DNA of 64,000 nt, from contig NZ_BJTV01000013.1 of NCBI RefSeq assembly GCF_007176755.1, positions 62,001 to 126,000 of the forward strand. The letters run 5' to 3'. Each line of letters starts with the position of its first letter. Within the stretch, counting starts at the first letter, position 1. Below, piece by piece: positions 1 to 64,000 of this stretch. A program made the position numbers and the translations under genes. A model generated the notes under the pieces. The model had not been told where the DNA came from. It ran no database searches and saw only the letters and a list, made by a program, of their open reading frames with translations. Origin of the DNA: Streptomyces sp. 1-11. GTDB taxonomy: Bacteria; Actinomycetota; Actinomycetes; Streptomycetales; Streptomycetaceae.

Positions 1-1
1 C

Positions 2-1183
2 GCGACGGCAGGACCTGGGAAAGCCGCGACGGCGCGGCCCAGGCAAGCCCCGTCGGCCGGGCCCGGGAATGCGAAGGCAGCAGGCCCCAGGGACACCGCG
101 ACGGCAGAAGCCGGGGAAGCTGCGGCTGCAGGGCTCAGGGAAGCCGCGGCCGCGGTGTCCGGGGAAGCCGCGGCCGCGCTGTCCGGGGAAGCCGCGGCCG
201 CGGCCGCCGGGGAGGACCGGCTGGTCGGGGTGACCGTCGCGCTGGCGTTTCCGGAGCGGGTGGCCAGGCTGGACGGGGGGTCGTATCTGATGGTCTCCGG
301 GACCCGGGCCGAGCTGGGTGAGGGGTCGGCGCTGCGGGGTGCGCCCTGGATCGTCGTCGCCGTCGCCGACCGGGCCGCGGGGAAGGGGCACGCGCGCGTG
401 CGGCTGGGGGCGGCCGTGACGGAGGACGTGGCCCGGGCCGCCGCCGGCGCGCTGCTCGAGGAGCGGAACGAGGTGCGCTGGGCCGGCGGTGACGTCGTGG
501 CCCGGCAGGTGGAGAGCCTGGGGGCCGTGGAGCTGGCCGTGCGGCCGTTGCGGCAGGCCGATCCCGGGCTCGTGCGCGCGGCGCTGCTGGAGGGTCTGCG
601 GGCCGAGGGGCTGGGGCTGCTGCGCTGGTCGCCGGATGCCACGGCCCTGCGGCAGCGGCTGGCGTTCCTGCGGACGCAGGCAGGCGAACCCTGGCCGGAC
701 GTGTCGGACGAGGCGCTGTACGCGCGCGCGGACGAGTGGCTGGAGCCGGAGCTGGGCCGGGCACGGCGGCGGGCCGATCTGGCGCGGATCGACGCCGGGC
801 AGGCGCTGGCGCGGCTGCTGCCGTGGGCGAGCGGGGACGCGGCCCGGCTGGACGAGCTGGCGCCCGAGCGGATCACCGTGCCCAGTGGGTCCAGGATCCG
901 GATCGACTACCGGGATCCGGAGCGTCCGGTGCTCGCCGTGAAGCTGCAGGAGATGTTCGGGCTGCGCGAGACGCCGGCCGTGGCGGGAGTGCCGCTGCTG
1001 GTGCACCTGCTCTCGCCGGCCGGGCGGCCCGCCGCCGTCACGGCCGATCTCGCCTCCTTCTGGCGGGAGGGCTACCGGGGTGTGCGCGCCGAGCTGCGGG
1101 GGCGCTATCCGAAGCATCCGTGGCCCGAGAACCCGGCGGGCGCGGAGCCCACCCGGCACACCAACGCCCGGTTGCGGCGCTGA
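2..1183 (+). CDS. hrpB: ATP-dependent helicase HrpB, C-terminal part (5' end outside window)
   Basis: The reading frame is open from the left edge to a stop at 1183, so this is the 3' portion of a longer gene. After an Ala/Gly/Glu-rich stretch the protein reads LAFPERVA, then near its end KLQEMFGL, HLLSPAGRP, FWREGYRGVR and RYPKHPWPENP. That is the characteristic C-terminal signature of HrpB-type DEAH-box helicases (HrpB_C). The helicase motor domains lie upstream of the window. The family is a DExH NTPase with a poorly defined bacterial role. Odd point: three 24-bp direct repeats at 141-212 encode an EAAAA-rich linker just before the conserved C-terminal region. Any start codon inside the window (such as GTG 155) is internal. 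Identification is confident; the extent of the linker is not known. Confidence 0.85.
   Translation, partial: ATAGPGKAATARPRQAPSAGPGNAKAAGPRDTATAEAGEAAAAGLREAAAAVSGEAAAALSGEAAAAAAGEDRLVGVTVALAFPERVARLDGGSYLMVSGTRAELGEGSALRGAPWIVVAVADRAAGKGHARVRLGAAVTEDVARAAAGALLEERNEVRWAGGDVVARQVESLGAVELAVRPLRQADPGLVRAALLEGLRAEGLGLLRWSPDATALRQRLAFLRTQAGEPWPDVSDEALYARADEWLEPELGRARRRADLARIDAGQALARLLPWASGDAARLDELAPERITVPSGSRIRIDYRDPERPVLAVKLQEMFGLRETPAVAGVPLLVHLLSPAGRPAAVTADLASFWREGYRGVRAELRGRYPKHPWPENPAGAEPTRHTNARLRR
141..212 (+). repeat. three tandem 24-bp in-frame repeats in hrpB
   Basis: Units start at 141, 165 and 189, each beginning aagccgcggccgcg and ending in gggg. The first two differ at one position and the third is more diverged at its 3' half. 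Being a multiple of three, each unit adds eight residues (EAAAA-x-SG type) to a flexible linker of the helicase. Looser matches continue upstream to the window edge. Confidence 0.8.
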
Positions 1184-1200
1184 CGCCGGCCGCTCGCGCG

Positions 1201-1240
1201 GCGAGGGCGCCCGTCCGCCGGTGCGGAGGGGCGCCCTCGT
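1201..1240. terminator. bidirectional hairpin between convergent hrpB and transglycosylase genes
   Basis: A 12-bp stem (1201-1212 with 1229-1240, one G-T pair) encloses a second stem, TCCGC (1214-1218) with GCGGA (1223-1227). There is no long T run, as is usual for Streptomyces terminators. It lies between two genes that run towards each other. Confidence 0.7.
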
Positions 1241-1271
1241 CGTGTCGGGGCCGGTCGTGCCGTGGGTGCCG

Positions 1272-3008
1272 TCAGGAGGTCGCGGACGGGCTCGGCGAGG
1301 GGCTCGCGGAGGCGTCGGCGGCGGCGACCTTCAGCTCGACGGTGACGGTGCCGCCGCCCGGGGTGGTGAGCTGGAGCAGGAAGGTGCCGGTGGTGTCGTC
1401 GGCGTACAGCGCGGGCAGCGTGAGCAGGCCCTTGGCGTCGGTCTTGAGGCCGGTGAGGGTGCGTACCGCCTTGCCGTCGGCGTCCTTGAAGTAGGGGCCC
1501 TTGTCGTTCTCGGTGGCGTCGTCGGCGGCCTTGATCAGGGTGGCGGTGGCGGCGACCCGGCCCGCGGCCGCTCCCTTGTACGTGGCCTGCACCTGGACCT
1601 TCTCGGCGAACTCGGCGCCCGGGGTGCAGGTCAGCGCGGTGTCGCCGGTGCGGGTGAGGGTGTCGGCGGCGCGTTCGGTGACGGTGGCGGTGTAGCCGAC
1701 GTTCGTGACCTGGTGGCCGACGACCGCCGTGGTGATCCTGAAGTCGCCGGTCTTCTCGCCCGCCTGGAGGGCCGGGGCGACGGCCACGCCCTTGGCGTCG
1801 GTGACGACGGTGGCGACGTTCTCGCCGCCGGCGAAGGTGGCGTCGGTGTCGCCGGTGATGGTGAAGCGGACCCTGACCTTGGCGACGGCCATGCCGGCCT
1901 TGGTCTCGGCGCGGGTGCTGATGCGCTGGTCGAAGGCGTCGCCGGCCATGGCGGTGAGCTTGGCGGTGCCCGCGTCCTCGAGGTGGTCGACGGTCTCCGA
2001 CGGCGTGGGCTGCTTCGGCGGGACCGGCGGCTTCGGCGGCTGCGGGTCGGGGGTCTGGCTGCCGCCGCCCGGCTGGTGCGGCTTGGGGTCGGGCTTCGGG
2101 TCGGGCTTGGTGTCGGGCTTCGTACGGGGCGGGTCGGACGGTGCCGTGGTGTGGGTGCGCGGGGTGCCGTCGTCGCTGCGGTGGCCGGGCACGCGGCCGG
2201 TGCCGTCGGGCACGGAGTGGGTGCCCTTGCGGTAGTACTGCAGCCAGTTCAGGACCAGGTTCAGGTAGTCCTGCGAGTTGTTGTAGCTGAGGATCGCGCT
2301 GTGCAGGCCGGCCTGGGTGGACATGTCCCAGTCGTTGCGGCACAGGTAGTGGCCGGCGGCGAGCGCGGCGTCGTAGACGTTGTTGGGGTCGGCCTTGCCG
2401 TCGTCGTTGCCGTCGCGGCCGGCCCAGGCCCAGGTGGAGGGGATGAACTGCATCGGGCCGATGGCCTGGTCGTACTGGCTGTTGCCGTCGTACTCGCCGT
2501 GGTCGGTGTCCTTGATGAGCGCGAAGCCGTTGCCGTCGAGCTGCGGGCCGAGAATCCGGCCGATCGTCGTGCCGTCGGCGTCCACGCGGCCGCCGCGGGC
2601 CTGACCCGACTCCACCTTGCCTATGGCGGCCAGGAGTTGCCACGGCAGGTTGCAGCCGGGCTTGGAGGAGCGCAGCTCCGCCTCGGCCTTCTTGTAGGCG
2701 TCGAGGACGGTCGCGGGGATGCCGGCCTCCGCCTCTCCCCGGACGACGGGCTCACCGGCCGTCGACGAGGGGCTGGGGTTGGGGCTCTTCAGCGGCGGAA
2801 GGTCCGTGTAGTAGGGCGAGTTGCCGGTGGCGTCGCCGCCCAGGGCCGCGTCGGGTGCGGGGCTGCTGGAGCCGGCCGAGGCCGGTCTGCCGTGCTCGTC
2901 GCCGGCCGCTCCCGGAGCCTGGGACGCGGACAGTGCCGCGACCGCCACCGCGGCCACGGCGGTGGTCGCCGCTCCCTTGCTCAGCCGCCTGCCGAAATGC
3001 GCCGCCAT
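1272..3008 (-). CDS. secreted lytic transglycosylase with C-terminal beta-domain repeats
   Basis: 578 residues. The ATG at 3008 is preceded by GGGAGGG, and the N-terminus (FGRRLSKGAATTAVAAVAVAAL) is an export signal. Residues ~100-280 form a lysozyme-like SLT domain. The catalytic Glu is predicted at 133 in GKVESG, with the family motifs IGPMQFIPSTW and AALAAGHYLC following. A linker rich in Pro, Lys and Asp (~290-345) leads to ~220 residues of Thr/Ala/Asp-rich sequence that look like two Ig-like beta sandwiches (VRFTITGDTDATFAGGENVATV and a second, similar block). The tail is SPSPSPSATS. The enzyme is expected to cleave the MurNAc-GlcNAc bond of peptidoglycan outside the membrane, and the C-terminal region may bind the wall. 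It is transcribed alone. Confidence 0.88.
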   Translation of the reverse strand: MAAHFGRRLSKGAATTAVAAVAVAALSASQAPGAAGDEHGRPASAGSSSPAPDAALGGDATGNSPYYTDLPPLKSPNPSPSSTAGEPVVRGEAEAGIPATVLDAYKKAEAELRSSKPGCNLPWQLLAAIGKVESGQARGGRVDADGTTIGRILGPQLDGNGFALIKDTDHGEYDGNSQYDQAIGPMQFIPSTWAWAGRDGNDDGKADPNNVYDAALAAGHYLCRNDWDMSTQAGLHSAILSYNNSQDYLNLVLNWLQYYRKGTHSVPDGTGRVPGHRSDDGTPRTHTTAPSDPPRTKPDTKPDPKPDPKPHQPGGGSQTPDPQPPKPPVPPKQPTPSETVDHLEDAGTAKLTAMAGDAFDQRISTRAETKAGMAVAKVRVRFTITGDTDATFAGGENVATVVTDAKGVAVAPALQAGEKTGDFRITTAVVGHQVTNVGYTATVTERAADTLTRTGDTALTCTPGAEFAEKVQVQATYKGAAAGRVAATATLIKAADDATENDKGPYFKDADGKAVRTLTGLKTDAKGLLTLPALYADDTTGTFLLQLTTPGGGTVTVELKVAAADASASPSPSPSATS

Positions 3009-3329
3009 AGAGTGAACCCTCCCGTGGACGCGTGCTCGCGTCCGTCTCCGTCTGTCTGCCTCGCTCTGGTGTGACGGTTGACCCGGTGCTCTGGTTGCCC
3101 CTGTTCCGCCTTTCCGTCCGTGCGACGGGTGTGCGACCGTGCCGACCGGCACGGCAGCCCACGTGACCCTACGACAACTTGCCTGCCAGGGGCACCCGTT
3201 CGAGTCCGGTTTTCCCCGGTTGGCCGACGACTGTCGTATCGCGGGGCCGGGTGCGGCGCCGACGCATACTGGACCGGACGTGATCACCGGTCGCGAAGCC
3301 GTGGCCGACGACCGCCCGAGGGGGCCTCG
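3009..3329. other. divergent intergenic region, transglycosylase / DUF4184
   Basis: No convincing gene. It should hold the promoters of both flanking genes. A small inverted repeat CCGTGCC-gacc-GGCACGG sits near 3138-3155. Reading the minus strand towards the transglycosylase, the 5'-leader holds purine-rich segments that faintly recall a ydaO-type riboswitch but lack its conserved core. Confidence 0.5.
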
Positions 3330-4190
3330 TTGCCGTTCACACTCAGTCATGCGGCGGCCGTGCTGCCCGCCGTCCGCCGCGACGGCGGGGGACGCGGGCG
3401 GCTGGTGCCCTCGGGGCTCGTCGCGGGGTCCTTCGCGCCCGATCTGACCTACTACGCGGCGGGCGTCCGGCCGCGGGCGATGGAGTTCGGGACGGTCACC
3501 CACTCCCTGCCGGGGGTGGCGGGCGTGGACGTGCTCATCGCGTGGGCGCTGGTGGGGCTTTGGCTGTTCGTGCGGGAGCCGCTGGTGGCGCTGCTCCCCC
3601 GGGCCCGCCAGGCAGGCCCGGCCGCCCTGCTGCGCTGCGGTGCGCCACGCGCGCGTGTGCGGGCCGGGCGCGTGCTGTGGTGGTACGTGTCGGCGGCGCT
3701 CGGGGCGCTGACGCACGTCGTGTGGGACGCGTTCACGCACCACGACCGGTGGGGGTCGCGGCTGGTCCCGTGGCTCGGCGGGGTGGCGGCGGGGCTGCCG
3801 CGGTACACCTGGCTGCAGTACGGCTCGTCGGCGGTGGCCGCCGTGGTGATCGCCGTGTTCCTGGCGGGGGCCCTGCGGCGGGCGCCCGGCGGCCTCCCGG
3901 CGGGGGTGCCCGCGCTGTTTGTGCGGGACCGGTGGTGGGCCGCCGCGGTGCTGGGCGGCTGTGCGCTGGCCGGGGCGGTGCAGCGGGTGGTGCGGTGGTG
4001 GGCGTACCGGGGTGCCTCTGTGCGGCCGCTGGATCTGGTGCCGACCCTGTGCTTCGGCGCGGGCGCGGGGCTGCTGCTCGGGTTCCTGCTGTACGCGGCC
4101 GGGGTCAGGGCGTGGCGGCGCCCGGTCCGGGGCCCGGGCGATCCCGGAGAGACGACCGGTGCGGGCCGGGACCGGTCCGCCGTTCGCTGA
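3330..4190 (+). CDS. DUF4184 family membrane protein
   Basis: 286 residues, using a TTG start at 3330 with GAGGGGG five bases upstream. The N-terminus LPFTLSHAAAVLP is the usual opening of DUF4184 proteins, which supports this start over upstream alternatives. SFAPDLTYY, VTHSLPGV, LTHVVWDAFTHHDRWG and several hydrophobic stretches indicate about six membrane segments. His/Asp residues cluster in a way that recalls membrane-bound metal-dependent hydrolases such as the YdjM/LexA-regulated hydrolase group, but no activity is established. It is monocistronic and ends at a hairpin. Confidence 0.8.
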   Translation: MPFTLSHAAAVLPAVRRDGGGRGRLVPSGLVAGSFAPDLTYYAAGVRPRAMEFGTVTHSLPGVAGVDVLIAWALVGLWLFVREPLVALLPRARQAGPAALLRCGAPRARVRAGRVLWWYVSAALGALTHVVWDAFTHHDRWGSRLVPWLGGVAAGLPRYTWLQYGSSAVAAVVIAVFLAGALRRAPGGLPAGVPALFVRDRWWAAAVLGGCALAGAVQRVVRWWAYRGASVRPLDLVPTLCFGAGAGLLLGFLLYAAGVRAWRRPVRGPGDPGETTGAGRDRSAVR

Positions 4191-4205
4191 GGGACGGCCG
4201 TCAGG

Positions 4206-4224
4206 ACAGCGGGGCTCCCGCTGT
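4206..4224. terminator. short hairpin terminator
   Basis: ACAGCGGG-gct-CCCGCTGT, a perfect 8-bp stem with a 3-base loop, between the convergent DUF4184 gene and the small gene ending at 4237. Confidence 0.55.
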
Positions 4225-4236
4225 ACGCGGCCCGAG

Positions 4237-4656
4237 TCAGGGCGCGGAGCCCGGCACGTCGTCAGGCCTGTGTTCCGGGCCGTCCTGGTGGGGTGGCCGG
4301 TGCGGGACGGGGCCGGGTGGCTGTTCGTTGAGGGAGGCCACGAAGACGGTGAGGGTGGGCCTGGGGCGGGTGCGGGGGACGGCGGTGAGCAGGAGCGCGA
4401 GGTAGGCGCGGGCGAGGTCTGCCCAGGCCCGCCGGTGGGCGGCGCGGCGGATGCGGGCGGCCGGCCGGCGCAGCAGGCCGGCGACGGCACGGCGGGCGGC
4501 CGCGGCCCGCTCGGCGGGGATGCGGGCGGTGCTCGCGCCGGGCGCGAGGGCCGGGACCGGTGAGGCGGCCGTGGCCGGGCCGGAGGCGCTGCCGGCCTCG
4601 GCCCGGGTGCCGCCGAGGAACTCGGGCGTCCGGCGGTGGAGCGTGCGTATACCCAT
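4237..4656 (-). CDS. small hypothetical Ala/Arg-rich protein (MGIRTLHRR type)
   Basis: 139 residues from the ATG at 4656. The opening MGIRTLHRRTPEFL, the segment APGASTARIPAE and the helix WADLARAYLALLLTAVPRTRPRPTLTVFVA resemble a small Streptomyces-specific protein family that I recall only as hypothetical. There is a basic Ala/Arg-rich middle and one moderately hydrophobic helix near residues 90-105, so membrane association is possible. No catalytic motif is visible. An upstream in-frame start at 4857 would add unrelated low-complexity sequence and is less likely. Confidence 0.55.
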   Translation of the reverse strand: MGIRTLHRRTPEFLGGTRAEAGSASGPATAASPVPALAPGASTARIPAERAAAARRAVAGLLRRPAARIRRAAHRRAWADLARAYLALLLTAVPRTRPRPTLTVFVASLNEQPPGPVPHRPPHQDGPEHRPDDVPGSAP

Positions 4657-4918
4657 GCCCGCAGTGTTGCGGCTGCGGGGCCGGGGGTGCGTTCTGGCGG
4701 GGGCCACGTGAGTGAAGCACCCGGCCGGGGCTGCGCCGGTCAGGGGGCGGGGTGCGGTACTCGGGAGAGACGCGGTGCGCACCTCAGGCAGGCACCGGGA
4801 CCGCCGATCGTCCTCACGGTGCCCGGCACATACCTCACCGCACTCCCCCACACGCACCCGGACCGCCGACCCCTGCCGCGCCCGGGGCTCACCCCGGGCG
4901 GCGGGCAGAGGGGGGGTG
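4657..4918. other. gap between polA 3' end and small hypothetical gene
   Basis: 262 bases with no convincing coding sequence. It includes the leader of the small minus-strand gene and the region downstream of polA. I see no strong hairpin directly after polA. Confidence 0.4.
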
Positions 4919-7642
4919 TCAGTGGGCCGCCGACTCCCAGTCGCGGCCCACGCCCACCGAGACGTCGAGCGGGGCCCGCAGCCGGACGGCGCCGGCCATC
5001 TCGCGGCGGACGAGTTCCTCCGTGACCGCGCGCTCCCCGGGGGCGACCTCCAGCACGATTTCGTCGTGCACCTGCAGCAGCAGGCGGGACTTCAGGTCCG
5101 CCTCGCGCAGCGCCCGGTCGACGTTGAGCATGGCGATCTTGACGATGTCGGCCGCCGTGCCCTGGATGGGGGCGTTGAGGGCCATGCGTTCGGCCGCCTC
5201 GCGGCGCTGGCGGTTGTCGCTGTTGAGGTCGGGGAGGTAGCGGCGGCGTCCGAAGAGCGTCGCCGTGTAGCCCGTGGCCCGTGCTTCGTCGACGACCCGG
5301 CGCAGATAGTCGCGTACGCCGCCGAAGCGCTCGAAGTAGGTGTCCATCAGGCCGCGGGCCTCGGCCGCCTCAATGTTGAGCTGCTGGGAGAGGCCGAAGG
5401 CGGAGAGTCCGTAGGCCAGGCCGTACGACATGGCCTTGATCTTGCGGCGCATCTCCGCGTCCACCGCGTCCCGGCCGACGGAGAAGACCTGGGAGGCGAC
5501 CGTGGTGTGCAGGTCCTCGCCCGTGGTGAACGCCTCGATCAGGCCCTCGTCCTCGGAGAGGTGGGCCATCACGCGCAGCTCGATCTGGCTGTAGTCGGCG
5601 GTCATCAGCGACTCGAATCCGTCGCCGACCACGAAGCCGCGGCGGATCGCCCGGCCCTCGTCGGTGCGGACCGGAATGTTCTGCAGGTTCGGGTCCGTGG
5701 ACGACAGCCGGCCGGTCGCGGCGACCGTCTGGTTGAAGGTGGTGTGGATACGGCCGTCGCCGGCGATGGTCTTGATCAGGCCCTCGACCGTGACGCGCAG
5801 CTTCGCCTGCTCGCGGTGCCGGAGCATGATCACTGGCAGTTCGTTGTCGGTCTGGGTGGCGAGCCAGGCCAGGGCGTCGGCGTCCGTGGTGTAGCCGGTC
5901 TTGGTCTTCTTCGTCTTCGGCAGGGCCAGCTCGCCGAAGAGGACTTCCTGGAGCTGCTTGGGCGAGCCGAGGTTGAACTCGCGGCCGGCGGCGTCGTGGG
6001 CCTCCTTCACGGCCTGCTGCACGGCGCCCGCGAACGTCAGCTCCATCGCCTCCAGGTGGGCGCGGTCGGCCGCGATGCCGTCGCGCTCCATGCGGGCGAG
6101 CAGGGCGGAGGTGGGCAGCTCCATGTCCCGCAGCAGGTCGGCGGCGCCGACCTCCTCGAGCCGGCCCTCGAACGCCTCCCCGAGGTCGAGGACGGCGCGG
6201 GCCTGGATCATCAGGGCTTCCGCCTCGGCGCCCTCGTCCGTGCCGAACGCGAGCTGTCCGTCGGCCGCGGCGGCGGGGGCCAGCTCACGGTGCAGGTACT
6301 CCAGGGACAGCGCGTCCAGGTCGAAGGAGCGGCGGCCCGGCTTGACCAGGTAAGCGGCGAGCGCGGTGTCCATCGCGACGCCCTCGACGCGCCAGCCGTG
6401 CTCGGCGAGGACCCGCATGGCTCCCTTGGCGTTGTGGAACACCTTCGGGCGGCCGGCGTCGGCGAGCCAGCCGGCGAAGGCGCGCTCGTCGGCCTCGTCC
6501 AGCTCGGCGGGGTCGAACCAGGCGGCCGCTCCCCCGGCCGCGGCGAGCGCGATCTCGGTGACCGAGCCGGTGCCCAGCGCCCACGCGTCGACCGTGGCGA
6601 CGCCGAGGGTCCCGGTGCCGTGCTCGGCGAGCCAGCCGGCCAGCTCGCCGGTGCGCAGCACGGTGCCGTCCACCTCCACGCCGTCCGCGGTGACCGGCGT
6701 GGTCTCGGCCTCCTCGGCGCCCGGGTCGACGGCGAAGAGCCGCTCGCGCAGCGACGGGTTGCGGATCTCCAGGGTGTCCAGCACCATCGCGACGGTCTTG
6801 CGGTCGTACGGGGCGCGCTCCAGGTCGGCGACCGTCTTCGGCAGCTCCACCTGGCGCTCCAGCTCGGTGAGCAGCCGGTTGAGCTTGACCGACTCCAGGT
6901 GGTCGCGCAGGTTCTGGCCCGCCTTGCCCTTGACCTCCTCGGCGCGCTCGACGAGTTCGGCGAACGAGCCGAACTGGTTGATCCACTTCGCGGCGGTCTT
7001 CTCGCCGACGCCGGGGATGCCGGGCAGGTTGTCGGACGGGTCGCCGCGCAGCGCGGCGAAGTCCGGGTACTGGGCGGGCGTCAGGCCGTACTTCTCGACG
7101 ACCTTCTCCGGGGTGAACCGGGTCAGCTCCGAGACGCCCTTCGTCGGGTACAGCACGGTGGTGTGCTCGCTGACGAGCTGGAAGGAGTCGCGGTCGCCGG
7201 TGACGATCAGCACCTCGAAGCCCTCGGCCTCGGCCTGGGTGGCGAGGGTGGCGATGATGTCGTCCGCCTCGAAGCCCTCGACGGCGAAACGCTGCGCGTG
7301 CATGGCGTCGAGGAGCTCGCCGATCAGCTCGACCTGCCCCTTGAACTCGTCGGGGGTCTTGGAGCGGTTCGCCTTGTACTCGGTGAACCGTTCGGAGCGC
7401 CAGGTCTTGCGGGAGACGTCGAAGGCCACCGCGAAGTGCGTGGGCTCCTCGTCACGCAGCGTGTTGGCCAGCATCGACGCGAAGCCGTAGATCGCGTTCG
7501 TCGGCTGGCCCGTCGCGGTGGTGAAGTTCTCCGCGGGCAGCGCGAAGAACGCGCGGTAGGCCAGCGAGTGCCCGTCCATGAGCATCAGCCGGGGACGGCC
7601 GCCGGGGGTGCTGTCGGTCTTCTTCGATGCTGTTTCTGCCAC
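4919..7642 (-). CDS. polA: DNA polymerase I
   Basis: 907 residues from a GTG at 7642. An N-terminal 5' nuclease (about 20-290) has LMLMDGHSLAYRAFFALP, FEADDIIATLA and GDRDSFQLVSE. The middle region (about 320-500) occupies the place of the 3'-5' exonuclease but lacks most metal-binding acidic residues: VATVDA stands where FDTETD is expected, so proofreading should be absent. The C-terminal polymerase has motif A DYSQIELR (Asp683), O-helix RRKIKAMSYGLAYG (Lys736, Tyr740) and motif C QVHDEI (Asp860). Tyr at the position of E. coli Phe762 is known from actinobacterial and T7-type enzymes and is linked to weak discrimination against dideoxynucleotides. Role: Okazaki fragment processing and repair synthesis. 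It is divergent from the next gene. Confidence 0.97.
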   Translation of the reverse strand: MAETASKKTDSTPGGRPRLMLMDGHSLAYRAFFALPAENFTTATGQPTNAIYGFASMLANTLRDEEPTHFAVAFDVSRKTWRSERFTEYKANRSKTPDEFKGQVELIGELLDAMHAQRFAVEGFEADDIIATLATQAEAEGFEVLIVTGDRDSFQLVSEHTTVLYPTKGVSELTRFTPEKVVEKYGLTPAQYPDFAALRGDPSDNLPGIPGVGEKTAAKWINQFGSFAELVERAEEVKGKAGQNLRDHLESVKLNRLLTELERQVELPKTVADLERAPYDRKTVAMVLDTLEIRNPSLRERLFAVDPGAEEAETTPVTADGVEVDGTVLRTGELAGWLAEHGTGTLGVATVDAWALGTGSVTEIALAAAGGAAAWFDPAELDEADERAFAGWLADAGRPKVFHNAKGAMRVLAEHGWRVEGVAMDTALAAYLVKPGRRSFDLDALSLEYLHRELAPAAAADGQLAFGTDEGAEAEALMIQARAVLDLGEAFEGRLEEVGAADLLRDMELPTSALLARMERDGIAADRAHLEAMELTFAGAVQQAVKEAHDAAGREFNLGSPKQLQEVLFGELALPKTKKTKTGYTTDADALAWLATQTDNELPVIMLRHREQAKLRVTVEGLIKTIAGDGRIHTTFNQTVAATGRLSSTDPNLQNIPVRTDEGRAIRRGFVVGDGFESLMTADYSQIELRVMAHLSEDEGLIEAFTTGEDLHTTVASQVFSVGRDAVDAEMRRKIKAMSYGLAYGLSAFGLSQQLNIEAAEARGLMDTYFERFGGVRDYLRRVVDEARATGYTATLFGRRRYLPDLNSDNRQRREAAERMALNAPIQGTAADIVKIAMLNVDRALREADLKSRLLLQVHDEIVLEVAPGERAVTEELVRREMAGAVRLRAPLDVSVGVGRDWESAAH

Positions 7643-7829
7643 GTCCCCGATCCTGCCACGGCGCACTGACAGCCGGGACCGGCCCGCTCCGCGGCGAACC
7701 GCCACGGCGGGCCCGCACGGCTCGCGGCGGGCGGCGGGGGCACCGGCGTCGCCCGCCCCGGCGGCCTGCCGGTACCCCGTGGGAGGATCGGCGGCGTATT
7801 TCTCACACGCAGTCGAAGGGGAGCGTGCG

Positions 7830-10184
<2,355 letters not shown>

Positions 10185-10231
10185 GCGTTTGCTCAGCCAC
10201 GTGTCAGCTGTACGAGAACGGAGCCACGCCC

Positions 10232-10723
10232 ATGGGTGAGCAGCAGCAGGTGAGATTCCCGCAGGAGGTCGTCGACGAGTACGCCGCGCTCGGCGTCGAC
10301 CTGCCCGCCCTGTTCTCCGCGGGCCACCTCGGCAATCGCATGGGCGTGCAGATACTGGAGGCGTCGGCGGAGCGGGTCGTCGGCACCATGCCGGTCGAGG
10401 GCAACACCCAGCCGTACGGGCTGCTGCACGGCGGCGCGTCCGCGGTGCTGGCGGAGACGCTCGGTTCGGTCGGCTCCATGCTGCACGGCGGCAGCTCGAA
10501 GATCGCGGTGGGCGTCGACCTCAACTGCACCCACCACCGCGGGGTCCGCTCGGGCCTGGTGACCGGCGTGGCCACGCCCGTGCACCGGGGGCGCTCCACG
10601 GCCACCTACGAGATCGTCATCAGCGACGAGGAGGGACGCCGGGTCTGCACCGCCCGGCTGACCTGCCTGCTGCGCGACGTCCGTACGGGCGACGAGGCCC
10701 CCGTCCGCCCGGCCGGCGACTGA
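10232..10723 (+). CDS. PaaI/YdiI-type hotdog thioesterase
   Basis: 163 residues. The single hotdog domain shows the conserved GNRMGVQILEAS, QPYGLLHGGASAVLAETLGS (the family HGG motif with the catalytic acidic residue) and VGVDLNCTHHRGVRSGLVTG. Expected reaction: hydrolysis of acyl- or aryl-CoA thioesters, probably as a tetramer. It lies 47 bases after the molybdopterin enzyme and may share its transcript. The length is slightly above the 130-150 usual because of a 15-residue hydrophilic N-terminus and a short C-terminal tail. Confidence 0.88.
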   Translation: MGEQQQVRFPQEVVDEYAALGVDLPALFSAGHLGNRMGVQILEASAERVVGTMPVEGNTQPYGLLHGGASAVLAETLGSVGSMLHGGSSKIAVGVDLNCTHHRGVRSGLVTGVATPVHRGRSTATYEIVISDEEGRRVCTARLTCLLRDVRTGDEAPVRPAGD

Positions 10724-10786
10724 GCGTCCCGGACGTCTTCGCGGGCCCCGGGCCGGCCGTGGCGGGAAAGGGGCTCCGCCCGGCCG

Positions 10787-10815
10787 TTGCCCCGGGCCGT
10801 CCCGCCGCTTAGTTT
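10787..10815 (+). promoter_or_regulatory. candidate promoter for a leaderless mRNA
   Basis: TTGCCC (10787-10792), 17-base spacer, TAGTTT (10810-10815), then six bases and the ATG of the lipoprotein gene at 10822. No Shine-Dalgarno sequence is present, and the expected transcription start falls on the A of the ATG. Leaderless transcripts are frequent in Streptomyces. Confidence 0.5.
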
Positions 10816-10821
10816 CGGCAC

Positions 10822-11277
10822 ATGGGACGGCTCGGAAGCCGACGGCTCGCAGGATCCCGGCGGGGGGCGAGGCTCTTGGCGCTCGGACTGGCACTGTCCG
10901 CGACGCTGCTGATGGCCGGCTGTGCCCGTACGGGCGGCGCGAACCCCTCCACGGGCGGCCCCGGTGCCCCCAGCGGCTCCGGCCACGCGGCGCACGACTC
11001 GGCCGCCCCCTCGCCGTCGTCCGACGCCGAGCTGTGCGCCGAGAGCGTCGCCCGCTGGTCACGGAAGGTGCTCGACAGCGGCACCTACGGGGACTACCAG
11101 TCGATGGGGCTGTCCAACGGCCAGTACGAGATCCTGCGGGCCGTCGTGGACGCGGCGCGGGCGGCCGAGCGGCGTCAAGGGGCGGACGCGGCGGACGAGT
11201 TGATCGCCCGTCGGGCGCGTGCGGCGTGCGCAGACCGGTATCGGCACGGCGTTCCGAGCGGAGGGCCCTGGCGATGA
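10822..11277 (+). CDS. small lipoprotein
   Basis: 151 residues. A basic n-region, a hydrophobic stretch and the lipobox LMAGC (Cys34) predict a lipoprotein processed by Lgt and signal peptidase II; lgt is at 50.1-51.2 kb. A Gly/Ser/Pro linker (35-62) precedes a ~85-residue helical domain (DAELCAESVARWSRKVLDSGTYGDYQSMGLSNGQYEIL). Two further cysteines in the mature domain (CAES and ACAD) could form a disulfide. No family is recognised. It is coupled to the next gene by an ATGA overlap, so the two probably act together at the membrane. Confidence 0.8.
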   Translation: MGRLGSRRLAGSRRGARLLALGLALSATLLMAGCARTGGANPSTGGPGAPSGSGHAAHDSAAPSPSSDAELCAESVARWSRKVLDSGTYGDYQSMGLSNGQYEILRAVVDAARAAERRQGADAADELIARRARAACADRYRHGVPSGGPWR

Positions 11278-11882
11278 GCGGCACGGGGCCCCTGGAGCCC
11301 GGCGAGGGCACGCGCGCGTGGGACGCCGTGGAATGGGAGGCCGCCGGACGACGGCGCGCACCGCTCGCGGCCCTGTACGCCCGTCACCGCCGCGCCGCCC
11401 TCGCCGCCGCCGCGGCGGTGGTCGCCGTCGCGGGCGGCGGCTACCTCTACGCGACCCGCCCACCGCACCCGCCGCCGTCCCAAGTGCCCTACATGGCACA
11501 GGCGATGACGATCTCTTACCTGCGGGACGGGACCGCCGGGGCCGGGGTGCCGGCCCGCGGATTCCGCTTCGAGGTGCTGCTGACCGTGGACGCGGGACCG
11601 CCCATCACCGTCAGCCGGGTGGGCCAGCCCTACGCCGGGCTCCGGCTGACGACCGAGCCGCGCACCCCGTTCCGGACAAAGGCGGGCTCTCCCCGCAAGA
11701 TCACCATAACCATGGACGTGACGGAATGCGGAAAGGTGCCGAAGGACGCCGGACTGCCTTTCCTTGAAGTAACTCTGCGTAATACGCGCGCAATACAGAA
11801 TCAGAGTTTCATCCTCGGCCGGCGGTACGCCCAGCACCTCTCCAAGGGCCTGAAAGTCGCCTGCAGCAACAGCCTCAGGTAA
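11274..11882 (+). CDS. single-pass membrane protein, partner of the upstream lipoprotein
   Basis: 202 residues. ATGA overlap with the lipoprotein gene. After ~45 cytoplasmic residues there is one transmembrane helix (AALAAAAAVVAVAGGGYLYA, ~44-63), then an extracellular domain of ~140 residues with alternating beta-type pattern (FRFEVLLTVDAGPPITV, RKITITMDVTECGKVP) and two cysteines. The layout is typical of actinomycete envelope proteins, some annotated as Tat-pathway domain proteins. Function unknown. Codon use at the 3' end (after ~11760) is less GC-rich than the neighbours. Confidence 0.75.
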   Translation: MSGTGPLEPGEGTRAWDAVEWEAAGRRRAPLAALYARHRRAALAAAAAVVAVAGGGYLYATRPPHPPPSQVPYMAQAMTISYLRDGTAGAGVPARGFRFEVLLTVDAGPPITVSRVGQPYAGLRLTTEPRTPFRTKAGSPRKITITMDVTECGKVPKDAGLPFLEVTLRNTRAIQNQSFILGRRYAQHLSKGLKVACSNSLR

Positions 11883-12170
11883 TCACCAAAACCCCTGAGA
11901 CACCTGAACGGATCACGGACCGTCCTGCGGATTCTCACCATGCGGACGGGGCGAATCGGCTTGAATTCCGGCGTTCTCCCCACGGCGTACCGCTCTGCAT
12001 TACCCCGTGTCATAACAAGAGCGTCACAGCATCGGTCAGACCCTCCTTACGTTCCCCACACACGCCTAGAGTCACGGCCAGTCACCGCGCAGCTGGATTC
12101 CCTCTTCGGCCCGGCGCAGCGGCTCGACCGCCTCCACGGGGAAGCGGCCGTTCTGGGGAAAGGACTGATC
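11883..12170. other. upstream region of the liv operon
   Basis: 288 bases without a gene. It is AT-richer than its surroundings (for example 11950-12010 and 12003-12020) and must contain the operon promoter, but I could not pick a -35/-10 pair with confidence. A strong ribosome-binding site (GGGGAAAGGA, 12154-12163) precedes the GTG at 12171. Confidence 0.4.
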
Positions 12171-13409
12171 GTGCGTCAACGTTCGCTCATCGCCATCACC
12201 GCCGCCCTGGCGGCGGGAGCACTCACCCTCACCGCCTGCGGCTCGCGCGACAGCGGCGACAAGGGCTCGGACTCCGGCAACGGTGGTGGCACCACCGTCG
12301 TCATCGGCGTCGACGCCCCGCTGACCGGCGACCTGTCCGCGCTCGGCCTGGGTATCAGGAACTCCGTTGACCTGGCGGCCAAGCAGGCCAACAAGAAGAA
12401 CTACGTCAAGGGCGTCACCTTCAAGATCGAGGCGAAGGACGACCAGGCGCAGCCCTCCTCCGGCCAGACGAACGCCACCGGCTTCGTCGGCGAGAAGGAC
12501 GTCCTCGGTGTCGTCGGCCCGCTGAACTCCTCCGTGGCCCAGTCGATGCAGAAGGTCTTCGACGACGCGAAGCTGGTCGAGGTCTCCCCGGCGAACACCA
12601 GCCCGGACCTGACCCAGGGCCCGGACTGGCGGAAGTCGAAGACGCGCCAGTACAAGTCGTACTTCCGTACCGCGACCACGGACGCCATCCAGGGCCCGTT
12701 CGCCGCCCAGTACGTCTTCAACAAGGCCAAGAGGACCAAGGCCTTCGTCATCGACGACAAGAAGACCTACGGCGCCGGCCTGGCCGGGACGTTCACCGAC
12801 GAGTTCAAGAAGCTCGGCGGCAAGATCGTCGGCACCGAGCACATCAACCCCGACACCAAGGACTTCTCCGCGGTCGCCACCAAGGTGAAGAACTCCGGTG
12901 CACAGGTCGTCTACTACGGCGGCGAGTACCCGCAGGCCGGTCCGCTGAGCAAGCAGATCAAGGCCGCCGGCGCGAAGGTCCCGCTGGTCGGCGGTGACGG
13001 CATCTACGCCGACGACTTCATCAAGCTGGCCGGCGCCTCCGGCACCGGTGACCTGGCCACCTCGGTCGGCGCGCCGGTGGAGACGCTCGACTCCGCCAAG
13101 GAGTTCGTCGACAACTACAAGGCGGCGGGCTACAAGGAGGCGTACGCGGCGTACGGCGGCTACTCCTACGACTCGGCGTGGTCGATCATCGAGGCCGTGA
13201 AGAAGGTCGTCGACGACAACGGCGGCAAGCTGCCGTCCGACGCCCGCGCGAAGGTCACCGCCGCGATGCAGAACGTCTCCTTCGACGGCGTGACCGGCAA
13301 GGTCTCCTTCGACGAGTATGGTGACGCGACCAACAAGCAGCTGACCGTGTACTCCGTCACGGGCGGTGCGTGGAAGTCCGTGGAGTCCGGCACCTACAAC
13401 GGCAGCTGA
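12171..13409 (+). CDS. livJ: branched-chain amino acid ABC transporter, substrate-binding lipoprotein
   Basis: 412 residues from the GTG at 12171. Lipobox LTACG (Cys23) anchors it outside the membrane. The mature part begins VVIGVDAPLTGDLSALGLGIRNSVDLA, the standard N-terminal lobe of the periplasmic-binding fold type I family (Peripla_BP_6), with GVVGPLNSSVAQS, IDDKKTYGAGLAGTF and YYGGEYPQAGPL further on. It captures Leu/Ile/Val or similar amino acids and delivers them to LivHM. First gene of livJHMGF. A strong hairpin follows it, which should make the binding protein more abundant than the permease components. Confidence 0.92.
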   Translation: MRQRSLIAITAALAAGALTLTACGSRDSGDKGSDSGNGGGTTVVIGVDAPLTGDLSALGLGIRNSVDLAAKQANKKNYVKGVTFKIEAKDDQAQPSSGQTNATGFVGEKDVLGVVGPLNSSVAQSMQKVFDDAKLVEVSPANTSPDLTQGPDWRKSKTRQYKSYFRTATTDAIQGPFAAQYVFNKAKRTKAFVIDDKKTYGAGLAGTFTDEFKKLGGKIVGTEHINPDTKDFSAVATKVKNSGAQVVYYGGEYPQAGPLSKQIKAAGAKVPLVGGDGIYADDFIKLAGASGTGDLATSVGAPVETLDSAKEFVDNYKAAGYKEAYAAYGGYSYDSAWSIIEAVKKVVDDNGGKLPSDARAKVTAAMQNVSFDGVTGKVSFDEYGDATNKQLTVYSVTGGAWKSVESGTYNGS

Positions 13410-13434
13410 CCCACACACACCCGCATCACCTGAG

Positions 13435-13470
13435 CCGCGCGGGGCGCTGTTCCACTGGCGCCCCGCGCGG
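13435..13470 (+). terminator. intercistronic hairpin after the binding-protein gene
   Basis: Perfect 13-bp stem, ccgcgcggggcgc (13435-13447) with gcgccccgcgcgg (13458-13470), 10-base loop. It sits inside the operon between livJ and livH. Likely roles are 3'-end stabilisation of the livJ mRNA and partial termination. Confidence 0.75.
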
Positions 13471-13523
13471 ACTCGCATCCGGCTTCATCCGTCGAACTTT
13501 CCGAACGTCTCGGAGGACATGCG

Positions 13524-14456
13524 GTGAACGAACTGCCGCAGCAGCTGGTCAACGGCCTGCTACTAGGATCCATGTACGGGCTGGTCGCCATCGGCTACAC
13601 GATGGTCTATGGCATTGTCCAGCTCATCAACTTCGCCCACGGCGAGATATTCATGACCGGCGCGTTCGGCGCGCTCACGGTCTACGCGTACATCCTTCCC
13701 GACGGCACCTCCATGTGGGTGGCCCTGCCGCTGATGCTCGTCGGGGCCGTCCTCGTCGCCGTCACGGTCGCCGTCGGGGCGGAGCGGTTCGCCTACCGCC
13801 CGCTGCGCACCGCCCCGCGCCTCGCGCCGCTCATCACCGCCATCGGCCTCTCGCTGGCCCTGCAGCAGGCGGTGTGGGCCTGGTACCCGGGCGCCAAGTC
13901 CGCCCGTACCTTCCCGAGCATCCCGGGCGGCCCCTTCGAGATCGGCAATGTCACCATCCAGACCGGTGATGTCTTCCTGGTCGCCGCGGCACCGATCAGC
14001 ATGGGGATCCTCGCCTACTTCGTGATGCGGACCCGCACCGGCCGCGGCATGCAGGCCACCGCGCAGGACCCTGACACCGCGAAGCTGATGGGCGTCAACA
14101 CCGACCGCATCATCGTGATCGCGTTCGCCCTGGGCGCCGCTTTCGCCGCCGTCGGTTCGGTGGCCTACGGCCTGAAGTACGGTCAGATCGACTTCCGCAT
14201 GGGCTTCATCCTCGGTCTGAAGGCGTTCACCGCGGCCGTCCTCGGCGGTATCGGCAACATCTACGGCGCCATGCTCGGCGGCCTCGTCCTCGGTGTCGCC
14301 GAGGCCCTGTCCACTGCCTACATCGCGGACATCCCCGGCATGGACAAGTTCGGCAGCCAGTCCTGGGCAGACGTCTGGGCGTTCGTACTCCTCATCCTCG
14401 TGCTGCTGTTCAGGCCACAGGGCCTGCTCGGCGAGCGCGTCGCGGACAGGGCGTGA
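13524..14456 (+). CDS. livH: branched-chain amino acid ABC transporter permease LivH
   Basis: 310 residues, GTG at 13524 with GGAGGA at 13512-13517. Family signatures are LVNGLLLGSMYGLVAIGYTMVYGIVQLINFAHGE at the N-terminus, AFRPLR-type segment FAYRPLRTAPRLAPLI, and the coupling segment GRGMQATAQDPDTAKLMGVN. The C-terminal end is GLKAFTAAVLGGIGNIYGAMLGGLVLGVAE. About eight membrane helices. It pairs with LivM to form the translocation channel. Its stop overlaps a possible GTG start of livM (GTGA). Confidence 0.93.
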   Translation: MNELPQQLVNGLLLGSMYGLVAIGYTMVYGIVQLINFAHGEIFMTGAFGALTVYAYILPDGTSMWVALPLMLVGAVLVAVTVAVGAERFAYRPLRTAPRLAPLITAIGLSLALQQAVWAWYPGAKSARTFPSIPGGPFEIGNVTIQTGDVFLVAAAPISMGILAYFVMRTRTGRGMQATAQDPDTAKLMGVNTDRIIVIAFALGAAFAAVGSVAYGLKYGQIDFRMGFILGLKAFTAAVLGGIGNIYGAMLGGLVLGVAEALSTAYIADIPGMDKFGSQSWADVWAFVLLILVLLFRPQGLLGERVADRA

Positions 14457-14461
14457 CACCG

Positions 14462-16315
14462 ATGACCACACAGACCACCGCATCCGAGACCCCGGAGACC
14501 CCGGAGACCGCGAGCGCTCCCGCGGCCGCGCGGACCGGCCTCATCGGCCTGCCCACCGCGTTCGGCCGGGCCCTCGCCACCGGCGGCGGCGCCCTGACGA
14601 TCGTCTCCACCTTCCTCGCCTGGACCTGGACCGCCGATTTCCCCGGCGACCTCACCGTCTACGGCTACCCGGGCGGCCTGCAGGTCCTCGTCCTGATCGG
14701 CGGCGTCCTCACCACCCTGTTCGGCCTCGCCTCCTACGGCGTCAAGGGCCTCGGCTGGCTCACCCCCGGCAGCGCCGACAGCGCCGTGAAGACGGCCGCG
14801 CTCGGCACCTTCGCCACCGCCTGGTACACCGTCATCGCCATCAGCGCGAAGCTCGGCGGTGTGGTCAACCTGGAGCCCGGCGGCTACGTCGTCGCCGTCG
14901 CCACGCTGGCCGCCCTGGTCGGCGCCCTGGCCCTGCCGTTCGAGCGGCCGGCCCCGGACCCCATCGACCCCGACGACTCCTCCTGGGAGAAGTTCCGGCA
15001 CGCCCGCCGCCAGGACTGGAGCACCTTCAAGGCGGCCTTCGCCGCCGAGGCCCCGGCCCCGGCCCCGGCCCCGGCCCGGAAGCTGCCCGCCTACGCCGAG
15101 ATCCTCGTCATCGTCGCTGCCATGGCGCTCGGCCTGCTGGTCTTCACCTACGGCATCGGCACCGAGTACGACGAGCTGTTCATCGGCTTCCTGATCACCG
15201 CCGGTTTCGGCTTCGGCGCGCTCGCCAAGGCCGGGCTCGTGGCCCGGGTCTCGGCGATCACCGCGCGGCACCGCAACATCACCATGACCGGCGCCTTCCT
15301 CGCCGCGGCCGCCTTCCCCTTCACCCAGTCCGACGACCAGTACGCGACGATCGGCGTCTACATCCTGATCTTCGCCACCGTCGCGCTCGGCCTGAACATC
15401 GTCGTCGGCCTCGCCGGCCTGCTCGACCTCGGTTACGTCGCCTTCCTCGGTGTCGGCGCCTACACCGCGGCCCTGGTCTCCGGTTCGTCGTCCTCGCCGC
15501 TGCACGTCAACATGCCGTTCTGGGCCTCGGCGCTGTGCGGCGCCGCCGTCGCCATGGTGTTCGGCGTCCTGATCGGCGCCCCGACCCTGCGGCTGCGCGG
15601 CGACTACCTCGCCATCGTGACGCTCGGCTTCGGTGAGATCTTCCGCATCACCGTCCTCAACATGGACGGCACCTCGGGCCCGGACGTCACCAACGGCTCC
15701 AACGGCATCTCCTCGATCCCGAACCTGAACATCCTCGGCTTCGACTTCGGTCAGGAGCACCAGCTCTTCGGCGCCACCGTCGGCCGGTTCGCGAACTACT
15801 TCCTGCTGATGCTGCTCATCACGCTCATCGTCGTGGTGGTGTTCCGGCGCAGCAGCGACTCCCGCATCGGCCGCGCCTGGATCGCCATCCGCGAGGACGA
15901 GACGGCGGCGCTCGCCATGGGCATCAACGGCTTCCGGGTCAAGCTCATCGCCTTCGCCCTGGGCGCCTGCATGGCCGGCCTCGCCGGTTCCGTCCAGGCC
16001 CACGTCACCTACACGGTGACCCCGGAGCAGTACCAGTTCGCCCATGTGGTGCCGCCCAACTCGGCGTTCCTGCTGGCCGCAGTCGTGCTCGGCGGCATGG
16101 GCACCATCTCCGGCCCGCTGGTCGGCGCCTCGCTGCTGTACCTGATCCCGGCCAAGCTCCAGTTCCTGGGCGACTACCAGCTGTTCGCCTTCGGTGTCGC
16201 GCTCGTCCTGCTGATGCGCTTCCGCCCCGAGGGCCTCATCCCCAACCGGCGCCGCCAGCTCGAATTCCACGAAGAGACCGAAGCGCCCGCCGTCCTCAGC
16301 AAGGCAGGGGCCTGA
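14462..16315 (+). CDS. livM: branched-chain amino acid ABC transporter permease LivM, long form
   Basis: 617 residues from ATG 14462; a GTG at 14453 overlapping the livH stop is an alternative. The conserved LivM domain is only the C-terminal half (about 300-600): LNIVVGLAGLLDLGYVAFLGVGAYTAAL, GDYLAIVTLGFGEIFRITVLNMDGTSGP, IRENE-like IREDETAALAMGIN and VVLGGMGTISGPLVGA. The N-terminal ~290 residues hold about six extra hydrophobic segments plus a short APAPAPAPA linker. Typical LivM proteins are 300-430 residues, so this is an extended version. I recall similar long forms in other streptomycetes, so it is probably genuine and not a fusion artefact. Confidence 0.9.
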   Translation: MTTQTTASETPETPETASAPAAARTGLIGLPTAFGRALATGGGALTIVSTFLAWTWTADFPGDLTVYGYPGGLQVLVLIGGVLTTLFGLASYGVKGLGWLTPGSADSAVKTAALGTFATAWYTVIAISAKLGGVVNLEPGGYVVAVATLAALVGALALPFERPAPDPIDPDDSSWEKFRHARRQDWSTFKAAFAAEAPAPAPAPARKLPAYAEILVIVAAMALGLLVFTYGIGTEYDELFIGFLITAGFGFGALAKAGLVARVSAITARHRNITMTGAFLAAAAFPFTQSDDQYATIGVYILIFATVALGLNIVVGLAGLLDLGYVAFLGVGAYTAALVSGSSSSPLHVNMPFWASALCGAAVAMVFGVLIGAPTLRLRGDYLAIVTLGFGEIFRITVLNMDGTSGPDVTNGSNGISSIPNLNILGFDFGQEHQLFGATVGRFANYFLLMLLITLIVVVVFRRSSDSRIGRAWIAIREDETAALAMGINGFRVKLIAFALGACMAGLAGSVQAHVTYTVTPEQYQFAHVVPPNSAFLLAAVVLGGMGTISGPLVGASLLYLIPAKLQFLGDYQLFAFGVALVLLMRFRPEGLIPNRRRQLEFHEETEAPAVLSKAGA

Positions 16316-16320
16316 ACACC

Positions 16321-17268
16321 ATGACCACCGACACCACCACCCAGGACGCCGCACCCGGCGCGTCCGCCCCCGGCGAGGTCGTGCTCGACGCCCGCGGCGT
16401 CACGATGCGCTTCGGCGGCCTGACCGCCGTGCGGGGCGTCGACCTCACCGTCAACAGCGGCGAGATCGTCGGTCTGATCGGCCCCAACGGCGCCGGCAAG
16501 ACCACCTTCTTCAACTGCCTGACAGGCCTGTACGTGCCCACCGAGGGCGAGGTCCGCTACAAGGGCGACGTCCTGCCGCCGAAGTCCTTCAAGGTCACCG
16601 CGGCCGGCATCGCCCGCACCTTCCAGAACATCCGCCTGTTCGCCAACATGACGGTCCTGGAGAACGTGCTCGTCGGCCGGCACACCCGCACCAAGGAGGG
16701 CCTGTGGTCCGCGCTGCTGCGCGGACCGGGCTTCCACCGCGCGGAGAAGGCCTCCCGCGAGCGGGCCATGGAGCTGCTGGCGTTCGTGGGTCTGGAGAAG
16801 AAGGCCGAGCACCTGGCCCGCAACCTCCCCTACGGCGAGCAGCGCAAGCTGGAGATCGCCCGCGCGCTGGCCAGCGAGCCCGGTCTGCTGCTCCTCGACG
16901 AGCCGACGGCCGGCATGAACCCGCAGGAGACCCGGGCCACCGAGGAACTGGTCTTCGCCATCCGGGACATGGGCATCGCCGTCCTCGTCATCGAGCACGA
17001 CATGCGCTTCATCATGAACCTGTGCGACCGGGTGGCCGTGCTCGTGCAGGGCGAGAAGCTGATCGAGGGCGACAGCGCGACCGTCCAGGGCGACGAGCGG
17101 GTCGTCGCCGCCTACCTCGGCGAGCCGTTCGAGGAGGCTCCCGGCGACGAGGAGGCGGCCGAGGTCGAGGCGGCCGAGGCGCAGGCCGGGGCCGCGGCGG
17201 ACACCGCGACCACGACGGACGCCGACACCACGACGGACGCCGCGCCCGGCAAGGAGAACGACCGATGA
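16321..17268 (+). CDS. livG: branched-chain amino acid ABC transporter ATPase LivG
   Basis: 315 residues. Walker A GPNGAGKTT, Q-loop in ARTFQNIRLF, the LivG-type signature YGEQRKLEIARALASEP, Walker B LLLLDEPTAGMNP and the H-loop IEHDM are all present. Compared with the usual ~255 residues there is a ~60-residue Glu/Ala then Asp/Thr-rich C-terminal tail (GDEEAAEVEAAEAQAG...). One of the two ATPases energising LivHM. Stop overlaps the livF start (ATGA at 17265). Confidence 0.93.
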   Translation: MTTDTTTQDAAPGASAPGEVVLDARGVTMRFGGLTAVRGVDLTVNSGEIVGLIGPNGAGKTTFFNCLTGLYVPTEGEVRYKGDVLPPKSFKVTAAGIARTFQNIRLFANMTVLENVLVGRHTRTKEGLWSALLRGPGFHRAEKASRERAMELLAFVGLEKKAEHLARNLPYGEQRKLEIARALASEPGLLLLDEPTAGMNPQETRATEELVFAIRDMGIAVLVIEHDMRFIMNLCDRVAVLVQGEKLIEGDSATVQGDERVVAAYLGEPFEEAPGDEEAAEVEAAEAQAGAAADTATTTDADTTTDAAPGKENDR

Positions 17269-17981
17269 CCGCACTGCTCGAAGTAGAGGACCTGCGCGTC
17301 GCCTACGGCAAGATCGAGGCCGTCAAGGGCATCTCCTTCAAGGTCGAGGCCGGCCAGGTGGTCACCCTCATCGGCACCAACGGCGCCGGCAAGACGACCA
17401 CCCTGCGCACGCTCTCCGGTCTGCTCAAGCCGGTCGGCGGGCAGATCCGGTTCAACGGCAGGTCGCTGAAGAAGATCCCCGCGCACCAGGTGGTGTCGCT
17501 GGGGCTCGCCCACTCCCCCGAGGGGCGGCACATCTTCCCGCGGATGACCATCGAGGACAACCTGCGCCTCGGCGCGTTCCTGCGCAGCGACAAGCCGGGC
17601 ATCGAGAAGGACATCCAGCGCGCCTACGACCTCTTCCCCATCCTCGGGGAGCGAAGGAAGCAGGCCGCCGGCACCCTCTCCGGCGGCGAGCAGCAGATGC
17701 TGGCGATGGGCCGGGCGCTGATGTCCCAGCCCAAGCTGCTGATGCTGGACGAGCCCTCGATGGGTCTGTCGCCGATCATGATGCAGAAGATCATGGCGAC
17801 CATCGCCGAGCTGAAGTCGCAGGGCACGACGATCCTGCTGGTCGAGCAGAACGCCCAGGCGGCGCTCTCGCTCGCCGACCAGGGTCACGTCATGGAGGTC
17901 GGCAACATCGTCCTCTCCGGCACCGGCCGCGACCTGCTGCACGACGAGTCCGTGCGCAAGGCGTACCTCGGCGAGGACTGA
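17265..17981 (+). CDS. livF: branched-chain amino acid ABC transporter ATPase LivF
   Basis: 238 residues, full LivF length. Walker A GTNGAGKTT, the LivF hallmark HSPEGRHIFPRMTIEDNL, signature LSGGEQQMLAMGRALM, Walker B LLMLDEPSMGLSP and H-loop VEQNA. It forms the heterodimeric ATPase with LivG. Translationally coupled to livG by an ATGA overlap. Last gene of the operon, followed by a strong terminator. Confidence 0.94.
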   Translation: MTALLEVEDLRVAYGKIEAVKGISFKVEAGQVVTLIGTNGAGKTTTLRTLSGLLKPVGGQIRFNGRSLKKIPAHQVVSLGLAHSPEGRHIFPRMTIEDNLRLGAFLRSDKPGIEKDIQRAYDLFPILGERRKQAAGTLSGGEQQMLAMGRALMSQPKLLMLDEPSMGLSPIMMQKIMATIAELKSQGTTILLVEQNAQAALSLADQGHVMEVGNIVLSGTGRDLLHDESVRKAYLGED

Positions 17982-18001
17982 CCGCCGCGGACGCCGGACA
18001 C

Positions 18002-18042
18002 GACGAGGCCCGCGCCCCCTTCTCCGGGGCGCGGGCCTCGTC
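18002..18042. terminator. bidirectional terminator, liv operon / response regulator
   Basis: A perfect 17-bp stem (18002-18018 with 18026-18042) and a 7-base loop, lying between convergent livF and the response regulator gene. Confidence 0.85.
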
Positions 18043-18056
18043 CCGTACTGCCGCGG

Positions 18057-18716
18057 TCAGCTCTTCTTCGAGGCCTTCTTCTCCTCGTTGTCCGCGATGA
18101 CCGCCTCGGCGACCTGCTGCATCGACAGGCGCCGGTCCATCGACGTCTTCTGGATCCAGCGGAACGCGGCCGGCTCGGTCAGCCCGTACTCCGTCTGCAG
18201 GACGGACTTCGCGCGGTCCACCAGCTTGCGGGTCTCCAGCCGCTGGGTGAGGTCCGCGACCTCCTTCTCCAGCTCCCGCAGCTCGGTGAAGCGGGACACC
18301 GCCATCTCGATCGCCGGGACGACGTCGCTCTTGCTGAACGGCTTCACCAGGTAGGCCATGGCGCCGGCGTCGCGGGCCCGCTCCACCAGGTCGCGCTGCG
18401 AGAACGCGGTGAGCATCAGGACCGGGGCGATGGACTCCTCGGCGATCTTCTCGGCCGCGGAGATGCCGTCGAGCTTGGGCATCTTCACGTCCAGGATCAC
18501 CAGGTCCGGGCGGTGCTCGCGGGCGAGCTCCACCGCCTGCTCGCCGTCCCCGGCCTCGCCGACGACGGTGTAGCCCTCCTCCTCCAGCATCTCTTTGAGG
18601 TCGAGCCGGATCAGGGCCTCGTCCTCGGCGATGACGACACGGGTCGTCAGCGGAGGCACGTGCGACTTGTCGTCGTCGGGCACGTCAACGGGCTGGGGCG
18701 ACTCGGGGGAGGTCAC
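18057..18716 (-). CDS. ANTAR-domain response regulator, PdtaR type
   Basis: 219 residues from the GTG at 18716 (AAGGAG upstream). A receiver domain (about 25-145) has VVIAEDEALIRLDLKEMLEE, the phosphoacceptor Asp76 in LVILDVKMP, and LTAFSQ and KPF motifs. A coiled-coil linker (FTELRELEKEVADLTQRLETRKLVDRAK) leads to a C-terminal ANTAR domain (LVDRAKSVLQTEYGLTEPAAFRWIQKTSMDRRLSMQQVAEAVI). ANTAR regulators bind paired hairpins in RNA and act by antitermination when phosphorylated. The partner kinase (PdtaS in mycobacteria) is not in this window. The N-terminal ~22 residues are a poorly conserved acidic extension. Confidence 0.93.
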   Translation of the reverse strand: MTSPESPQPVDVPDDDKSHVPPLTTRVVIAEDEALIRLDLKEMLEEEGYTVVGEAGDGEQAVELAREHRPDLVILDVKMPKLDGISAAEKIAEESIAPVLMLTAFSQRDLVERARDAGAMAYLVKPFSKSDVVPAIEMAVSRFTELRELEKEVADLTQRLETRKLVDRAKSVLQTEYGLTEPAAFRWIQKTSMDRRLSMQQVAEAVIADNEEKKASKKS

Positions 18717-18819
18717 TCGGGCTCCTTGTTGCGAGGCAGGTCGGTACTGCTGACAAGAGCCTACCTAGCTGCGGTAAGGTGGTCAGGCAGCGGGTCGAGG
18801 TCAACCTTCGATTCACCGG

Positions 18820-18894
18820 GCCCCGGTAGCCCAATTGGCAGCAGGCGATGGATTCAAAACCCATACAGTGTCGGTTCGAGTCCGACCCGGGGCA
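18820..18894 (+). tRNA. tRNA-Leu-like, anticodon CAA, short variable loop (class I shape)
   Basis: Acceptor arms GCCCCGG (18820-18826) and CCGGGGC (18887-18893) pair perfectly; discriminator A 18894. T-arm GTCGG-TTCGAGT-CCGAC (18870-18886) is perfect. The anticodon arm is ATGGA-TTCAAAA-CCCAT (18848-18864) with one A-C mismatch at the loop-closing pair; the anticodon is CAA (18855-18857), with T before and A after as required. The D-arm is a weak 3-bp stem with a long loop. The variable region is only five bases (ACAGT). Genuine tRNA-Leu are class II with a long variable arm, so the identity Leu rests on the anticodon alone. CCA is not encoded; a TTTT run follows at 18896-18899. Confidence 0.75.
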
Positions 18895-19000
18895 CTTTTC
18901 CTTCGATCTGAAGGTCGTCACCCAAAAGCGGATCTCCGCGTTCTCGTGAATTCCCGTTCTTCGCCGCATGTCGCCGCGACCACCGTCACAGAGTGGCCGG

Positions 19001-19741
19001 ATGTACGACATCAGCACGCGCAAGCGAGCCCTCGCCCTGGTCGCCCAGGGCCGCAGCCTCAATTCGGTGAGCCGCGAGACCGGTGTCTCCCGGGCCGCGA
19101 TCCGCTCATGGCAGGACCGCCTCGAACCGCTGCCCCGCATGTCCCCTCCACCCGGGCCGCCTTCCGACACCGGCGCATACGCGTACCTGTTGGGCCTCTA
19201 CCTCGGTGACGGGTGCGTCAGCCCGCACCCGCGCGGCGGCTACTACCTCAGGATCGCGTGCGCCGACGCCTGGCCCGGGCTCATGCAGATGTGCCGCGAG
19301 GCCATCACACGCGTACGCCCCGGCGTACGCGTCCACACGGTCCGGAAACAGGGCTGCGCGATGGTGACCAGCTACTACCCGCACTGGCCCGCCCTGTTCC
19401 CCCAGCACGGCCCCGGCAAGAAGCACGAACGGCCGATCGCCCTCGCGGCCTGGCAACAGGAGATGGTCGACGCCCATCCCTGGGAGTTCATCCGGGGACT
19501 CATCCACTCCGACGGCTGCCGTGTCACCAACTGGACGACCAGACTGGTCGACGGTGAGCGCAAGCGCTACGAGTATCCGCGCTACTTCTTCACCAACGTG
19601 TCCGAGGACATCGTGCGGCTCTTCACCGATGCCCTGGAGCGGGTCCACGTGGAGTGGAGACGGGCGAACAACCGGAACATCTCCGTCGCCCGAAAAGCCT
19701 CCGTGGCCCTCATGGACGCCCACGTGGGCCCCAAGTACTGA
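19001..19741 (+). CDS. HTH plus double-motif LAGLIDADG protein (putative free-standing homing endonuclease)
   Basis: 246 residues from ATG 19001 (an in-frame ATG at 18968 would add 11). Residues ~5-42 form a resolvase/transposase-like helix-turn-helix (RKRALALVAQGRSLNSVSRETGVSRAAIRSW). Then two LAGLIDADG-like helices occur: YLLGLYLGDG (Asp70) and FIRGLIHSDG (Asp171), about 100 residues apart, the spacing expected of a single-chain enzyme with two half-sites. Both catalytic-position acids are present. YPRYFFTNVSEDIVRLFTDAL is typical of the second half-domain. Such genes are often annotated as transcriptional regulators. It starts 106 bases after the unusual tRNA and ends eight bases from the convergent pyruvate kinase stop. 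Confidence 0.75.
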   Translation: MYDISTRKRALALVAQGRSLNSVSRETGVSRAAIRSWQDRLEPLPRMSPPPGPPSDTGAYAYLLGLYLGDGCVSPHPRGGYYLRIACADAWPGLMQMCREAITRVRPGVRVHTVRKQGCAMVTSYYPHWPALFPQHGPGKKHERPIALAAWQQEMVDAHPWEFIRGLIHSDGCRVTNWTTRLVDGERKRYEYPRYFFTNVSEDIVRLFTDALERVHVEWRRANNRNISVARKASVALMDAHVGPKY

Positions 19742-19748
19742 GCCGCCG

Positions 19749-21185
19749 CTACTTGGGGCTGTCGTCCTCGCCGATGTGGTGGACGCGGACCATGTTGGTG
19801 GCGCCGGGGACGCCGGGCGGTGAGCCGGCCGTGATGACCACGACGTCACCCTTCTCGCAGCGGCCGTACCGCAGCAGCAGTTCGTCCACCTGGGCGACCA
19901 TGGCATCGGTGGAGTCGGCCTCCGGGCCGAGGAAGGTCTCCGCGCCCCAGGTGAGGCTGAGCTGGGAGCGGGTGGCCGGTTCCGGGGTGAAGGCCAGCAG
20001 GGGGATCGGCGAGCGGTAGCGGGAGAGCCGGCGGGCGGTGTCGCCGGACTGGGTGAAGGCCACGAGGAACTTCGCGCCGAGGAAGTCGCCCATCTCGGCC
20101 GCGGCGCGGGCGACGGCTCCGCCCTGGGTGCGGGGCTTGTTGCGTTCGGTGAGCGGCGGCAGCCCCTTGGCGAGGATGTCCTCCTCGGCGGCGGCCACGA
20201 TCTTGGCCATGGTGCGCACGGTCTCGACGGGGTATTTGCCGACGCTGGTCTCGCCGGAGAGCATCACGGCGTCGGTGCCGTCGATGACGGCGTTGGCGAC
20301 GTCGGAGGCCTCGGCGCGGGTGGGGCGGGAGTTGTCGATCATCGAGTCGAGCATCTGGGTGGCGACGATGACGGGTTTGGCGTTGCGCCGGGCGAGTTTG
20401 ATGGCGCGCTTCTGGACGATGGGCACCTGTTCGAGGGGCATTTCGACGCCGAGGTCGCCGCGGGCGACCATGATGCCGTCGAAGGCGGCGACGATGTCGT
20501 CGATGTTCTCGACGGCCTGGGGTTTCTCGACCTTGGCGATCACGGGGAGGCGGCGGCCTTCCTCGTCCATGATGCGGTGGACGTCGTGGGCGTCCCGGCC
20601 GCTGCGGACGAAGGAGAGGGCGACGGCGTCGAAGCCGGTCCGCAGGGCCCAGCGCAGGTCGTCCTCGTCCTTCTTGGAGAGGGCGGGTACGGAGACGGCG
20701 ACGCCGGGGAGGTTGAGGCCCTTGTGGTCGGAGATGATGCCGCCTTCGGCCACTCGGGTGTGGACCTCGGGGCCGTCGACCGCGGTGACTTCGAGGCAGA
20801 CCTTGCCGTCGTCGACGAGGATGCGTTCGCCGGGGGTGACGTCGGAGGCGAGGCCGGCGTAGGTGGTGCCGCAGGTGTGGCGGTCGCCTTCGACGCCTTC
20901 CTGGACGGTGATGGTGAAGGTGTCGCCGCGTTCAAGGAGTACGGGGCCTTCGCTGAATCGGCCGAGGCGGATCTTCGGGCCCTGAAGGTCGGCGAGGATG
21001 CCGACGCTGCGGCCGGTTTCGTCGGCGGCTTTTCGTACGTGCTGGTATCGCACCTCGTGCTCGGTCTGGGTGCCGTGGCTGAGGTTGAAGCGGGCGACGT
21101 CCATTCCGGCTTCGACGAGTGCTTTGATCTGGTCGTACGAGTCGGTGGCGGGGCCCAGAGTACAGACGATCTTTGCTCGGCGCAT
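19749..21185 (-). CDS. pyk: pyruvate kinase
   Basis: 478 residues from ATG 21185. It catalyses phosphoenolpyruvate + ADP to pyruvate + ATP. The family motifs run in order: [105 protein letters not shown] (active-site segment), and a C-terminal allosteric domain with FTQSGDTARRLSRYR. Length is normal. Streptomyces usually carry two pyk genes; this one lies next to the ANTAR regulator and tRNA, as I recall for pyk2 of S. coelicolor. The gene is monocistronic. Confidence 0.97.
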   Translation of the reverse strand: MRRAKIVCTLGPATDSYDQIKALVEAGMDVARFNLSHGTQTEHEVRYQHVRKAADETGRSVGILADLQGPKIRLGRFSEGPVLLERGDTFTITVQEGVEGDRHTCGTTYAGLASDVTPGERILVDDGKVCLEVTAVDGPEVHTRVAEGGIISDHKGLNLPGVAVSVPALSKKDEDDLRWALRTGFDAVALSFVRSGRDAHDVHRIMDEEGRRLPVIAKVEKPQAVENIDDIVAAFDGIMVARGDLGVEMPLEQVPIVQKRAIKLARRNAKPVIVATQMLDSMIDNSRPTRAEASDVANAVIDGTDAVMLSGETSVGKYPVETVRTMAKIVAAAEEDILAKGLPPLTERNKPRTQGGAVARAAAEMGDFLGAKFLVAFTQSGDTARRLSRYRSPIPLLAFTPEPATRSQLSLTWGAETFLGPEADSTDAMVAQVDELLLRYGRCEKGDVVVITAGSPPGVPGATNMVRVHHIGEDDSPK

Positions 21186-21332
21186 GATTCGAGCCTAGGC
21201 CTTACCCGCTGGTAGTGAATCCGGGGCTCATGACTACTCAACAACCGTTGGGTTAAGGGATATTGACAAGTGTTGAATTGTGCGACGGCCCGCTCCTTTG
21301 AGCGAAATCTCTACGTCGTGCGTTTTCGGCTT
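21186..21332. other. intergenic region upstream of pyk
   Basis: An AT-rich island (21235-21310) stands out from the GC-rich surroundings. It includes TTGTTG and TTGTCA elements on the minus strand, suitable for the pyk promoter, but no -10 with correct spacing could be fixed. Confidence 0.35.
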
Positions 21333-22028
21333 TCACAGTCGCGGGGGCCGCATGGCGAACCGGGCGCTGACCTGGGCGGTGACGCGCAGTCGCGGGGGTT
21401 CGAGGTCGAGGGGTGCGGCGGGTTCGTCCGGATGGGCGAGTGCGGCCCGGCGTGCGCCGCGCTCGAACGGGGTGCGGGCGGGGCGGGTGCGGTCGGCGCC
21501 GGTGTCGGCGAGTTCGACGAGCGCGGCGAGGGTGGTGCCGAGGGCGTCGGCGTATTCGCGGGCCCGCCGGAGGGCGTCGCCGACGGCGTCGCGGCGGGCC
21601 TGGGCGGGCACGGGTGAGTCGGGGCGCAGGGACCACCAGGGGCCGTCGATCCGGGTGAGTTCCAAGTCGGCCAGTCGGGTGGTGAGTTCCGCCAGGGCGG
21701 TGAAGTCGGTGAGTTCGGCGGTGAGGTGGACCCGGCCGTGGTGGCTGTGTATGCGTTCGCCGTGGCCGTGGGGGTCGAGTTCGGGGGTGATGGTGACGGC
21801 GCCGGTGGACACGTGTGCGACGGCGTCGGCGTAGGACTTGATGAGGTCGAGGGCGGCGGCGTTGCGGCGGGTGAGGTCGTCGAGGGTGGCGCGGCGGTCG
21901 CGGCCGCGGGCGTTGACGGTGACGGCGATGCGGGCGATCTCCGGTTCGGCGTCGATCTCGGCTTCGCCGTGGACGATGAGGAGGGGGGCGTCGGGGGTGC
22001 CGTGGGGCGGGGCCGCGGGTTGGGTCAT
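21333..22028 (-). CDS. SIMPL (DUF541) domain protein
   Basis: 231 residues from ATG 22028. The fold signature is clear: LIVHGEAEIDAEPEIARIAVTVNARGRDRRATLDDLTRRNAAALDLI, ending with RAREYADALGTTLAALVELAD and LRVTAQVSARFAM. SIMPL proteins are usually oligomeric and exported; here there is no signal peptide, so this member looks cytoplasmic. Function is not established. A His-rich loop (DPHGHGERIHSHHGRVH, about 105-125) is unusual and could bind metal. Confidence 0.8.
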   Translation of the reverse strand: MTQPAAPPHGTPDAPLLIVHGEAEIDAEPEIARIAVTVNARGRDRRATLDDLTRRNAAALDLIKSYADAVAHVSTGAVTITPELDPHGHGERIHSHHGRVHLTAELTDFTALAELTTRLADLELTRIDGPWWSLRPDSPVPAQARRDAVGDALRRAREYADALGTTLAALVELADTGADRTRPARTPFERGARRAALAHPDEPAAPLDLEPPRLRVTAQVSARFAMRPPRL

Positions 22029-22110
22029 ACGTCCCACTGTGTCACGCGCTTTCCGCTTCCTTGACCGGAGTTGGGGCTTGAGGTCACCAGATCGAAACCT
22101 CTTGGACCTG

Positions 22111-22138
22111 TTGTTTCCGGTCAGGTCCGGGTCAGAAT
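22111..22138 (+). promoter_or_regulatory. possible promoter of the 5'-nucleotidase gene
   Basis: TTGTTT (22111-22116), 16-base spacer, CAGAAT (22133-22138), about 40 bases before the ATG at 22179. A plausible housekeeping-type promoter, but neither box is a close match. No PHO-box direct repeats were found upstream. Confidence 0.3.
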
Positions 22139-22178
22139 CTACGCGCGTTGTTGACTGTTTCCCCGAGGAGACCGAGAG

Positions 22179-23984
22179 ATGCCGTTGAACCGCCGGAAGT
22201 TCCTGAAGAAGTCCGCCGCGACCGGGGCGGGGGTGGCGATCGCCGGTGCGGCGGCGGCTCCGGCGGCCGAGGCCGCCGAGGCGACGGTCCCGGGCGAGCA
22301 CGTGAAGCGGTACTCCCTGACCGTCATGGGCACCACGGACCTGCACGGCCACGTCTTCAACTGGGACTACTTCAAGAACGCGGAGTACTCCGACAAGGCG
22401 GGCAACGCGCAGGGCCTGGCGCGTATCTCGACGCTGGTCGAGGGGATCCGCAAGGAGAAGGGCCGCTCCAACACGCTGCTGCTGGACGCCGGTGACACGA
22501 TCCAGGGCACCCCGCTGACGTACTACTACGCGAAGGTGGACCCGATCACCGCCAAGGGCGGTCCGGTGCATCCGATGGCGCAGGCGATGAACGCGATCGG
22601 GTACGACGCGGCGGCGCTCGGCAACCACGAGTTCAACTACGGCATCGAGACGCTGCGGAAGTTCGAGGACCAGCTCGACTTCCCGCTGCTGGGCGCCAAC
22701 GCGGTCGACGCGAAGACGCTGAAGCCGGCCTTCCCGCCCTACTTCATCAAGAAGTTCCACGTGCCGGGCGCTCCGCCGGTGAAGGTCGCGGTGCTGGGTC
22801 TGACCAACCCGGGCATCGCGATCTGGGACAAGGCGTACGTGCAGGGCAAGCTGGCGTTCCCGGGTCTGGAGGAGCAGGCCGCGAAGTGGGTGCCGAAGCT
22901 GCGGGCGCTGGGCGCGGACGTGGTCGTGGTGTCGGCGCACTCGGGCACGTCGGGGAACTCGTCGTACGGCGACCAGCTGCCGTACGTGGAGGACGCGGCG
23001 GCGAACGTGGCGCGGCAGGTGCCGGGGATCGACGCGATCCTGGTGGGGCACGCGCATCTGGAGATTCCGGAGCTGAAGGTCGTCAACGAGAAGTCGGGCC
23101 GGACGGTGGTGCTGTCGGAGCCGCTGTGCTACGCGGAGCGGCTGAGCGTCTTCGACATCGAGCTGGTGTTCGGCAAGGGCAGGTGGGAGGTGGAGTCGGT
23201 CTCCGCTTCGCTGCGCGACTCGAAGACGGTGGCGGACGACCCGCGGATCACCAGGCTGCTGAAGGACGAGCACGACAAGGTCGTGGCGTACGTCAACCAG
23301 GTGGTGGGCCGGGCGACCGAGACGCTGACGACCGTGGAGGCCCGTTACAAGGACGCCCCGATCATCGATCTGATCACCAAGGTCCAGGAGGACGTGGTGA
23401 AGGCGGCGCTGGCGGGCACCGAGTACGCCTCGCTGCCGGTGATCGCGCAGGCGTCGCCGTTCTCCCGGACGTCGGAGATCCCGGCCGGCGATGTGACGAT
23501 CCGGGACCTGTCGAGTCTGTACGTGTACGACAACACGCTGGTCGCGAAGCTGATGACGGGCGCGCAGGTGCGGGCGTACCTGGAGTACTCGGCGGGGTAC
23601 TACGTGCAGACGGCGCCGGGTGCGGCGGTCGACGTGGAGAAGCTGACGAACGCGGGCGGCCGTCCGGACTACAACTACGACTACGTGTCGGGGCTGTCAT
23701 ACGACATCGACGTGGCGCAGCCGGCGGGTTCGCGGATCAGGAATCTGACGTTCGGTGGCGTGGCGCTGGACGACGCGCAGCAGTTCGTGCTGGCGGTGAA
23801 CAACTACCGTGCCAATGGCGGTGGCGCGTTCCCGTACGTGGCGTCGGCGAAGGAGCTGTGGTCGGAGTCGACGGAGATCCGTACGCGGATCGCGGAGTGG
23901 GTGACGGCGAAGGGTGTGCTGGACCCGAAGGACTTCGCCTCCGTGGACTGGAAGCTGACGCGGGACGGTACTCCGGTCTTCTGA
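22179..23984 (+). CDS. Tat-exported 5'-nucleotidase / 2',3'-cyclic phosphodiesterase
   Basis: 601 residues. NRRKFLKKSAATGAG is a twin-arginine signal with cleavage expected near AEAAEA (~35). The calcineurin-like metallophosphatase domain (~45-330) has the two-metal motifs TTDLHGH, DAGDTIQG, GNHEFNYG, VVVSAHSG and GHAHLEIP. The C-terminal substrate domain (~350-570) has ASPFSRTSEIPAGDVTIRD, DNTLVAKLMTG and NNYRANGGGAFPY, typical of UshA-type enzymes. Expected role: extracellular dephosphorylation of nucleotides to salvage phosphate and nucleosides. Single gene, ended by a hairpin. Confidence 0.92.
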   Translation: MPLNRRKFLKKSAATGAGVAIAGAAAAPAAEAAEATVPGEHVKRYSLTVMGTTDLHGHVFNWDYFKNAEYSDKAGNAQGLARISTLVEGIRKEKGRSNTLLLDAGDTIQGTPLTYYYAKVDPITAKGGPVHPMAQAMNAIGYDAAALGNHEFNYGIETLRKFEDQLDFPLLGANAVDAKTLKPAFPPYFIKKFHVPGAPPVKVAVLGLTNPGIAIWDKAYVQGKLAFPGLEEQAAKWVPKLRALGADVVVVSAHSGTSGNSSYGDQLPYVEDAAANVARQVPGIDAILVGHAHLEIPELKVVNEKSGRTVVLSEPLCYAERLSVFDIELVFGKGRWEVESVSASLRDSKTVADDPRITRLLKDEHDKVVAYVNQVVGRATETLTTVEARYKDAPIIDLITKVQEDVVKAALAGTEYASLPVIAQASPFSRTSEIPAGDVTIRDLSSLYVYDNTLVAKLMTGAQVRAYLEYSAGYYVQTAPGAAVDVEKLTNAGGRPDYNYDYVSGLSYDIDVAQPAGSRIRNLTFGGVALDDAQQFVLAVNNYRANGGGAFPYVASAKELWSESTEIRTRIAEWVTAKGVLDPKDFASVDWKLTRDGTPVF

Positions 23985-24003
23985 TTGCCGGGTGGGCCCT
24001 TTC

Positions 24004-24040
24004 GGCGGCGTCGGTGCCTGTTGTCGGCACCGGCGCCGCC
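24004..24040. terminator. hairpin between convergent nucleotidase and N-hydroxylase genes
   Basis: A 15-bp stem (24004-24018 with 24026-24040, one G-T pair) and a 7-base loop. Confidence 0.75.
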
Positions 24041-24057
24041 GGCGTGTGTGCGGGGGT

Positions 24058-25464
24058 TCAGCCGGTGGCCGGGGCCGGTTGTCCGGTGCGGTCGGCGGGA
24101 GCGGCGCGGGGGGCGGGGGGCTGGAGTCCGAAGGTGGTGAAGGCGGTGCGGGCGGGCAGGGGGTACTGCTCCTTGCCGGTGAGGGAGTTGAGGATGGTGG
24201 CGCTGCGCCAGGCGGTGAGGCCGAGGTCGGGGGCGCCGACGCCGTGGGTGTGCAGTTCGGCGTTCTGGACGTAGGCGGAGCCGGTGACGCACGGGGCGAG
24301 GAGGAGGCGGTACTCCTGGTCGATGCGCGGGCGTCCGCTGTCGTCGCGGCGCAGGTAGGGGTCGAGTGCGGTGAGGATGGTGTCGAGGGGGCGTTCGCGG
24401 TAGCCGGTGGCGAGGACGACGGCGTCGGTGGCGAGCCGGGTGCGGGTGCCCTGCTGGAGGTGTTCGAGGTGGAGTTCGACCTGGCCGGCGGCGATGCGGC
24501 CGGCGGTGCGGACGCGGACGCCGGGGGTGAGGACGGTGTCGGGCCAGCCGCCGTTCAGGGTGCGCCGGTACAGCTCGTCGTGGATGGCGGCGAGGGTGTC
24601 GGCGTCGATGCCTTTGTGCAGTTGCCATTGGGCGGGGACGAGGCGGTCGCGGACGGGTTCGGCGAGGGCGTGGAAGTAGCGGGTGTAGTCGGGGGTGAAG
24701 TGTTCGAGGCCCAGCTTGGAGTACTCCATGGGGGCGAACGCTTCGGTGCGGCCGATCCAGTGCAGTCTCTCCTGGCCGGCGGGGCGGTGGCGCAGCAGGT
24801 CGAGGAAGACCTCGGCGCCGGACTGTCCGGAGCCGACGACGGTGATGTGGCCGGCGGTGAGGAGGGTGGCGCGGTGCCGGAGGTAGTCGGCGGCGTGGAT
24901 GACGGGGACGCCGGGTGCTTCGGCCAGTGGCCGCAGGGCTTCGGGTACGTGGGGGGCGGTGCCGATGCCGAGGACGATGTTGCGGGTGCGGGTGCGGCCG
25001 TGGGCGGGGGTGCCGGCCGGGGTGTCGAGGCGGGTGTGGTCGACTTCGAAGACGTCGTGCCGGGGGTTCCAGCGGACGGCGTCGACCCGGTGGTGGAAGC
25101 GCAGTCCGGGCAGGTTCTGTGAGACCCAGCGGCAGTAGGCGTCGTATTCGGCGCGCTGGATGTGGAAGCGTTCGGCGAAGTAGAACGGGAAGAGCCGTTC
25201 GTGGGTCTTGAGGTAGTTGGGGAAGCTCCAGGGGCTGGTGGGCTCGGCGAGGGTGACCAGGTCGGCGAGGAAGGGCACTTGGAGGGTGGCGCCGTCGATG
25301 AGCAGGCCGGGGTGCCAGTCGAAGCGGGGGCGTTGTTCGTAGAAGACGGCGTCGAGTTCGGCGAGCGGGTGGGCGAGGGCGGCCAGGGAGAGGTTGCTGG
25401 GGCCGATGCCGATGCCGACGAGGTCGCGGGGGGCGCCGGGCTCGGGGTGTGGGGGGTGGGTCAT
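24058..25464 (-). CDS. L-lysine/ornithine N-monooxygenase family (DesB/IucD-like)
   Basis: 468 residues from ATG 25464. FAD motif DLVGIGIGPSNLSLAAL, the family block FDWHPGLLIDGATLQVPFLADLVTLAEPTSPWSFPNYL, the NADPH-binding motif TVVGSGQSGAEVF and the C-terminal VLATGYRERPL are all present. These enzymes hydroxylate the terminal amine of lysine, ornithine or a diamine in hydroxamate siderophore synthesis. It is coupled (ATGA overlap) to the upstream PLP decarboxylase, as in desAB, but no acyl-CoA N-acyltransferase of DesC type and no NIS synthetase follows. A different product, or completion by genes elsewhere, must be considered. Confidence 0.88.
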   Translation of the reverse strand: MTHPPHPEPGAPRDLVGIGIGPSNLSLAALAHPLAELDAVFYEQRPRFDWHPGLLIDGATLQVPFLADLVTLAEPTSPWSFPNYLKTHERLFPFYFAERFHIQRAEYDAYCRWVSQNLPGLRFHHRVDAVRWNPRHDVFEVDHTRLDTPAGTPAHGRTRTRNIVLGIGTAPHVPEALRPLAEAPGVPVIHAADYLRHRATLLTAGHITVVGSGQSGAEVFLDLLRHRPAGQERLHWIGRTEAFAPMEYSKLGLEHFTPDYTRYFHALAEPVRDRLVPAQWQLHKGIDADTLAAIHDELYRRTLNGGWPDTVLTPGVRVRTAGRIAAGQVELHLEHLQQGTRTRLATDAVVLATGYRERPLDTILTALDPYLRRDDSGRPRIDQEYRLLLAPCVTGSAYVQNAELHTHGVGAPDLGLTAWRSATILNSLTGKEQYPLPARTAFTTFGLQPPAPRAAPADRTGQPAPATG

Positions 25465-26822
25465 CCGGGGGTGGCTCCTTCGGCGAGTTCGAGGAGTGCG
25501 GCCAGTTCGTGGGGCCGGGTGTGGGGGTTGAGGAAGGTGGCCTTGAGCCAGAGCCGTCCGTCGGCGCGGGCCCGTCCGAGGACGGCCCGGCCCTGGTGGA
25601 GCAGGCGGCGGCGTACGGCGGCGACGGTGTCGTCGGGGGCGCCGGCGGGCCGGAAGAGGACGGTGCTGATGACGGGCGGACCGTGCAGTTCGTGGCCGGG
25701 GTGCCGCTGGACGAGGGCGGCGAACTCGTGGGCGTGCGCGCAGACCTGGTCGACGAGGGTGCCGAGGCCGGTGCGGCCCAGGGTCCTGAGGGTGACGGCG
25801 ATCTTGAGGATGTCGGGCCGGCGAGTGGTGCGCAGGGAGCGGCCGAGCAGGTCGGGCAGGCCCGCTTCGGTGTCGTCGCCGGCGTTGAGGTAGTCGGCGT
25901 GGTGGTGGAGTGCGGTGAGTTCGTGGGGACGGGCCACGGCGAGAAGTCCGGCGGCGGACGGTTGCCAGCCGAGTTTGTGCAGGTCGAGGGTGACGGTGTG
26001 GGCGGCTTCCAGGCCGGCGAGCTTGTGGCGGTGCCGGTCGCTGAAGGCGAGGCAGGCGCCGTAGGCGGCGTCGATGTGCAGGCGGGCGCCGTGGGCGGCG
26101 CACAGGCGGGCGATGTCGGGCAGTGGGTCGATGAGTCCGGCGTCGGTGGTGCCGGCGGTGGCGGCGACGAGCAGCGGGCCCGGGTGGGTGGTGAGGGCGT
26201 GGTGCAGGGCGGCCGGGTCCAGGGTGCCGCGCGGGGTGGGGACGACGACCGGGTCGGGCAGGCCGAGCAGCCAGGCGGCGCGGGGCAGGGAGTGGTGGGC
26301 GTTGGCGCCGCAGACCAGCCGGAGGCGGCCGCCGTGGGTTTCGCGGGCGAGGAGCAGGGCGAGCTGGTTGGATTCGGTGCCGCCGGTGGTGACGAGGGCG
26401 TCGGCGTGGCCGACGAGCCGGGCGAGGGCGTGGGTGACCCGGGCTTCCAGGGCGGAGGCCGCGGGGGCCTGGTCCCAGGAGTCCAGTGAGGGGTTGAGGG
26501 CGCTGGCGGCGAGGTCGGCGGCGGTGGCGACGGCGAGCGGCGGGCAGTGCAGGTGGGCGGCGCAGAGCGGGTGGGCGGGGTCGGCGGCGCCTTCGGCGAG
26601 GGCGTGTACGAGGGTGCGCAGGGCGTCGGGGTCGCCGTCCTCGGGCAGGACGTCGTCGCCGAGGGCCGCGGTCATCCGTGCGGTGACGGTGCCGGGGCCG
26701 CCGGCCGGCAGTGGTCCGCCGCGGGTACGGCCGCCGGTGGCGAGGGCTTCGAGGACGGTGTCGAGGAGGGGACGCAGGGCGTCGGGGCCGTGGGGCCCCG
26801 AGGCGAGGGGCGGCAGGCTCAT
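25461..26822 (-). CDS. PLP-dependent group II decarboxylase (lysine/diaminobutyrate type)
   Basis: 453 residues, ATG 26822 with GGAGGAGA upstream. CAAHLHCPPLAVATAADLAASALNPSLDSWDQAP and VTTGGTESNQLALLLARE are family hallmarks; HIDAAYG and DLHKLGWQPSAAG give the cofactor Asp and the PLP lysine (Lys283). The family decarboxylates L-lysine, 2,4-diaminobutyrate, glutamate or aromatic amino acids. Neighbourhood with an amine N-hydroxylase favours a diamine product such as cadaverine or diaminopropane. Compared with DesA-type enzymes the N-terminus (MSLPPLASGPHGPDAL) is short. First gene of a two-gene operon. Confidence 0.85.
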   Translation of the reverse strand: MSLPPLASGPHGPDALRPLLDTVLEALATGGRTRGGPLPAGGPGTVTARMTAALGDDVLPEDGDPDALRTLVHALAEGAADPAHPLCAAHLHCPPLAVATAADLAASALNPSLDSWDQAPAASALEARVTHALARLVGHADALVTTGGTESNQLALLLARETHGGRLRLVCGANAHHSLPRAAWLLGLPDPVVVPTPRGTLDPAALHHALTTHPGPLLVAATAGTTDAGLIDPLPDIARLCAAHGARLHIDAAYGACLAFSDRHRHKLAGLEAAHTVTLDLHKLGWQPSAAGLLAVARPHELTALHHHADYLNAGDDTEAGLPDLLGRSLRTTRRPDILKIAVTLRTLGRTGLGTLVDQVCAHAHEFAALVQRHPGHELHGPPVISTVLFRPAGAPDDTVAAVRRRLLHQGRAVLGRARADGRLWLKATFLNPHTRPHELAALLELAEGATPG

Positions 26823-27070
26823 GGGCTCTCCTCCGGGGGCACGGGACGGGCGGGCGGTCCTGGGTTCGCGGTGGTGCGGGCGCCGGGTCGGTGGCGGCCG
26901 GCGGCGGGGGTCACCGGGGTGGTTCGCGTCCGGTGACGTCCGGCTCGTCCGGGAGGCGGTCCACCGCTCCCGCAGGCTCAACGATCGGGACCGGGAGGTG
27001 GGTACTGCCGTACGGGGAAAACACGTTGGAGCGGTGGAGCGCCGGGGGCGCCGCGGCTAACGTCGGTCGG

Positions 27071-27619
27071 ATGGTCGACGCGTGGATGATCGAGGTGCCC
27101 GGTGAGCGGGTGGTGGTGCGTGAGCCCGGTCCGCGGGACGAGGTGCCGTTGCTGACGCTGTTCGAGGAGTGCGAGGACTGGTTCGTCGCGGCGACGGGGC
27201 TGCCGTCGGGGCCGGGTGATGTGCAGGGCCTGTTCTACGCGCTGCCGGAGGGTGCGAGCCCCGAGGACAAGGTGCTGCTGGTGCTGGAGCGGGACGGGGT
27301 GGTCGCGGGTCTGGTGGACGCGGTGCGGGACCATCCGGAGCCGGGCGCGGTGGCGGTGGGCCTGTTCCTGCTGGCGCCCTGGGCGCGGGGGCGGGGGCTG
27401 GGCCGTGCGCTGGCGGAGTCCTTGCTGGCGCGTGCCGGCGCGGTGTCCCTGGTCACGGCGACGGTGCCGGCCGGCTGGCGCTGCGGTGAGGGCTTCCTGG
27501 AGCGGCTCGGTTTCTCCCTGGGCGCCGTGGTCGAGGCAGGCGGCACGGTGGGCAACCGACGCGCCGGGCCGCGTGAAGCGGGGGTACGGCGGGCGGAGTT
27601 GCGGGTGCTCGGGGGGTGA
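27071..27619 (+). CDS. GNAT family N-acetyltransferase
   Basis: 182 residues; an internal ATG at 27086 is an equally plausible start. EVPGERVVVREPGPRDEVPLLTLFEE opens a GNAT domain, and AVAVGLFLLAPWARGRGLGRALAESLLARA is the acetyl-CoA loop (R-G-x-G-x-A type). The substrate is unknown. It is divergent from the decarboxylase/N-hydroxylase operon and separated from it by ~250 bases, so a link with hydroxamate formation is possible but unproved. The stop codon lies inside the first, degenerate unit of the repeat array that follows. Confidence 0.8.
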   Translation: MVDAWMIEVPGERVVVREPGPRDEVPLLTLFEECEDWFVAATGLPSGPGDVQGLFYALPEGASPEDKVLLVLERDGVVAGLVDAVRDHPEPGAVAVGLFLLAPWARGRGLGRALAESLLARAGAVSLVTATVPAGWRCGEGFLERLGFSLGAVVEAGGTVGNRRAGPREAGVRRAELRVLGG

Positions 27620-27845
27620 GCGGCGGGCGCGGTCGCGGGTACTCGACGGTTCAACGGCGGGCGGGCGCAGTCGCGCGTACTCGACGGTTGAACGGCGGGC
27701 CAAGTCGCGGGTACTCGACGGTTCAACGGCGGGCGGGCGCAGTCGCGCGTACTCGACGGTTCAACGGCGGGCCAAGTCGCGGGTACTCGACGGTTCAACA
27801 GCGGGCCAAGTCGCGGGCGCTCGGCGGTTCAACGGCGGGCGGACG
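27599..27845. repeat. tandem array of 34/38-bp units
   Basis: Six good copies begin at 27633, 27671, 27705, 27743, 27777 and 27811 (each starts tcgcgsgtactcgacggtt), preceded by a degenerate copy at 27599 over the GNAT stop codon. Steps are 38, 34, 38, 34, 34 bases: the linker alternates between a short form (gggccaag) and a longer one (gggcgggcgcag). The last copy is diverged. It fills the gap between convergent genes. Open frames through it exist but look incidental. Confidence 0.9.
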
Positions 27846-27877
27846 GTGACCGGTCCGCCGGTGCCGCGGGATCCACC

Positions 27878-27932
27878 GCGGACGGCACGCCGCGCCCGCT
27901 GCCTGGGTGAGCGGGGTCAGCGTGCCGTCCGC
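27878..27932. terminator. inverted repeat downstream of pepN
   Basis: gcggacggcacgc (27878-27890) pairs perfectly with gcgtgccgtccgc (27920-27932) across a 29-base loop. It is located 19 bases beyond the pepN stop on its downstream side. Confidence 0.5.
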
Positions 27933-27950
27933 CGTGCCGTGGGCCGGGTG

Positions 27951-30440
27951 TTACTCGCCGCGGACGCGCAGGGCGCGGGCCAGGTCGTCGAGTTCGTCGA
28001 CGAGTCGGCGGTGCAGGGCGGCGACGGGTTCCGCGTCGCGCAGGCAGGCCTCGCCGAGGGCGAGGTTCTCGGCGTCGACCGCGTGGTACGGGAAGGCCCA
28101 GCGGCCCGCGGCGGAGGCGATGGCGGGGCCGCGGCGGGCGGCGAGCGCGACGGCGTCCTGGTAGTAGCGGGGCACGTATTCCCTCACCAGGTCTGCCTGT
28201 TCGGGCTGCCAGAAGCCGCGCGCGGTGGCCGTGAAGAGGTAGTTGGAGAGGTCGTCGGTGGCGAACATGGCGTCCCAGGCGGCGCGTTTGGCCTCCGGGT
28301 CGGGCAGTGCGGCGCGGCAGGTGGCGGCGCCCTCCCGGCCGCTGGCGGAGGGGTCGCGTTCGAGTTCGGCGGCGATCGCGGCCTCGTCGGTGGCGCCGAG
28401 GACGGCGAGCCGGCCGAGGATGCGCCAGCGCAGCTCGGGGTCGAGTTCGGGTCCGCCGGGGACCGTGTCGTCGGCGAGCCAGGCGGCGATGGTGTCGGGG
28501 TGGGCGGCGACGTCGATGAAGTGGCGTACGGCGACCAGGCGCAGGCCGGGGTTGTCGCCGTCCTCGGTGCGGCGCAGCAGGTCGCGGCAGAGGGAGCCGA
28601 GGGTGGCGAGGGCGGCCGGGCGGTCCTCGGGGCGCAGGTAGCGGTCGGTGACCTCGTGGGCGGCGAAGGCGAGGACGCCCTGTGCGAGGGCGAGGTCGGT
28701 TTCGAGCGGCAGGTGGGTGCGGGCCGCCTCGAGGTATGCGCCGGGCTGGAGTTCGCCGTCGCGCACGGCGTCCCTGAGGGCGTTCCAGACCACGGCGCGG
28801 GTGAGGGGGTCGGGCAGTCCGGACAGGCCGGCGCGGACCGCTTCGAAGGACTCGGCGTCGAAGCGGATCTTGGCGTAGGTCAGGTCGCCGTCGTTGACGA
28901 GGACCAGCGCGGGCCGCTTGCCGATGGGCTGCGGCGTGCTCTGCGGGACGTCGACGCCGAGCTGTTCGCGCGGGGTGAGGCGGCCCTCGTCGGTGAGGTC
29001 GCGGTCGTAGAGGCCGACGGTGACCCGGTGCGGGCGGCTGCCGGCGCGGTCGACGGTGAGGGCGCAGGTGCCGTCGGCGGCGGTGACGCGCGGGGTGAGG
29101 GTGTCGACCCCGGTGGTGCGCAGCCAGGCGTCGGCCCAGGCGGGCACGTCGCGGTCGGTGGCAGCGGCGAGGGAGTCGATGAAGTCGGCGAGGGTGGCGT
29201 TGGCGAACCGGTGCCGTTCGAAGTGGATGTTGATGCCGGCGAGGAAGTTCTTCTCGCCGAGCCAGGCGACGAGCTGGCGCAGGGCGGAGGCGCCCTTGGC
29301 GTAGGAGATGCCGTCGAAGTTGAGCAGGGCGGCGGCGGTGTCGTCGACGGCTTCGGGGGCGACCGGGTGGGTGGAGGGGCGCTGGTCGGCGTCGTAGCCC
29401 CAGGCCTTGCGGGTGACGCCGAACTCGACCCACGGCTGGGTGAAGCGGGTGGCCTCCAGGGTGGTCTGGTAGCCCATGTACTCGGCGAAGGACTCGTTGA
29501 GCCAGATGTCGTCCCACCACTTGAGGGTGACGAGGTCGCCGAACCACATGTGGGCCATCTCGTGGGCGATGACCATGGCGCGGGTCTGGCGTTCGGTGTC
29601 GGTGACGGCGGAGCGGAAGACGAAGTCGTCGCGGAAGGTGACCAGGCCGGGGTTCTCCATGGCGCCGGCGTTGAACTCGGGCACGAACGCCTGGTCGTAG
29701 GAGTCGAAGGGGTAGGGCTCCTCGAACTTCTCGTGGTAGCGGTCGAAGCAGGCGCGGGTGATGTCGAGGATCTCGTCGGCGTCGGCGTCGAGGTAGGGGG
29801 CGAGGGAGCGGCGGCAGTGGATGCCGAAGGGCAGGCCGCGGTGCTCGGTGCGGCGCGTGTGCCAGGGGCCGGCGGCGACGGCGACGAGGTAGGTGGAGAT
29901 CGGCGGGGTGGGGGCGGCCCGCCAGCGGCCCTGGCCGAGGTGCTCGGTGACGCCGTTGGCGAGGACGGTCCAGTTCTCGGGCGCGGTGACGGTGAGTTCG
30001 AAGACGGCCTTCAGGTCGGGCTGGTCGAAGGCGGCGAGGACGCGCTGGACGTCGTCGAGGAACATCTGCGTGTAGACGTAGGTCTCGCCGTCGCTGGGGT
30101 CGGTGAAGCGGTGCATGCCCTCGCCGGTGCGCGAGTAGCGCATGGCGGCGTCGACGCGCAGTTCGTGTTCGCCCGCGGTGAGGCCGGGCAGCGGCAGCCG
30201 GTTGCCGTCGAGGGTCCGCGGGTCGAGGGGCTGTCCGTCGAGGGTGACGGTGCGCAGGCGGGCGGGCTTCAGCTCGACGAACGTGTCCCCGGCGGACCGC
30301 GCGGTGAACCTGATCACGGTGCGGGAGTCGAAGGTCTCGTCCCCGGTCGTGAGGTCGAGTTCGACCGTGTAGCGGTGGACGTCGAGGAGCTGTGCTCGGA
30401 GCTGCGCTTCGTCGCGCGTGATGACGGACATGCAGGCCAT
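27951..30440 (-). CDS. pepN: aminopeptidase N (M1 metallopeptidase)
   Basis: 829 residues from ATG 30440; ATG 30431 (MSVITRDEA) is an alternative, and neither has a strong ribosome-binding site. N-terminal beta domain, then the exopeptidase motif GAMENPG and zinc site HEMAH-x18-E (HEMAHMWFGDLVTLKWWDDIWLNE, His293/His297), with catalytic Tyr expected in GISYAKGA. The C-terminal half is the helical ERAP1-like domain (LDPELRWRILGRLAVLGATDEAAI). It removes N-terminal residues from peptides in the cytoplasm. No signal peptide. Full family length. The convergent neighbour is the GNAT gene across the repeat array. Confidence 0.94.
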   Translation of the reverse strand: MACMSVITRDEAQLRAQLLDVHRYTVELDLTTGDETFDSRTVIRFTARSAGDTFVELKPARLRTVTLDGQPLDPRTLDGNRLPLPGLTAGEHELRVDAAMRYSRTGEGMHRFTDPSDGETYVYTQMFLDDVQRVLAAFDQPDLKAVFELTVTAPENWTVLANGVTEHLGQGRWRAAPTPPISTYLVAVAAGPWHTRRTEHRGLPFGIHCRRSLAPYLDADADEILDITRACFDRYHEKFEEPYPFDSYDQAFVPEFNAGAMENPGLVTFRDDFVFRSAVTDTERQTRAMVIAHEMAHMWFGDLVTLKWWDDIWLNESFAEYMGYQTTLEATRFTQPWVEFGVTRKAWGYDADQRPSTHPVAPEAVDDTAAALLNFDGISYAKGASALRQLVAWLGEKNFLAGINIHFERHRFANATLADFIDSLAAATDRDVPAWADAWLRTTGVDTLTPRVTAADGTCALTVDRAGSRPHRVTVGLYDRDLTDEGRLTPREQLGVDVPQSTPQPIGKRPALVLVNDGDLTYAKIRFDAESFEAVRAGLSGLPDPLTRAVVWNALRDAVRDGELQPGAYLEAARTHLPLETDLALAQGVLAFAAHEVTDRYLRPEDRPAALATLGSLCRDLLRRTEDGDNPGLRLVAVRHFIDVAAHPDTIAAWLADDTVPGGPELDPELRWRILGRLAVLGATDEAAIAAELERDPSASGREGAATCRAALPDPEAKRAAWDAMFATDDLSNYLFTATARGFWQPEQADLVREYVPRYYQDAVALAARRGPAIASAAGRWAFPYHAVDAENLALGEACLRDAEPVAALHRRLVDELDDLARALRVRGE

Positions 30441-30556
30441 GCTGCCTGATGGCTTCCGCGGCGCACAGGGGCGGATCGGTACACGGCATATGTCCGGTGT
30501 CGCGCCCCGTGCCACCGTGCCCGCGCCGCCCGCGCCCGCGGGTGCCGGAGCGGGCG

Positions 30557-30907
30557 TCAGCCGGACGTGGCGGTCTGTCCGCCGGTCGTGTCCCCGGCGA
30601 TGGACTCGTGGTGCCGGATCACCTCGGCGATGATGAAGTTGAGGAACTTCTCGGCGAAGGCCGGGTCGAGCTTGGCGCTCTCGGCGAGGCGGCGCAGCCG
30701 CTCGATCTGCCGGGCCTCGCGGGCCGGGTCGGCGGGCGGGAGCTGGTGGCCGGCCTTGAGCCGGCCGACCTGCTGGGTGCACTTGAAGCGCTCGGCGAGC
30801 ATGTGGACGACGGCCGCGTCGATGTTGTCGATGCTGTCGCGCAGCCGCTCCAGCTCCTGGCGGACCGCGGGGTCGACGTCACCGGTTCCGGTGTTGCTGA
30901 TGGTCAT
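30557..30907 (-). CDS. chorismate mutase, AroQ class
   Basis: 116 residues from ATG 30907. The AroQ pattern is visible: LERLRDSIDNIDAAVVHMLAERFKCTQQVGRLKAGHQLPPADPAREARQIERLRRLAESAKLDPAFAEKFLNFIIAEVIRHHE. Key residues (Arg in LRDSID, Arg in AERFK, Lys in GRLK, Glu/Gln near the C-terminus) are in place. It converts chorismate to prephenate for Phe/Tyr synthesis and would compete with TrpE (57.2-58.7 kb) for chorismate. Free-standing, not fused to prephenate dehydratase. Confidence 0.92.
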   Translation of the reverse strand: MTISNTGTGDVDPAVRQELERLRDSIDNIDAAVVHMLAERFKCTQQVGRLKAGHQLPPADPAREARQIERLRRLAESAKLDPAFAEKFLNFIIAEVIRHHESIAGDTTGGQTATSG

Positions 30908-31048
30908 GGCGGTCAACCCTAAGGGCGGCGCGGCCCCGCGATCACGCGGTGACCAGCATGCGAGCACCGCGCGCCGCGCCGGCGGGGGCGGCCGGGCGGG
31001 CGCCCGCCTACAGTGGAGGGGGGTTCCGGGCGTCTTTGGGGGTCGCGC

Positions 31049-31936
31049 GTGGCGAACGGCGGACCGGTCGAGCACGGTTACCCGCATCTGGAGACGGTGC
31101 GGGCGGCCGTCACCGCGCTGTACAGACGGCTGTCGTACGAGACGGTCCGGACGTTCTCGGCCAGTGTGGTCCCGGCGGACGTGGCGTTCTGCGACACGGA
31201 CGACCTGCATCTGGGCGCGCAGCGGGTGGCCCGGGAGATCGTGCGGCACTTCAGGCTGCCGGACGCGCGGCTGGTCGTCGGTTTCCGGGAGATGACGCAC
31301 GCGGCGACCGTGGAACTGGCGGCGGGCCCGGAGTACTTCGTGGAGCTGAACGACCGCTTCCGCACGCATCGCGGGGACATCGGCGCGGCGCTCGCCCACG
31401 AGGTGACCCATGTCTATCTGCACCGTCTGGACCTGTCGTTCCCGACGACCGCGGAGAACGAGATCCTGACGGACACGGTGGCGGCCTACCTGGGCGCGGG
31501 CTGGCTGCTGCTGGACGCCTTCCGCGAGGACGGGGTGTCCTCGCAGAAGCTGGGCTATCTCACCCCGGAGGAGTTCGGTTACGTCCTCGCCAAGCGGGCG
31601 CTGCTGTTCCAGGAGGACCCGTCGGTGTGGTTCACCAGCCCGCAGGCGTACTCGGCGTACGTCAGGGGCAGGGAGCTGGCCGTGCGGGACGGACAGCAGC
31701 CGCCGCTGACCGGGGCCGGCTGGGCGGGGCGGCGCCGTTACGCCCACGACCGCCGCCACGCGTCGGGCGGCCGGCCGGCCGCGGGGTACGCCTTCACCGC
31801 CGATCCCGGACCCGACGGCCACCTGCGGGTGTCGTTCCCCTGCCCCACGTGCCTGCAGCGGATCCGGCTGCCGGTCAAGGGCCGGGTACGGGCCCGGTGC
31901 GGACTGTGCAGAACGGTGCTGGAGTGCGACACGTAG
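31049..31936 (+). CDS. predicted HExxH metallopeptidase with C-terminal zinc ribbon
   Basis: 295 residues, GTG 31049 with a GGGGG site upstream. An N-terminal ~180-residue domain has HEVTHVYLHRL (His117, Glu118, His121) followed by ENEILTDTVAAYLG, where an acidic residue should be the third zinc ligand. The C-terminus has CPTC-x13-CGLC, a zinc-ribbon (CPTCLQRIRLPVKGRVRARCGLC). No signal peptide or membrane helix, so it is probably a cytoplasmic protease. I do not recognise a characterised family member. The combination of protease and zinc ribbon suggests binding to a nucleic acid or protein partner. Confidence 0.75.
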   Translation: MANGGPVEHGYPHLETVRAAVTALYRRLSYETVRTFSASVVPADVAFCDTDDLHLGAQRVAREIVRHFRLPDARLVVGFREMTHAATVELAAGPEYFVELNDRFRTHRGDIGAALAHEVTHVYLHRLDLSFPTTAENEILTDTVAAYLGAGWLLLDAFREDGVSSQKLGYLTPEEFGYVLAKRALLFQEDPSVWFTSPQAYSAYVRGRELAVRDGQQPPLTGAGWAGRRRYAHDRRHASGGRPAAGYAFTADPGPDGHLRVSFPCPTCLQRIRLPVKGRVRARCGLCRTVLECDT

Positions 31937-32070
31937 GGCGCCGGCCCGGCGGGGCGGCCGGACGGCGGTCATCACCCCCTGGTGTCGCCCACGTCACAGC
32001 GGTTCGCTATTTTGTTCGCCGCCGTCCCCACCGGCTCATCCCGTCCCCGTGACCTTCCAAGGAGCCGGCC

Positions 32071-32961
32071 GTGACCGCCGAGTCCGCCGTGACCACGTGC
32101 TTCCGTCACCCCAAGGTGGAGTCGCACGTGCGCTGCACCCGCTGCGACCGCTTCATCTGCCCGTCCTGCATGCGGGAGGCCGCCGTCGGCCACCAGTGCG
32201 TGGAGTGCGTGAAGGAGGGGGCGCGCTCGGTGCGGCAGGCGCGGACTGCGTTCGGCGGCCGGATCAGCGCGGTGCCGGTGGTCACCTATGTGCTGATCGG
32301 GCTGAACGTGCTCGCCTACCTCGCCGAGCTGGCCCGGCCCTCGGTCGAGTACCGGTTCGACATGCTGGGCGCGACGCCGCCGGGCTATCTGCCCGAGGGG
32401 GTCGCGCACGGCGAGTGGTACCGGCTGCTGACCGGAGCGTTCCTGCATCTGACGCCCGCCGAGGGCGCGTTCGGCATCACGCACATCCTGTTCAACATGC
32501 TGGCGCTGTGGAACGTCGGCCGGGTGGTGGAGGCGCAGCTCGGCCGGGTCCGCTACCTCGCCCTGTACCTGCTGTCGGCTCTGGGCGGCTCGGTGCTGGT
32601 GCTGCTGGTCGCCCCGGAGACCCGCACGGTCGGCGCGTCCGGCGCCATCTTCGGTCTGGGCGCCGCGTACTACGTCATGGGCCGCCGCCTCGGCTACGAC
32701 CGGCGGGCGGTCAACCAGTACATGGCGGGTCTGCTGGTGTGGCTGGTGGTCTCCGCCTGGATGACCTCCTGGCAGGGGCACCTCGGCGGGCTGCTGGCCG
32801 GCGGGGCGGTGACGCTGGCGTACGCGTACGCGCCCCGGGAGCGGCGTGCGCTGGTGCAGGCGGGCGCGTGCGTGGCGCTGCTGGTGCTGCTGGTGGTGCT
32901 GATCGCGGTCAGGGTGTCCTCGCTCGCGGTGGAGCCGGGGCTCATGGGAGGGGCGGCCTGA
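32071..32961 (+). CDS. rhomboid family intramembrane serine protease
   Basis: 296 residues, GTG 32071 with AAGGAG at 32059-32064. The N-terminus is a B-box-like zinc finger (CFRHPKVESHVRCTRCDRFICPSC-x8-HQCVEC). Then seven hydrophobic segments follow, with the catalytic Ser190 in GASGAIFG and His237 in WQGHLGGLLAG; HILFNMLALWNVG holds the conserved oxyanion-region residues. It cleaves within membrane helices; substrates unknown. This zinc-finger/rhomboid arrangement is common in actinomycetes. Confidence 0.92.
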   Translation: MTAESAVTTCFRHPKVESHVRCTRCDRFICPSCMREAAVGHQCVECVKEGARSVRQARTAFGGRISAVPVVTYVLIGLNVLAYLAELARPSVEYRFDMLGATPPGYLPEGVAHGEWYRLLTGAFLHLTPAEGAFGITHILFNMLALWNVGRVVEAQLGRVRYLALYLLSALGGSVLVLLVAPETRTVGASGAIFGLGAAYYVMGRRLGYDRRAVNQYMAGLLVWLVVSAWMTSWQGHLGGLLAGGAVTLAYAYAPRERRALVQAGACVALLVLLVVLIAVRVSSLAVEPGLMGGAA

Positions 32962-33003
32962 TCCGGGCCGTACGGTGACTGCCATGAAGAGACGGAACCT
33001 GTC

Positions 33004-33909
33004 ATGAGACGAACCGGCATCCTGCTGCTGGCGGCCGCGCCGATCGCCGTCGCGGCGGTGGTCTACGGCCTGGGCGCCGGCTCCTCCGGCTCCTCGGACG
33101 CGCAGGACACGCAGGTCTCCGCCGTGCGGGAGCGTCAGGACGCCAAGTCACGGGCCGAGTCGGAACGGGCCCGGGACGAGGAGGTCATCGCGGACGCGCC
33201 GCCGGGCCTGGCGGCGCCGGCCGAGAAGGAGCTGGCGCAGCGGATCGTGGCGAGCGCGGAGAACTCCACGCTCGACTGGCGCGGTTCCTACGGCTACATC
33301 GAGGACATCGGCGACGGGCGGGGCTACACCGCCGGCATCATCGGTTTCTGCACCGGCACGCACGACCTGCTCACCCTGGTCGAGCGGTACACGAGGGCCC
33401 ACCCGGGCAACGGCCTCGCGCCGTATCTGCCGGCCCTGCGGAAGGTCGACGGCACCGGCTCCCACCAGGGGCTCGACCCCGGTTTCACCGCGGCCTGGAA
33501 GGCGGAGGCGAAGCTCCCCGCGTTCCGGGCGGCGCAGGAGGAGGAGCGCGACCGCGTCTACTTCGACCCGGCCGTCCGCCTCGCCAAGCTCGACGGGCTG
33601 GGCACGCTGGGGCAGTTCGTCTACTACGACGCGATGGTCTTCCACGGTCCCGGCACCGGGCGCGACGGCTTCTACGGCCTGCGCGAACGTGCTCTGCGGA
33701 AGGCCGGCTCCCCGTCCCTCGGCGGCAGCGAGCGCGCATACCTCGGCGTGTTCCTGGACGTCCGCCGCGAGGCCATGAGGTCCAGGAGCTCCGCCATCGA
33801 CACCACCCGCGTCGACACCGCCCAGCGGCGGTTCCTGCGCGAGGGCAACCTGGAGCTGCGTACGCCGCTGACCTGGCAGGTGTACGGGGAGACGTACCGG
33901 GTGCCGTAG
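33004..33909 (+). CDS. csn: secreted chitosanase, glycoside hydrolase family 46
   Basis: 301 residues. A hydrophobic signal (ILLLAAAPIAVAAVVYGLGAG) precedes a hydrophilic charged spacer (~35-75). The catalytic domain begins with the GH46 signature: Glu86 in SAENSTLDW (general acid) and Asp104 in EDIGDGRGYT (base), 18 residues apart as in the Streptomyces N174 enzyme (Glu22/Asp40). GFCTGTHDLL follows. It hydrolyses beta-1,4 glucosamine links in chitosan outside the cell. The signal has no obvious cleavage site before the charged spacer, so it might remain membrane-anchored. Convergent with gltD. Confidence 0.93.
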   Translation: MRRTGILLLAAAPIAVAAVVYGLGAGSSGSSDAQDTQVSAVRERQDAKSRAESERARDEEVIADAPPGLAAPAEKELAQRIVASAENSTLDWRGSYGYIEDIGDGRGYTAGIIGFCTGTHDLLTLVERYTRAHPGNGLAPYLPALRKVDGTGSHQGLDPGFTAAWKAEAKLPAFRAAQEEERDRVYFDPAVRLAKLDGLGTLGQFVYYDAMVFHGPGTGRDGFYGLRERALRKAGSPSLGGSERAYLGVFLDVRREAMRSRSSAIDTTRVDTAQRRFLREGNLELRTPLTWQVYGETYRVP

Positions 33910-33930
33910 CCGGCGGGCCCGCCTCGCATG

Positions 33931-34007
33931 CGACGGCGCCCGCCCAGGAGTCCGGTCGGGGACAGGTGGGCGGGCGCGGTCGCGGGGGTCCGGGGGGTGT
34001 CCCCCGG
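33931..34007. terminator. two hairpins between convergent csn and gltD
   Basis: Hairpin 1: GCGCCCGCCCA (33936-33946) with TGGGCGGGCGC (33967-33977), extended by CGAC/GTCG beyond a G-G mismatch. Hairpin 2: CCGGGGG (33990-33996) with CCCCCGG (34001-34007), 4-base loop. Together they can terminate transcription from both sides. Confidence 0.7.
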
Positions 34008-34053
34008 AGGTCCCGCCCGTACGCCGTTGTACGGGGCGTTCTCGGTGGGCCCG

Positions 34054-35509
34054 TCAGACCGCCAGCGCGCGGTCCGTCGGGCGGATCGGGGCCGGCAGGT
34101 CGCTGGCGCCCGTCAGGAAGCGGTCCACGCCGCGGGCGGCCGAGCGGCCCTCGGCGATCGCCCAGACGATCAGGGACTGGCCGCGGCCCGCGTCGCCGGC
34201 GACGAACACGCCCGGCACGTTGGTCTGGAAGGCGGCGTCGCGGGCGATGTTGCCGCGCTCGTCCAGCTCCAGGCCGAACTGCTCGACCAGGCCGTTGTCC
34301 CGGTCGGTGCCCGTGAAGCCCATCGCGAGGGTCACGAGCTGGGCGGGGATCTTCCGCTCGGTGCCCGGCTTCGAGGTCAGCCTGCCGTCGACGAACTCGA
34401 CCTCGGCGAGGTGCAGCCACTGGACGTTGCCGTCCTCGTCGCCCTCGAAGTGGGTGGTGGAGGCGGAGTAGATCCGCTCACCGCCCTCCTCGTGCGCCGA
34501 GGTGACCTTGTACAGGATCGGGAAGGTCGGCCAGGGCTGGTTCGTCGCGTGCCGCTCGTCGTTCGGGCGGGGCATGATCTCGAGCTGGGTGACGGAGGCC
34601 GCGCCCTGGCGGTGGGCGGTGCCCACGCAGTCCGCGCCGGTGTCGCCGCCGCCGATGACGACGACGTGCTTGCCCTCGGCCGAGATCGGCGTGGTGACGT
34701 AGTCGCCCTCCTGGACCTTGTTGGCCAGGGGGAGGTACTCCATCGCCTGGTGGATGCCCTTGAGCTCGCGGCCGGGGACGGGGAGGTCGCGGGCGGTGGT
34801 GGAGCCGGCGGCGATGACGATCGCGTCGTAGCGCTTCTTGAGGTCGCGGGCGTTCAGGTCGCGGCCGATCTCGACGCCGGTGCGGAAGCGGGTGCCCTCC
34901 GCGCGCATCTGCTCGATGCGGCGGTTGATGTGCCGCTTCTCCATCTTGAACTCGGGGATGCCGTAGCGGAGCAGTCCGCCGACGCGGTCGGCGCGCTCGT
35001 ACACGGCGACCGTGTGGCCGGCCCGGGTGAGCTGCTGGGCGGCGGCGAGACCCGCCGGGCCCGAGCCGATGACGGCGACGGTCTTGCCGGACAGGCGCTC
35101 GGGGATCCGCGGGGCGACGTCCCCGGTCTCCCACGCCTTGTCGATGATCGAGACCTCGACGTTCTTGATGGTGACCGGCGGCTGGTTGATGCCGAGCACG
35201 CACGCCGACTCGCAGGGGGCGGGGCAGAGGCGGCCGGTGAACTCCGGGAAGTTGTTGGTCGCGTGCAGGCGGTCGGAGGCGGCCGCCCAGTCCTCGCGGT
35301 AGGCGTAGTCGTTCCACTCGGGGATCAGGTTCCCCAGCGGACAGCCGTTGTGGCAGAACGGGATGCCGCAGTCCATGCACCGGCTGGCCTGCTTGCTGAT
35401 GATCGGCAGCAGGGAGCCGGGGACGTAGACCTCGTTCCAGTCCTTGACGCGCTCACCGACGGGACGGGTCTTGGCGACCTCGCGGCCGTGGTTCAGGAAG
35501 CCCTTCGGG

Positions 35510-35517
<8 letters not shown>
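34054..35517 (-). CDS. gltD: glutamate synthase (NADPH) small subunit
   Basis: 487 residues. N-terminal iron-sulfur domain with [17 protein letters not shown] and [13 protein letters not shown] motif [19 protein letters not shown] motif [14 protein letters not shown]-terminal [21 protein letters not shown]. It takes electrons from NADPH and passes them through FAD and 4Fe-4S clusters to GltB. The start ATG overlaps the gltB stop by eight bases, so the two are translationally coupled and made in equal amounts. Confidence 0.97.
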
Positions 35518-40108
<4,591 letters not shown>

Positions 40109-40509
40109 CGGCTCTCCCGTCGTCGTCATGTGGCATGTTCAGGTGCCGAGGGACGACGTTGGCCCTCTGCGGAGTGCGAAATTTCGTGCAGGTTACATGA
40201 TGGGGCGGTTCCCGGGAAGCGGATACTCCGTTCCAGCATGCGGACGCCGCAGGTCGCGACAGGGGGTGCCGCGGGGTCGCGGCGGGTGCCGCGCACGGGC
40301 GGCGGAAGTGTGTGGGGACCCATCCGGACAAGATCGATCAGATCGGCGTCCATCGGCCCTGGGGGGCGGGGCGAGCGTCTTCACTCGTCCCGCGAGTGCG
40401 CCGCGAGCGTCGTTGCCCACAGCGCTTACGGCTCATGCCCGATGGTTAAGCGTTCGAAACCAGCGAGTAACGGCTACTTATACGGCCCATCGCATAAGTT
40501 CCGGCTCGC
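40109..40509. other. 401-base upstream region of gltBD
   Basis: No gene. It contains the gltB promoter and the 3' flank of the metal transporter gene. The segment 40430-40510 is notably AT-rich for this genome (for example ttatacggcccatcgcataag). A GlnR-like site is listed separately. No strong hairpin was found downstream of the transporter gene. Confidence 0.45.
40181..40196 (-). promoter_or_regulatory. possible GlnR half-box upstream of gltB
   Basis: Read on the minus strand: GTAAC-CTGCAC-GAAAT. This fits the actinomycete GlnR pattern gTnAC-n6-GaAAC at nine of ten positions. It is 73 bases from the gltB ATG, a sensible place for nitrogen control. Only one a/b pair is seen. It overlaps an inverted repeat around GCGAAATTTCG (40176-40186). 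Confidence 0.35.
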
Positions 40510-41241
40510 TCATCCTACGGCCGTTCCGAACAGGCTGCCCAGGGCGTACGTCACACCGGCCGCCGCGCCGCCCAGCGCGAGCTGCCGCAGGCCGCTGTAC
40601 CACCAGCTGCGTGCCGTCACCCGGGCCACGACCGCGCCGCAGGCGAACAGCCCGGCGAGCGCGAGGAGCACGGCGGGCCACAGGGCGGTGGCGCCGAGCA
40701 GGTAGGGCAGTACGGGGAGCAGGGCGCCCAGCGCGAACGACCCGAAGGACGACACCGCGGCGACCAGCGGCGACGGCAGGTCCCCGGGGTCGATGCCGAG
40801 TTCCTCGCGGGCGTGGATCTCCAGGGCCTGCTCGGGGTCCTTGGACAGCTGCCGGGCGACCTCGCGGGCCAGCTCGGGCTCGACGCCGCGGGCCGCGTAG
40901 AGGGCGGCCAGCTCCTCCTCCTCGTCCTGCGGGTGCTTGCGCAGCTCGCGCCGCTCTACGTCGAGCTCGGCCTCGACCAGCTCGCGCTGGGAGGCGACGG
41001 AGGTGTACTCGCCGGCCGCCATGGAGAAGGCGCCGGCGGCGAGGCCCGCGAGGCCGGTGATGACGATGGTCTGGTGGCCGACGGACCCGCCCGCGACACC
41101 GGTCAGCAGGGCGAGGTTGGAGACCAGGCCGTCCATGGCGCCGAAGACGGCGGGGCGCAGCCAGCCGCCGTTGACGTCGCGGTGGGTGTGGTTGTCGCGG
41201 TGCGCCTCGTGCAGCGCGGCCTCGGTCTCGATGATCGCCAT
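40510..41241 (-). CDS. VIT1/CCC1 family iron or manganese transporter
   Basis: 243 residues from ATG 41241. Conserved family features: RPAVFGAMDGLVSNLALLTGVAGG (first helix), AGAFSMAAGEYTSVASQRELVEAELDVERRELRKHPQDEEEELAALY (helix 2 leading into the acidic metal-binding domain with repeated Glu), then three further helices. The family moves Fe2+/Mn2+ out of the cytoplasm, often in exchange for H+. The gene lies just downstream of nested inverted repeats resembling a metalloregulator site, consistent with induction by metal. Confidence 0.88.
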   Translation of the reverse strand: MAIIETEAALHEAHRDNHTHRDVNGGWLRPAVFGAMDGLVSNLALLTGVAGGSVGHQTIVITGLAGLAAGAFSMAAGEYTSVASQRELVEAELDVERRELRKHPQDEEEELAALYAARGVEPELAREVARQLSKDPEQALEIHAREELGIDPGDLPSPLVAAVSSFGSFALGALLPVLPYLLGATALWPAVLLALAGLFACGAVVARVTARSWWYSGLRQLALGGAAAGVTYALGSLFGTAVG

Positions 41242-41261
41242 GCGGGGGTCCCCCAGGAAGC

Positions 41262-41281
41262 TTAGCCAAAGCTAACTTTGG
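41262..41281 (-). promoter_or_regulatory. nested inverted repeats upstream of the metal transporter
   Basis: Two overlapping perfect inverted repeats: TTAGC-CAAA-GCTAA (41262-41275) and CCAAAG-CTAA-CTTTGG (41266-41281), centred ~30 bases before the ATG at 41241. Alignment with the IdeR/DmdR iron-box consensus gives about 12 of 19 matches (TTAG....GCTAAC core). It is a good candidate operator for an iron- or manganese-sensing regulator. Confidence 0.5.
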
Positions 41282-41551
41282 ATGAGTTCTACTTTTCGAC
41301 AACACCGAACCTACGCCGGTGAATTCCAAGGCGCCAGCAAGGAAAGGCTGGGCTTACCTGCGACTTCTCCCTTGAACGCTCATCCGTGATCAAGGTCGCT
41401 CAGATGCCGTGCGGGTGACAGGCGGGCGTCCCGGGGTCGTCGGCGGCGTCGCCGTGGGAGACATCCGCAAAGGGCGTCCGCGCGGCCCGCCCGCGAAGGG
41501 GGCCGTGTCCCCGGGGACGGCCCGTGGCCCTGCGGAAGGAGAGGCCGCACC
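41282..41551. other. divergent region and 5' leader of the ADP-ribosylglycohydrolase operon
   Basis: No gene. A perfect 12-bp palindrome GTCCCCGGGGAC (41507-41518) lies in the leader, extended outward by GGCCGT and GGCC, shortly before the ribosome-binding site GAAGGAGAGG (41535-41544). TTGAAC at 41372-41377 could be a -35 element but no matching -10 was found. Confidence 0.45.
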
Positions 41552-43432
41552 ATGGCATCGATCGCCTGCACTCCCCCGTCCCCGGCGCCCGGTGACGCCC
41601 CGGGGCCGCGCGAACGGGCCCGCGGCGCGCTGCTCGGCCTGGCCGTCGGCGACGCGCTCGGGGCGCCGGCGGAGAACCTGAAGCCCTCCGAGATCCGCGC
41701 CCGCTGGGGCCGTATCACCGGGTACGTGAGCGAGCGGCCGTGCGGCACGGACGACACGGAGTACGCCATCTTCTCGGGGCTGCTGCTGGCCCGGCACGGC
41801 TCGGCGCTCACCCCGGCCCATGTCGAGAGCGCCTGGCACGAGTGGATCGCCGACCGGGCCGAGGGCCCGTTCCGCGGCGCGGGCTTCAGTGAGCGCGGCA
41901 CGCTGGAGAACCTCCGCCGCGGCCTGGCCGCGCCGATCTCCGCCCAGCACCGGCACGCCTGGAGCGACGGGCTGGCGATGCGCGCGGCGCCCTTCGGCGT
42001 CTTCGCCGCCGGGCGCCCCGGCGAGGCGGCCCGGCTGGTGGCGATCGACGGCTCGGTCAGCCATGACGGCGAGGGCATCTACGGCGGCCAGGCGGTCGCG
42101 GCGGGCGTGGCGGCCGCGATGGCCGGGGCCACGCCCGCGGTGGTGATCGCGTCCGCGCTCGCCGTCGTCCCCGAGGACTCCTGGACCGCCCGCTCGCTGC
42201 GCCGCGCGGTGACCGTGGCCCACCGGGGCGAACGGGCGGTGCGCTCGGCGGTGGTCATCGGCGGCTATCCCTGGACCGACCTGGCCCCGGAGGCGGTCGC
42301 CCTCGCCTTCGGGGCGTACGCGGCGGCCGACGGCGACTTCCGCGCGGCGGTCCTCACGGCGGTCAACATGGGCCGCGACGCGGACACCACGGCGGCGGTC
42401 GCCGGCGCCCTGTCCGGCGCCACCCAGGGCATCTGCGCGATCCCGGCCGACTGGGCGGCCGCCATCGGCCCGGCGCGCGGCCGCTGCCTGCCCTCCATGG
42501 CGGGCCACCACGTACTGGACGTCGCGGAACTGCTGGTGCCGGAGGAGGGCGGCAAGTGGGGCGCGGGCCTGCTCCTGCCCGGCTCCCTGCCGGCCGGGAT
42601 CCGGGAAGTGATCCGGGTGTCCCCGGCCCAGGGCACCGGGGACACGGCGGCGGCCGCCCTGCGAGACGCCCCGCCGCAAGCGGCCGGAAAACCCACGGCG
42701 GCCCTGCCGGCAGCCCCGGCCCGGCAGGCGGCGCCCCGCACCACGGCACCCACCGGCACCAGCACGGCACATGGAACCGGGACCGCCCAGGCAGCCGGAC
42801 CGGTGAGCACAGCCCACCCGGCCGCCCACTCAGGAAGCACGGCCCCGGAGACAGGAGCCACCACCACGGCGACCACCCGGAACGACACAGCACACGGAAC
42901 CGGGACCGCCCCGGTAACCGGACCCGTGAGCACAGCCCACCCGGCCGAGGGGGCCACCCCGGCCGCCCACTCGGGAGGCACGGCCCCGGAGACAAGAGCC
43001 ACCACCACGGCGACCGTCCGGAACGACACAGCACACGGAACCGGGACCGCCCCGGCAGCCGGCGAGGTCATCACAGCCCTCCCTGCTGCCGAGAACACCA
43101 CCCCGACCACCCACCCGGGGACCGCCGCACCGAAGACACCGGCCACCACCACGGCGACCGCGACCGACCGAACGGACCCAGCACACGGGACCAGGACCGC
43201 AACGGCCGGGCAAGCGGCCCCAGCCCTCCCAGCAGCCGAAAAACCCACGCCGACCACCCACCCGGACACAACCGCGCCCGAGGCGCCGGGCGGGGCCGTC
43301 CGGAGTGGCGCGCCCGCCTGCCGGTCCGGGGCGGCGGCCGGCGTGATCGCGGCCGGGTCGGCGGGACGGGGGCGGAGTCCGCTGGTGGGGGCGGGGGACG
43401 CCGGGCAGCAGGACGGGGAGGGCCCGGCGTGA
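41552..43432 (+). CDS. ADP-ribosylglycohydrolase paralogue 1 with long repetitive tail
   Basis: 626 residues. Residues ~20-345 are an ARH/DraG-fold domain: ARGALLGLAVGDALGAPAE, PCGTDDTEYAIFSG (first metal-binding cluster), DGEGIYGGQAVAAGVAAAM and NMGRDADTTAAVAGALSGATQG (second cluster, DxDT). The usual set of Mg2+ ligands is present, so it should be active in cleaving an N- or O-ribosyl bond. The remaining ~260 residues are Ala/Thr/Pro-rich with four imperfect repeats and no fold; family members normally end near 340. First gene of a seven-gene operon. The stop overlaps the next start (GTGA). Confidence 0.88.
   Translation: MASIACTPPSPAPGDAPGPRERARGALLGLAVGDALGAPAENLKPSEIRARWGRITGYVSERPCGTDDTEYAIFSGLLLARHGSALTPAHVESAWHEWIADRAEGPFRGAGFSERGTLENLRRGLAAPISAQHRHAWSDGLAMRAAPFGVFAAGRPGEAARLVAIDGSVSHDGEGIYGGQAVAAGVAAAMAGATPAVVIASALAVVPEDSWTARSLRRAVTVAHRGERAVRSAVVIGGYPWTDLAPEAVALAFGAYAAADGDFRAAVLTAVNMGRDADTTAAVAGALSGATQGICAIPADWAAAIGPARGRCLPSMAGHHVLDVAELLVPEEGGKWGAGLLLPGSLPAGIREVIRVSPAQGTGDTAAAALRDAPPQAAGKPTAALPAAPARQAAPRTTAPTGTSTAHGTGTAQAAGPVSTAHPAAHSGSTAPETGATTTATTRNDTAHGTGTAPVTGPVSTAHPAEGATPAAHSGGTAPETRATTTATVRNDTAHGTGTAPAAGEVITALPAAENTTPTTHPGTAAPKTPATTTATATDRTDPAHGTRTATAGQAAPALPAAEKPTPTTHPDTTAPEAPGGAVRSGAPACRSGAAAGVIAAGSAGRGRSPLVGAGDAGQQDGEGPA
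42760..43310 (+). repeat. four imperfect 41-50-residue coding repeats in the hydrolase 1 tail
   Basis: The motif (T/P)AHGTxTA recurs with His codons at 42770, 42893, 43034 and 43184, i.e. steps of 123, 141 and 150 bases, all multiples of three. Each unit contains STAHPA/ALPA, then TAPE/TAPK and TTTAT. The DNA is similar enough between units to suggest tandem duplication within the gene. Confidence 0.8.
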
Positions 43433-44547
43433 CGGGGCGGCGTGTCGAAGGGCTGCTGCTGGGGCTCGCCGCCGGGGACGCCGCCGGCTGGCCCGCGGCG
43501 CGGCACCGGGCGGCCCGCATGCCCGAGTGGACCCGCCGCCTCACCCGTGAGCTGGACACGTTCGCCGAGCAGAACGCCACCACGACCCTGCCCGTGCCGA
43601 TCGCCCTCAACCAGCCCCCCGAACCCCTGCGTCTCGGTCCCTCCGACGACGCCGAGTGGGCGGCGTTCGCCGCGGAGGCCGTGCTGCGGGCCGGTGACGA
43701 CGACGTGCTCGGCGACCTCGACCGGGACCGCCGGATGCGCGCCGCCATCGACCTCACCTGGACCGCCGTCGCCGCCGAAGTCGCCGCGGCGGCGGACCGC
43801 GCCCCCGAGATCGAGTCGGCCGTGCTCCCGCTGCGCGCCCGTATCTCCGTGCGCGCCGGCCTGGGCAACCTCGCCACGGGTCTGCGCCCGCCCGCCACCG
43901 GCCACGACAACCCGCACTACTTCGACGACGCGGCCTGCGTGCGCGCCTGTGTGCTGGCCGTGGCCCACCCGGGCGACCCCGCACGCGCGGCCGACCTGGC
44001 GGAGTTCGACGCCCGCTACACCCAGGACGGGGACGGCGTGCACGGCGCCCGCGCGATGGCGGCGGCCCTTTCGCTCGCCCTCACCGGAACGGACACCGAC
44101 ACCTGTGTCGCGGCCGCGCTCGCCCAGCTTCCCGAGGGGACGGAGATCGGCCGCAACGCCCGGCACGCCCTCACGCTGGCCCGGGACAGCGACGGCGCCT
44201 TCGCGCTCGTCCCGCTGCTGGAGCACCAGATCGTCGACCACGTCTACAGCTACGGCATCGCCGCCGCCGAGACCGTCCCGGTCGCGCTCGCCCTCGCCGT
44301 CGCCGCCCGCGGCCGGATCGCCGAGGCCGTCCCCACCGCCGCCTGTCTGTCCCGGGTCGCCGACTCCGCCCCGGCCCTGGTGGGCGCGCTCACCGGGGCC
44401 CTGGGCGGCGGCGCGGCCGTCCCGGCCGCCTGGCGGGACGCCTGCCGCACCCTGTCCGGCTGCGCGCTGCCCCGCCTCACCGGCACCGACCTGGTGGAAC
44501 TCGCCGGGCTGCTGGAAGCCGCGCACCGGACCCGACCAGGAGGATGA
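43429..44547 (+). CDS. ADP-ribosylglycohydrolase paralogue 2, degenerate metal site
   Basis: 372 residues, GTG 43429 overlapping the previous stop. The fold is recognisable (VEGLLLGLAAGDAAGWPAARHR, GDGVHGARAMAAALSLAL, ALVGALTGALGGGAAVP), but the metal clusters are changed. SDDAEW stands where TDDT is expected, and ADSAPALVGAL replaces the DxDT/S motif, losing one Asp. It may bind without cleaving, use a different substrate, or act as a partner of the other paralogues. Length is normal for the family. Ribosome-binding site GGGGAGGG. Confidence 0.8.
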   Translation: MTGRRVEGLLLGLAAGDAAGWPAARHRAARMPEWTRRLTRELDTFAEQNATTTLPVPIALNQPPEPLRLGPSDDAEWAAFAAEAVLRAGDDDVLGDLDRDRRMRAAIDLTWTAVAAEVAAAADRAPEIESAVLPLRARISVRAGLGNLATGLRPPATGHDNPHYFDDAACVRACVLAVAHPGDPARAADLAEFDARYTQDGDGVHGARAMAAALSLALTGTDTDTCVAAALAQLPEGTEIGRNARHALTLARDSDGAFALVPLLEHQIVDHVYSYGIAAAETVPVALALAVAARGRIAEAVPTAACLSRVADSAPALVGALTGALGGGAAVPAAWRDACRTLSGCALPRLTGTDLVELAGLLEAAHRTRPGG

Positions 44548-44554
44548 TTCGGGC

Positions 44555-45748
44555 ATGACGCCCAGAGGAGAACAAAGCAGCGCGCCGGGTCCGGCGCGGC
44601 TGAGCGGTCTGGACGAACGGATCGCCGGTGCCCTGGTCGGGGCGGCCGTCGGAGACGCGCTCGGCGGCCCCGTCGAGGGGTACTCCCCGGAACAGATCAC
44701 CGACCGCCACGGGGGCCGGGTGCACGGCATCGTCGGCCCCTGGCACGGCGACGACTGGCGCACCGCCCGCCCCCTCGCCCCGTACCACAAGGGCGACGGC
44801 CACGTCACCGACGACACCCTCATGACCCACGCGCTGGTCCGGGTCTACGCCCGCGTCCGGGACCACCTCGACGCGTACGCCGTGGCCGACCACCTGGTCC
44901 CGGACCTGATGACGAACCCGCGCTGGATCCCGGAGCTGGAGACCGAGGCGCTGCCGCTGCACCGCCTCTTCCTCGCGGAGAAGTGGCTCGTGGCCCGGCT
45001 GGCGTACGGCCACGCGGACCCGCGGGAGGCGGGCGTCGGCAACATCGTCAACTGCGGTGCGGCGATGTACATGGCCCCCGTCGGCCTGGTCAACGCGGCC
45101 GACCCGGCTGCCGCGTACGCCGAGGCGCTGGACGTCGCGGGCGCGCACCAGTCGTCGTACGGCCGCGAGGCCGCCGGGGTCTTCGCCGCCGCGGTCGCCG
45201 CCGCCACCGCACCGGACGCCACCCCCGACTCCGTGGTGGGCGCGTGCCTGGACCTGGCCAAGGACGGCACGCGGGCGGCGATCGAGAAGGTCTGCGAAGC
45301 GGCCCGCGGCCACCGGGACTACGAGTCGGCGCTGGCCCCGCTGCGGGCGGCGGTGGCCCCGTACGACACGGTCGGCCCCGACTACCGCTCCCCCTCGCTC
45401 GGCGCCCGGCGCCCCTCCCGGCTGCACTCGATCGAGGAACTCCCGGTGGCCCTCGGCATGCTGCTGGTCGCCGGCGGGGACTTCCGGCACGCGGTGCTGG
45501 GCTCGGTCAACTACGGCCGCGACTGCGACTCGATCGCCACGATGGCCGGCGCGCTCGCGGGCGCGCTGGGCTCGCCGGTCCCCGAGGACTGGGCGAAGAC
45601 GGTGGCGGAGGCCAGCCGGCTGGACCTGTGGGAGCCGGCCCGCACGCTCACCGGGGTCGCCCGCGAGATCTTCCGGCGGGACGTGGAGCGCCGGCGGGCG
45701 CACGAGCGGGCGTTCGCGGCGCTGGGAGGCACGGCATGCTCCGACTGA
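44555..45748 (+). CDS. ADP-ribosylglycohydrolase paralogue 3, canonical
   Basis: 397 residues, ATG 44555 with AGGAGG ten bases upstream. The family motifs are intact: IAGALVGAAVGDALGGPVEGYSPEQI, DGHVTDDTLMTHALVRV (first cluster), NIVNCGAAMYMAPVGLVNAADPAAAY and NYGRDCDSIATMAGALAGALGSPVP (DxDS cluster). This is the most typical member in the operon and is expected to be an active Mg2+-dependent ribosyl-glycohydrolase. Ends 13 bases inside the next gene. Confidence 0.9.
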   Translation: MTPRGEQSSAPGPARLSGLDERIAGALVGAAVGDALGGPVEGYSPEQITDRHGGRVHGIVGPWHGDDWRTARPLAPYHKGDGHVTDDTLMTHALVRVYARVRDHLDAYAVADHLVPDLMTNPRWIPELETEALPLHRLFLAEKWLVARLAYGHADPREAGVGNIVNCGAAMYMAPVGLVNAADPAAAYAEALDVAGAHQSSYGREAAGVFAAAVAAATAPDATPDSVVGACLDLAKDGTRAAIEKVCEAARGHRDYESALAPLRAAVAPYDTVGPDYRSPSLGARRPSRLHSIEELPVALGMLLVAGGDFRHAVLGSVNYGRDCDSIATMAGALAGALGSPVPEDWAKTVAEASRLDLWEPARTLTGVAREIFRRDVERRRAHERAFAALGGTACSD

Positions 45749-47097
45749 CCTGGGTGCAGCCCGAGGACCTGCTCGGTCACGAACTGGTCCAGGCCCGTCT
45801 GGACGGCCGGGAACCGGCGCGGATCGAGGCGCGGTGGCGGGCGGCCGGCGGTCCGGCGGCCCCGCAGCGGGCGGGGGCCTCGCCGCAGCGGGCCTCGCGC
45901 TACCTGCGGCTCCTGGCGGAGGACCTGCTGGACGAGCTGGCCGATCTGCCGAGCAGGCTGGCGGAGGACGAGCCGACGGACCTGGCCGGCATCATGGCCG
46001 CCTGTCCCGACTGGCCCGCCGAGGCTCCCCGCGGCCGGACCACGCCGCAGGCGCTGGAGGCGGCCTGGCTCGGCAGGGCCGCCGGCTGCCTGCTCGGCAA
46101 GCCCGTCGAGAAACTCCCCCTCGACGGCATCCGGGCGCTCGCGAAGGTCACCGGCAACTGGCCGCTGAGCACGTGGTTCACCGCCCGCGGCGTCCCCGGC
46201 GACCTGCTCGCCCAGTACCCCTGGAACCGCCGCTCGGCCCCGGTCTCCCTCGCCGAGAACATCGACGGCATGCCCGAGGACGACGACCTCGACTACCCGT
46301 TGCTGGGCCTGCTGCTGCTCCGGCGCCACGGCCGGGGCTTCAGCACCGCGGACGTGGCGGCGCTCTGGCTGGACGAACTCCCGCCGGGCCGCGCGTTCAC
46401 CGCCGAGCGCGTCGCCTTCCGCAACCTGCTCTGCGGCATCGAGCCGCCGCACACCGCCCGCCACCGCAACCCGTTCCGCGAGTGGATCGGCGCCCTGATC
46501 CGCGCCGACGTGCACGGCTGGACCAACCCCGGCGCCCCGGCGGCCGCCGCCGAGCAGGCGCACCGTGACGCGCTCCTGACCCACACCGCCAACGGCGTGT
46601 ACGCGGCGATGTTCGCGGCCGCCACGATCGCCGCCGCGGCCGGCGGCGGCGGGGACGTCCACGCCTGCCTGCGCGCCGGCCGCTCGGTGGTCCCGGAGCG
46701 CTCGCGGCTGGCGGCGGCCGTCGACCACGCGCTCCGGCTGGCCGCGCGGCACGAGGACTTCGACGACGTCGTGGACGAACTGCACGCCGCCTACGGCACC
46801 ACCCACCACTGGGTGCACGCCGTCCCCAACACCGCGCTGACCGTCGCCGCGCTGAGTCACGCCGGCGGCGACTTCGCCGGCTCGGTCTGCCGCGCGGTGT
46901 CCGGCGGCTGGGACACGGACTCCAACGGGGCGACCGCGGGCAGCGTCGCCGGTCTGCTCGCGGGCGACCCGGAGGCGCTGCCCGACCGCTGGCGGGCCCC
47001 GCTGAAGAACCGGCTCGCCAGCACCGTCGCCGACTTCGACGGCACCGGCTTCGACACCCTCGCCCGGCTCACCCACCTGGAGGCGACCCGCCCATGA
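45736..47097 (+). CDS. ADP-ribosylglycohydrolase paralogue 4 with N-terminal extension
   Basis: 453 residues from ATG 45736. About 105 N-terminal residues (TWVQPEDLLGHELVQARLDGREPARIEARWRA...) precede the hydrolase domain, which starts ALEAAWLGRAAGCLLGKPVEKL. The first acidic cluster is EDDDLDYPLLGLLLL, a variant of TDDT, and the second is GGWDTDSNGATAGSVAGLL, complete. MAALSHAGGDF-type segment (AALSHAGGDFAGSVCRAVSGG) is typical. A distinct subfamily from paralogues 1-3. Overlaps the previous gene by 13 bases and the kinase gene by four (ATGA). Confidence 0.88.
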   Translation: MLRLTWVQPEDLLGHELVQARLDGREPARIEARWRAAGGPAAPQRAGASPQRASRYLRLLAEDLLDELADLPSRLAEDEPTDLAGIMAACPDWPAEAPRGRTTPQALEAAWLGRAAGCLLGKPVEKLPLDGIRALAKVTGNWPLSTWFTARGVPGDLLAQYPWNRRSAPVSLAENIDGMPEDDDLDYPLLGLLLLRRHGRGFSTADVAALWLDELPPGRAFTAERVAFRNLLCGIEPPHTARHRNPFREWIGALIRADVHGWTNPGAPAAAAEQAHRDALLTHTANGVYAAMFAAATIAAAAGGGGDVHACLRAGRSVVPERSRLAAAVDHALRLAARHEDFDDVVDELHAAYGTTHHWVHAVPNTALTVAALSHAGGDFAGSVCRAVSGGWDTDSNGATAGSVAGLLAGDPEALPDRWRAPLKNRLASTVADFDGTGFDTLARLTHLEATRP

Positions 47098-47987
47098 CCC
47101 ACATCGCCGTCCTCGGCAGCACGAACATGGACCTCGTCACCTACGTCCCGAAGGCCCCGCAGCGCGGCGAGACCGTGACGGGCCGGGAGTTCCGCACCAT
47201 CCCCGGCGGCAAGGGCGCCAACCAGGCCATCGCCGCGGCCCGGGCCGGCGCCACGGTCTCGATGATCGGCGCGGTCGGCAACGACGCCTTCGGGGTACGC
47301 CTGCGCGAGACCCTCGAACACTCCGGCGCGGACACCGACTTCCTGCGCACGGTGGAGGGCCCGTCGGGCACCGCGCACATCGTGGTGGACGACGAGGGCG
47401 GCAACTCCATCGTCGTCATCCCCGGCGCGAACGGCACCGTCGACCACCTCGCCGCCGGCGACGAGGGCGTCATCGCCTCCGCCGACGCCCTGCTGCTGCA
47501 ACTGGAGATCCCGCTGGCCGCGGTCGTCGCCGGGGCGGAGGCGGCGCGCCGGCACGGGGTGCGCACGGTCCTCACCCCCTCCCCCGCCCAGCCGCTGCCG
47601 CCCGACCTGCTGGAGGCCACCGACCTGCTGGTCGCCAACGAGTACGAGGCCGTCACCCTCACCGGGCGCACCGATCCGCGCGACGCGGCCGCCGCGCTGC
47701 TGCAACTGGTCCAGGAGGTCGTCGTGACCCTGGGCGCGACCGGCTGCCTGTACCTGGCGCGGGGCACCGAGCCGCTGGTGGTGCCGGCGCCGCGGGTCGA
47801 GGCCGTGGACACGACGGGTGCGGGCGACACCTTCGTCGGGACGCTCGCGGTGGCCCTCGCCGAGGAGAAACCGGTGCGCGAGGCGCTGTCCTGGGCGGCG
47901 GCCGCCGCGGCCCTCTCGGTGCAGCGGGAAGGCGCGTCGGCGTCGATGCCGTACCGCCCGGAGATCGACGCGCAGTGCACCGCATGA
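47094..47987 (+). CDS. rbsK: PfkB family carbohydrate kinase, ribokinase-like
   Basis: 297 residues. HIAVLGSTNMDLVTYVPKAPQRGETVTG and IPGGKGANQAIAAARAGA match the ribokinase N-terminus; VDTTGAGDTFVGTLA carries the catalytic Asp245 and anion hole. GSTNMD and GGKGANQ are the sugar-contacting segments of true ribokinases, favouring ribose (or a close pentose) as substrate: ribose + ATP to ribose 5-phosphate. No ribose transporter or rbs regulator is nearby. Coupling to four ribosyl-hydrolase paralogues suggests it phosphorylates the sugar they release. Confidence 0.85.
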   Translation: MTHIAVLGSTNMDLVTYVPKAPQRGETVTGREFRTIPGGKGANQAIAAARAGATVSMIGAVGNDAFGVRLRETLEHSGADTDFLRTVEGPSGTAHIVVDDEGGNSIVVIPGANGTVDHLAAGDEGVIASADALLLQLEIPLAAVVAGAEAARRHGVRTVLTPSPAQPLPPDLLEATDLLVANEYEAVTLTGRTDPRDAAAALLQLVQEVVVTLGATGCLYLARGTEPLVVPAPRVEAVDTTGAGDTFVGTLAVALAEEKPVREALSWAAAAAALSVQREGASASMPYRPEIDAQCTA

Positions 47988-49219
47988 GCCCGCGCCCCGA
48001 CAGCACGCGCCCCGACGACCCGCGCCCCGGGAGCCCGGGGTCGCTCGGCGGACTGCGGGTCCTGGACCTCGCCACACTCTTCGCCGGTCCCATGGCCGCC
48101 ACCCTGCTCGGCGACTTCGGCGCCGAGGTGATCAAGGTGGAGCATCCGGTGAGGCCCGACCCGTCCCGCGGCCACGGCCCGGCGAAGGACGGGGTCGGGC
48201 TGTGGTGGAAGGTGCTCGGGCGCAACAAGCGCGCGATCACCCTCGACCTGTCCCGGCCGGGCGGCCGGGCGACCCTGCTGCGGCTGGCGGCCACCGCCGA
48301 CGTGGTGATCGAGAACTTCCGCCCCGGCACCCTGGAGAAGTGGGACCTGGGCTGGCCGGAGCTGTCCGCCGCCAACCCGCGGCTGGTCCTCGCCCGGGTG
48401 ACGGCCTTCGGCCAGTTCGGTCCGTACGCGCACCGCCCCGGTTTCGGCACGCTCGCCGAGGCGATGAGCGGCTTCGCCGCCCTCACGGGTGAACCGGACG
48501 CGCCGCCGACGCTCCCGCCGTTCGGCCTAGCCGACTCGGTCGCGGGGCTGGCGACGGCGTATGCGGTGCTGACGGCCCTGGCCGCCCGGGACCGCACCGG
48601 CGAGGGTCAGGTCGTGGACATGGCGATCATCGAGCCGATCCTCGCCGTGCTCGGTCCCCAGCCCACCTGGTACGACCAGCTCGGCTACGTCCAGGAGCGC
48701 ACCGGCAACCGGTCGGCGAACAACGCCCCGCGCAACACCTACCGCACCGCCGACGGCGCCTGGGTCGCCGTCTCCACCTCAGCACAGTCGGTGGCGGAGC
48801 GGGTGATGCGGCTGGTCGGCCGCCCGGAGCTGGCCGAGGAGCCGTGGTTCGCCACGGGCGCGCAGCGGGCCGCGCACGCCGACGTGCTGGACGAGGCGGT
48901 CGGCGGCTGGATCGCGGCCCGCGACCGGGCCGAGGTGCTCGCGGCCTTCGAGAAGGCGGAGGCGGCGGTGGCTCCGGTCCAGGACGTGCGGGACGTCCTG
49001 GCCGACCCGCAGTACCAGGCGCTGGACACCGTCACCACCGTCGACGACCCGGAGCTCGGCCCGCTGCGCATGCAGAACGTCCTCTTCCGGCTGTCCGGCA
49101 CGCCCGGGGCGATCCGCTGGGCCGGCCGCCCGCACGGCGCCGACACCGACGCGGTCCTCACCGAGCTGGGCCTCGGCCCGGACGAGCTGCGCGCGCTGCG
49201 CGAGGAGGGCGCGCTGTGA
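47984..49219 (+). CDS. CaiB/BaiF family (type III) CoA-transferase
   Basis: 411 residues from ATG 47984, overlapping the kinase stop. LGGLRVLDLATLFAGPMAATLLGDFGAEVIKVEHP is the classic N-terminus, ADVVIENFRPGTLEKWDLG follows, and Asp184 in LADSVAG is the expected catalytic aspartate that forms the mixed anhydride. RSANNAPRNTYRTADGAWVAVS is also typical. It moves CoA from one thioester to a carboxylic acid. Which acid is unknown. The downstream lyase suggests a hydroxyacyl-CoA made here is then split. Confidence 0.9.
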   Translation: MSPRPDSTRPDDPRPGSPGSLGGLRVLDLATLFAGPMAATLLGDFGAEVIKVEHPVRPDPSRGHGPAKDGVGLWWKVLGRNKRAITLDLSRPGGRATLLRLAATADVVIENFRPGTLEKWDLGWPELSAANPRLVLARVTAFGQFGPYAHRPGFGTLAEAMSGFAALTGEPDAPPTLPPFGLADSVAGLATAYAVLTALAARDRTGEGQVVDMAIIEPILAVLGPQPTWYDQLGYVQERTGNRSANNAPRNTYRTADGAWVAVSTSAQSVAERVMRLVGRPELAEEPWFATGAQRAAHADVLDEAVGGWIAARDRAEVLAAFEKAEAAVAPVQDVRDVLADPQYQALDTVTTVDDPELGPLRMQNVLFRLSGTPGAIRWAGRPHGADTDAVLTELGLGPDELRALREEGAL

Positions 49220-50028
49220 CGTCGTTCCCGCTGACCTGGCTGTACGTCCCCGGCGACCGGCCGCACGTGGTGGCCAAGGCGCTGGCGGCGGGCGCCGACG
49301 TGGTGGTGATCGACCTGGAGGACGCGGTCGCCCCCGACCGCAAGGAGTACGCCAGGGACGCCACGGCCGAGCGGCTGAGCGAGCCGCAGCGGGTCCCGGT
49401 CCACGTCCGGGTCAACGCCCTGGACGCTCCCTGGGCCGCCGCGGACCTCACGGCCCTGGCCGCCCTGCCGGGGGTGAGCGGACTGCGGCTGCCGAAGGTG
49501 ACCTCCGCCGGGCAGGTCAGGCAGGTCGCCGTGGGCACCGCCCGCCCCCTGTACGCGCTGCTGGAGTCGGCCCTCGCCATCGAGCACGCCTACGCCATCG
49601 CCGCCGCCCACCCGTCCCTGCGGGGCATCTCCCTCGGCGAGGCCGATCTCCGGGCCGACCTGGGCGTACGGGCCGACGCGGGCCTGGACTGGCCGCGTTC
49701 GCGGGTGGTCGTCGCCGCCCGGGCCGCCGGGCTCCCCCCGCCGCCGCAGTCGGTCCATCCCGACATCCGCGACCTGGACGGCCTCGCCGCCTCCTGCGCC
49801 CGGGGACGGGCCCTCGGTTTCCTGGGCCGCGCGGCGATCCACCCGCGGCAGCTCCCGGTGATCGAGCGGGCCTACCTGCCGACCCCGGCGGAGCTGGAGC
49901 ACGCGGAGACGATCCTCAAGGCGGCGGCGACGGAGCAGGGCGCGCAGGCGCTGCCCGACGGCCGGTTCGTCGACGCGGCGGTGGTGGCCGCAGCGCAGCG
50001 GACGCTGTCGCTGGCGCGCAGGAGGTGA
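49216..50028 (+). CDS. HpcH/HpaI-CitE family CoA ester lyase
   Basis: 270 residues, GTG 49216 overlapping the CoA-transferase stop (GTGA). WLYVPGDRPHVVAKALAAGADVVVIDLEDAVAPDRKEYAR, HVRVNAL, GLRLPKV and the C-terminal GFLGRAAIHPRQLPVIERAY are family signatures; an Arg in VRVN, Glu in LLESALAI and Asp in the GEADLRADLG segment fit the Mg2+/substrate site. Enzymes of this type cleave malyl-, citramalyl- or citryl-CoA. Last gene of the operon, followed by a strong terminator. Confidence 0.88.
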   Translation: MTSFPLTWLYVPGDRPHVVAKALAAGADVVVIDLEDAVAPDRKEYARDATAERLSEPQRVPVHVRVNALDAPWAAADLTALAALPGVSGLRLPKVTSAGQVRQVAVGTARPLYALLESALAIEHAYAIAAAHPSLRGISLGEADLRADLGVRADAGLDWPRSRVVVAARAAGLPPPPQSVHPDIRDLDGLAASCARGRALGFLGRAAIHPRQLPVIERAYLPTPAELEHAETILKAAATEQGAQALPDGRFVDAAVVAAAQRTLSLARRR

Positions 50029-50065
50029 CGCCGCCGGCCGGTCCGGGACGCCCGCGGCCGCGTAC

Positions 50066-50103
50066 GGCGAAGGGCGCTCCGGTTTCCCGGAGCGCCCTTC
50101 GCC
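50066..50103. terminator. bidirectional terminator, hydrolase operon / lgt
   Basis: A perfect 17-bp stem (50066-50082 with 50087-50103) and a 4-base TTTC loop between convergent genes. Confidence 0.88.
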
Positions 50104-50120
50104 TGCCGTGTGCGCGGCCG

Positions 50121-51176
50121 TCAGCTCTTCCTGGCCGACTCGGCCTCGTCCTTCGCCGCCGCCTCATCGGGCCCGGCGGGCTCCCCGGCGGAGTCCTCGG
50201 CCCGGTCGCCGGCCCGGTCCTCGGCCTTGGCGCCGGTCCCGTCGCCGTCCCCGGGCTCGCCGCCCGCCTCGTCCGCGGTCCTGCCCACGGCCGCGTTCCC
50301 GTGCTCGTCCCCGGCCTCGGCCTCGGCCTCGGCCTCGGTGGCGGCGGTCCCGGCGCCGGGGGCGCCCGGCTCGACCACCGCTTCCCGTCCCGGCCGCTTC
50401 CTGGCCGACACCACGATGTAGGCGACCGCCAGCAGGAACACGATCAGCGCGGTCCAGTCGTTGAGGCGCAGGCCAAGGATGTGGTGGGCGTCGTCGACGC
50501 GCATGTACTCGATCCAGGCGCGGCCCACGCAGTACGCGGCGACGTAGAGGGCGAAGGCCCGGCCGTGGCCCATCTTGAAGCGGCGGTCCGCCCAGATGAC
50601 CAGGAGGGCGACGCCGATGCACCACAGCGACTCGTAGAGGAAGGTCGGGTGGTAGTAGCCCGGCACCCGGCCGCCCTCGGAGGAGGTGATGTGCAGCGCC
50701 CAGGGAACATGCGTCTCGCGCCCGTACAGCTCCTGGTTGAACCAGTTGCCCCAGCGGCCCATGGCCTGCGCGAGGGCGATGCCGGGTGCGACGGCGTCGG
50801 CGTAGGCGGGCATCGGGATGCCCCGGCGCCGGGCGCCGATCCAGGCGCCGAGCGCGCCCAGGGCGATCGCGCCCCAGATGCCCAGGCCGCCCTCCCACAC
50901 CTTGAAGGCGTCCACCCAGTCACGGCCCTCGCTGAAGTACAGCTCGTAGTCCGTGATCACGTGGTAGAGCCGGCCGCCGACCAGGCCGAAGGGCACGGCC
51001 CAGACGGCGATGTCGGCGACCGTGCCGGACCGCCCGCCCCGGGCGACCCAGCGCTTGTTGCCGAGCCAGACGGCGATGAAGACGCCGATGATGATGCAGA
51101 AGGCGTAACCGCGCAGCGGGATGGGGCCGAGATACAGCACCCCGCGCGACGGGCTGGGAATGTAGGCAAGTTCCAT
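50121..51176 (-). CDS. lgt: prolipoprotein diacylglyceryl transferase
   Basis: 351 residues from ATG 51176. The Lgt signature GRWGNWFNQELYGRETHVPW is present, as are RGYAFCIIIGVFIAVWLG, PFGLVGGRLYHVITD and GRAWIEYMRVDDAHHILGLRLNDWTALI. Seven membrane segments are expected. It adds diacylglycerol to the lipobox Cys of preprolipoproteins such as those encoded at 10.8 and 12.2 kb. The last ~75 residues are an acidic Glu/Ala/Gly-rich cytoplasmic tail absent from E. coli Lgt but common in actinomycetes. Confidence 0.96.
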   Translation of the reverse strand: MELAYIPSPSRGVLYLGPIPLRGYAFCIIIGVFIAVWLGNKRWVARGGRSGTVADIAVWAVPFGLVGGRLYHVITDYELYFSEGRDWVDAFKVWEGGLGIWGAIALGALGAWIGARRRGIPMPAYADAVAPGIALAQAMGRWGNWFNQELYGRETHVPWALHITSSEGGRVPGYYHPTFLYESLWCIGVALLVIWADRRFKMGHGRAFALYVAAYCVGRAWIEYMRVDDAHHILGLRLNDWTALIVFLLAVAYIVVSARKRPGREAVVEPGAPGAGTAATEAEAEAEAGDEHGNAAVGRTADEAGGEPGDGDGTGAKAEDRAGDRAEDSAGEPAGPDEAAAKDEAESARKS

Positions 51177-51258
51177 GGCAAGGTCGACGCTACCGTGCCG
51201 GGCGGTGCGCACGTCGGGCAGCCCGGCTACGGGTCCATAACGGGGACGCGGGAAACGC

Positions 51259-52029
51259 CTACCCCTTGTTCTCCTGTTCCACCATCTGCCTCAGCTTCTC
51301 CGGGGTCATCGTGCGGTCGGCGTAGATGTTCTTGCCGCCCAGCAGGATGGTCGGCGTGCTGCTGTAGCCGCCGGCCCCGAACGCCTGGTGGGACTTGTTC
51401 ACCCATCCGTCGTGGGTGCCGTTGTTGACGCACTTGCGGAACGCCGGGGTGTCGAGGCCCTTCACCTTGCCGGCCAGCTCGATCAGCTTGCCGTTGTTCC
51501 CGAAGGCGTCGTCGGTCTCCCGGGGCTGGTTCGCGTACAGCACGTCGTGGTAGTCGCGGAACTTCCCGGCGTCCTGGGCGCAGGCCGCGGCGTTCGCCGC
51601 GCGCAGGGAGCCGGTGCCGCCGAGGTTGCCGTCGATCAGCCGGACCAGGTGGTACTCGACCCTGAGCTTGCCGGAGTCGGCCAGCTCGTGCAGCGTCGGC
51701 CGGTATCTCTGCTCGAAGGCCATGCAGGCCGGGCAGCGGAAGTCCTCCCAGACCGTGAGCGTCGACCTGGCGCCGTCCTTGCCGACCGGGATCGCGAGGC
51801 TGTCCCGGCCCTGCGCGCCCGAGGGCACCACGACCGGGCCCGCACTGCTCTTGTTCTTGCCCGAGTTGGCGGCGATCACGCCGATGACCGCCGCGAGTCC
51901 CAGGACGCAGACGACGCTCGCGCCCACGATCAGCGCGCGCCGCCGCCGGTCCGCGGCCCGCTCCTTCTTACGCTCGACCGCAATCCGCTCACGGGCGGTG
52001 CGCTTTCCGTCATGGTTGTTCTCGCTCAC
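51259..52029 (-). CDS. membrane-anchored DsbA-like thioredoxin-fold protein
   Basis: 256 residues, GTG 52029 with GGGGGT upstream. A charged Arg/Lys-rich N-terminus, one transmembrane helix (ALIVGASVVCVLGLAAVIGVIAA, ~32-54), then an extracellular thioredoxin-fold domain with the redox motif FRCPACMAF (Cys99/Cys102) and the cis-Pro segment YSSTPTILLGG. Two additional cysteines (AAACAQ and RKCVNN) may be structural. Expected role: disulfide formation or isomerisation in exported proteins. Located between lgt and the trp genes. Confidence 0.88.
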   Translation of the reverse strand: MSENNHDGKRTARERIAVERKKERAADRRRRALIVGASVVCVLGLAAVIGVIAANSGKNKSSAGPVVVPSGAQGRDSLAIPVGKDGARSTLTVWEDFRCPACMAFEQRYRPTLHELADSGKLRVEYHLVRLIDGNLGGTGSLRAANAAACAQDAGKFRDYHDVLYANQPRETDDAFGNNGKLIELAGKVKGLDTPAFRKCVNNGTHDGWVNKSHQAFGAGGYSSTPTILLGGKNIYADRTMTPEKLRQMVEQENKG

Positions 52030-52043
52030 ACCCCCAGAACGAA

Positions 52044-52070
52044 CCGGGGAGGCGCAGCGCGCCTCCCCGG
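52044..52070 (-). terminator. terminator of the trpCMBA transcription unit
   Basis: A perfect 12-bp stem ccggggaggcgc (52044-52055) with gcgcctccccgg (52059-52070), 3-base loop, 67 bases beyond the trpA stop. Confidence 0.8.
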
Positions 52071-52136
52071 CCCGAGGTCCACTCGTTCGGGGGACCGGGT
52101 GTTCCGTCGTGAACGGCTCGCGCCGCCCGGGACCGC

Positions 52137-52951
52137 TCAGGCCCGCCCGCGCACGCCCTTGGCCAGGTCGCCGGCGAGCAGGCGCACGGCCTCCAGGCCG
52201 GCGGCGTGGTCGGGGGCGTCCAGCATCCGCTTGACGAACGCCGAGCCCACGATGACTCCGTCGGCGAACCCGGCGACCTCGGCGGCCTGGGCCGCGCTGG
52301 AGACGCCGAGCCCCACGCACACCGGCAGCCCGGTGCCGGTGGCGCGGGTGCGCTCCACCAGGTCCTGCGCCTGCGCGCCGACGGACTCCCGGGTGCCGGT
52401 GACGCCCATCAGCGAGGCCGCGTAGACGAAGCCGCTGCCCGCCGCGGTGATCCGCGCCAGCCGCTCGTCCCTGCTGCTGGGGGCGACGACGAAGACGGTG
52501 GCGAGGCCGTGCTTGTCGGCGTGCTCCCGCCACAGGTCGGACTCCTGGACCGGCAGGTCGGGCAGGATGCAGCCAGCGCCGCCCGCCTCGGCCAGCTCGG
52601 CGGTGAAGCGCTCGACGCCGTAGCGGTCGATGGGGTTCCAGTACGTCATCACGAGCACGGGCTTGCCGGTGGCCGCGTGGGCCTCCCTGACCGTGCGCAT
52701 GACGTCGGCGATCCTGACCCCGCCGCGCAGGGCGATGTCGTCGGCGGTCTGGATGACCGGGCCGTCGAGGACGGGGTCGCTGTGCGGCAGGCCCACCTCC
52801 ACGACGTCCGCGCCGCCGTCGAACACGGCCTTGATCGCCTCGATGCCGCCGTCCACGGTCGGGAACCCGGCCGGGAGGTAGGCGATGAGCGCGGACCGGC
52901 CCTCCGCCTTCGCGGCGGCGAGGGTGTCCGTCAGCAGCCCGATGTTGCCGC

Positions 52952-52955
<4 letters not shown>
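52137..52955 (-). CDS. trpA: tryptophan synthase alpha subunit
   Basis: 272 residues from GTG 52955. [48 protein letters not shown] (catalytic Glu in VEVGLP, Asp in SDPVLDGP), [11 protein letters not shown] and [14 protein letters not shown] are all conserved. It cleaves indole-3-glycerol phosphate to indole, passed to TrpB. GTGA overlap with trpB ensures paired synthesis. The usual FSDP is SDP after H here (LPHSDP), a common actinobacterial variant. Confidence 0.97.
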
Positions 52956-54235
<1,280 letters not shown>

Positions 54236-54409
54236 ACGGATACCTCGCAGGGGCTCGGGCCCCGGGTTGCCGGACTTGGGGTACGAGTACGCGTGCGCTG
54301 CCCTCTGCGGTGTCTCCGACGGCGCCCGAGCCGGGTGGCGGGCGGGCGAAAGCCGGGGGGGGTCCGAGGGGCGGGGCCCCGTGGGCGGCCGGGAGAGACC
54401 GGGCCGCGG

Positions 54410-54425
54410 GTGAACCGGCGTTCAC
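54410..54425. promoter_or_regulatory. inverted repeat between trpM and trpB
   Basis: GTGAAC-CGGC-GTTCAC, a perfect 6-bp inverted repeat 13 bases after the trpM stop codon and ~175 bases before trpB. Could be an operator for a separate trpB promoter or a small intercistronic hairpin. Confidence 0.4.
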
Positions 54426-54438
54426 GAGGAGACGCGGC

Positions 54439-54633
54439 TCAGCTCACCGCGGGTGCGGCGCACGCGGCGTGACGCCATCGCATGCCGTTCACCTGGCCGG
54501 GCTCGTCGCCGATCACATAGCGGACCCGCCGCCCGTGCACCCGTCGCGCGGGGGCACGGCAGCCTCGGGGCCGGCAGCCGCGGGCGAGGCGGGCATAGGG
54601 GTCCCGCGTCGCCGGGGTGATCGGAAGCATCAT
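54439..54633 (-). CDS. trpM: TrpM small protein
   Basis: 64 residues, highly basic: RDPYARLARGCRPRGCRAPARRVHGRRVRYVIGDEPGQVNGMRWRHAA. It lies between trpC and trpB in the position of trpM of S. coelicolor, a small protein reported to modulate tryptophan synthesis and development, and the sequence agrees with my memory of that family. Two cysteines (RGCRPRGCRA) sit in an Arg-rich stretch. Two adjacent ATG codons (54633 and 54630) are possible starts; no clear ribosome-binding site is present, so coupling with trpC is likely. Confidence 0.82.
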   Translation of the reverse strand: MMLPITPATRDPYARLARGCRPRGCRAPARRVHGRRVRYVIGDEPGQVNGMRWRHAACAAPAVS

Positions 54634-54655
54634 CGCGAACCAGCTTAGCCGGAGG

Positions 54656-55465
54656 TCAGCCCCGCCCGTGCCGGAGCGCGGGGTGCTCGCCCGCGGCGAC
54701 CAGGTCGGACACGGCGGCCTTCGGGTCGCGCCCGGTGACCAGGGACTCGCCGACCAGCACCGCGTCGGCGCCGGCGTTGGCGTAGGCGATCAGGTCGTGC
54801 GGCCCGCGCACCCCGGACTCGGCGACCTTGACGAGGTGGTCGGGGATCTCGGGGGCGACCCGTTCGAACGTGCCGCGGTCGACCCGCAGGGTCTTCAGGT
54901 TGCGCGCGTTGACGCCGATGATCCGGGCGCCCGCGTCCACCGCCCGCTCGACCTCGTCCTCGTCGTGCACCTCGACCAGCGGGGTGAGGCCGATGGAGAC
55001 GGCGCGCTCGATCAGCGACTCGAGGGCCGGCTGGTCCAGGGCGGCGACGATCAGCAGCGCCAGGTCGGCGCCGTACGCGCGGGCCTCCCAGAGCTGGTAC
55101 GACGTGACGATGAAGTCCTTGCGCAGGACGGGGATGTCCACGCGTGCGCGGACCGCCTCCAGGTCGGCCAGCGAGCCGCCGAAACGGCGCTGTTCGGTGA
55201 GGACCGAGATGACGGCGGCGCCGCCCGCCTCGTAGTCCGCCGCGAGCCCGGCCGGGTCGGCGATCGCGGCCAGCGCGCCCTTGGAGGGGCTGGATCGCTT
55301 GACCTCACAGATGACCTTGACGCCGTCGCCCTTGAGCGCGGCCACCCCGTCCTTGGCGGGGCGGGCCTTCGCCGCGCGCTCCTTGAGCTCGTCGAGGCTG
55401 ACGCGCGCCTGCCGCTCCGCGAGGTCGGCACGGACTCCGTCGATGATCTCGTCGAGCACACTCAC
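54656..55465 (-). CDS. trpC: indole-3-glycerol phosphate synthase
   Basis: 269 residues from GTG 55465. [15 protein letters not shown] (catalytic Glu and Lys), [43 protein letters not shown] (catalytic Lys in LRKDF), [34 protein letters not shown] and [11 protein letters not shown] are conserved. Converts CdRP to indole-glycerol phosphate. First gene of trpC-trpM-trpB-trpA. A 16-bp palindrome lies 33 bases upstream of the start codon. Confidence 0.97.
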
Positions 55466-55497
55466 GCGAGCGGCCCCCTTTCAGACGGTCGTTCCTT

Positions 55498-55513
55498 CAG
55501 GTTCGCGAACCTG
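55498..55513 (-). promoter_or_regulatory. palindrome upstream of trpC
   Basis: CAGGTTCGCGAACCTG is a perfect 16-bp palindrome, starting 33 bases before the trpC GTG at 55465. Immediately upstream on the minus strand is GGATACCAT, which could serve as a -10 element, so the palindrome would sit at or just after the transcription start: a good place for repressor binding. Confidence 0.45.
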
Positions 55514-55598
55514 TGGTCACTGCGATGGTATCCGGAGGACGGGCGAGGCTTCGCATCCGGTGGACGCCGGTCCCATTACCTGGACGTTCCCCGTTCGA

Positions 55599-56036
55599 TC
55601 AAGGGTGCAGCCAGCCGCCGAACGGCAGGTTCCGGACAACGGTGAACACCACGAGCAGCGCGCCGACGGCCCAGGTGGGGGCCGTTCCGGGCTCGAACCG
55701 CGCCGGCCGGTCGCGCACCGCGTTCACCACCCATACGGTCCACAGCACCGCGAAGCCCAGGTAGGCGGCGACCCCCGCGGCGTTGTCCCGCAGGGCGCCG
55801 AGGAGGTCGCCGTGGACGAAGGCGTGGGCGCTGCGCAGCCCGCCGCAGCCGGGGCAGTACAGGCCGGTGAGCCGGTACAGCGGGCACACCGGGTAGTGGC
55901 CGGGCTCGTTGGGGTCGACCGCGCCGACGTACGCGAAGGCCGCGGCGACGGCCGCGAGCACACCGGCCGGGACGGCGAGCCGGTTCCAGAGGGTGGCGGG
56001 CGTGGTGCGCGGGGCGGTACCGCTGTCGGCGTTCAC
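55599..56036 (-). CDS. DUF2752 membrane protein
   Basis: 145 residues from GTG 56036. The DUF2752 signature CPLYRLTGLYCPGCGGLRSAHAFVHGDLLGAL is present, flanked by three hydrophobic helices (LAVPAGVLAAVAAAFAYVG, AAYLGFAVLWTVWVV, AVGALLVVFTVVRNLPF). The paired cysteines (CPGCG) recur through the family; function unknown. It precedes trpC by ~130 bases on the same strand. Confidence 0.88.
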   Translation of the reverse strand: MNADSGTAPRTTPATLWNRLAVPAGVLAAVAAAFAYVGAVDPNEPGHYPVCPLYRLTGLYCPGCGGLRSAHAFVHGDLLGALRDNAAGVAAYLGFAVLWTVWVVNAVRDRPARFEPGTAPTWAVGALLVVFTVVRNLPFGGWLHP

Positions 56037-56071
56037 GTCGGCATTGTGCCCCGCACGCCGGCCGCACGCGC

Positions 56072-56115
56072 GCGAGGGGCGGCCCCCACCGGGTGTGGTG
56101 GGGGCCGCCCCTCGC
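56072..56115 (-). terminator. strong terminator after the HGxxPAAW gene
   Basis: A perfect 19-bp stem (56072-56090 with 56097-56115) and a 6-base loop, 15 bases beyond the stop codon at 56131. Confidence 0.88.
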
Positions 56116-56130
56116 GGGTGCCTGTGGGGC

Positions 56131-56388
56131 TCAGCCCTTGACGCCGGCGGGCTCGCGGGCGGGGGTGTGGCCGCTGTGCGGGGCGGCGCCGGGGCGCTTC
56201 TGCTGGCCGAGGCCCATGGCGCGCATGGCGGAGCCCACGACGCCGCCGAGGAGCACGATCACCATGCCGGCCCAGAAGCCGACCGGCTGGGCCATCACCA
56301 TGAAGGCACCCGCGACGCAGAAACCGATGAAGGCGATGATGACGCCGGTCCAGGCGGCCGGGGTGTGACCGTGGCTGCTGCCCGCCAT
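56131..56388 (-). CDS. HGxxPAAW family small membrane protein
   Basis: 85 residues from ATG 56388 (GAGGAG upstream). SSHGHTPAAWTGVIIAFIGFCVAGAFMVMAQPVGFWAGMVIVLLGGVVGSAMRAMG shows the family name motif and two transmembrane helices. The C-terminal tail is hydrophilic. In actinomycetes this family is found beside trp genes; function unknown. A strong terminator follows. Confidence 0.9.
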   Translation of the reverse strand: MAGSSHGHTPAAWTGVIIAFIGFCVAGAFMVMAQPVGFWAGMVIVLLGGVVGSAMRAMGLGQQKRPGAAPHSGHTPAREPAGVKG

Positions 56389-56554
56389 GACTTGCTCCTC
56401 GTTGCTTGTACGTGTCGAAGTACGTGTCCGTACGGTTCCGAGCGCGTCACCGTCCGAGCCGGGCGCTCTTCGTCCATTGTCCCGTACGCACGCGCGCGCC
56501 GGACGCGGGGGTGGCGTCTGGTTCGCCACATCCGGCGGTGCGCGGGTCCCGGGC

Positions 56555-57193
56555 TCAGGCGCCGGTGGGGTCCTCGCCGCGGTCCAGGGCCTTCCAGATC
56601 TCCTCGGGGCGCTCTGGGTCGGCCGGACGGGCCTGGCGGCGCGGGCGGTCCGTGCCGCGCTCGTAGCGGCCGGACATGGCGGGCCACAGGGAGCCGTAGC
56701 GCAGCGCCAGCAGCCCGGCGAGGAGGATCAGGACGCCGCCGGCGGCGGCGACGTAGGGCCAGCCGGTGTGCGAGAGGGCGGCGACGGTGGCCGAGGTGTC
56801 GCCGGTGGTCCGGGCGGCCTTCTCGTCCAGCGTGGAGCCGTCGGAGGCCCCGGTGAGCGCGGCGGCGACGATGCCGGCGCCGCTGAGCGCGAGCAGCGCG
56901 GCGACGGCGACGCGGCCGGCCCGGCGGACGGCGAAGACGGCGACGAGCGCGGCCAGGCCCACTATGGCGAGAGCCGCGGGCACGCCCGTGACGTCGCTGC
57001 CCGTGGCCGTCAGCGGGAACGCGCCGCCGGCCACCGTGGCGGTGCCCTCCGACCAGCGCTGCCGGGTGGCCAGCAGGGTCACGGCGGCGCCGAGCGCGCC
57101 GCACAGCAGCGCCACGGCGAGGCTCCGCCGGCCGGACCGGCTGGGCGCGGCGGCTTCGGAACGGGAGTGAGGTACGGCAGTCACGTACTCCAC
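56555..57193 (-). CDS. Trp biosynthesis-associated membrane protein
   Basis: 212 residues from GTG 57193; GTG 57184 is an alternative. Four hydrophobic helices (SLAVALLCGALGAAVTLLAT, ALAIVGLAALVAVFAV, VAVAALLALSGAGIVAAAL, WPYVAAAGGVLILLAGLLAL) and the motif RQRWSEGTATV match the actinobacterial Trp-operon membrane protein family (TIGR02234 type), which typically lies just downstream of trpE, as here (gap 51 bases). The C-terminal cytoplasmic tail ends EEIWKALDRGEDPT. Function not established. Confidence 0.85.
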   Translation of the reverse strand: MEYVTAVPHSRSEAAAPSRSGRRSLAVALLCGALGAAVTLLATRQRWSEGTATVAGGAFPLTATGSDVTGVPAALAIVGLAALVAVFAVRRAGRVAVAALLALSGAGIVAAALTGASDGSTLDEKAARTTGDTSATVAALSHTGWPYVAAAGGVLILLAGLLALRYGSLWPAMSGRYERGTDRPRRQARPADPERPEEIWKALDRGEDPTGA

Positions 57194-57244
57194 TATCGCC
57201 TGAACCCCGGGTGAACCGTCACCCGGGGTTCGGCGAAAGGCGCT

Positions 57245-58723
57245 TCAGCCGTGCAGCCGGTTCGCCGTGTGCACCGCCCGCAGGACCGCGGCGGCCTTGT
57301 TGCGGCACTCCTGGTCCTCGGCGGCCGGGTCGGAGTCGGCGACGATGCCGGCCCCGGCCTGGACGTGGGCGGTGCCGTCCCGGAGCAGGGCGGTGCGGAT
57401 GGCGATCGCGGTGTCGGAGTCGCCGGCGAAGTCGAGGTAGCCGACGCAGCCGCCGTACAGGCCGCGGCGGGACGGCTCCAGCTCGTCGATGATCTGCATG
57501 GCGCGGGGCTTGGGGGCGCCGGAGAGGGTGCCTGCGGGGAAGCAGGCGGTCAGCACGTCGAAGGCGGTGCGGCCCTCGGCGACCTTGCCGGTGACCGTGG
57601 AGACGATGTGCATGACGTGCGAGTAGCGCTCGATGGACATGAAGTCGACGACCTCCACCGAGCCGGGCTCGCACACCCGGCCGAGGTCGTTGCGGCCGAG
57701 GTCGACCAGCATCAGGTGCTCGGCGCGCTCCTTGGGGTCGGCGAGCAGCTCGTCGGCGAGGGCCTGGTCCTCCTGCGGGGTGGCGCCGCGGTGCCGGGTG
57801 CCGGCGATGGGGTGGACCATCGCGCGCCCGTCCTCCACCTTCACCAGCGCCTCGGGGGACGAGCCGACGACGTCGAACCCGTCGAAGCGGAACAGGTACA
57901 TGTACGGCGAGGGGTTGGTGGCCCGCAGCACCCGGTAGACGTCCAGCGCGGTGGCCGTGCACGGGGTCTCGAAGCGCTGGGAGGGCACGACCTGGAAGGC
58001 CTCGCCCGCGCGGATGCGCTCCTTGACGTCCTCCACGGCCGCCCGGAAGTCGGGGCCGCCCCAGCGGGCGGTGTACTCGGGCAGCTCGGAGGGCGGCAGC
58101 ACGGCAGGGGGCTGGGCGACCGCGCGGCCGAGGTCGGCCTCCATGTCGTCGAGGCGGGCCACCGCGTCCGCGTAGGCCTCGTCCACCCCGGTCTCGAGGT
58201 CGTTGTGGTTGATCGCGTTGGCGATCAGCAGGACCGAGCCCTCCCAGTGGTCCATGACGGCGAGGTCGCTGGTCAGGAGCATGGTCAGCTCGGGCAGGGC
58301 GAGGTCGTCGCGCTCGCCGGGGCCGATCTTCTCCAGGCGGCGGACGATGTCGTAGCCGAGGTAGCCGACCATTCCGCCGGTGAAGGGCGGCAGGCCCTCC
58401 TGGTGCGGGGTGTGCAGGGTCTGGATGGTGGCGCGCAGGGCGGCGAGCGGGTCGCCGTCGACGGGGACGCCGACGGGCGGGGTGCCGAGCCAGTGCGCCT
58501 GGCCGTCCCGTGCGGTCAGGGTGGCCGCGGAGCGCACGCCGACGAAGGAGTAGCGGGACCAGGAGCGCCCGTTCTCCGCGGACTCCAGCAGGAAGGTGCC
58601 GGAGCGTTCGGCGGCGAGCTTGCGGTAGAGCGCGACCGGGGTGTCGCCGTCGGCGAGGAGCTTGCGGGTGACCGGGATGACGCGGCGGTCGGTGGCGAGC
58701 TTGCGGAAGGTCTCGAGGTCCAT
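57245..58723 (-). CDS. trpE: anthranilate synthase component I
   Basis: 492 residues from ATG 58723. The N-terminal regulatory region includes LLESAENGRSWSRYSFVG, where tryptophan feedback inhibition acts. The catalytic part has PFTGGMVGYLGYDIVRRLE, FQVVPSQRFE, VGSSPEALVKVEDGRAMVHPIAGTRHRG, LMLVDLGRNDLGRV and GTLSGAPKPRAMQIIDELE. Converts chorismate and ammonia to anthranilate with TrpG, which is not in this window. It starts 11 bases after hisI, in one transcript with it; no separate leader peptide or attenuator fits in this gap. Confidence 0.96.
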   Translation of the reverse strand: MDLETFRKLATDRRVIPVTRKLLADGDTPVALYRKLAAERSGTFLLESAENGRSWSRYSFVGVRSAATLTARDGQAHWLGTPPVGVPVDGDPLAALRATIQTLHTPHQEGLPPFTGGMVGYLGYDIVRRLEKIGPGERDDLALPELTMLLTSDLAVMDHWEGSVLLIANAINHNDLETGVDEAYADAVARLDDMEADLGRAVAQPPAVLPPSELPEYTARWGGPDFRAAVEDVKERIRAGEAFQVVPSQRFETPCTATALDVYRVLRATNPSPYMYLFRFDGFDVVGSSPEALVKVEDGRAMVHPIAGTRHRGATPQEDQALADELLADPKERAEHLMLVDLGRNDLGRVCEPGSVEVVDFMSIERYSHVMHIVSTVTGKVAEGRTAFDVLTACFPAGTLSGAPKPRAMQIIDELEPSRRGLYGGCVGYLDFAGDSDTAIAIRTALLRDGTAHVQAGAGIVADSDPAAEDQECRNKAAAVLRAVHTANRLHG

Positions 58724-58734
58724 GGCGGCAGACC

Positions 58735-59130
58735 CTACTGATCCGGACCGGCCGGGCGGGCCTGCGGCACGGGTCCCGCGGAGTCGTCCTTGAGCAGGAC
58801 GTCCTCGTCGAAGCAGGTGCGGGCGCCGGTGTGGCAGGCGGCGCCGGTCTGGTCGACCTTGACCAGCACGGTGTCGGCGTCGCAGTCCAGGGCGACCGAC
58901 TTCACCCGCTGGACGTGGCCGGAGGTGTCGCCCTTGACCCAGTACTCCTGGCGGCTGCGCGACCAGTAGGTGCAGCGGCCCGTGGTCAGCGTGCGGTGCA
59001 GCGCCTCGTCGTCCATCCAGCCGAGCATGAGCACCTCGCCGGTGTCGTACTGCTGGGCGATGGCGGGCAGGAGTCCGTCGGCGCTGCGCTTCAGGCGCGC
59101 GGCGATCTCGGGGTCGAGAGTGCTGGTCAT
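58735..59130 (-). CDS. hisI: phosphoribosyl-AMP cyclohydrolase
   Basis: 131 residues from ATG 59130 (ATG 59139 adds three). [77 protein letters not shown] is a complete HisI with the metal-binding DCDAD and cysteine residues. Third step of histidine synthesis. Monofunctional; the HisE part is separate, as in other actinomycetes. It begins the hisI-trpE unit. Confidence 0.95.
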
Positions 59131-59256
59131 GGGTGCCATTGTGCCGCGTGGGCCGGGCTGTCCCGGGTTCCTGTCCAGGGGCTGGGCACGGGGCGCGCGG
59201 GATCCGGGCGGGGCCGGGCGACCGGGCGACGGGTGGGCGGACCGGTTACGGAGTCG

Positions 59257-59262
59257 TAGGCT
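59257..59262 (+). promoter_or_regulatory. candidate -10 box for a leaderless mRNA
   Basis: TAGGCT at 59257-59262 is followed by six bases and the ATG at 59269, with no ribosome-binding site, the same layout as at 10810. No convincing -35 was found. Confidence 0.4.
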
Positions 59263-59268
59263 GACTCC

Positions 59269-59904
59269 ATGTCGACCTTCGCCAAGCGTGAACGGCTCCT
59301 GCTCGCCGACCTCTTGGAAACCGTCGGGCCGGACGCCCCGACCCTCTGCGAGGGCTGGCGGGCCCGTGACCTGGCGGCGCACGTGGTGGTGCGCGAGCGC
59401 CGGCCGGACGCGGCGGGGGGCGCGCTGATCAAGCCGCTGGCCTCGCGTCTGGAGAAGGTGCAGGCCGAGTACGCGGGCAAGCCGTACGAGGAGCTGATCC
59501 AGCTCATCCGGACCGGGCCGCCGCGCTTCTCGCCGTTCCAGCTCAAGCAGGTGGACGAGGCCGCCAACACGGTCGAGTTCTACGTGCACACCGAGGACGT
59601 CCGCCGGGCCCAGCCGGACTGGGGTCCGCGTGAGCTGGACGGGGTGTTCCAGGACGCGCTGTGGTCGCGTCTGGAGCGCACCGCCCGGCTGCTGGGCCGG
59701 GGCGTGCCGACCGGTCTGGTGCTGCGCCGCCCGGACGGCCAGACGGCGGTGGCGCACCGGGGCACCCCGGTGGTGACGGTGACCGGTGAGCCGTCGGAGC
59801 TGCTGATGTTCGCCTTCGGACGGCAGAGTGCGGCGAAGGTGGAGCTGGACGGCGAGGAGAACGCGATCGCCACGCTGCACGAGTCGAAGCAGCTCGGGTT
59901 CTGA
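59269..59904 (+). CDS. TIGR03085-type DinB-like metal-binding protein
   Basis: 211 residues. [48 protein letters not shown] is the opening of the mycothiol-dependent maleylpyruvate isomerase/DinB superfamily, with [24 protein letters not shown] as the second conserved block. His38 region, Glu and His of the HTED motif are the likely metal ligands. A mycothiol-linked thiol transferase role is possible; activity unknown. Probably translated from a leaderless message. Confidence 0.85.
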
Positions 59905-59966
59905 GCCGGGCGCTTCGAGAACGGGTCCCGCGGACCCCGCGGGCCCGGGCCTCCGGGAGACGTCTC

Positions 59967-60365
59967 ATGATCAAGGTCGCGATGACCAGCGTGTTCGTGG
60001 ACGACGTGGCACGGGCGCACGCCTTCTACACGGAGGTCCTGGGGTTCGAGACCCGGCTGCACATGGACCTGGGCGACGGCACGCCGTTCGTCACGGTCGG
60101 CGCGCCGGGCGGGGCCCAGCCGGACCTCCAGTTGCTGCTGGAGCCCGGGCAGGGCCCGATCGCGGAGCCGTACCGCACGGCGCTGTACGAGGCGGGGATC
60201 CCGTGCATCGTCTTCTCGGTGGACGACCTGCCGGCGGAGTACGAGCGGATGCGCGGGCTGGGCGTGCGGTTCCCGCACCCCCCGCGGGAGCAGGGCCCGG
60301 TGCTCGCGGCGGTGTTCGACGACTCGGTCGGCAACCTGGTGCAGCTCACCCAGCCGAGGGTGTGA
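59967..60365 (+). CDS. VOC family (glyoxalase/bleomycin resistance-like) protein
   Basis: 132 residues, ATG 59967 with GGGAGA upstream. Two beta-alpha-beta-beta-beta modules: VAMTSVFVDDVARAHAFYTEVLGFETR and CIVFSVDDLPAEYERMRGLGVRFPHPPREQGPVLAAVFDDSVGNLVQLTQ. Small VOC proteins cover lyase, dioxygenase and binding functions; metal ligands are not clear enough to choose. Convergent with the MFS gene, only four bases apart. Confidence 0.88.
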   Translation: MIKVAMTSVFVDDVARAHAFYTEVLGFETRLHMDLGDGTPFVTVGAPGGAQPDLQLLLEPGQGPIAEPYRTALYEAGIPCIVFSVDDLPAEYERMRGLGVRFPHPPREQGPVLAAVFDDSVGNLVQLTQPRV

Positions 60366-60369
60366 GCGT

Positions 60370-61632
60370 TCAGCGGGGGAGCTCCGCGCCGCGCAGCCCG
60401 GGGACGCACAGGGCGACGACCCCGCCGAGTCCGCAGACGGCCGCGCTGGTCACGAACACCGGGCCGAGCCCGAAGGCCCCGATGGCGGCGGCCGCGAACG
60501 GCATGCTCAGCGGGGCGAGGCCCAGGCTGACCACGCTGGCGACGGCGGTGACCCGGCCGAGGTAGGCGGGGTCGGCGAGGGTCTGGAGCATGGCTCCGCA
60601 CAGCACCCCGCTGAGCCCGGCGAGCAGCCCGATGAGCAGGGCGACGCCGACGGCCCCGACGAGCTGGGGGACGTAGGCCAGGGCGCCGATGGCCACCGAG
60701 CCGGCGAGGATCGCCCAGGCGGCGACCAGCCCGGCGCGCGGCACCCGGCCCCGCACGGCGAGCAGCAGGGAGGCGGCGCCCGCTCCGGCGCCGAACCCGG
60801 CGAGCACCCAGCCCATGCCGGCGGCGCCCCAGCCGCGCCGGTCGGCGAGCAGGGTCAGGCCGACGTTGAGCGGGCCGACGAAGCCGAAGTCGCCGAGGGC
60901 GATGGCGAGCATGAGCGGGGCGAGCACGCGGTGCCGGCGGATGTAGCGCAGACCGCCGACCAGGTCGGCCCACGCGGTGGTGCGGGGCGCGGCGGCCGTG
61001 CCGGCCGCGTCGTCGCCGGGCAGCGGCCGCAGGCGTACGGAGATCAGCAGCGGTACGGAGACGGCGATCAGCAGTCCGGCGAGGGCGAAGGCGGCCGGCG
61101 CGCCGCCCAGGGCCACGCCCAGTCCGCCGAGTGGGGCGCCGGCCACGCCGGCGCAGCGGATGGCCAGGCCCCGCATGCCCTGCACCCGGGCGAGCTGCCC
61201 CTTGCCGGTGATCCTGGCCGGGAGCGCGCCCACCGCGGGCATGAAGACGGCGTCGACGGTGCCGAAGAGCAGGGCCAGCAGGGCGAGCGGCCACAGTCCG
61301 GGGCCGGTGAGGAACAGCAGGGCGGCCACCGCCAGGACGGCGGCGCAGCGCACGGCGTCGCTGCCGATGACGACGCGGCGCGGCCCGAGCCGGTCGGCGA
61401 GCACTCCCCCGCCGAGCATCAGCACGGCTCTCGGCAGCGCGCTGACGGACATGACGACACCGGCCTGCGCGGGGGTGCCCGCCTGGACCGCGGCCCAGGA
61501 CAGGGCGATGTAGTAGACGCTGTCGCCGAGCATGGAGGCGGTGTAGGCGCCGAGCCAGCGCAGCACGTTGGGATCGCGGTGGGCGGTGCGGTCCTCGGCG
61601 ACGGGGGCCGGGGGTGTCAGGGTGTCGGTCAC
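60370..61632 (-). CDS. MFS exporter
   Basis: 420 residues from GTG 61632. About 12 membrane helices, with the motif A segment GGGVLADRLGPRRVVIGSD between helices 2 and 3. The order NVLRWLGAYTASMLGDSVYYIALSWAAVQAG fits the enterobactin/macrolide-exporter-like branch (MFS_3). Lies 13 bases after an ArsR/HTH repressor gene on the same strand, so it is likely an efflux pump controlled by that repressor. The export substrate is unknown. Confidence 0.88.
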   Translation of the reverse strand: MTDTLTPPAPVAEDRTAHRDPNVLRWLGAYTASMLGDSVYYIALSWAAVQAGTPAQAGVVMSVSALPRAVLMLGGGVLADRLGPRRVVIGSDAVRCAAVLAVAALLFLTGPGLWPLALLALLFGTVDAVFMPAVGALPARITGKGQLARVQGMRGLAIRCAGVAGAPLGGLGVALGGAPAAFALAGLLIAVSVPLLISVRLRPLPGDDAAGTAAAPRTTAWADLVGGLRYIRRHRVLAPLMLAIALGDFGFVGPLNVGLTLLADRRGWGAAGMGWVLAGFGAGAGAASLLLAVRGRVPRAGLVAAWAILAGSVAIGALAYVPQLVGAVGVALLIGLLAGLSGVLCGAMLQTLADPAYLGRVTAVASVVSLGLAPLSMPFAAAAIGAFGLGPVFVTSAAVCGLGGVVALCVPGLRGAELPR

Positions 61633-61645
61633 GGCGGGGCCCTTC

Positions 61646-62233
61646 TCAGACGCGGAACGGGAATCCGTACACGTGCAGCGCGACGTGCTCGCGCCCTTCG
61701 GTGTCGCCGGCGGCTTCGGCGGACCGGCCCTGCTGGTCGTACCGGCGGATCAGCGCCAGCAGCTCGTCCTGGAGTGCGCGCAGCTCGGGCGCGGTGAGGC
61801 GGAGCAGGGACTCGCTGTCGGCGGCGGCCGCGTTCCACTCGGCGCTCCATGTCGGGCGCTCGTCGAGGTAGCGGCGGTAGAGGTCGGTGCGCTGGTCGTG
61901 GAAGAGGCGGGTGGCCGCCAGGTGCGCGGCCGCCTTCTCGGGTGCGTCGCGGAAGTCCCGGTCGCGGATGCTCACGCCCTCGGAGGAGGGCTGCCACCAG
62001 CGTTCGCGGCCGTCCGCGCTCTGCGGCGCGGCCTGTTCGATCAGCCCGTGCTCGGCGAGCTTGCGCAGGTGGTAGCTGACCAGCGAGACGGCCTCGTCGA
62101 CCTGGTCGGCGAGGTGCGAGGCGGTCGCCTTGTCGGCCACGCACAGGGCTCGGTACAGCTTCATCCGCAGCGGGTGGGCCAGCGCCTTGAGCGTGCCCAC
62201 GTCCGTGATGGGACGGCTCCCCTTGGCTTTCAT
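61646..62233 (-). CDS. ArsR-family helix-turn-helix repressor
   Basis: 195 residues from ATG 62233; ATG 62239 and an earlier start are possible. ITDVGTLKALAHPLRMKLYRALCVADKATASHLADQVDEAVSLVSYHLRKLAEHGLIEQA is a winged-helix ArsR/SmtB-type domain; no metal-binding cysteines are seen, so it probably senses a small molecule. The C-terminal ~100 residues are helical (HDQRTDLYRRYLDERPTWSAEW, LRALQDELLALIRRYDQQG). First gene of a two-gene operon with the MFS exporter. Its promoter is overlapped by a repeated operator, suggesting autoregulation. Confidence 0.88.
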   Translation of the reverse strand: MKAKGSRPITDVGTLKALAHPLRMKLYRALCVADKATASHLADQVDEAVSLVSYHLRKLAEHGLIEQAAPQSADGRERWWQPSSEGVSIRDRDFRDAPEKAAAHLAATRLFHDQRTDLYRRYLDERPTWSAEWNAAAADSESLLRLTAPELRALQDELLALIRRYDQQGRSAEAAGDTEGREHVALHVYGFPFRV

Positions 62234-62240
62234 GTGCATG

Positions 62241-62287
62241 ACCCTAGATGTGAAAGGAAACTTGCACAATGGATGTTGCGCAATTTC
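62241..62287 (-). promoter_or_regulatory. promoter and operator of the repressor/MFS operon
   Basis: On the minus strand: TTGTGC (62269-62264), 17-base spacer, TAGGGT (62246-62241), then eight bases to ATG 62233, so the message may be leaderless. Overlapping the -35 are two copies of TTGC(A/G)CAA, at 62262-62269 and 62276-62283, on a 14-bp step, embedded in a larger imperfect palindrome GAAAcTTGC...GCAAtTTC (62257-62287). A strong candidate for the ArsR operator. Confidence 0.65.
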
Positions 62288-62323
62288 TCTTTCGCATCAG
62301 CCGCGCGGAGGGGCAGGGCATGG

Positions 62324-62361
62324 GAGAGCCCCGGCCGCCTCGACGGGCGACCGGGGCTCTC
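62324..62361 (-). terminator. terminator after hisF
   Basis: GAGAGCCCCGG (62324-62334) pairs perfectly with CCGGGGCTCTC (62351-62361), 16-base loop, 20 bases beyond the hisF stop. Confidence 0.75.
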
Positions 62362-62380
62362 TCGTGGCCTTGCGCGGACG

Positions 62381-63136
62381 TCACCGCACGGGGTGGCCCG
62401 CTTCCCGCAGGGTCTGCTTGACCTCGCCGATGCGCAGGTCGCCGAAGTGGAAGACGGAGGCGGCCAGGACCGCGTCCGCGCCCGCGCCGACGGCCGGCGG
62501 GAAGTCCGCCAGCCGGCCCGCGCCGCCGGAGGCGATCACCGGGACGGTGACGTGCTTGCGGACGGCCGCGATCATCTCCAGGTCGTAGCCGTCCTTGGTG
62601 CCGTCGGCGTCCATGGAGTTGAGCAGGATCTCCCCGGCGCCCAGCTCGGCGGCGCGGTGGGCCCACTCGACGGCGTCGATGCCGGTGCCCCTGCGGCCGC
62701 CGTGGGTCGTCACCTCGAAGCCGCCGCCGCCGGTGCGGCGCGCGTCCACCGACAGCACCAGCACCTGCCGGCCGAACCGCTCCGCGATCTCCCGGATCAG
62801 GTCGGGGCGGGCGATGGCCGCGGTGTTCACGCCCACCTTGTCGGCGCCGGCCCGCAGCAGCCGGTCCACGTCCTCGGCGGTGCGCACGCCGCCGCCGACC
62901 GTCAGCGGGATGAACACCTGCTCGGCGGTGCGCCGCACCACGTCGTACGTGGTCTCGCGGTCGCCCGAGGACGCGGTGATGTCCAGGAACGTCAGCTCGT
63001 CGGCGCCCTCGGCGTCGTACACCTTGGCCATCTCGACGGGGTCGCCCGCGTCGCGCAGGTTCTGGAAGTTGACGCCCTTGACGACCCGGCCGTTGTCCAC
63101 GTCCAGGCAGGGGATGACTCGGACCGCCAGGGTCAT
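62381..63136 (-). CDS. hisF: imidazole glycerol phosphate synthase, cyclase subunit
   Basis: 251 residues from ATG 63136. [53 protein letters not shown] with the catalytic first Asp in CLDVD and the second in [23 protein letters not shown] and VIASGGAG phosphate-binding loops. Makes IGP and AICAR with HisH (not in the window). One-base overlap with the ridA stop (TGATG). Confidence 0.96.
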
Positions 63137-63537
63137 CAGGTCACGGCTCCTCTGAATGCTTCTAGTTCCACTTCGACCAGGATGCGCGGGTCGACGAAGC
63201 CCTCCACGACCAGCAGGGTCGCGGCCGGACGCACGGAGTCGAAGATCTCCTTGTGGGCGCGGCCCACGGCGTCCACGTCCCGCACATGGGTCAGGTACAT
63301 CCGCGTGCGCAGCACGGACGCGATGCCGAGGCCGAACTCGCCGATCGCCTCCAGGGCGCTGGTGAAGGCCACCTTGGCCTGCTCGTAGGGGTCGCCCTCC
63401 CCGTACAGCACGTCGCCGCGGAAGGACGACGTGCCGGCCACCAGCACCCGGTCGCCGGCCGCGACGGCGCGCGCGAATCCGAAACTGTCTTCCCAGGGGC
63501 TTCCGCTCTGCACGCGCCGCACGGCTTCGGACGTCAT
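63136..63537 (-). CDS. RidA family (YjgF/YER057c/UK114) protein
   Basis: 133 residues from ATG 63537. [52 protein letters not shown] and [49 protein letters not shown] match the family, including the Arg in RPAAT. RidA proteins hydrolyse reactive enamine/imine intermediates. Placed between priA and hisF with overlaps on both sides (ATGA, TGATG), so it is made together with the histidine enzymes; this member lacks the exact canonical C-terminal motif, so imine deaminase activity is not certain. Confidence 0.88.
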
Positions 63538-64000
63538 GACGACACAGCCTCCAAGGCCTCTTCCAGGGTGAACGCCTTCGCGTACAGGGCCTTCCCGACG
63601 ATGGAGCCCTCGACACCGAGGGGTACAAGACCGGCGATGGCACGCAGGTCGTCCAGGGACGACACGCCGCCGGACGCCACGACCGGGCGGTCCGTCGCCG
63701 CGCACACGTTCTTCAGCAGCTCCAGGTTCGGGCCCTGCAGGGTGCCGTCCTTGGCGATGTCGGTGACCACGTAGCGGGCGCAGCCCTCCTTGTCGAGGCG
63801 CGCCAGCGTCTCGTAGAGGTCGCCGCCGTCACGGGTCCAGCCGCGGCCGCGCAGGGTCGTGCCGCGCACGTCAAGGCCGACGGCGATCTTGTCGCCGTGC
63901 TCGGCGATGACCTTGGCGACCCACTCCGGGGTCTCCAGCGCGGCGGTGCCGAGGTTCACGCGGGTGCAGCCGGTGGCGAGGGCCGCGGCGAGGGTGTCGT
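63534..64000 (-). CDS. priA: HisA/PriA isomerase, C-terminal part (5' end outside window)
   Basis: The frame is open to the right edge. Visible residues include [34 protein letters not shown] (catalytic Asp in GLDVRG), [20 protein letters not shown] (second catalytic Asp) and [16 protein letters not shown], ending [10 protein letters not shown]. In actinomycetes lacking trpF this enzyme (PriA) isomerises both ProFAR (histidine) and PRA (tryptophan). The trp genes in this window include C, M, B, A and E but no trpF, consistent with that role. The ATGA overlap couples it to ridA. Confidence 0.93.

Follow-up and report, generated by a model that had tools for sequence, protein, structure and literature searches.

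A free-standing LAGLIDADG endonuclease gene beside the sole tRNA-Leu(CAA) gene of a Streptomyces genome and its probable role in the repeated replacement of that tRNA

The window analyzed here (the whole stretch of 64,000 nucleotides) belongs to a Streptomyces-type genome of 7.85 Mb and holds a single tRNA gene, placed by ARAGORN at 18820-18895 with the anticodon CAA, which is followed on the same strand by a gene encoding a LAGLIDADG protein, the two being framed by conserved neighbors. The features of the locus, in window coordinates, are as follows.

18057..18716, minus strand: response regulator, conserved left neighbor, outside the cassette.
18757..18769, no strand: GAGCCTACCTAGC box, bounding the exchanged island on its left (five species-pair alignments; the box was placed by reading the window sequence).
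18770..19420, plus strand: putative exchange cassette comprising tRNA promoter region, tRNA, spacer and endonuclease residues ~1-150 (island profiles, left boundary and N-half/C-half analysis; its extent derives from pairs of relatives and is not visible in the window itself).
18820..18894, plus strand: tRNA-Leu(CAA) of class I shape with a 5-nt variable loop (ARAGORN, Rfam, genome tRNA inventory, pattern search, structural parse).
18855-18857, plus strand: anticodon CAA of this tRNA; its discriminator A73 is at 18894.
Within 18896..19000, plus strand: tRNA 3' trailer TTTTCCTTCGATCTGAAGG (spacer sequences).
~18924-18961, plus strand: degenerate, imperfect copy of the AAGCGGATGT..ACATCCGCTTTTT terminator-like hairpin (spacer sequences of relatives).
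19001..19741, plus strand: predicted LAGLIDADG endonuclease, 246 aa from the conserved start (Pfam, AlphaFold, Foldseek, 93-homologue alignment).
19010..19117, plus strand: N-terminal helix-turn-helix, residues 4-39 of 246 (Pfam; model helices 4-15, 20-27 and 31-39).
19169..19210, plus strand: LAGLIDADG helix 1, catalytic Asp codon 19208-19210 (homologue alignment).
19478..19513, plus strand: LAGLIDADG helix 2, catalytic Asp codon 19511-19513 (homologue alignment).
19749..21185, minus strand: pyruvate kinase, conserved right neighbor, outside the cassette.

The endonuclease reading frame opens at a first ATG at 18968 (257 aa); the start common to its homologues is Met12, at 19001, and counted from there the spacer of 106 bases given in the original prediction holds. 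Many relatives carry the terminator-like hairpin AAGCGGATGT..ACATCCGCTTTTT between the tRNA and the endonuclease gene, with part of the loci only passing a strict inverted-repeat test. As a candidate for a conserved element upstream of the endonuclease start, a CACAGAGTGG-like motif failed, being found in 41 of 162 clade 1 loci. The tRNA and the protein are both uninterrupted, as had been stated, and an Rfam intron search came back empty, which rules out an endonuclease encoded by a group I intron or an intein.

The protein was accurately described beforehand as combining an N-terminal helix-turn-helix (HTH) with two LAGLIDADG repeats whose acids are intact. Pfam recognizes LAGLIDADG_3 (PF14528; 24.1 bits, cut-off 22.5) and, below the curated cut-offs, HTH_29, HTH_28 and HTH_23 at the N terminus; the two LAGLIDADG helices with their catalytic acids lie in an alpha-beta-beta-alpha-beta-beta-alpha repeat, and both catalytic Asp residues are invariant in 184/184 homologues from many families. 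An AlphaFold model built from 93 homologues (mean pLDDT 95) finds its best Foldseek matches in I-Tsp061I (2dch, E 2e-8), I-AniI and I-DmoI, with WhiA (3hyj) ranked lower among the matches, while a PDB sequence search gave no match and a PHROGs search weak HTH matches only. Variable positions cluster in the linker, in the beta strands of repeat 1 and in one strand of repeat 2; by analogy with I-DmoI, the variable repeat 1 strands would contact DNA. Judged by its motifs and its model, 19001-19741 is a two-repeat LAGLIDADG endonuclease that is predicted to cleave, and it is referred to below as the homing endonuclease (HEN).

The account of the tRNA in the original prediction is likewise borne out, inasmuch as the acceptor and T arms are perfect, the variable loop has 5 nt, the anticodon-stem mismatch, A31·C39, lies next to the loop, and the "weak" D stem consists of 3 bp plus a C13·A22 mismatch. 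These traits recur among relatives: the structural parse of 84 distinct class I CAA tRNAs found 13·22 unpaired in all of them and C·A in 81 (class II tRNA-Leu(CAA) mostly has G13·A22 at the same site of the D arm), a variable loop of 5 nt in 84/84, the long variable arm of class II being absent, A73 and A14 in 84/84, and pairing at 99-100% in the acceptor, T and 3-bp D stems as well as in four of the five anticodon-stem pairs. The A31·C39 mismatch is limited to part of the class I family, and the stems hold several pair types (e.g., GC, TA, CG and AT at D1), that is to say, compensatory change.

A relative of the HEN is encoded in 488 candidate Streptomyces stretches, and a CAA tRNA lies directly upstream in 80 of the 80 loci kept from them and in every intact Streptomyces locus added later, 198 loci altogether, with a median of 105 nt to the conserved start. 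In other actinobacterial families the HEN stands beside a tRNA-Leu in 45/45 loci (38 CAA and 7 UAG, the latter in one family), the tRNA being sometimes on the opposite strand in two of these families. With some 6 tRNA-Leu genes in 7.85 Mb, the chance of a random gene falling so close to one is estimated at about 0.1%. The co-occurrence that a scan of Streptomyces was meant to reveal is complete for the intact genes examined, and the finding that had been named as fatal to the association, a gene common without a neighboring tRNA, was not made at any of these 198 + 45 loci. Two loci of another actinobacterial family (L283 and L286) have a tandem pair of diverged LAGLIDADG genes at one tRNA-Leu(CAA). 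In the family with UAG (L301-L305, L308 and L315), the HEN lies beside tRNA-Leu(UAG) on the opposite strand, away from the response-regulator/pyruvate-kinase locus, and a jump to another tRNA-Leu target is a possible origin of this arrangement. Searched by tblastn, annotated phage and plasmid collections gave no match to the HEN; its distant homologues in viral DNA (25-36% identity, 14 contigs) come from IMG/VR only, have tRNA genes nearby on 11 contigs, and have a tRNA-Leu as the nearest one in 7 of 8 independent cases. In one viral contig (L386:3001-3732), the stretch that matches the HEN itself contains, according to ARAGORN, a class I tRNA-Leu(CAA) at 3127-3200.

The gene is, at the same time, patchy. 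Of 394 Streptomyces genomes, 286 have a HEN match and 27% lack the gene. HEN-less genomes keep the order response regulator - tRNA-Leu(CAA) in 69 of the 70 loci examined; pyruvate kinase usually lies 40-300 nt past the tRNA, mostly without another gene in the place of the HEN, and several of these genomes retain pieces of the HEN or the terminator-like hairpin alone, others being clean, so that the genomes with the tRNA and without the gene, for which a search had been proposed, do exist in both forms. A fixed site, patchy occurrence, a tree incongruent with that of the hosts, and empty as well as decayed alleles together mark the HEN as a mobile gene. Roughly three in four species have it and decayed copies are few, which is much for a purely selfish gene, and a benefit to the host could be involved.

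The tRNA beside the HEN is uncommonly diverse. A first comparison of 194 Streptomyces loci yielded 91 distinct CAA tRNAs at one and the same locus, with pairwise identities down to 53% and at least eight bodies belonging to two structural classes, whereas the control, the bldA tRNA-Leu(UAA), is 91-100% identical to the copy of the window genome across 32 genomes. Of 130 loci with a clade 1 HEN, 126 have a class I tRNA, and of 31 with a clade 2 HEN, 20 have a class II tRNA; a rule equating each clade with one class was rejected as too strong (class I/II counts 126/4 and 11/20). Mapped on the HEN tree, the tRNA class needs 5 changes (12.4 when shuffled), and on the tree of the flanks it needs 11 (12.3 when shuffled), while the HEN clade, with 14 changes on the flank tree (16.9 when shuffled), barely tracks the flanks. 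In independent pairs, tRNA class and HEN clade changed together the same way about 9 times and the opposite way 0 times (median p 0.004). The link is to the N-terminal half of the HEN (5 changes) and not to the C-terminal half (11), an association that linkage and matched specificity fit equally.

The borders of the exchange are sharp. Where two species have flanks that are 96-98% identical, their tRNAs may be 57-61% identical and their HENs may belong to different clades; of the pairs with unlike HEN clades, the 10 closest have unlike tRNA types as well, without exception. In such pairs identity drops to 26-60% from about position -50 of the tRNA through HEN residue ~150 and recovers inside the HEN; at the left, the flanks of five species pairs are near-identical up to a GAGC(C/G)TACCTAGC box and diverge after it. 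As this island starts left of the tRNA, at the box, the tRNA promoter region is replaced as well, and the alignments thus show the tRNA, its promoter region and the N-terminal half of the HEN to be swapped between species as one island. Within HEN clade 1, the finer tRNA types are nearly unrelated to HEN sequence (Spearman 0.007), and therefore many tRNA swaps would have taken place without the whole HEN, with tracts that must often end just past the tRNA.

Replacement of the tRNA is associated with the presence of the HEN. When disjoint closest pairs were formed with flanks at least 93% identical and with equal mean flank identity in both groups, the tRNA type (same type meaning 90% identity, a threshold chosen in the analysis) was the same in 15/15 HEN-less pairs versus 8/40 HEN-bearing ones (Fisher p = 4e-8), and whole clusters were uniform in tRNA type in 8/9 versus 7/29 cases (p = 0.001), figures that come from a HEN-bearing set picked partly by similarity to the HEN of the window and from HEN-less genomes of about nine clusters. 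A less biased draw of HEN-bearing genomes gave nearest neighbors agreeing in tRNA type in 3/21 cases, against 36/37 without the HEN. Comparison, then, shows the tRNA to be almost constant in HEN-less genomes; this is an association between groups that may differ in other respects.

We consider that the gene is probably a free-standing LAGLIDADG HEN residing at the actinobacterial tRNA-Leu(CAA), whose homing repeatedly replaces the single tRNA-Leu(CAA) of the cell. Comparison supplies the fixed site, the catalytic residues, the adjacency and the exchange, and from these we infer the cutting, the target and the route of transfer. Among the possibilities offered in the original prediction, it is this one, a selfish free-standing endonuclease directed at the tRNA locus in relatives, that the adjacency, the invariant Asp residues, the patchiness, the co-exchange and the turnover contrast strongly support.

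A different outcome of the same ancestry would be a domesticated regulator resembling WhiA, that is, a former HEN which binds DNA only and controls the adjoining tRNA, and through it the genes containing UUG, so that tRNA promoter and protein co-evolve. The N-terminal HTH, the fixed orientation and spacing in Streptomyces, the presence of WhiA among the Foldseek matches and a co-varying block that takes in both the promoter region of the tRNA and the HTH half of the protein would all suit such a regulator, yet its catalytic Asp residues would hardly be invariant in 184/184 homologues when WhiA has lost its catalytic residues (PMC4255298), and neither the absence of the gene from 27% of species, mostly without a substitute, nor the decayed remnants, nor the opposite-strand tRNA of two other families accords with it; the replacement of the tRNA body itself is left unexplained. 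We regard domestication as improbable. For a tRNA-guided or tRNA-regulated DNA-binding protein, which had also been put forward, the HTH is the only positive evidence.

Selection might instead act on the tRNA, if tRNA-Leu(CAA) comes under attack from anticodon nucleases, from phages or from integrases and resistant bodies are imported, e.g., from phages, with the HEN as a passenger. Actinophages do carry class I tRNA-Leu genes (CAA, UAA), a class I CAA tRNA precedes an integrase gene in Tsukamurella, and Septu cleaves tRNA-Tyr, to which phages respond with SegB-amplified tRNAs (PMC13096335). A mere passenger, however, should be indifferent to the turnover, which collapses without the HEN (15/15 versus 8/40); moreover, other tRNA-Leu genes such as bldA are conserved, and the island spans the tRNA promoter region and is not confined to the 3' end that integrases use. 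These points leave the explanation with a small chance of being correct. In the Tsukamurella case (plasmid 5, L233:2501-3780), the end of a site-specific integrase gene follows the class I tRNA-Leu(CAA) by ~15 bases, the tRNA being likely an integration site too. Class I tRNA-Leu(UAA) genes are present on replicons of Nocardia and Arthrobacter as well as in actinophages (L230, L231, L235 and L236), extending the class I Leu design beyond CAA.

Whether the tRNA decodes at all bears on any such account. The genome inventory comprises 72 Rfam tRNA matches, with leucine represented by GAG (two loci), CAG, UAG, UAA (bldA) and a single CAA, and a pattern search in 32 genomes found exactly one CAA tRNA in each, always at the response regulator/pyruvate kinase locus. 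A second canonical CAA tRNA elsewhere, looked for in both the inventory and the pattern search, was not found; the remaining pattern matches are tRNA-Met, chance matches and one further kind, which we take to be selC (tRNA-Sec). The inventory holds other oddities: two low-scoring tRNA-Gly(UCC)-like genes (L047:680-752 on G000 contig 1 and L048:784-856 on G000 contig 30), with an aberrant T loop GTGCAAGG instead of GTTCRA, an encoded CCA and compensatory anticodon-stem differences, which possibly have a non-ribosomal role such as cell-wall glycine transfer, and a second gene resembling tRNA-Pro(CGG), an odd one whose T loop is abnormal and which lies beside another weak tRNA-like match (L039:476-549, G000 contig 3). 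Of 159 UUG codons in the two genes that flank the class I tRNA in genomes carrying it, 144 stand at columns that are mostly Leu in homologues, and bldA mutants grow well (PMC4255298), so that UUG needs another reader. The CAA tRNA is therefore most likely, as far as sequence can tell, a working tRNA-Leu by which UUG is read as leucine: it is the sole CAA tRNA, its stems change in compensation, and it has the marks of membership in tRNA-Leu, namely A73, A14, a Leu-type D arm with its 13·22 mismatch, and codons read as Leu. A degenerate or non-translational tRNA, with UUG left to the bldA tRNA-Leu(UAA), might account for the unusual class I shape and the A31·C39 mismatch but is very hard to believe given a healthy Rfam RF00005 score (53.7 bits, cut-off 29), paired stems of several pair types with A73 and A14 in all 84 distinct sequences, sole CAA status in 32 genomes, the growth of bldA mutants and UUG at Leu columns, and with it fall the suggestions of a low-scoring pseudogene and of a tRNA used for something other than translation.

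Homing of the HEN at the tRNA-Leu locus would proceed as follows. When DNA with one allele meets a chromosome with another, the HEN would cleave the tRNA-Leu locus of that chromosome, either within the tRNA gene or close beside it, and gene conversion off the HEN-bearing copy would then mend the break (intronless homing with co-conversion), thereby importing the tRNA of the donor, which would be left uncut by the donor's own HEN; the tRNA would thus be cargo and resistant allele at once. Since it is the only cognate tRNA for UUG it must stay functional, and it would diversify by swapping and by compensatory change, the swaps including those that trade a class I body with its short variable loop for a class II body with its long variable arm, or the reverse, while the host tRNA would keep reading UUG as leucine.

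A broader reading, to which we give an even chance, is that of a gene drive on the bacterial chromosome, with rival HEN-tRNA alleles contending for one locus, an essential tRNA serving as cleavage-resistant cargo and the DNA-recognition half of each HEN matched to a tRNA allele spared by that HEN, rendering a normally near-invariant tRNA hypervariable (91 sequences in one genus, with switching between class I and class II) across actinobacteria, and with a phage reservoir of related tRNA-Leu/HEN units. Were homing to operate as proposed, an endonuclease would repeatedly replace part of the host's own decoding apparatus in bacterial chromosomes, and the loss and return of the long variable arm in a tRNA-Leu that goes on decoding leucine would be accounted for. 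The natural matched sets, with the same flanks and different tRNA and HEN, offer tests of tRNA identity, homing specificity and gene-drive resistance, and this new LAGLIDADG family has a likely target, the tRNA-Leu genes, that is known in advance.

The open-access literature searched yielded no earlier report of a tRNA-Leu-linked LAGLIDADG system, and as far as that literature shows, a chromosomal, tRNA-Leu-specific LAGLIDADG system turning over a sole-copy host tRNA is new. It shares with I-DmoI, I-Tsp061I and I-AniI the two-repeat fold and the catalytic Asp pair, and departs from these intron-encoded enzymes in being free-standing, with an N-terminal HTH and 11-16% identity. WhiA (DUF199) has the same actinobacterial HTH plus LAGLIDADG architecture, with the structural match 3hyj, but it is a near-universal single regulator that has lost catalysis, whereas here the Asp residues are invariant and the gene is patchy (27% of Streptomyces are without it). 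The HTH of WhiA, furthermore, sits at the opposite end from the N-terminal HTH of this protein. Acquired tRNA genes linked to a HEN gene are likewise known from mycobacterial tRNA clusters, which include a short-variable-loop tRNA-Leu(UAG) and are linked to an HNH HEN gene (PMC6582537); those, however, are extra, supernumerary clusters, while here one resident sole-copy tRNA is swapped at a fixed locus. A further parallel is SegB, the GIY-YIG endonuclease of T-even phages that is tied to the phage tRNA region (PMC13096335) and that, in the account given by a citing paper, biases the inheritance of that region (Brok-Volchanskaya et al. 2008, as cited in PMC6582537). SegB too is free-standing and intronless among tRNA genes, as the HEN here adjoins a tRNA, and where SegB is described as promoting preferential inheritance of its tRNA region, co-exchange and HEN-linked turnover are seen here and suggest a similar bias. 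The two differ in that SegB has a GIY-YIG domain, is borne by phages together with phage tRNA copies and has no reported preference for a single isotype, whereas the system described here has a LAGLIDADG fold, resides in the bacterial chromosome beside the single CAA tRNA of the host, and is specific to tRNA-Leu.
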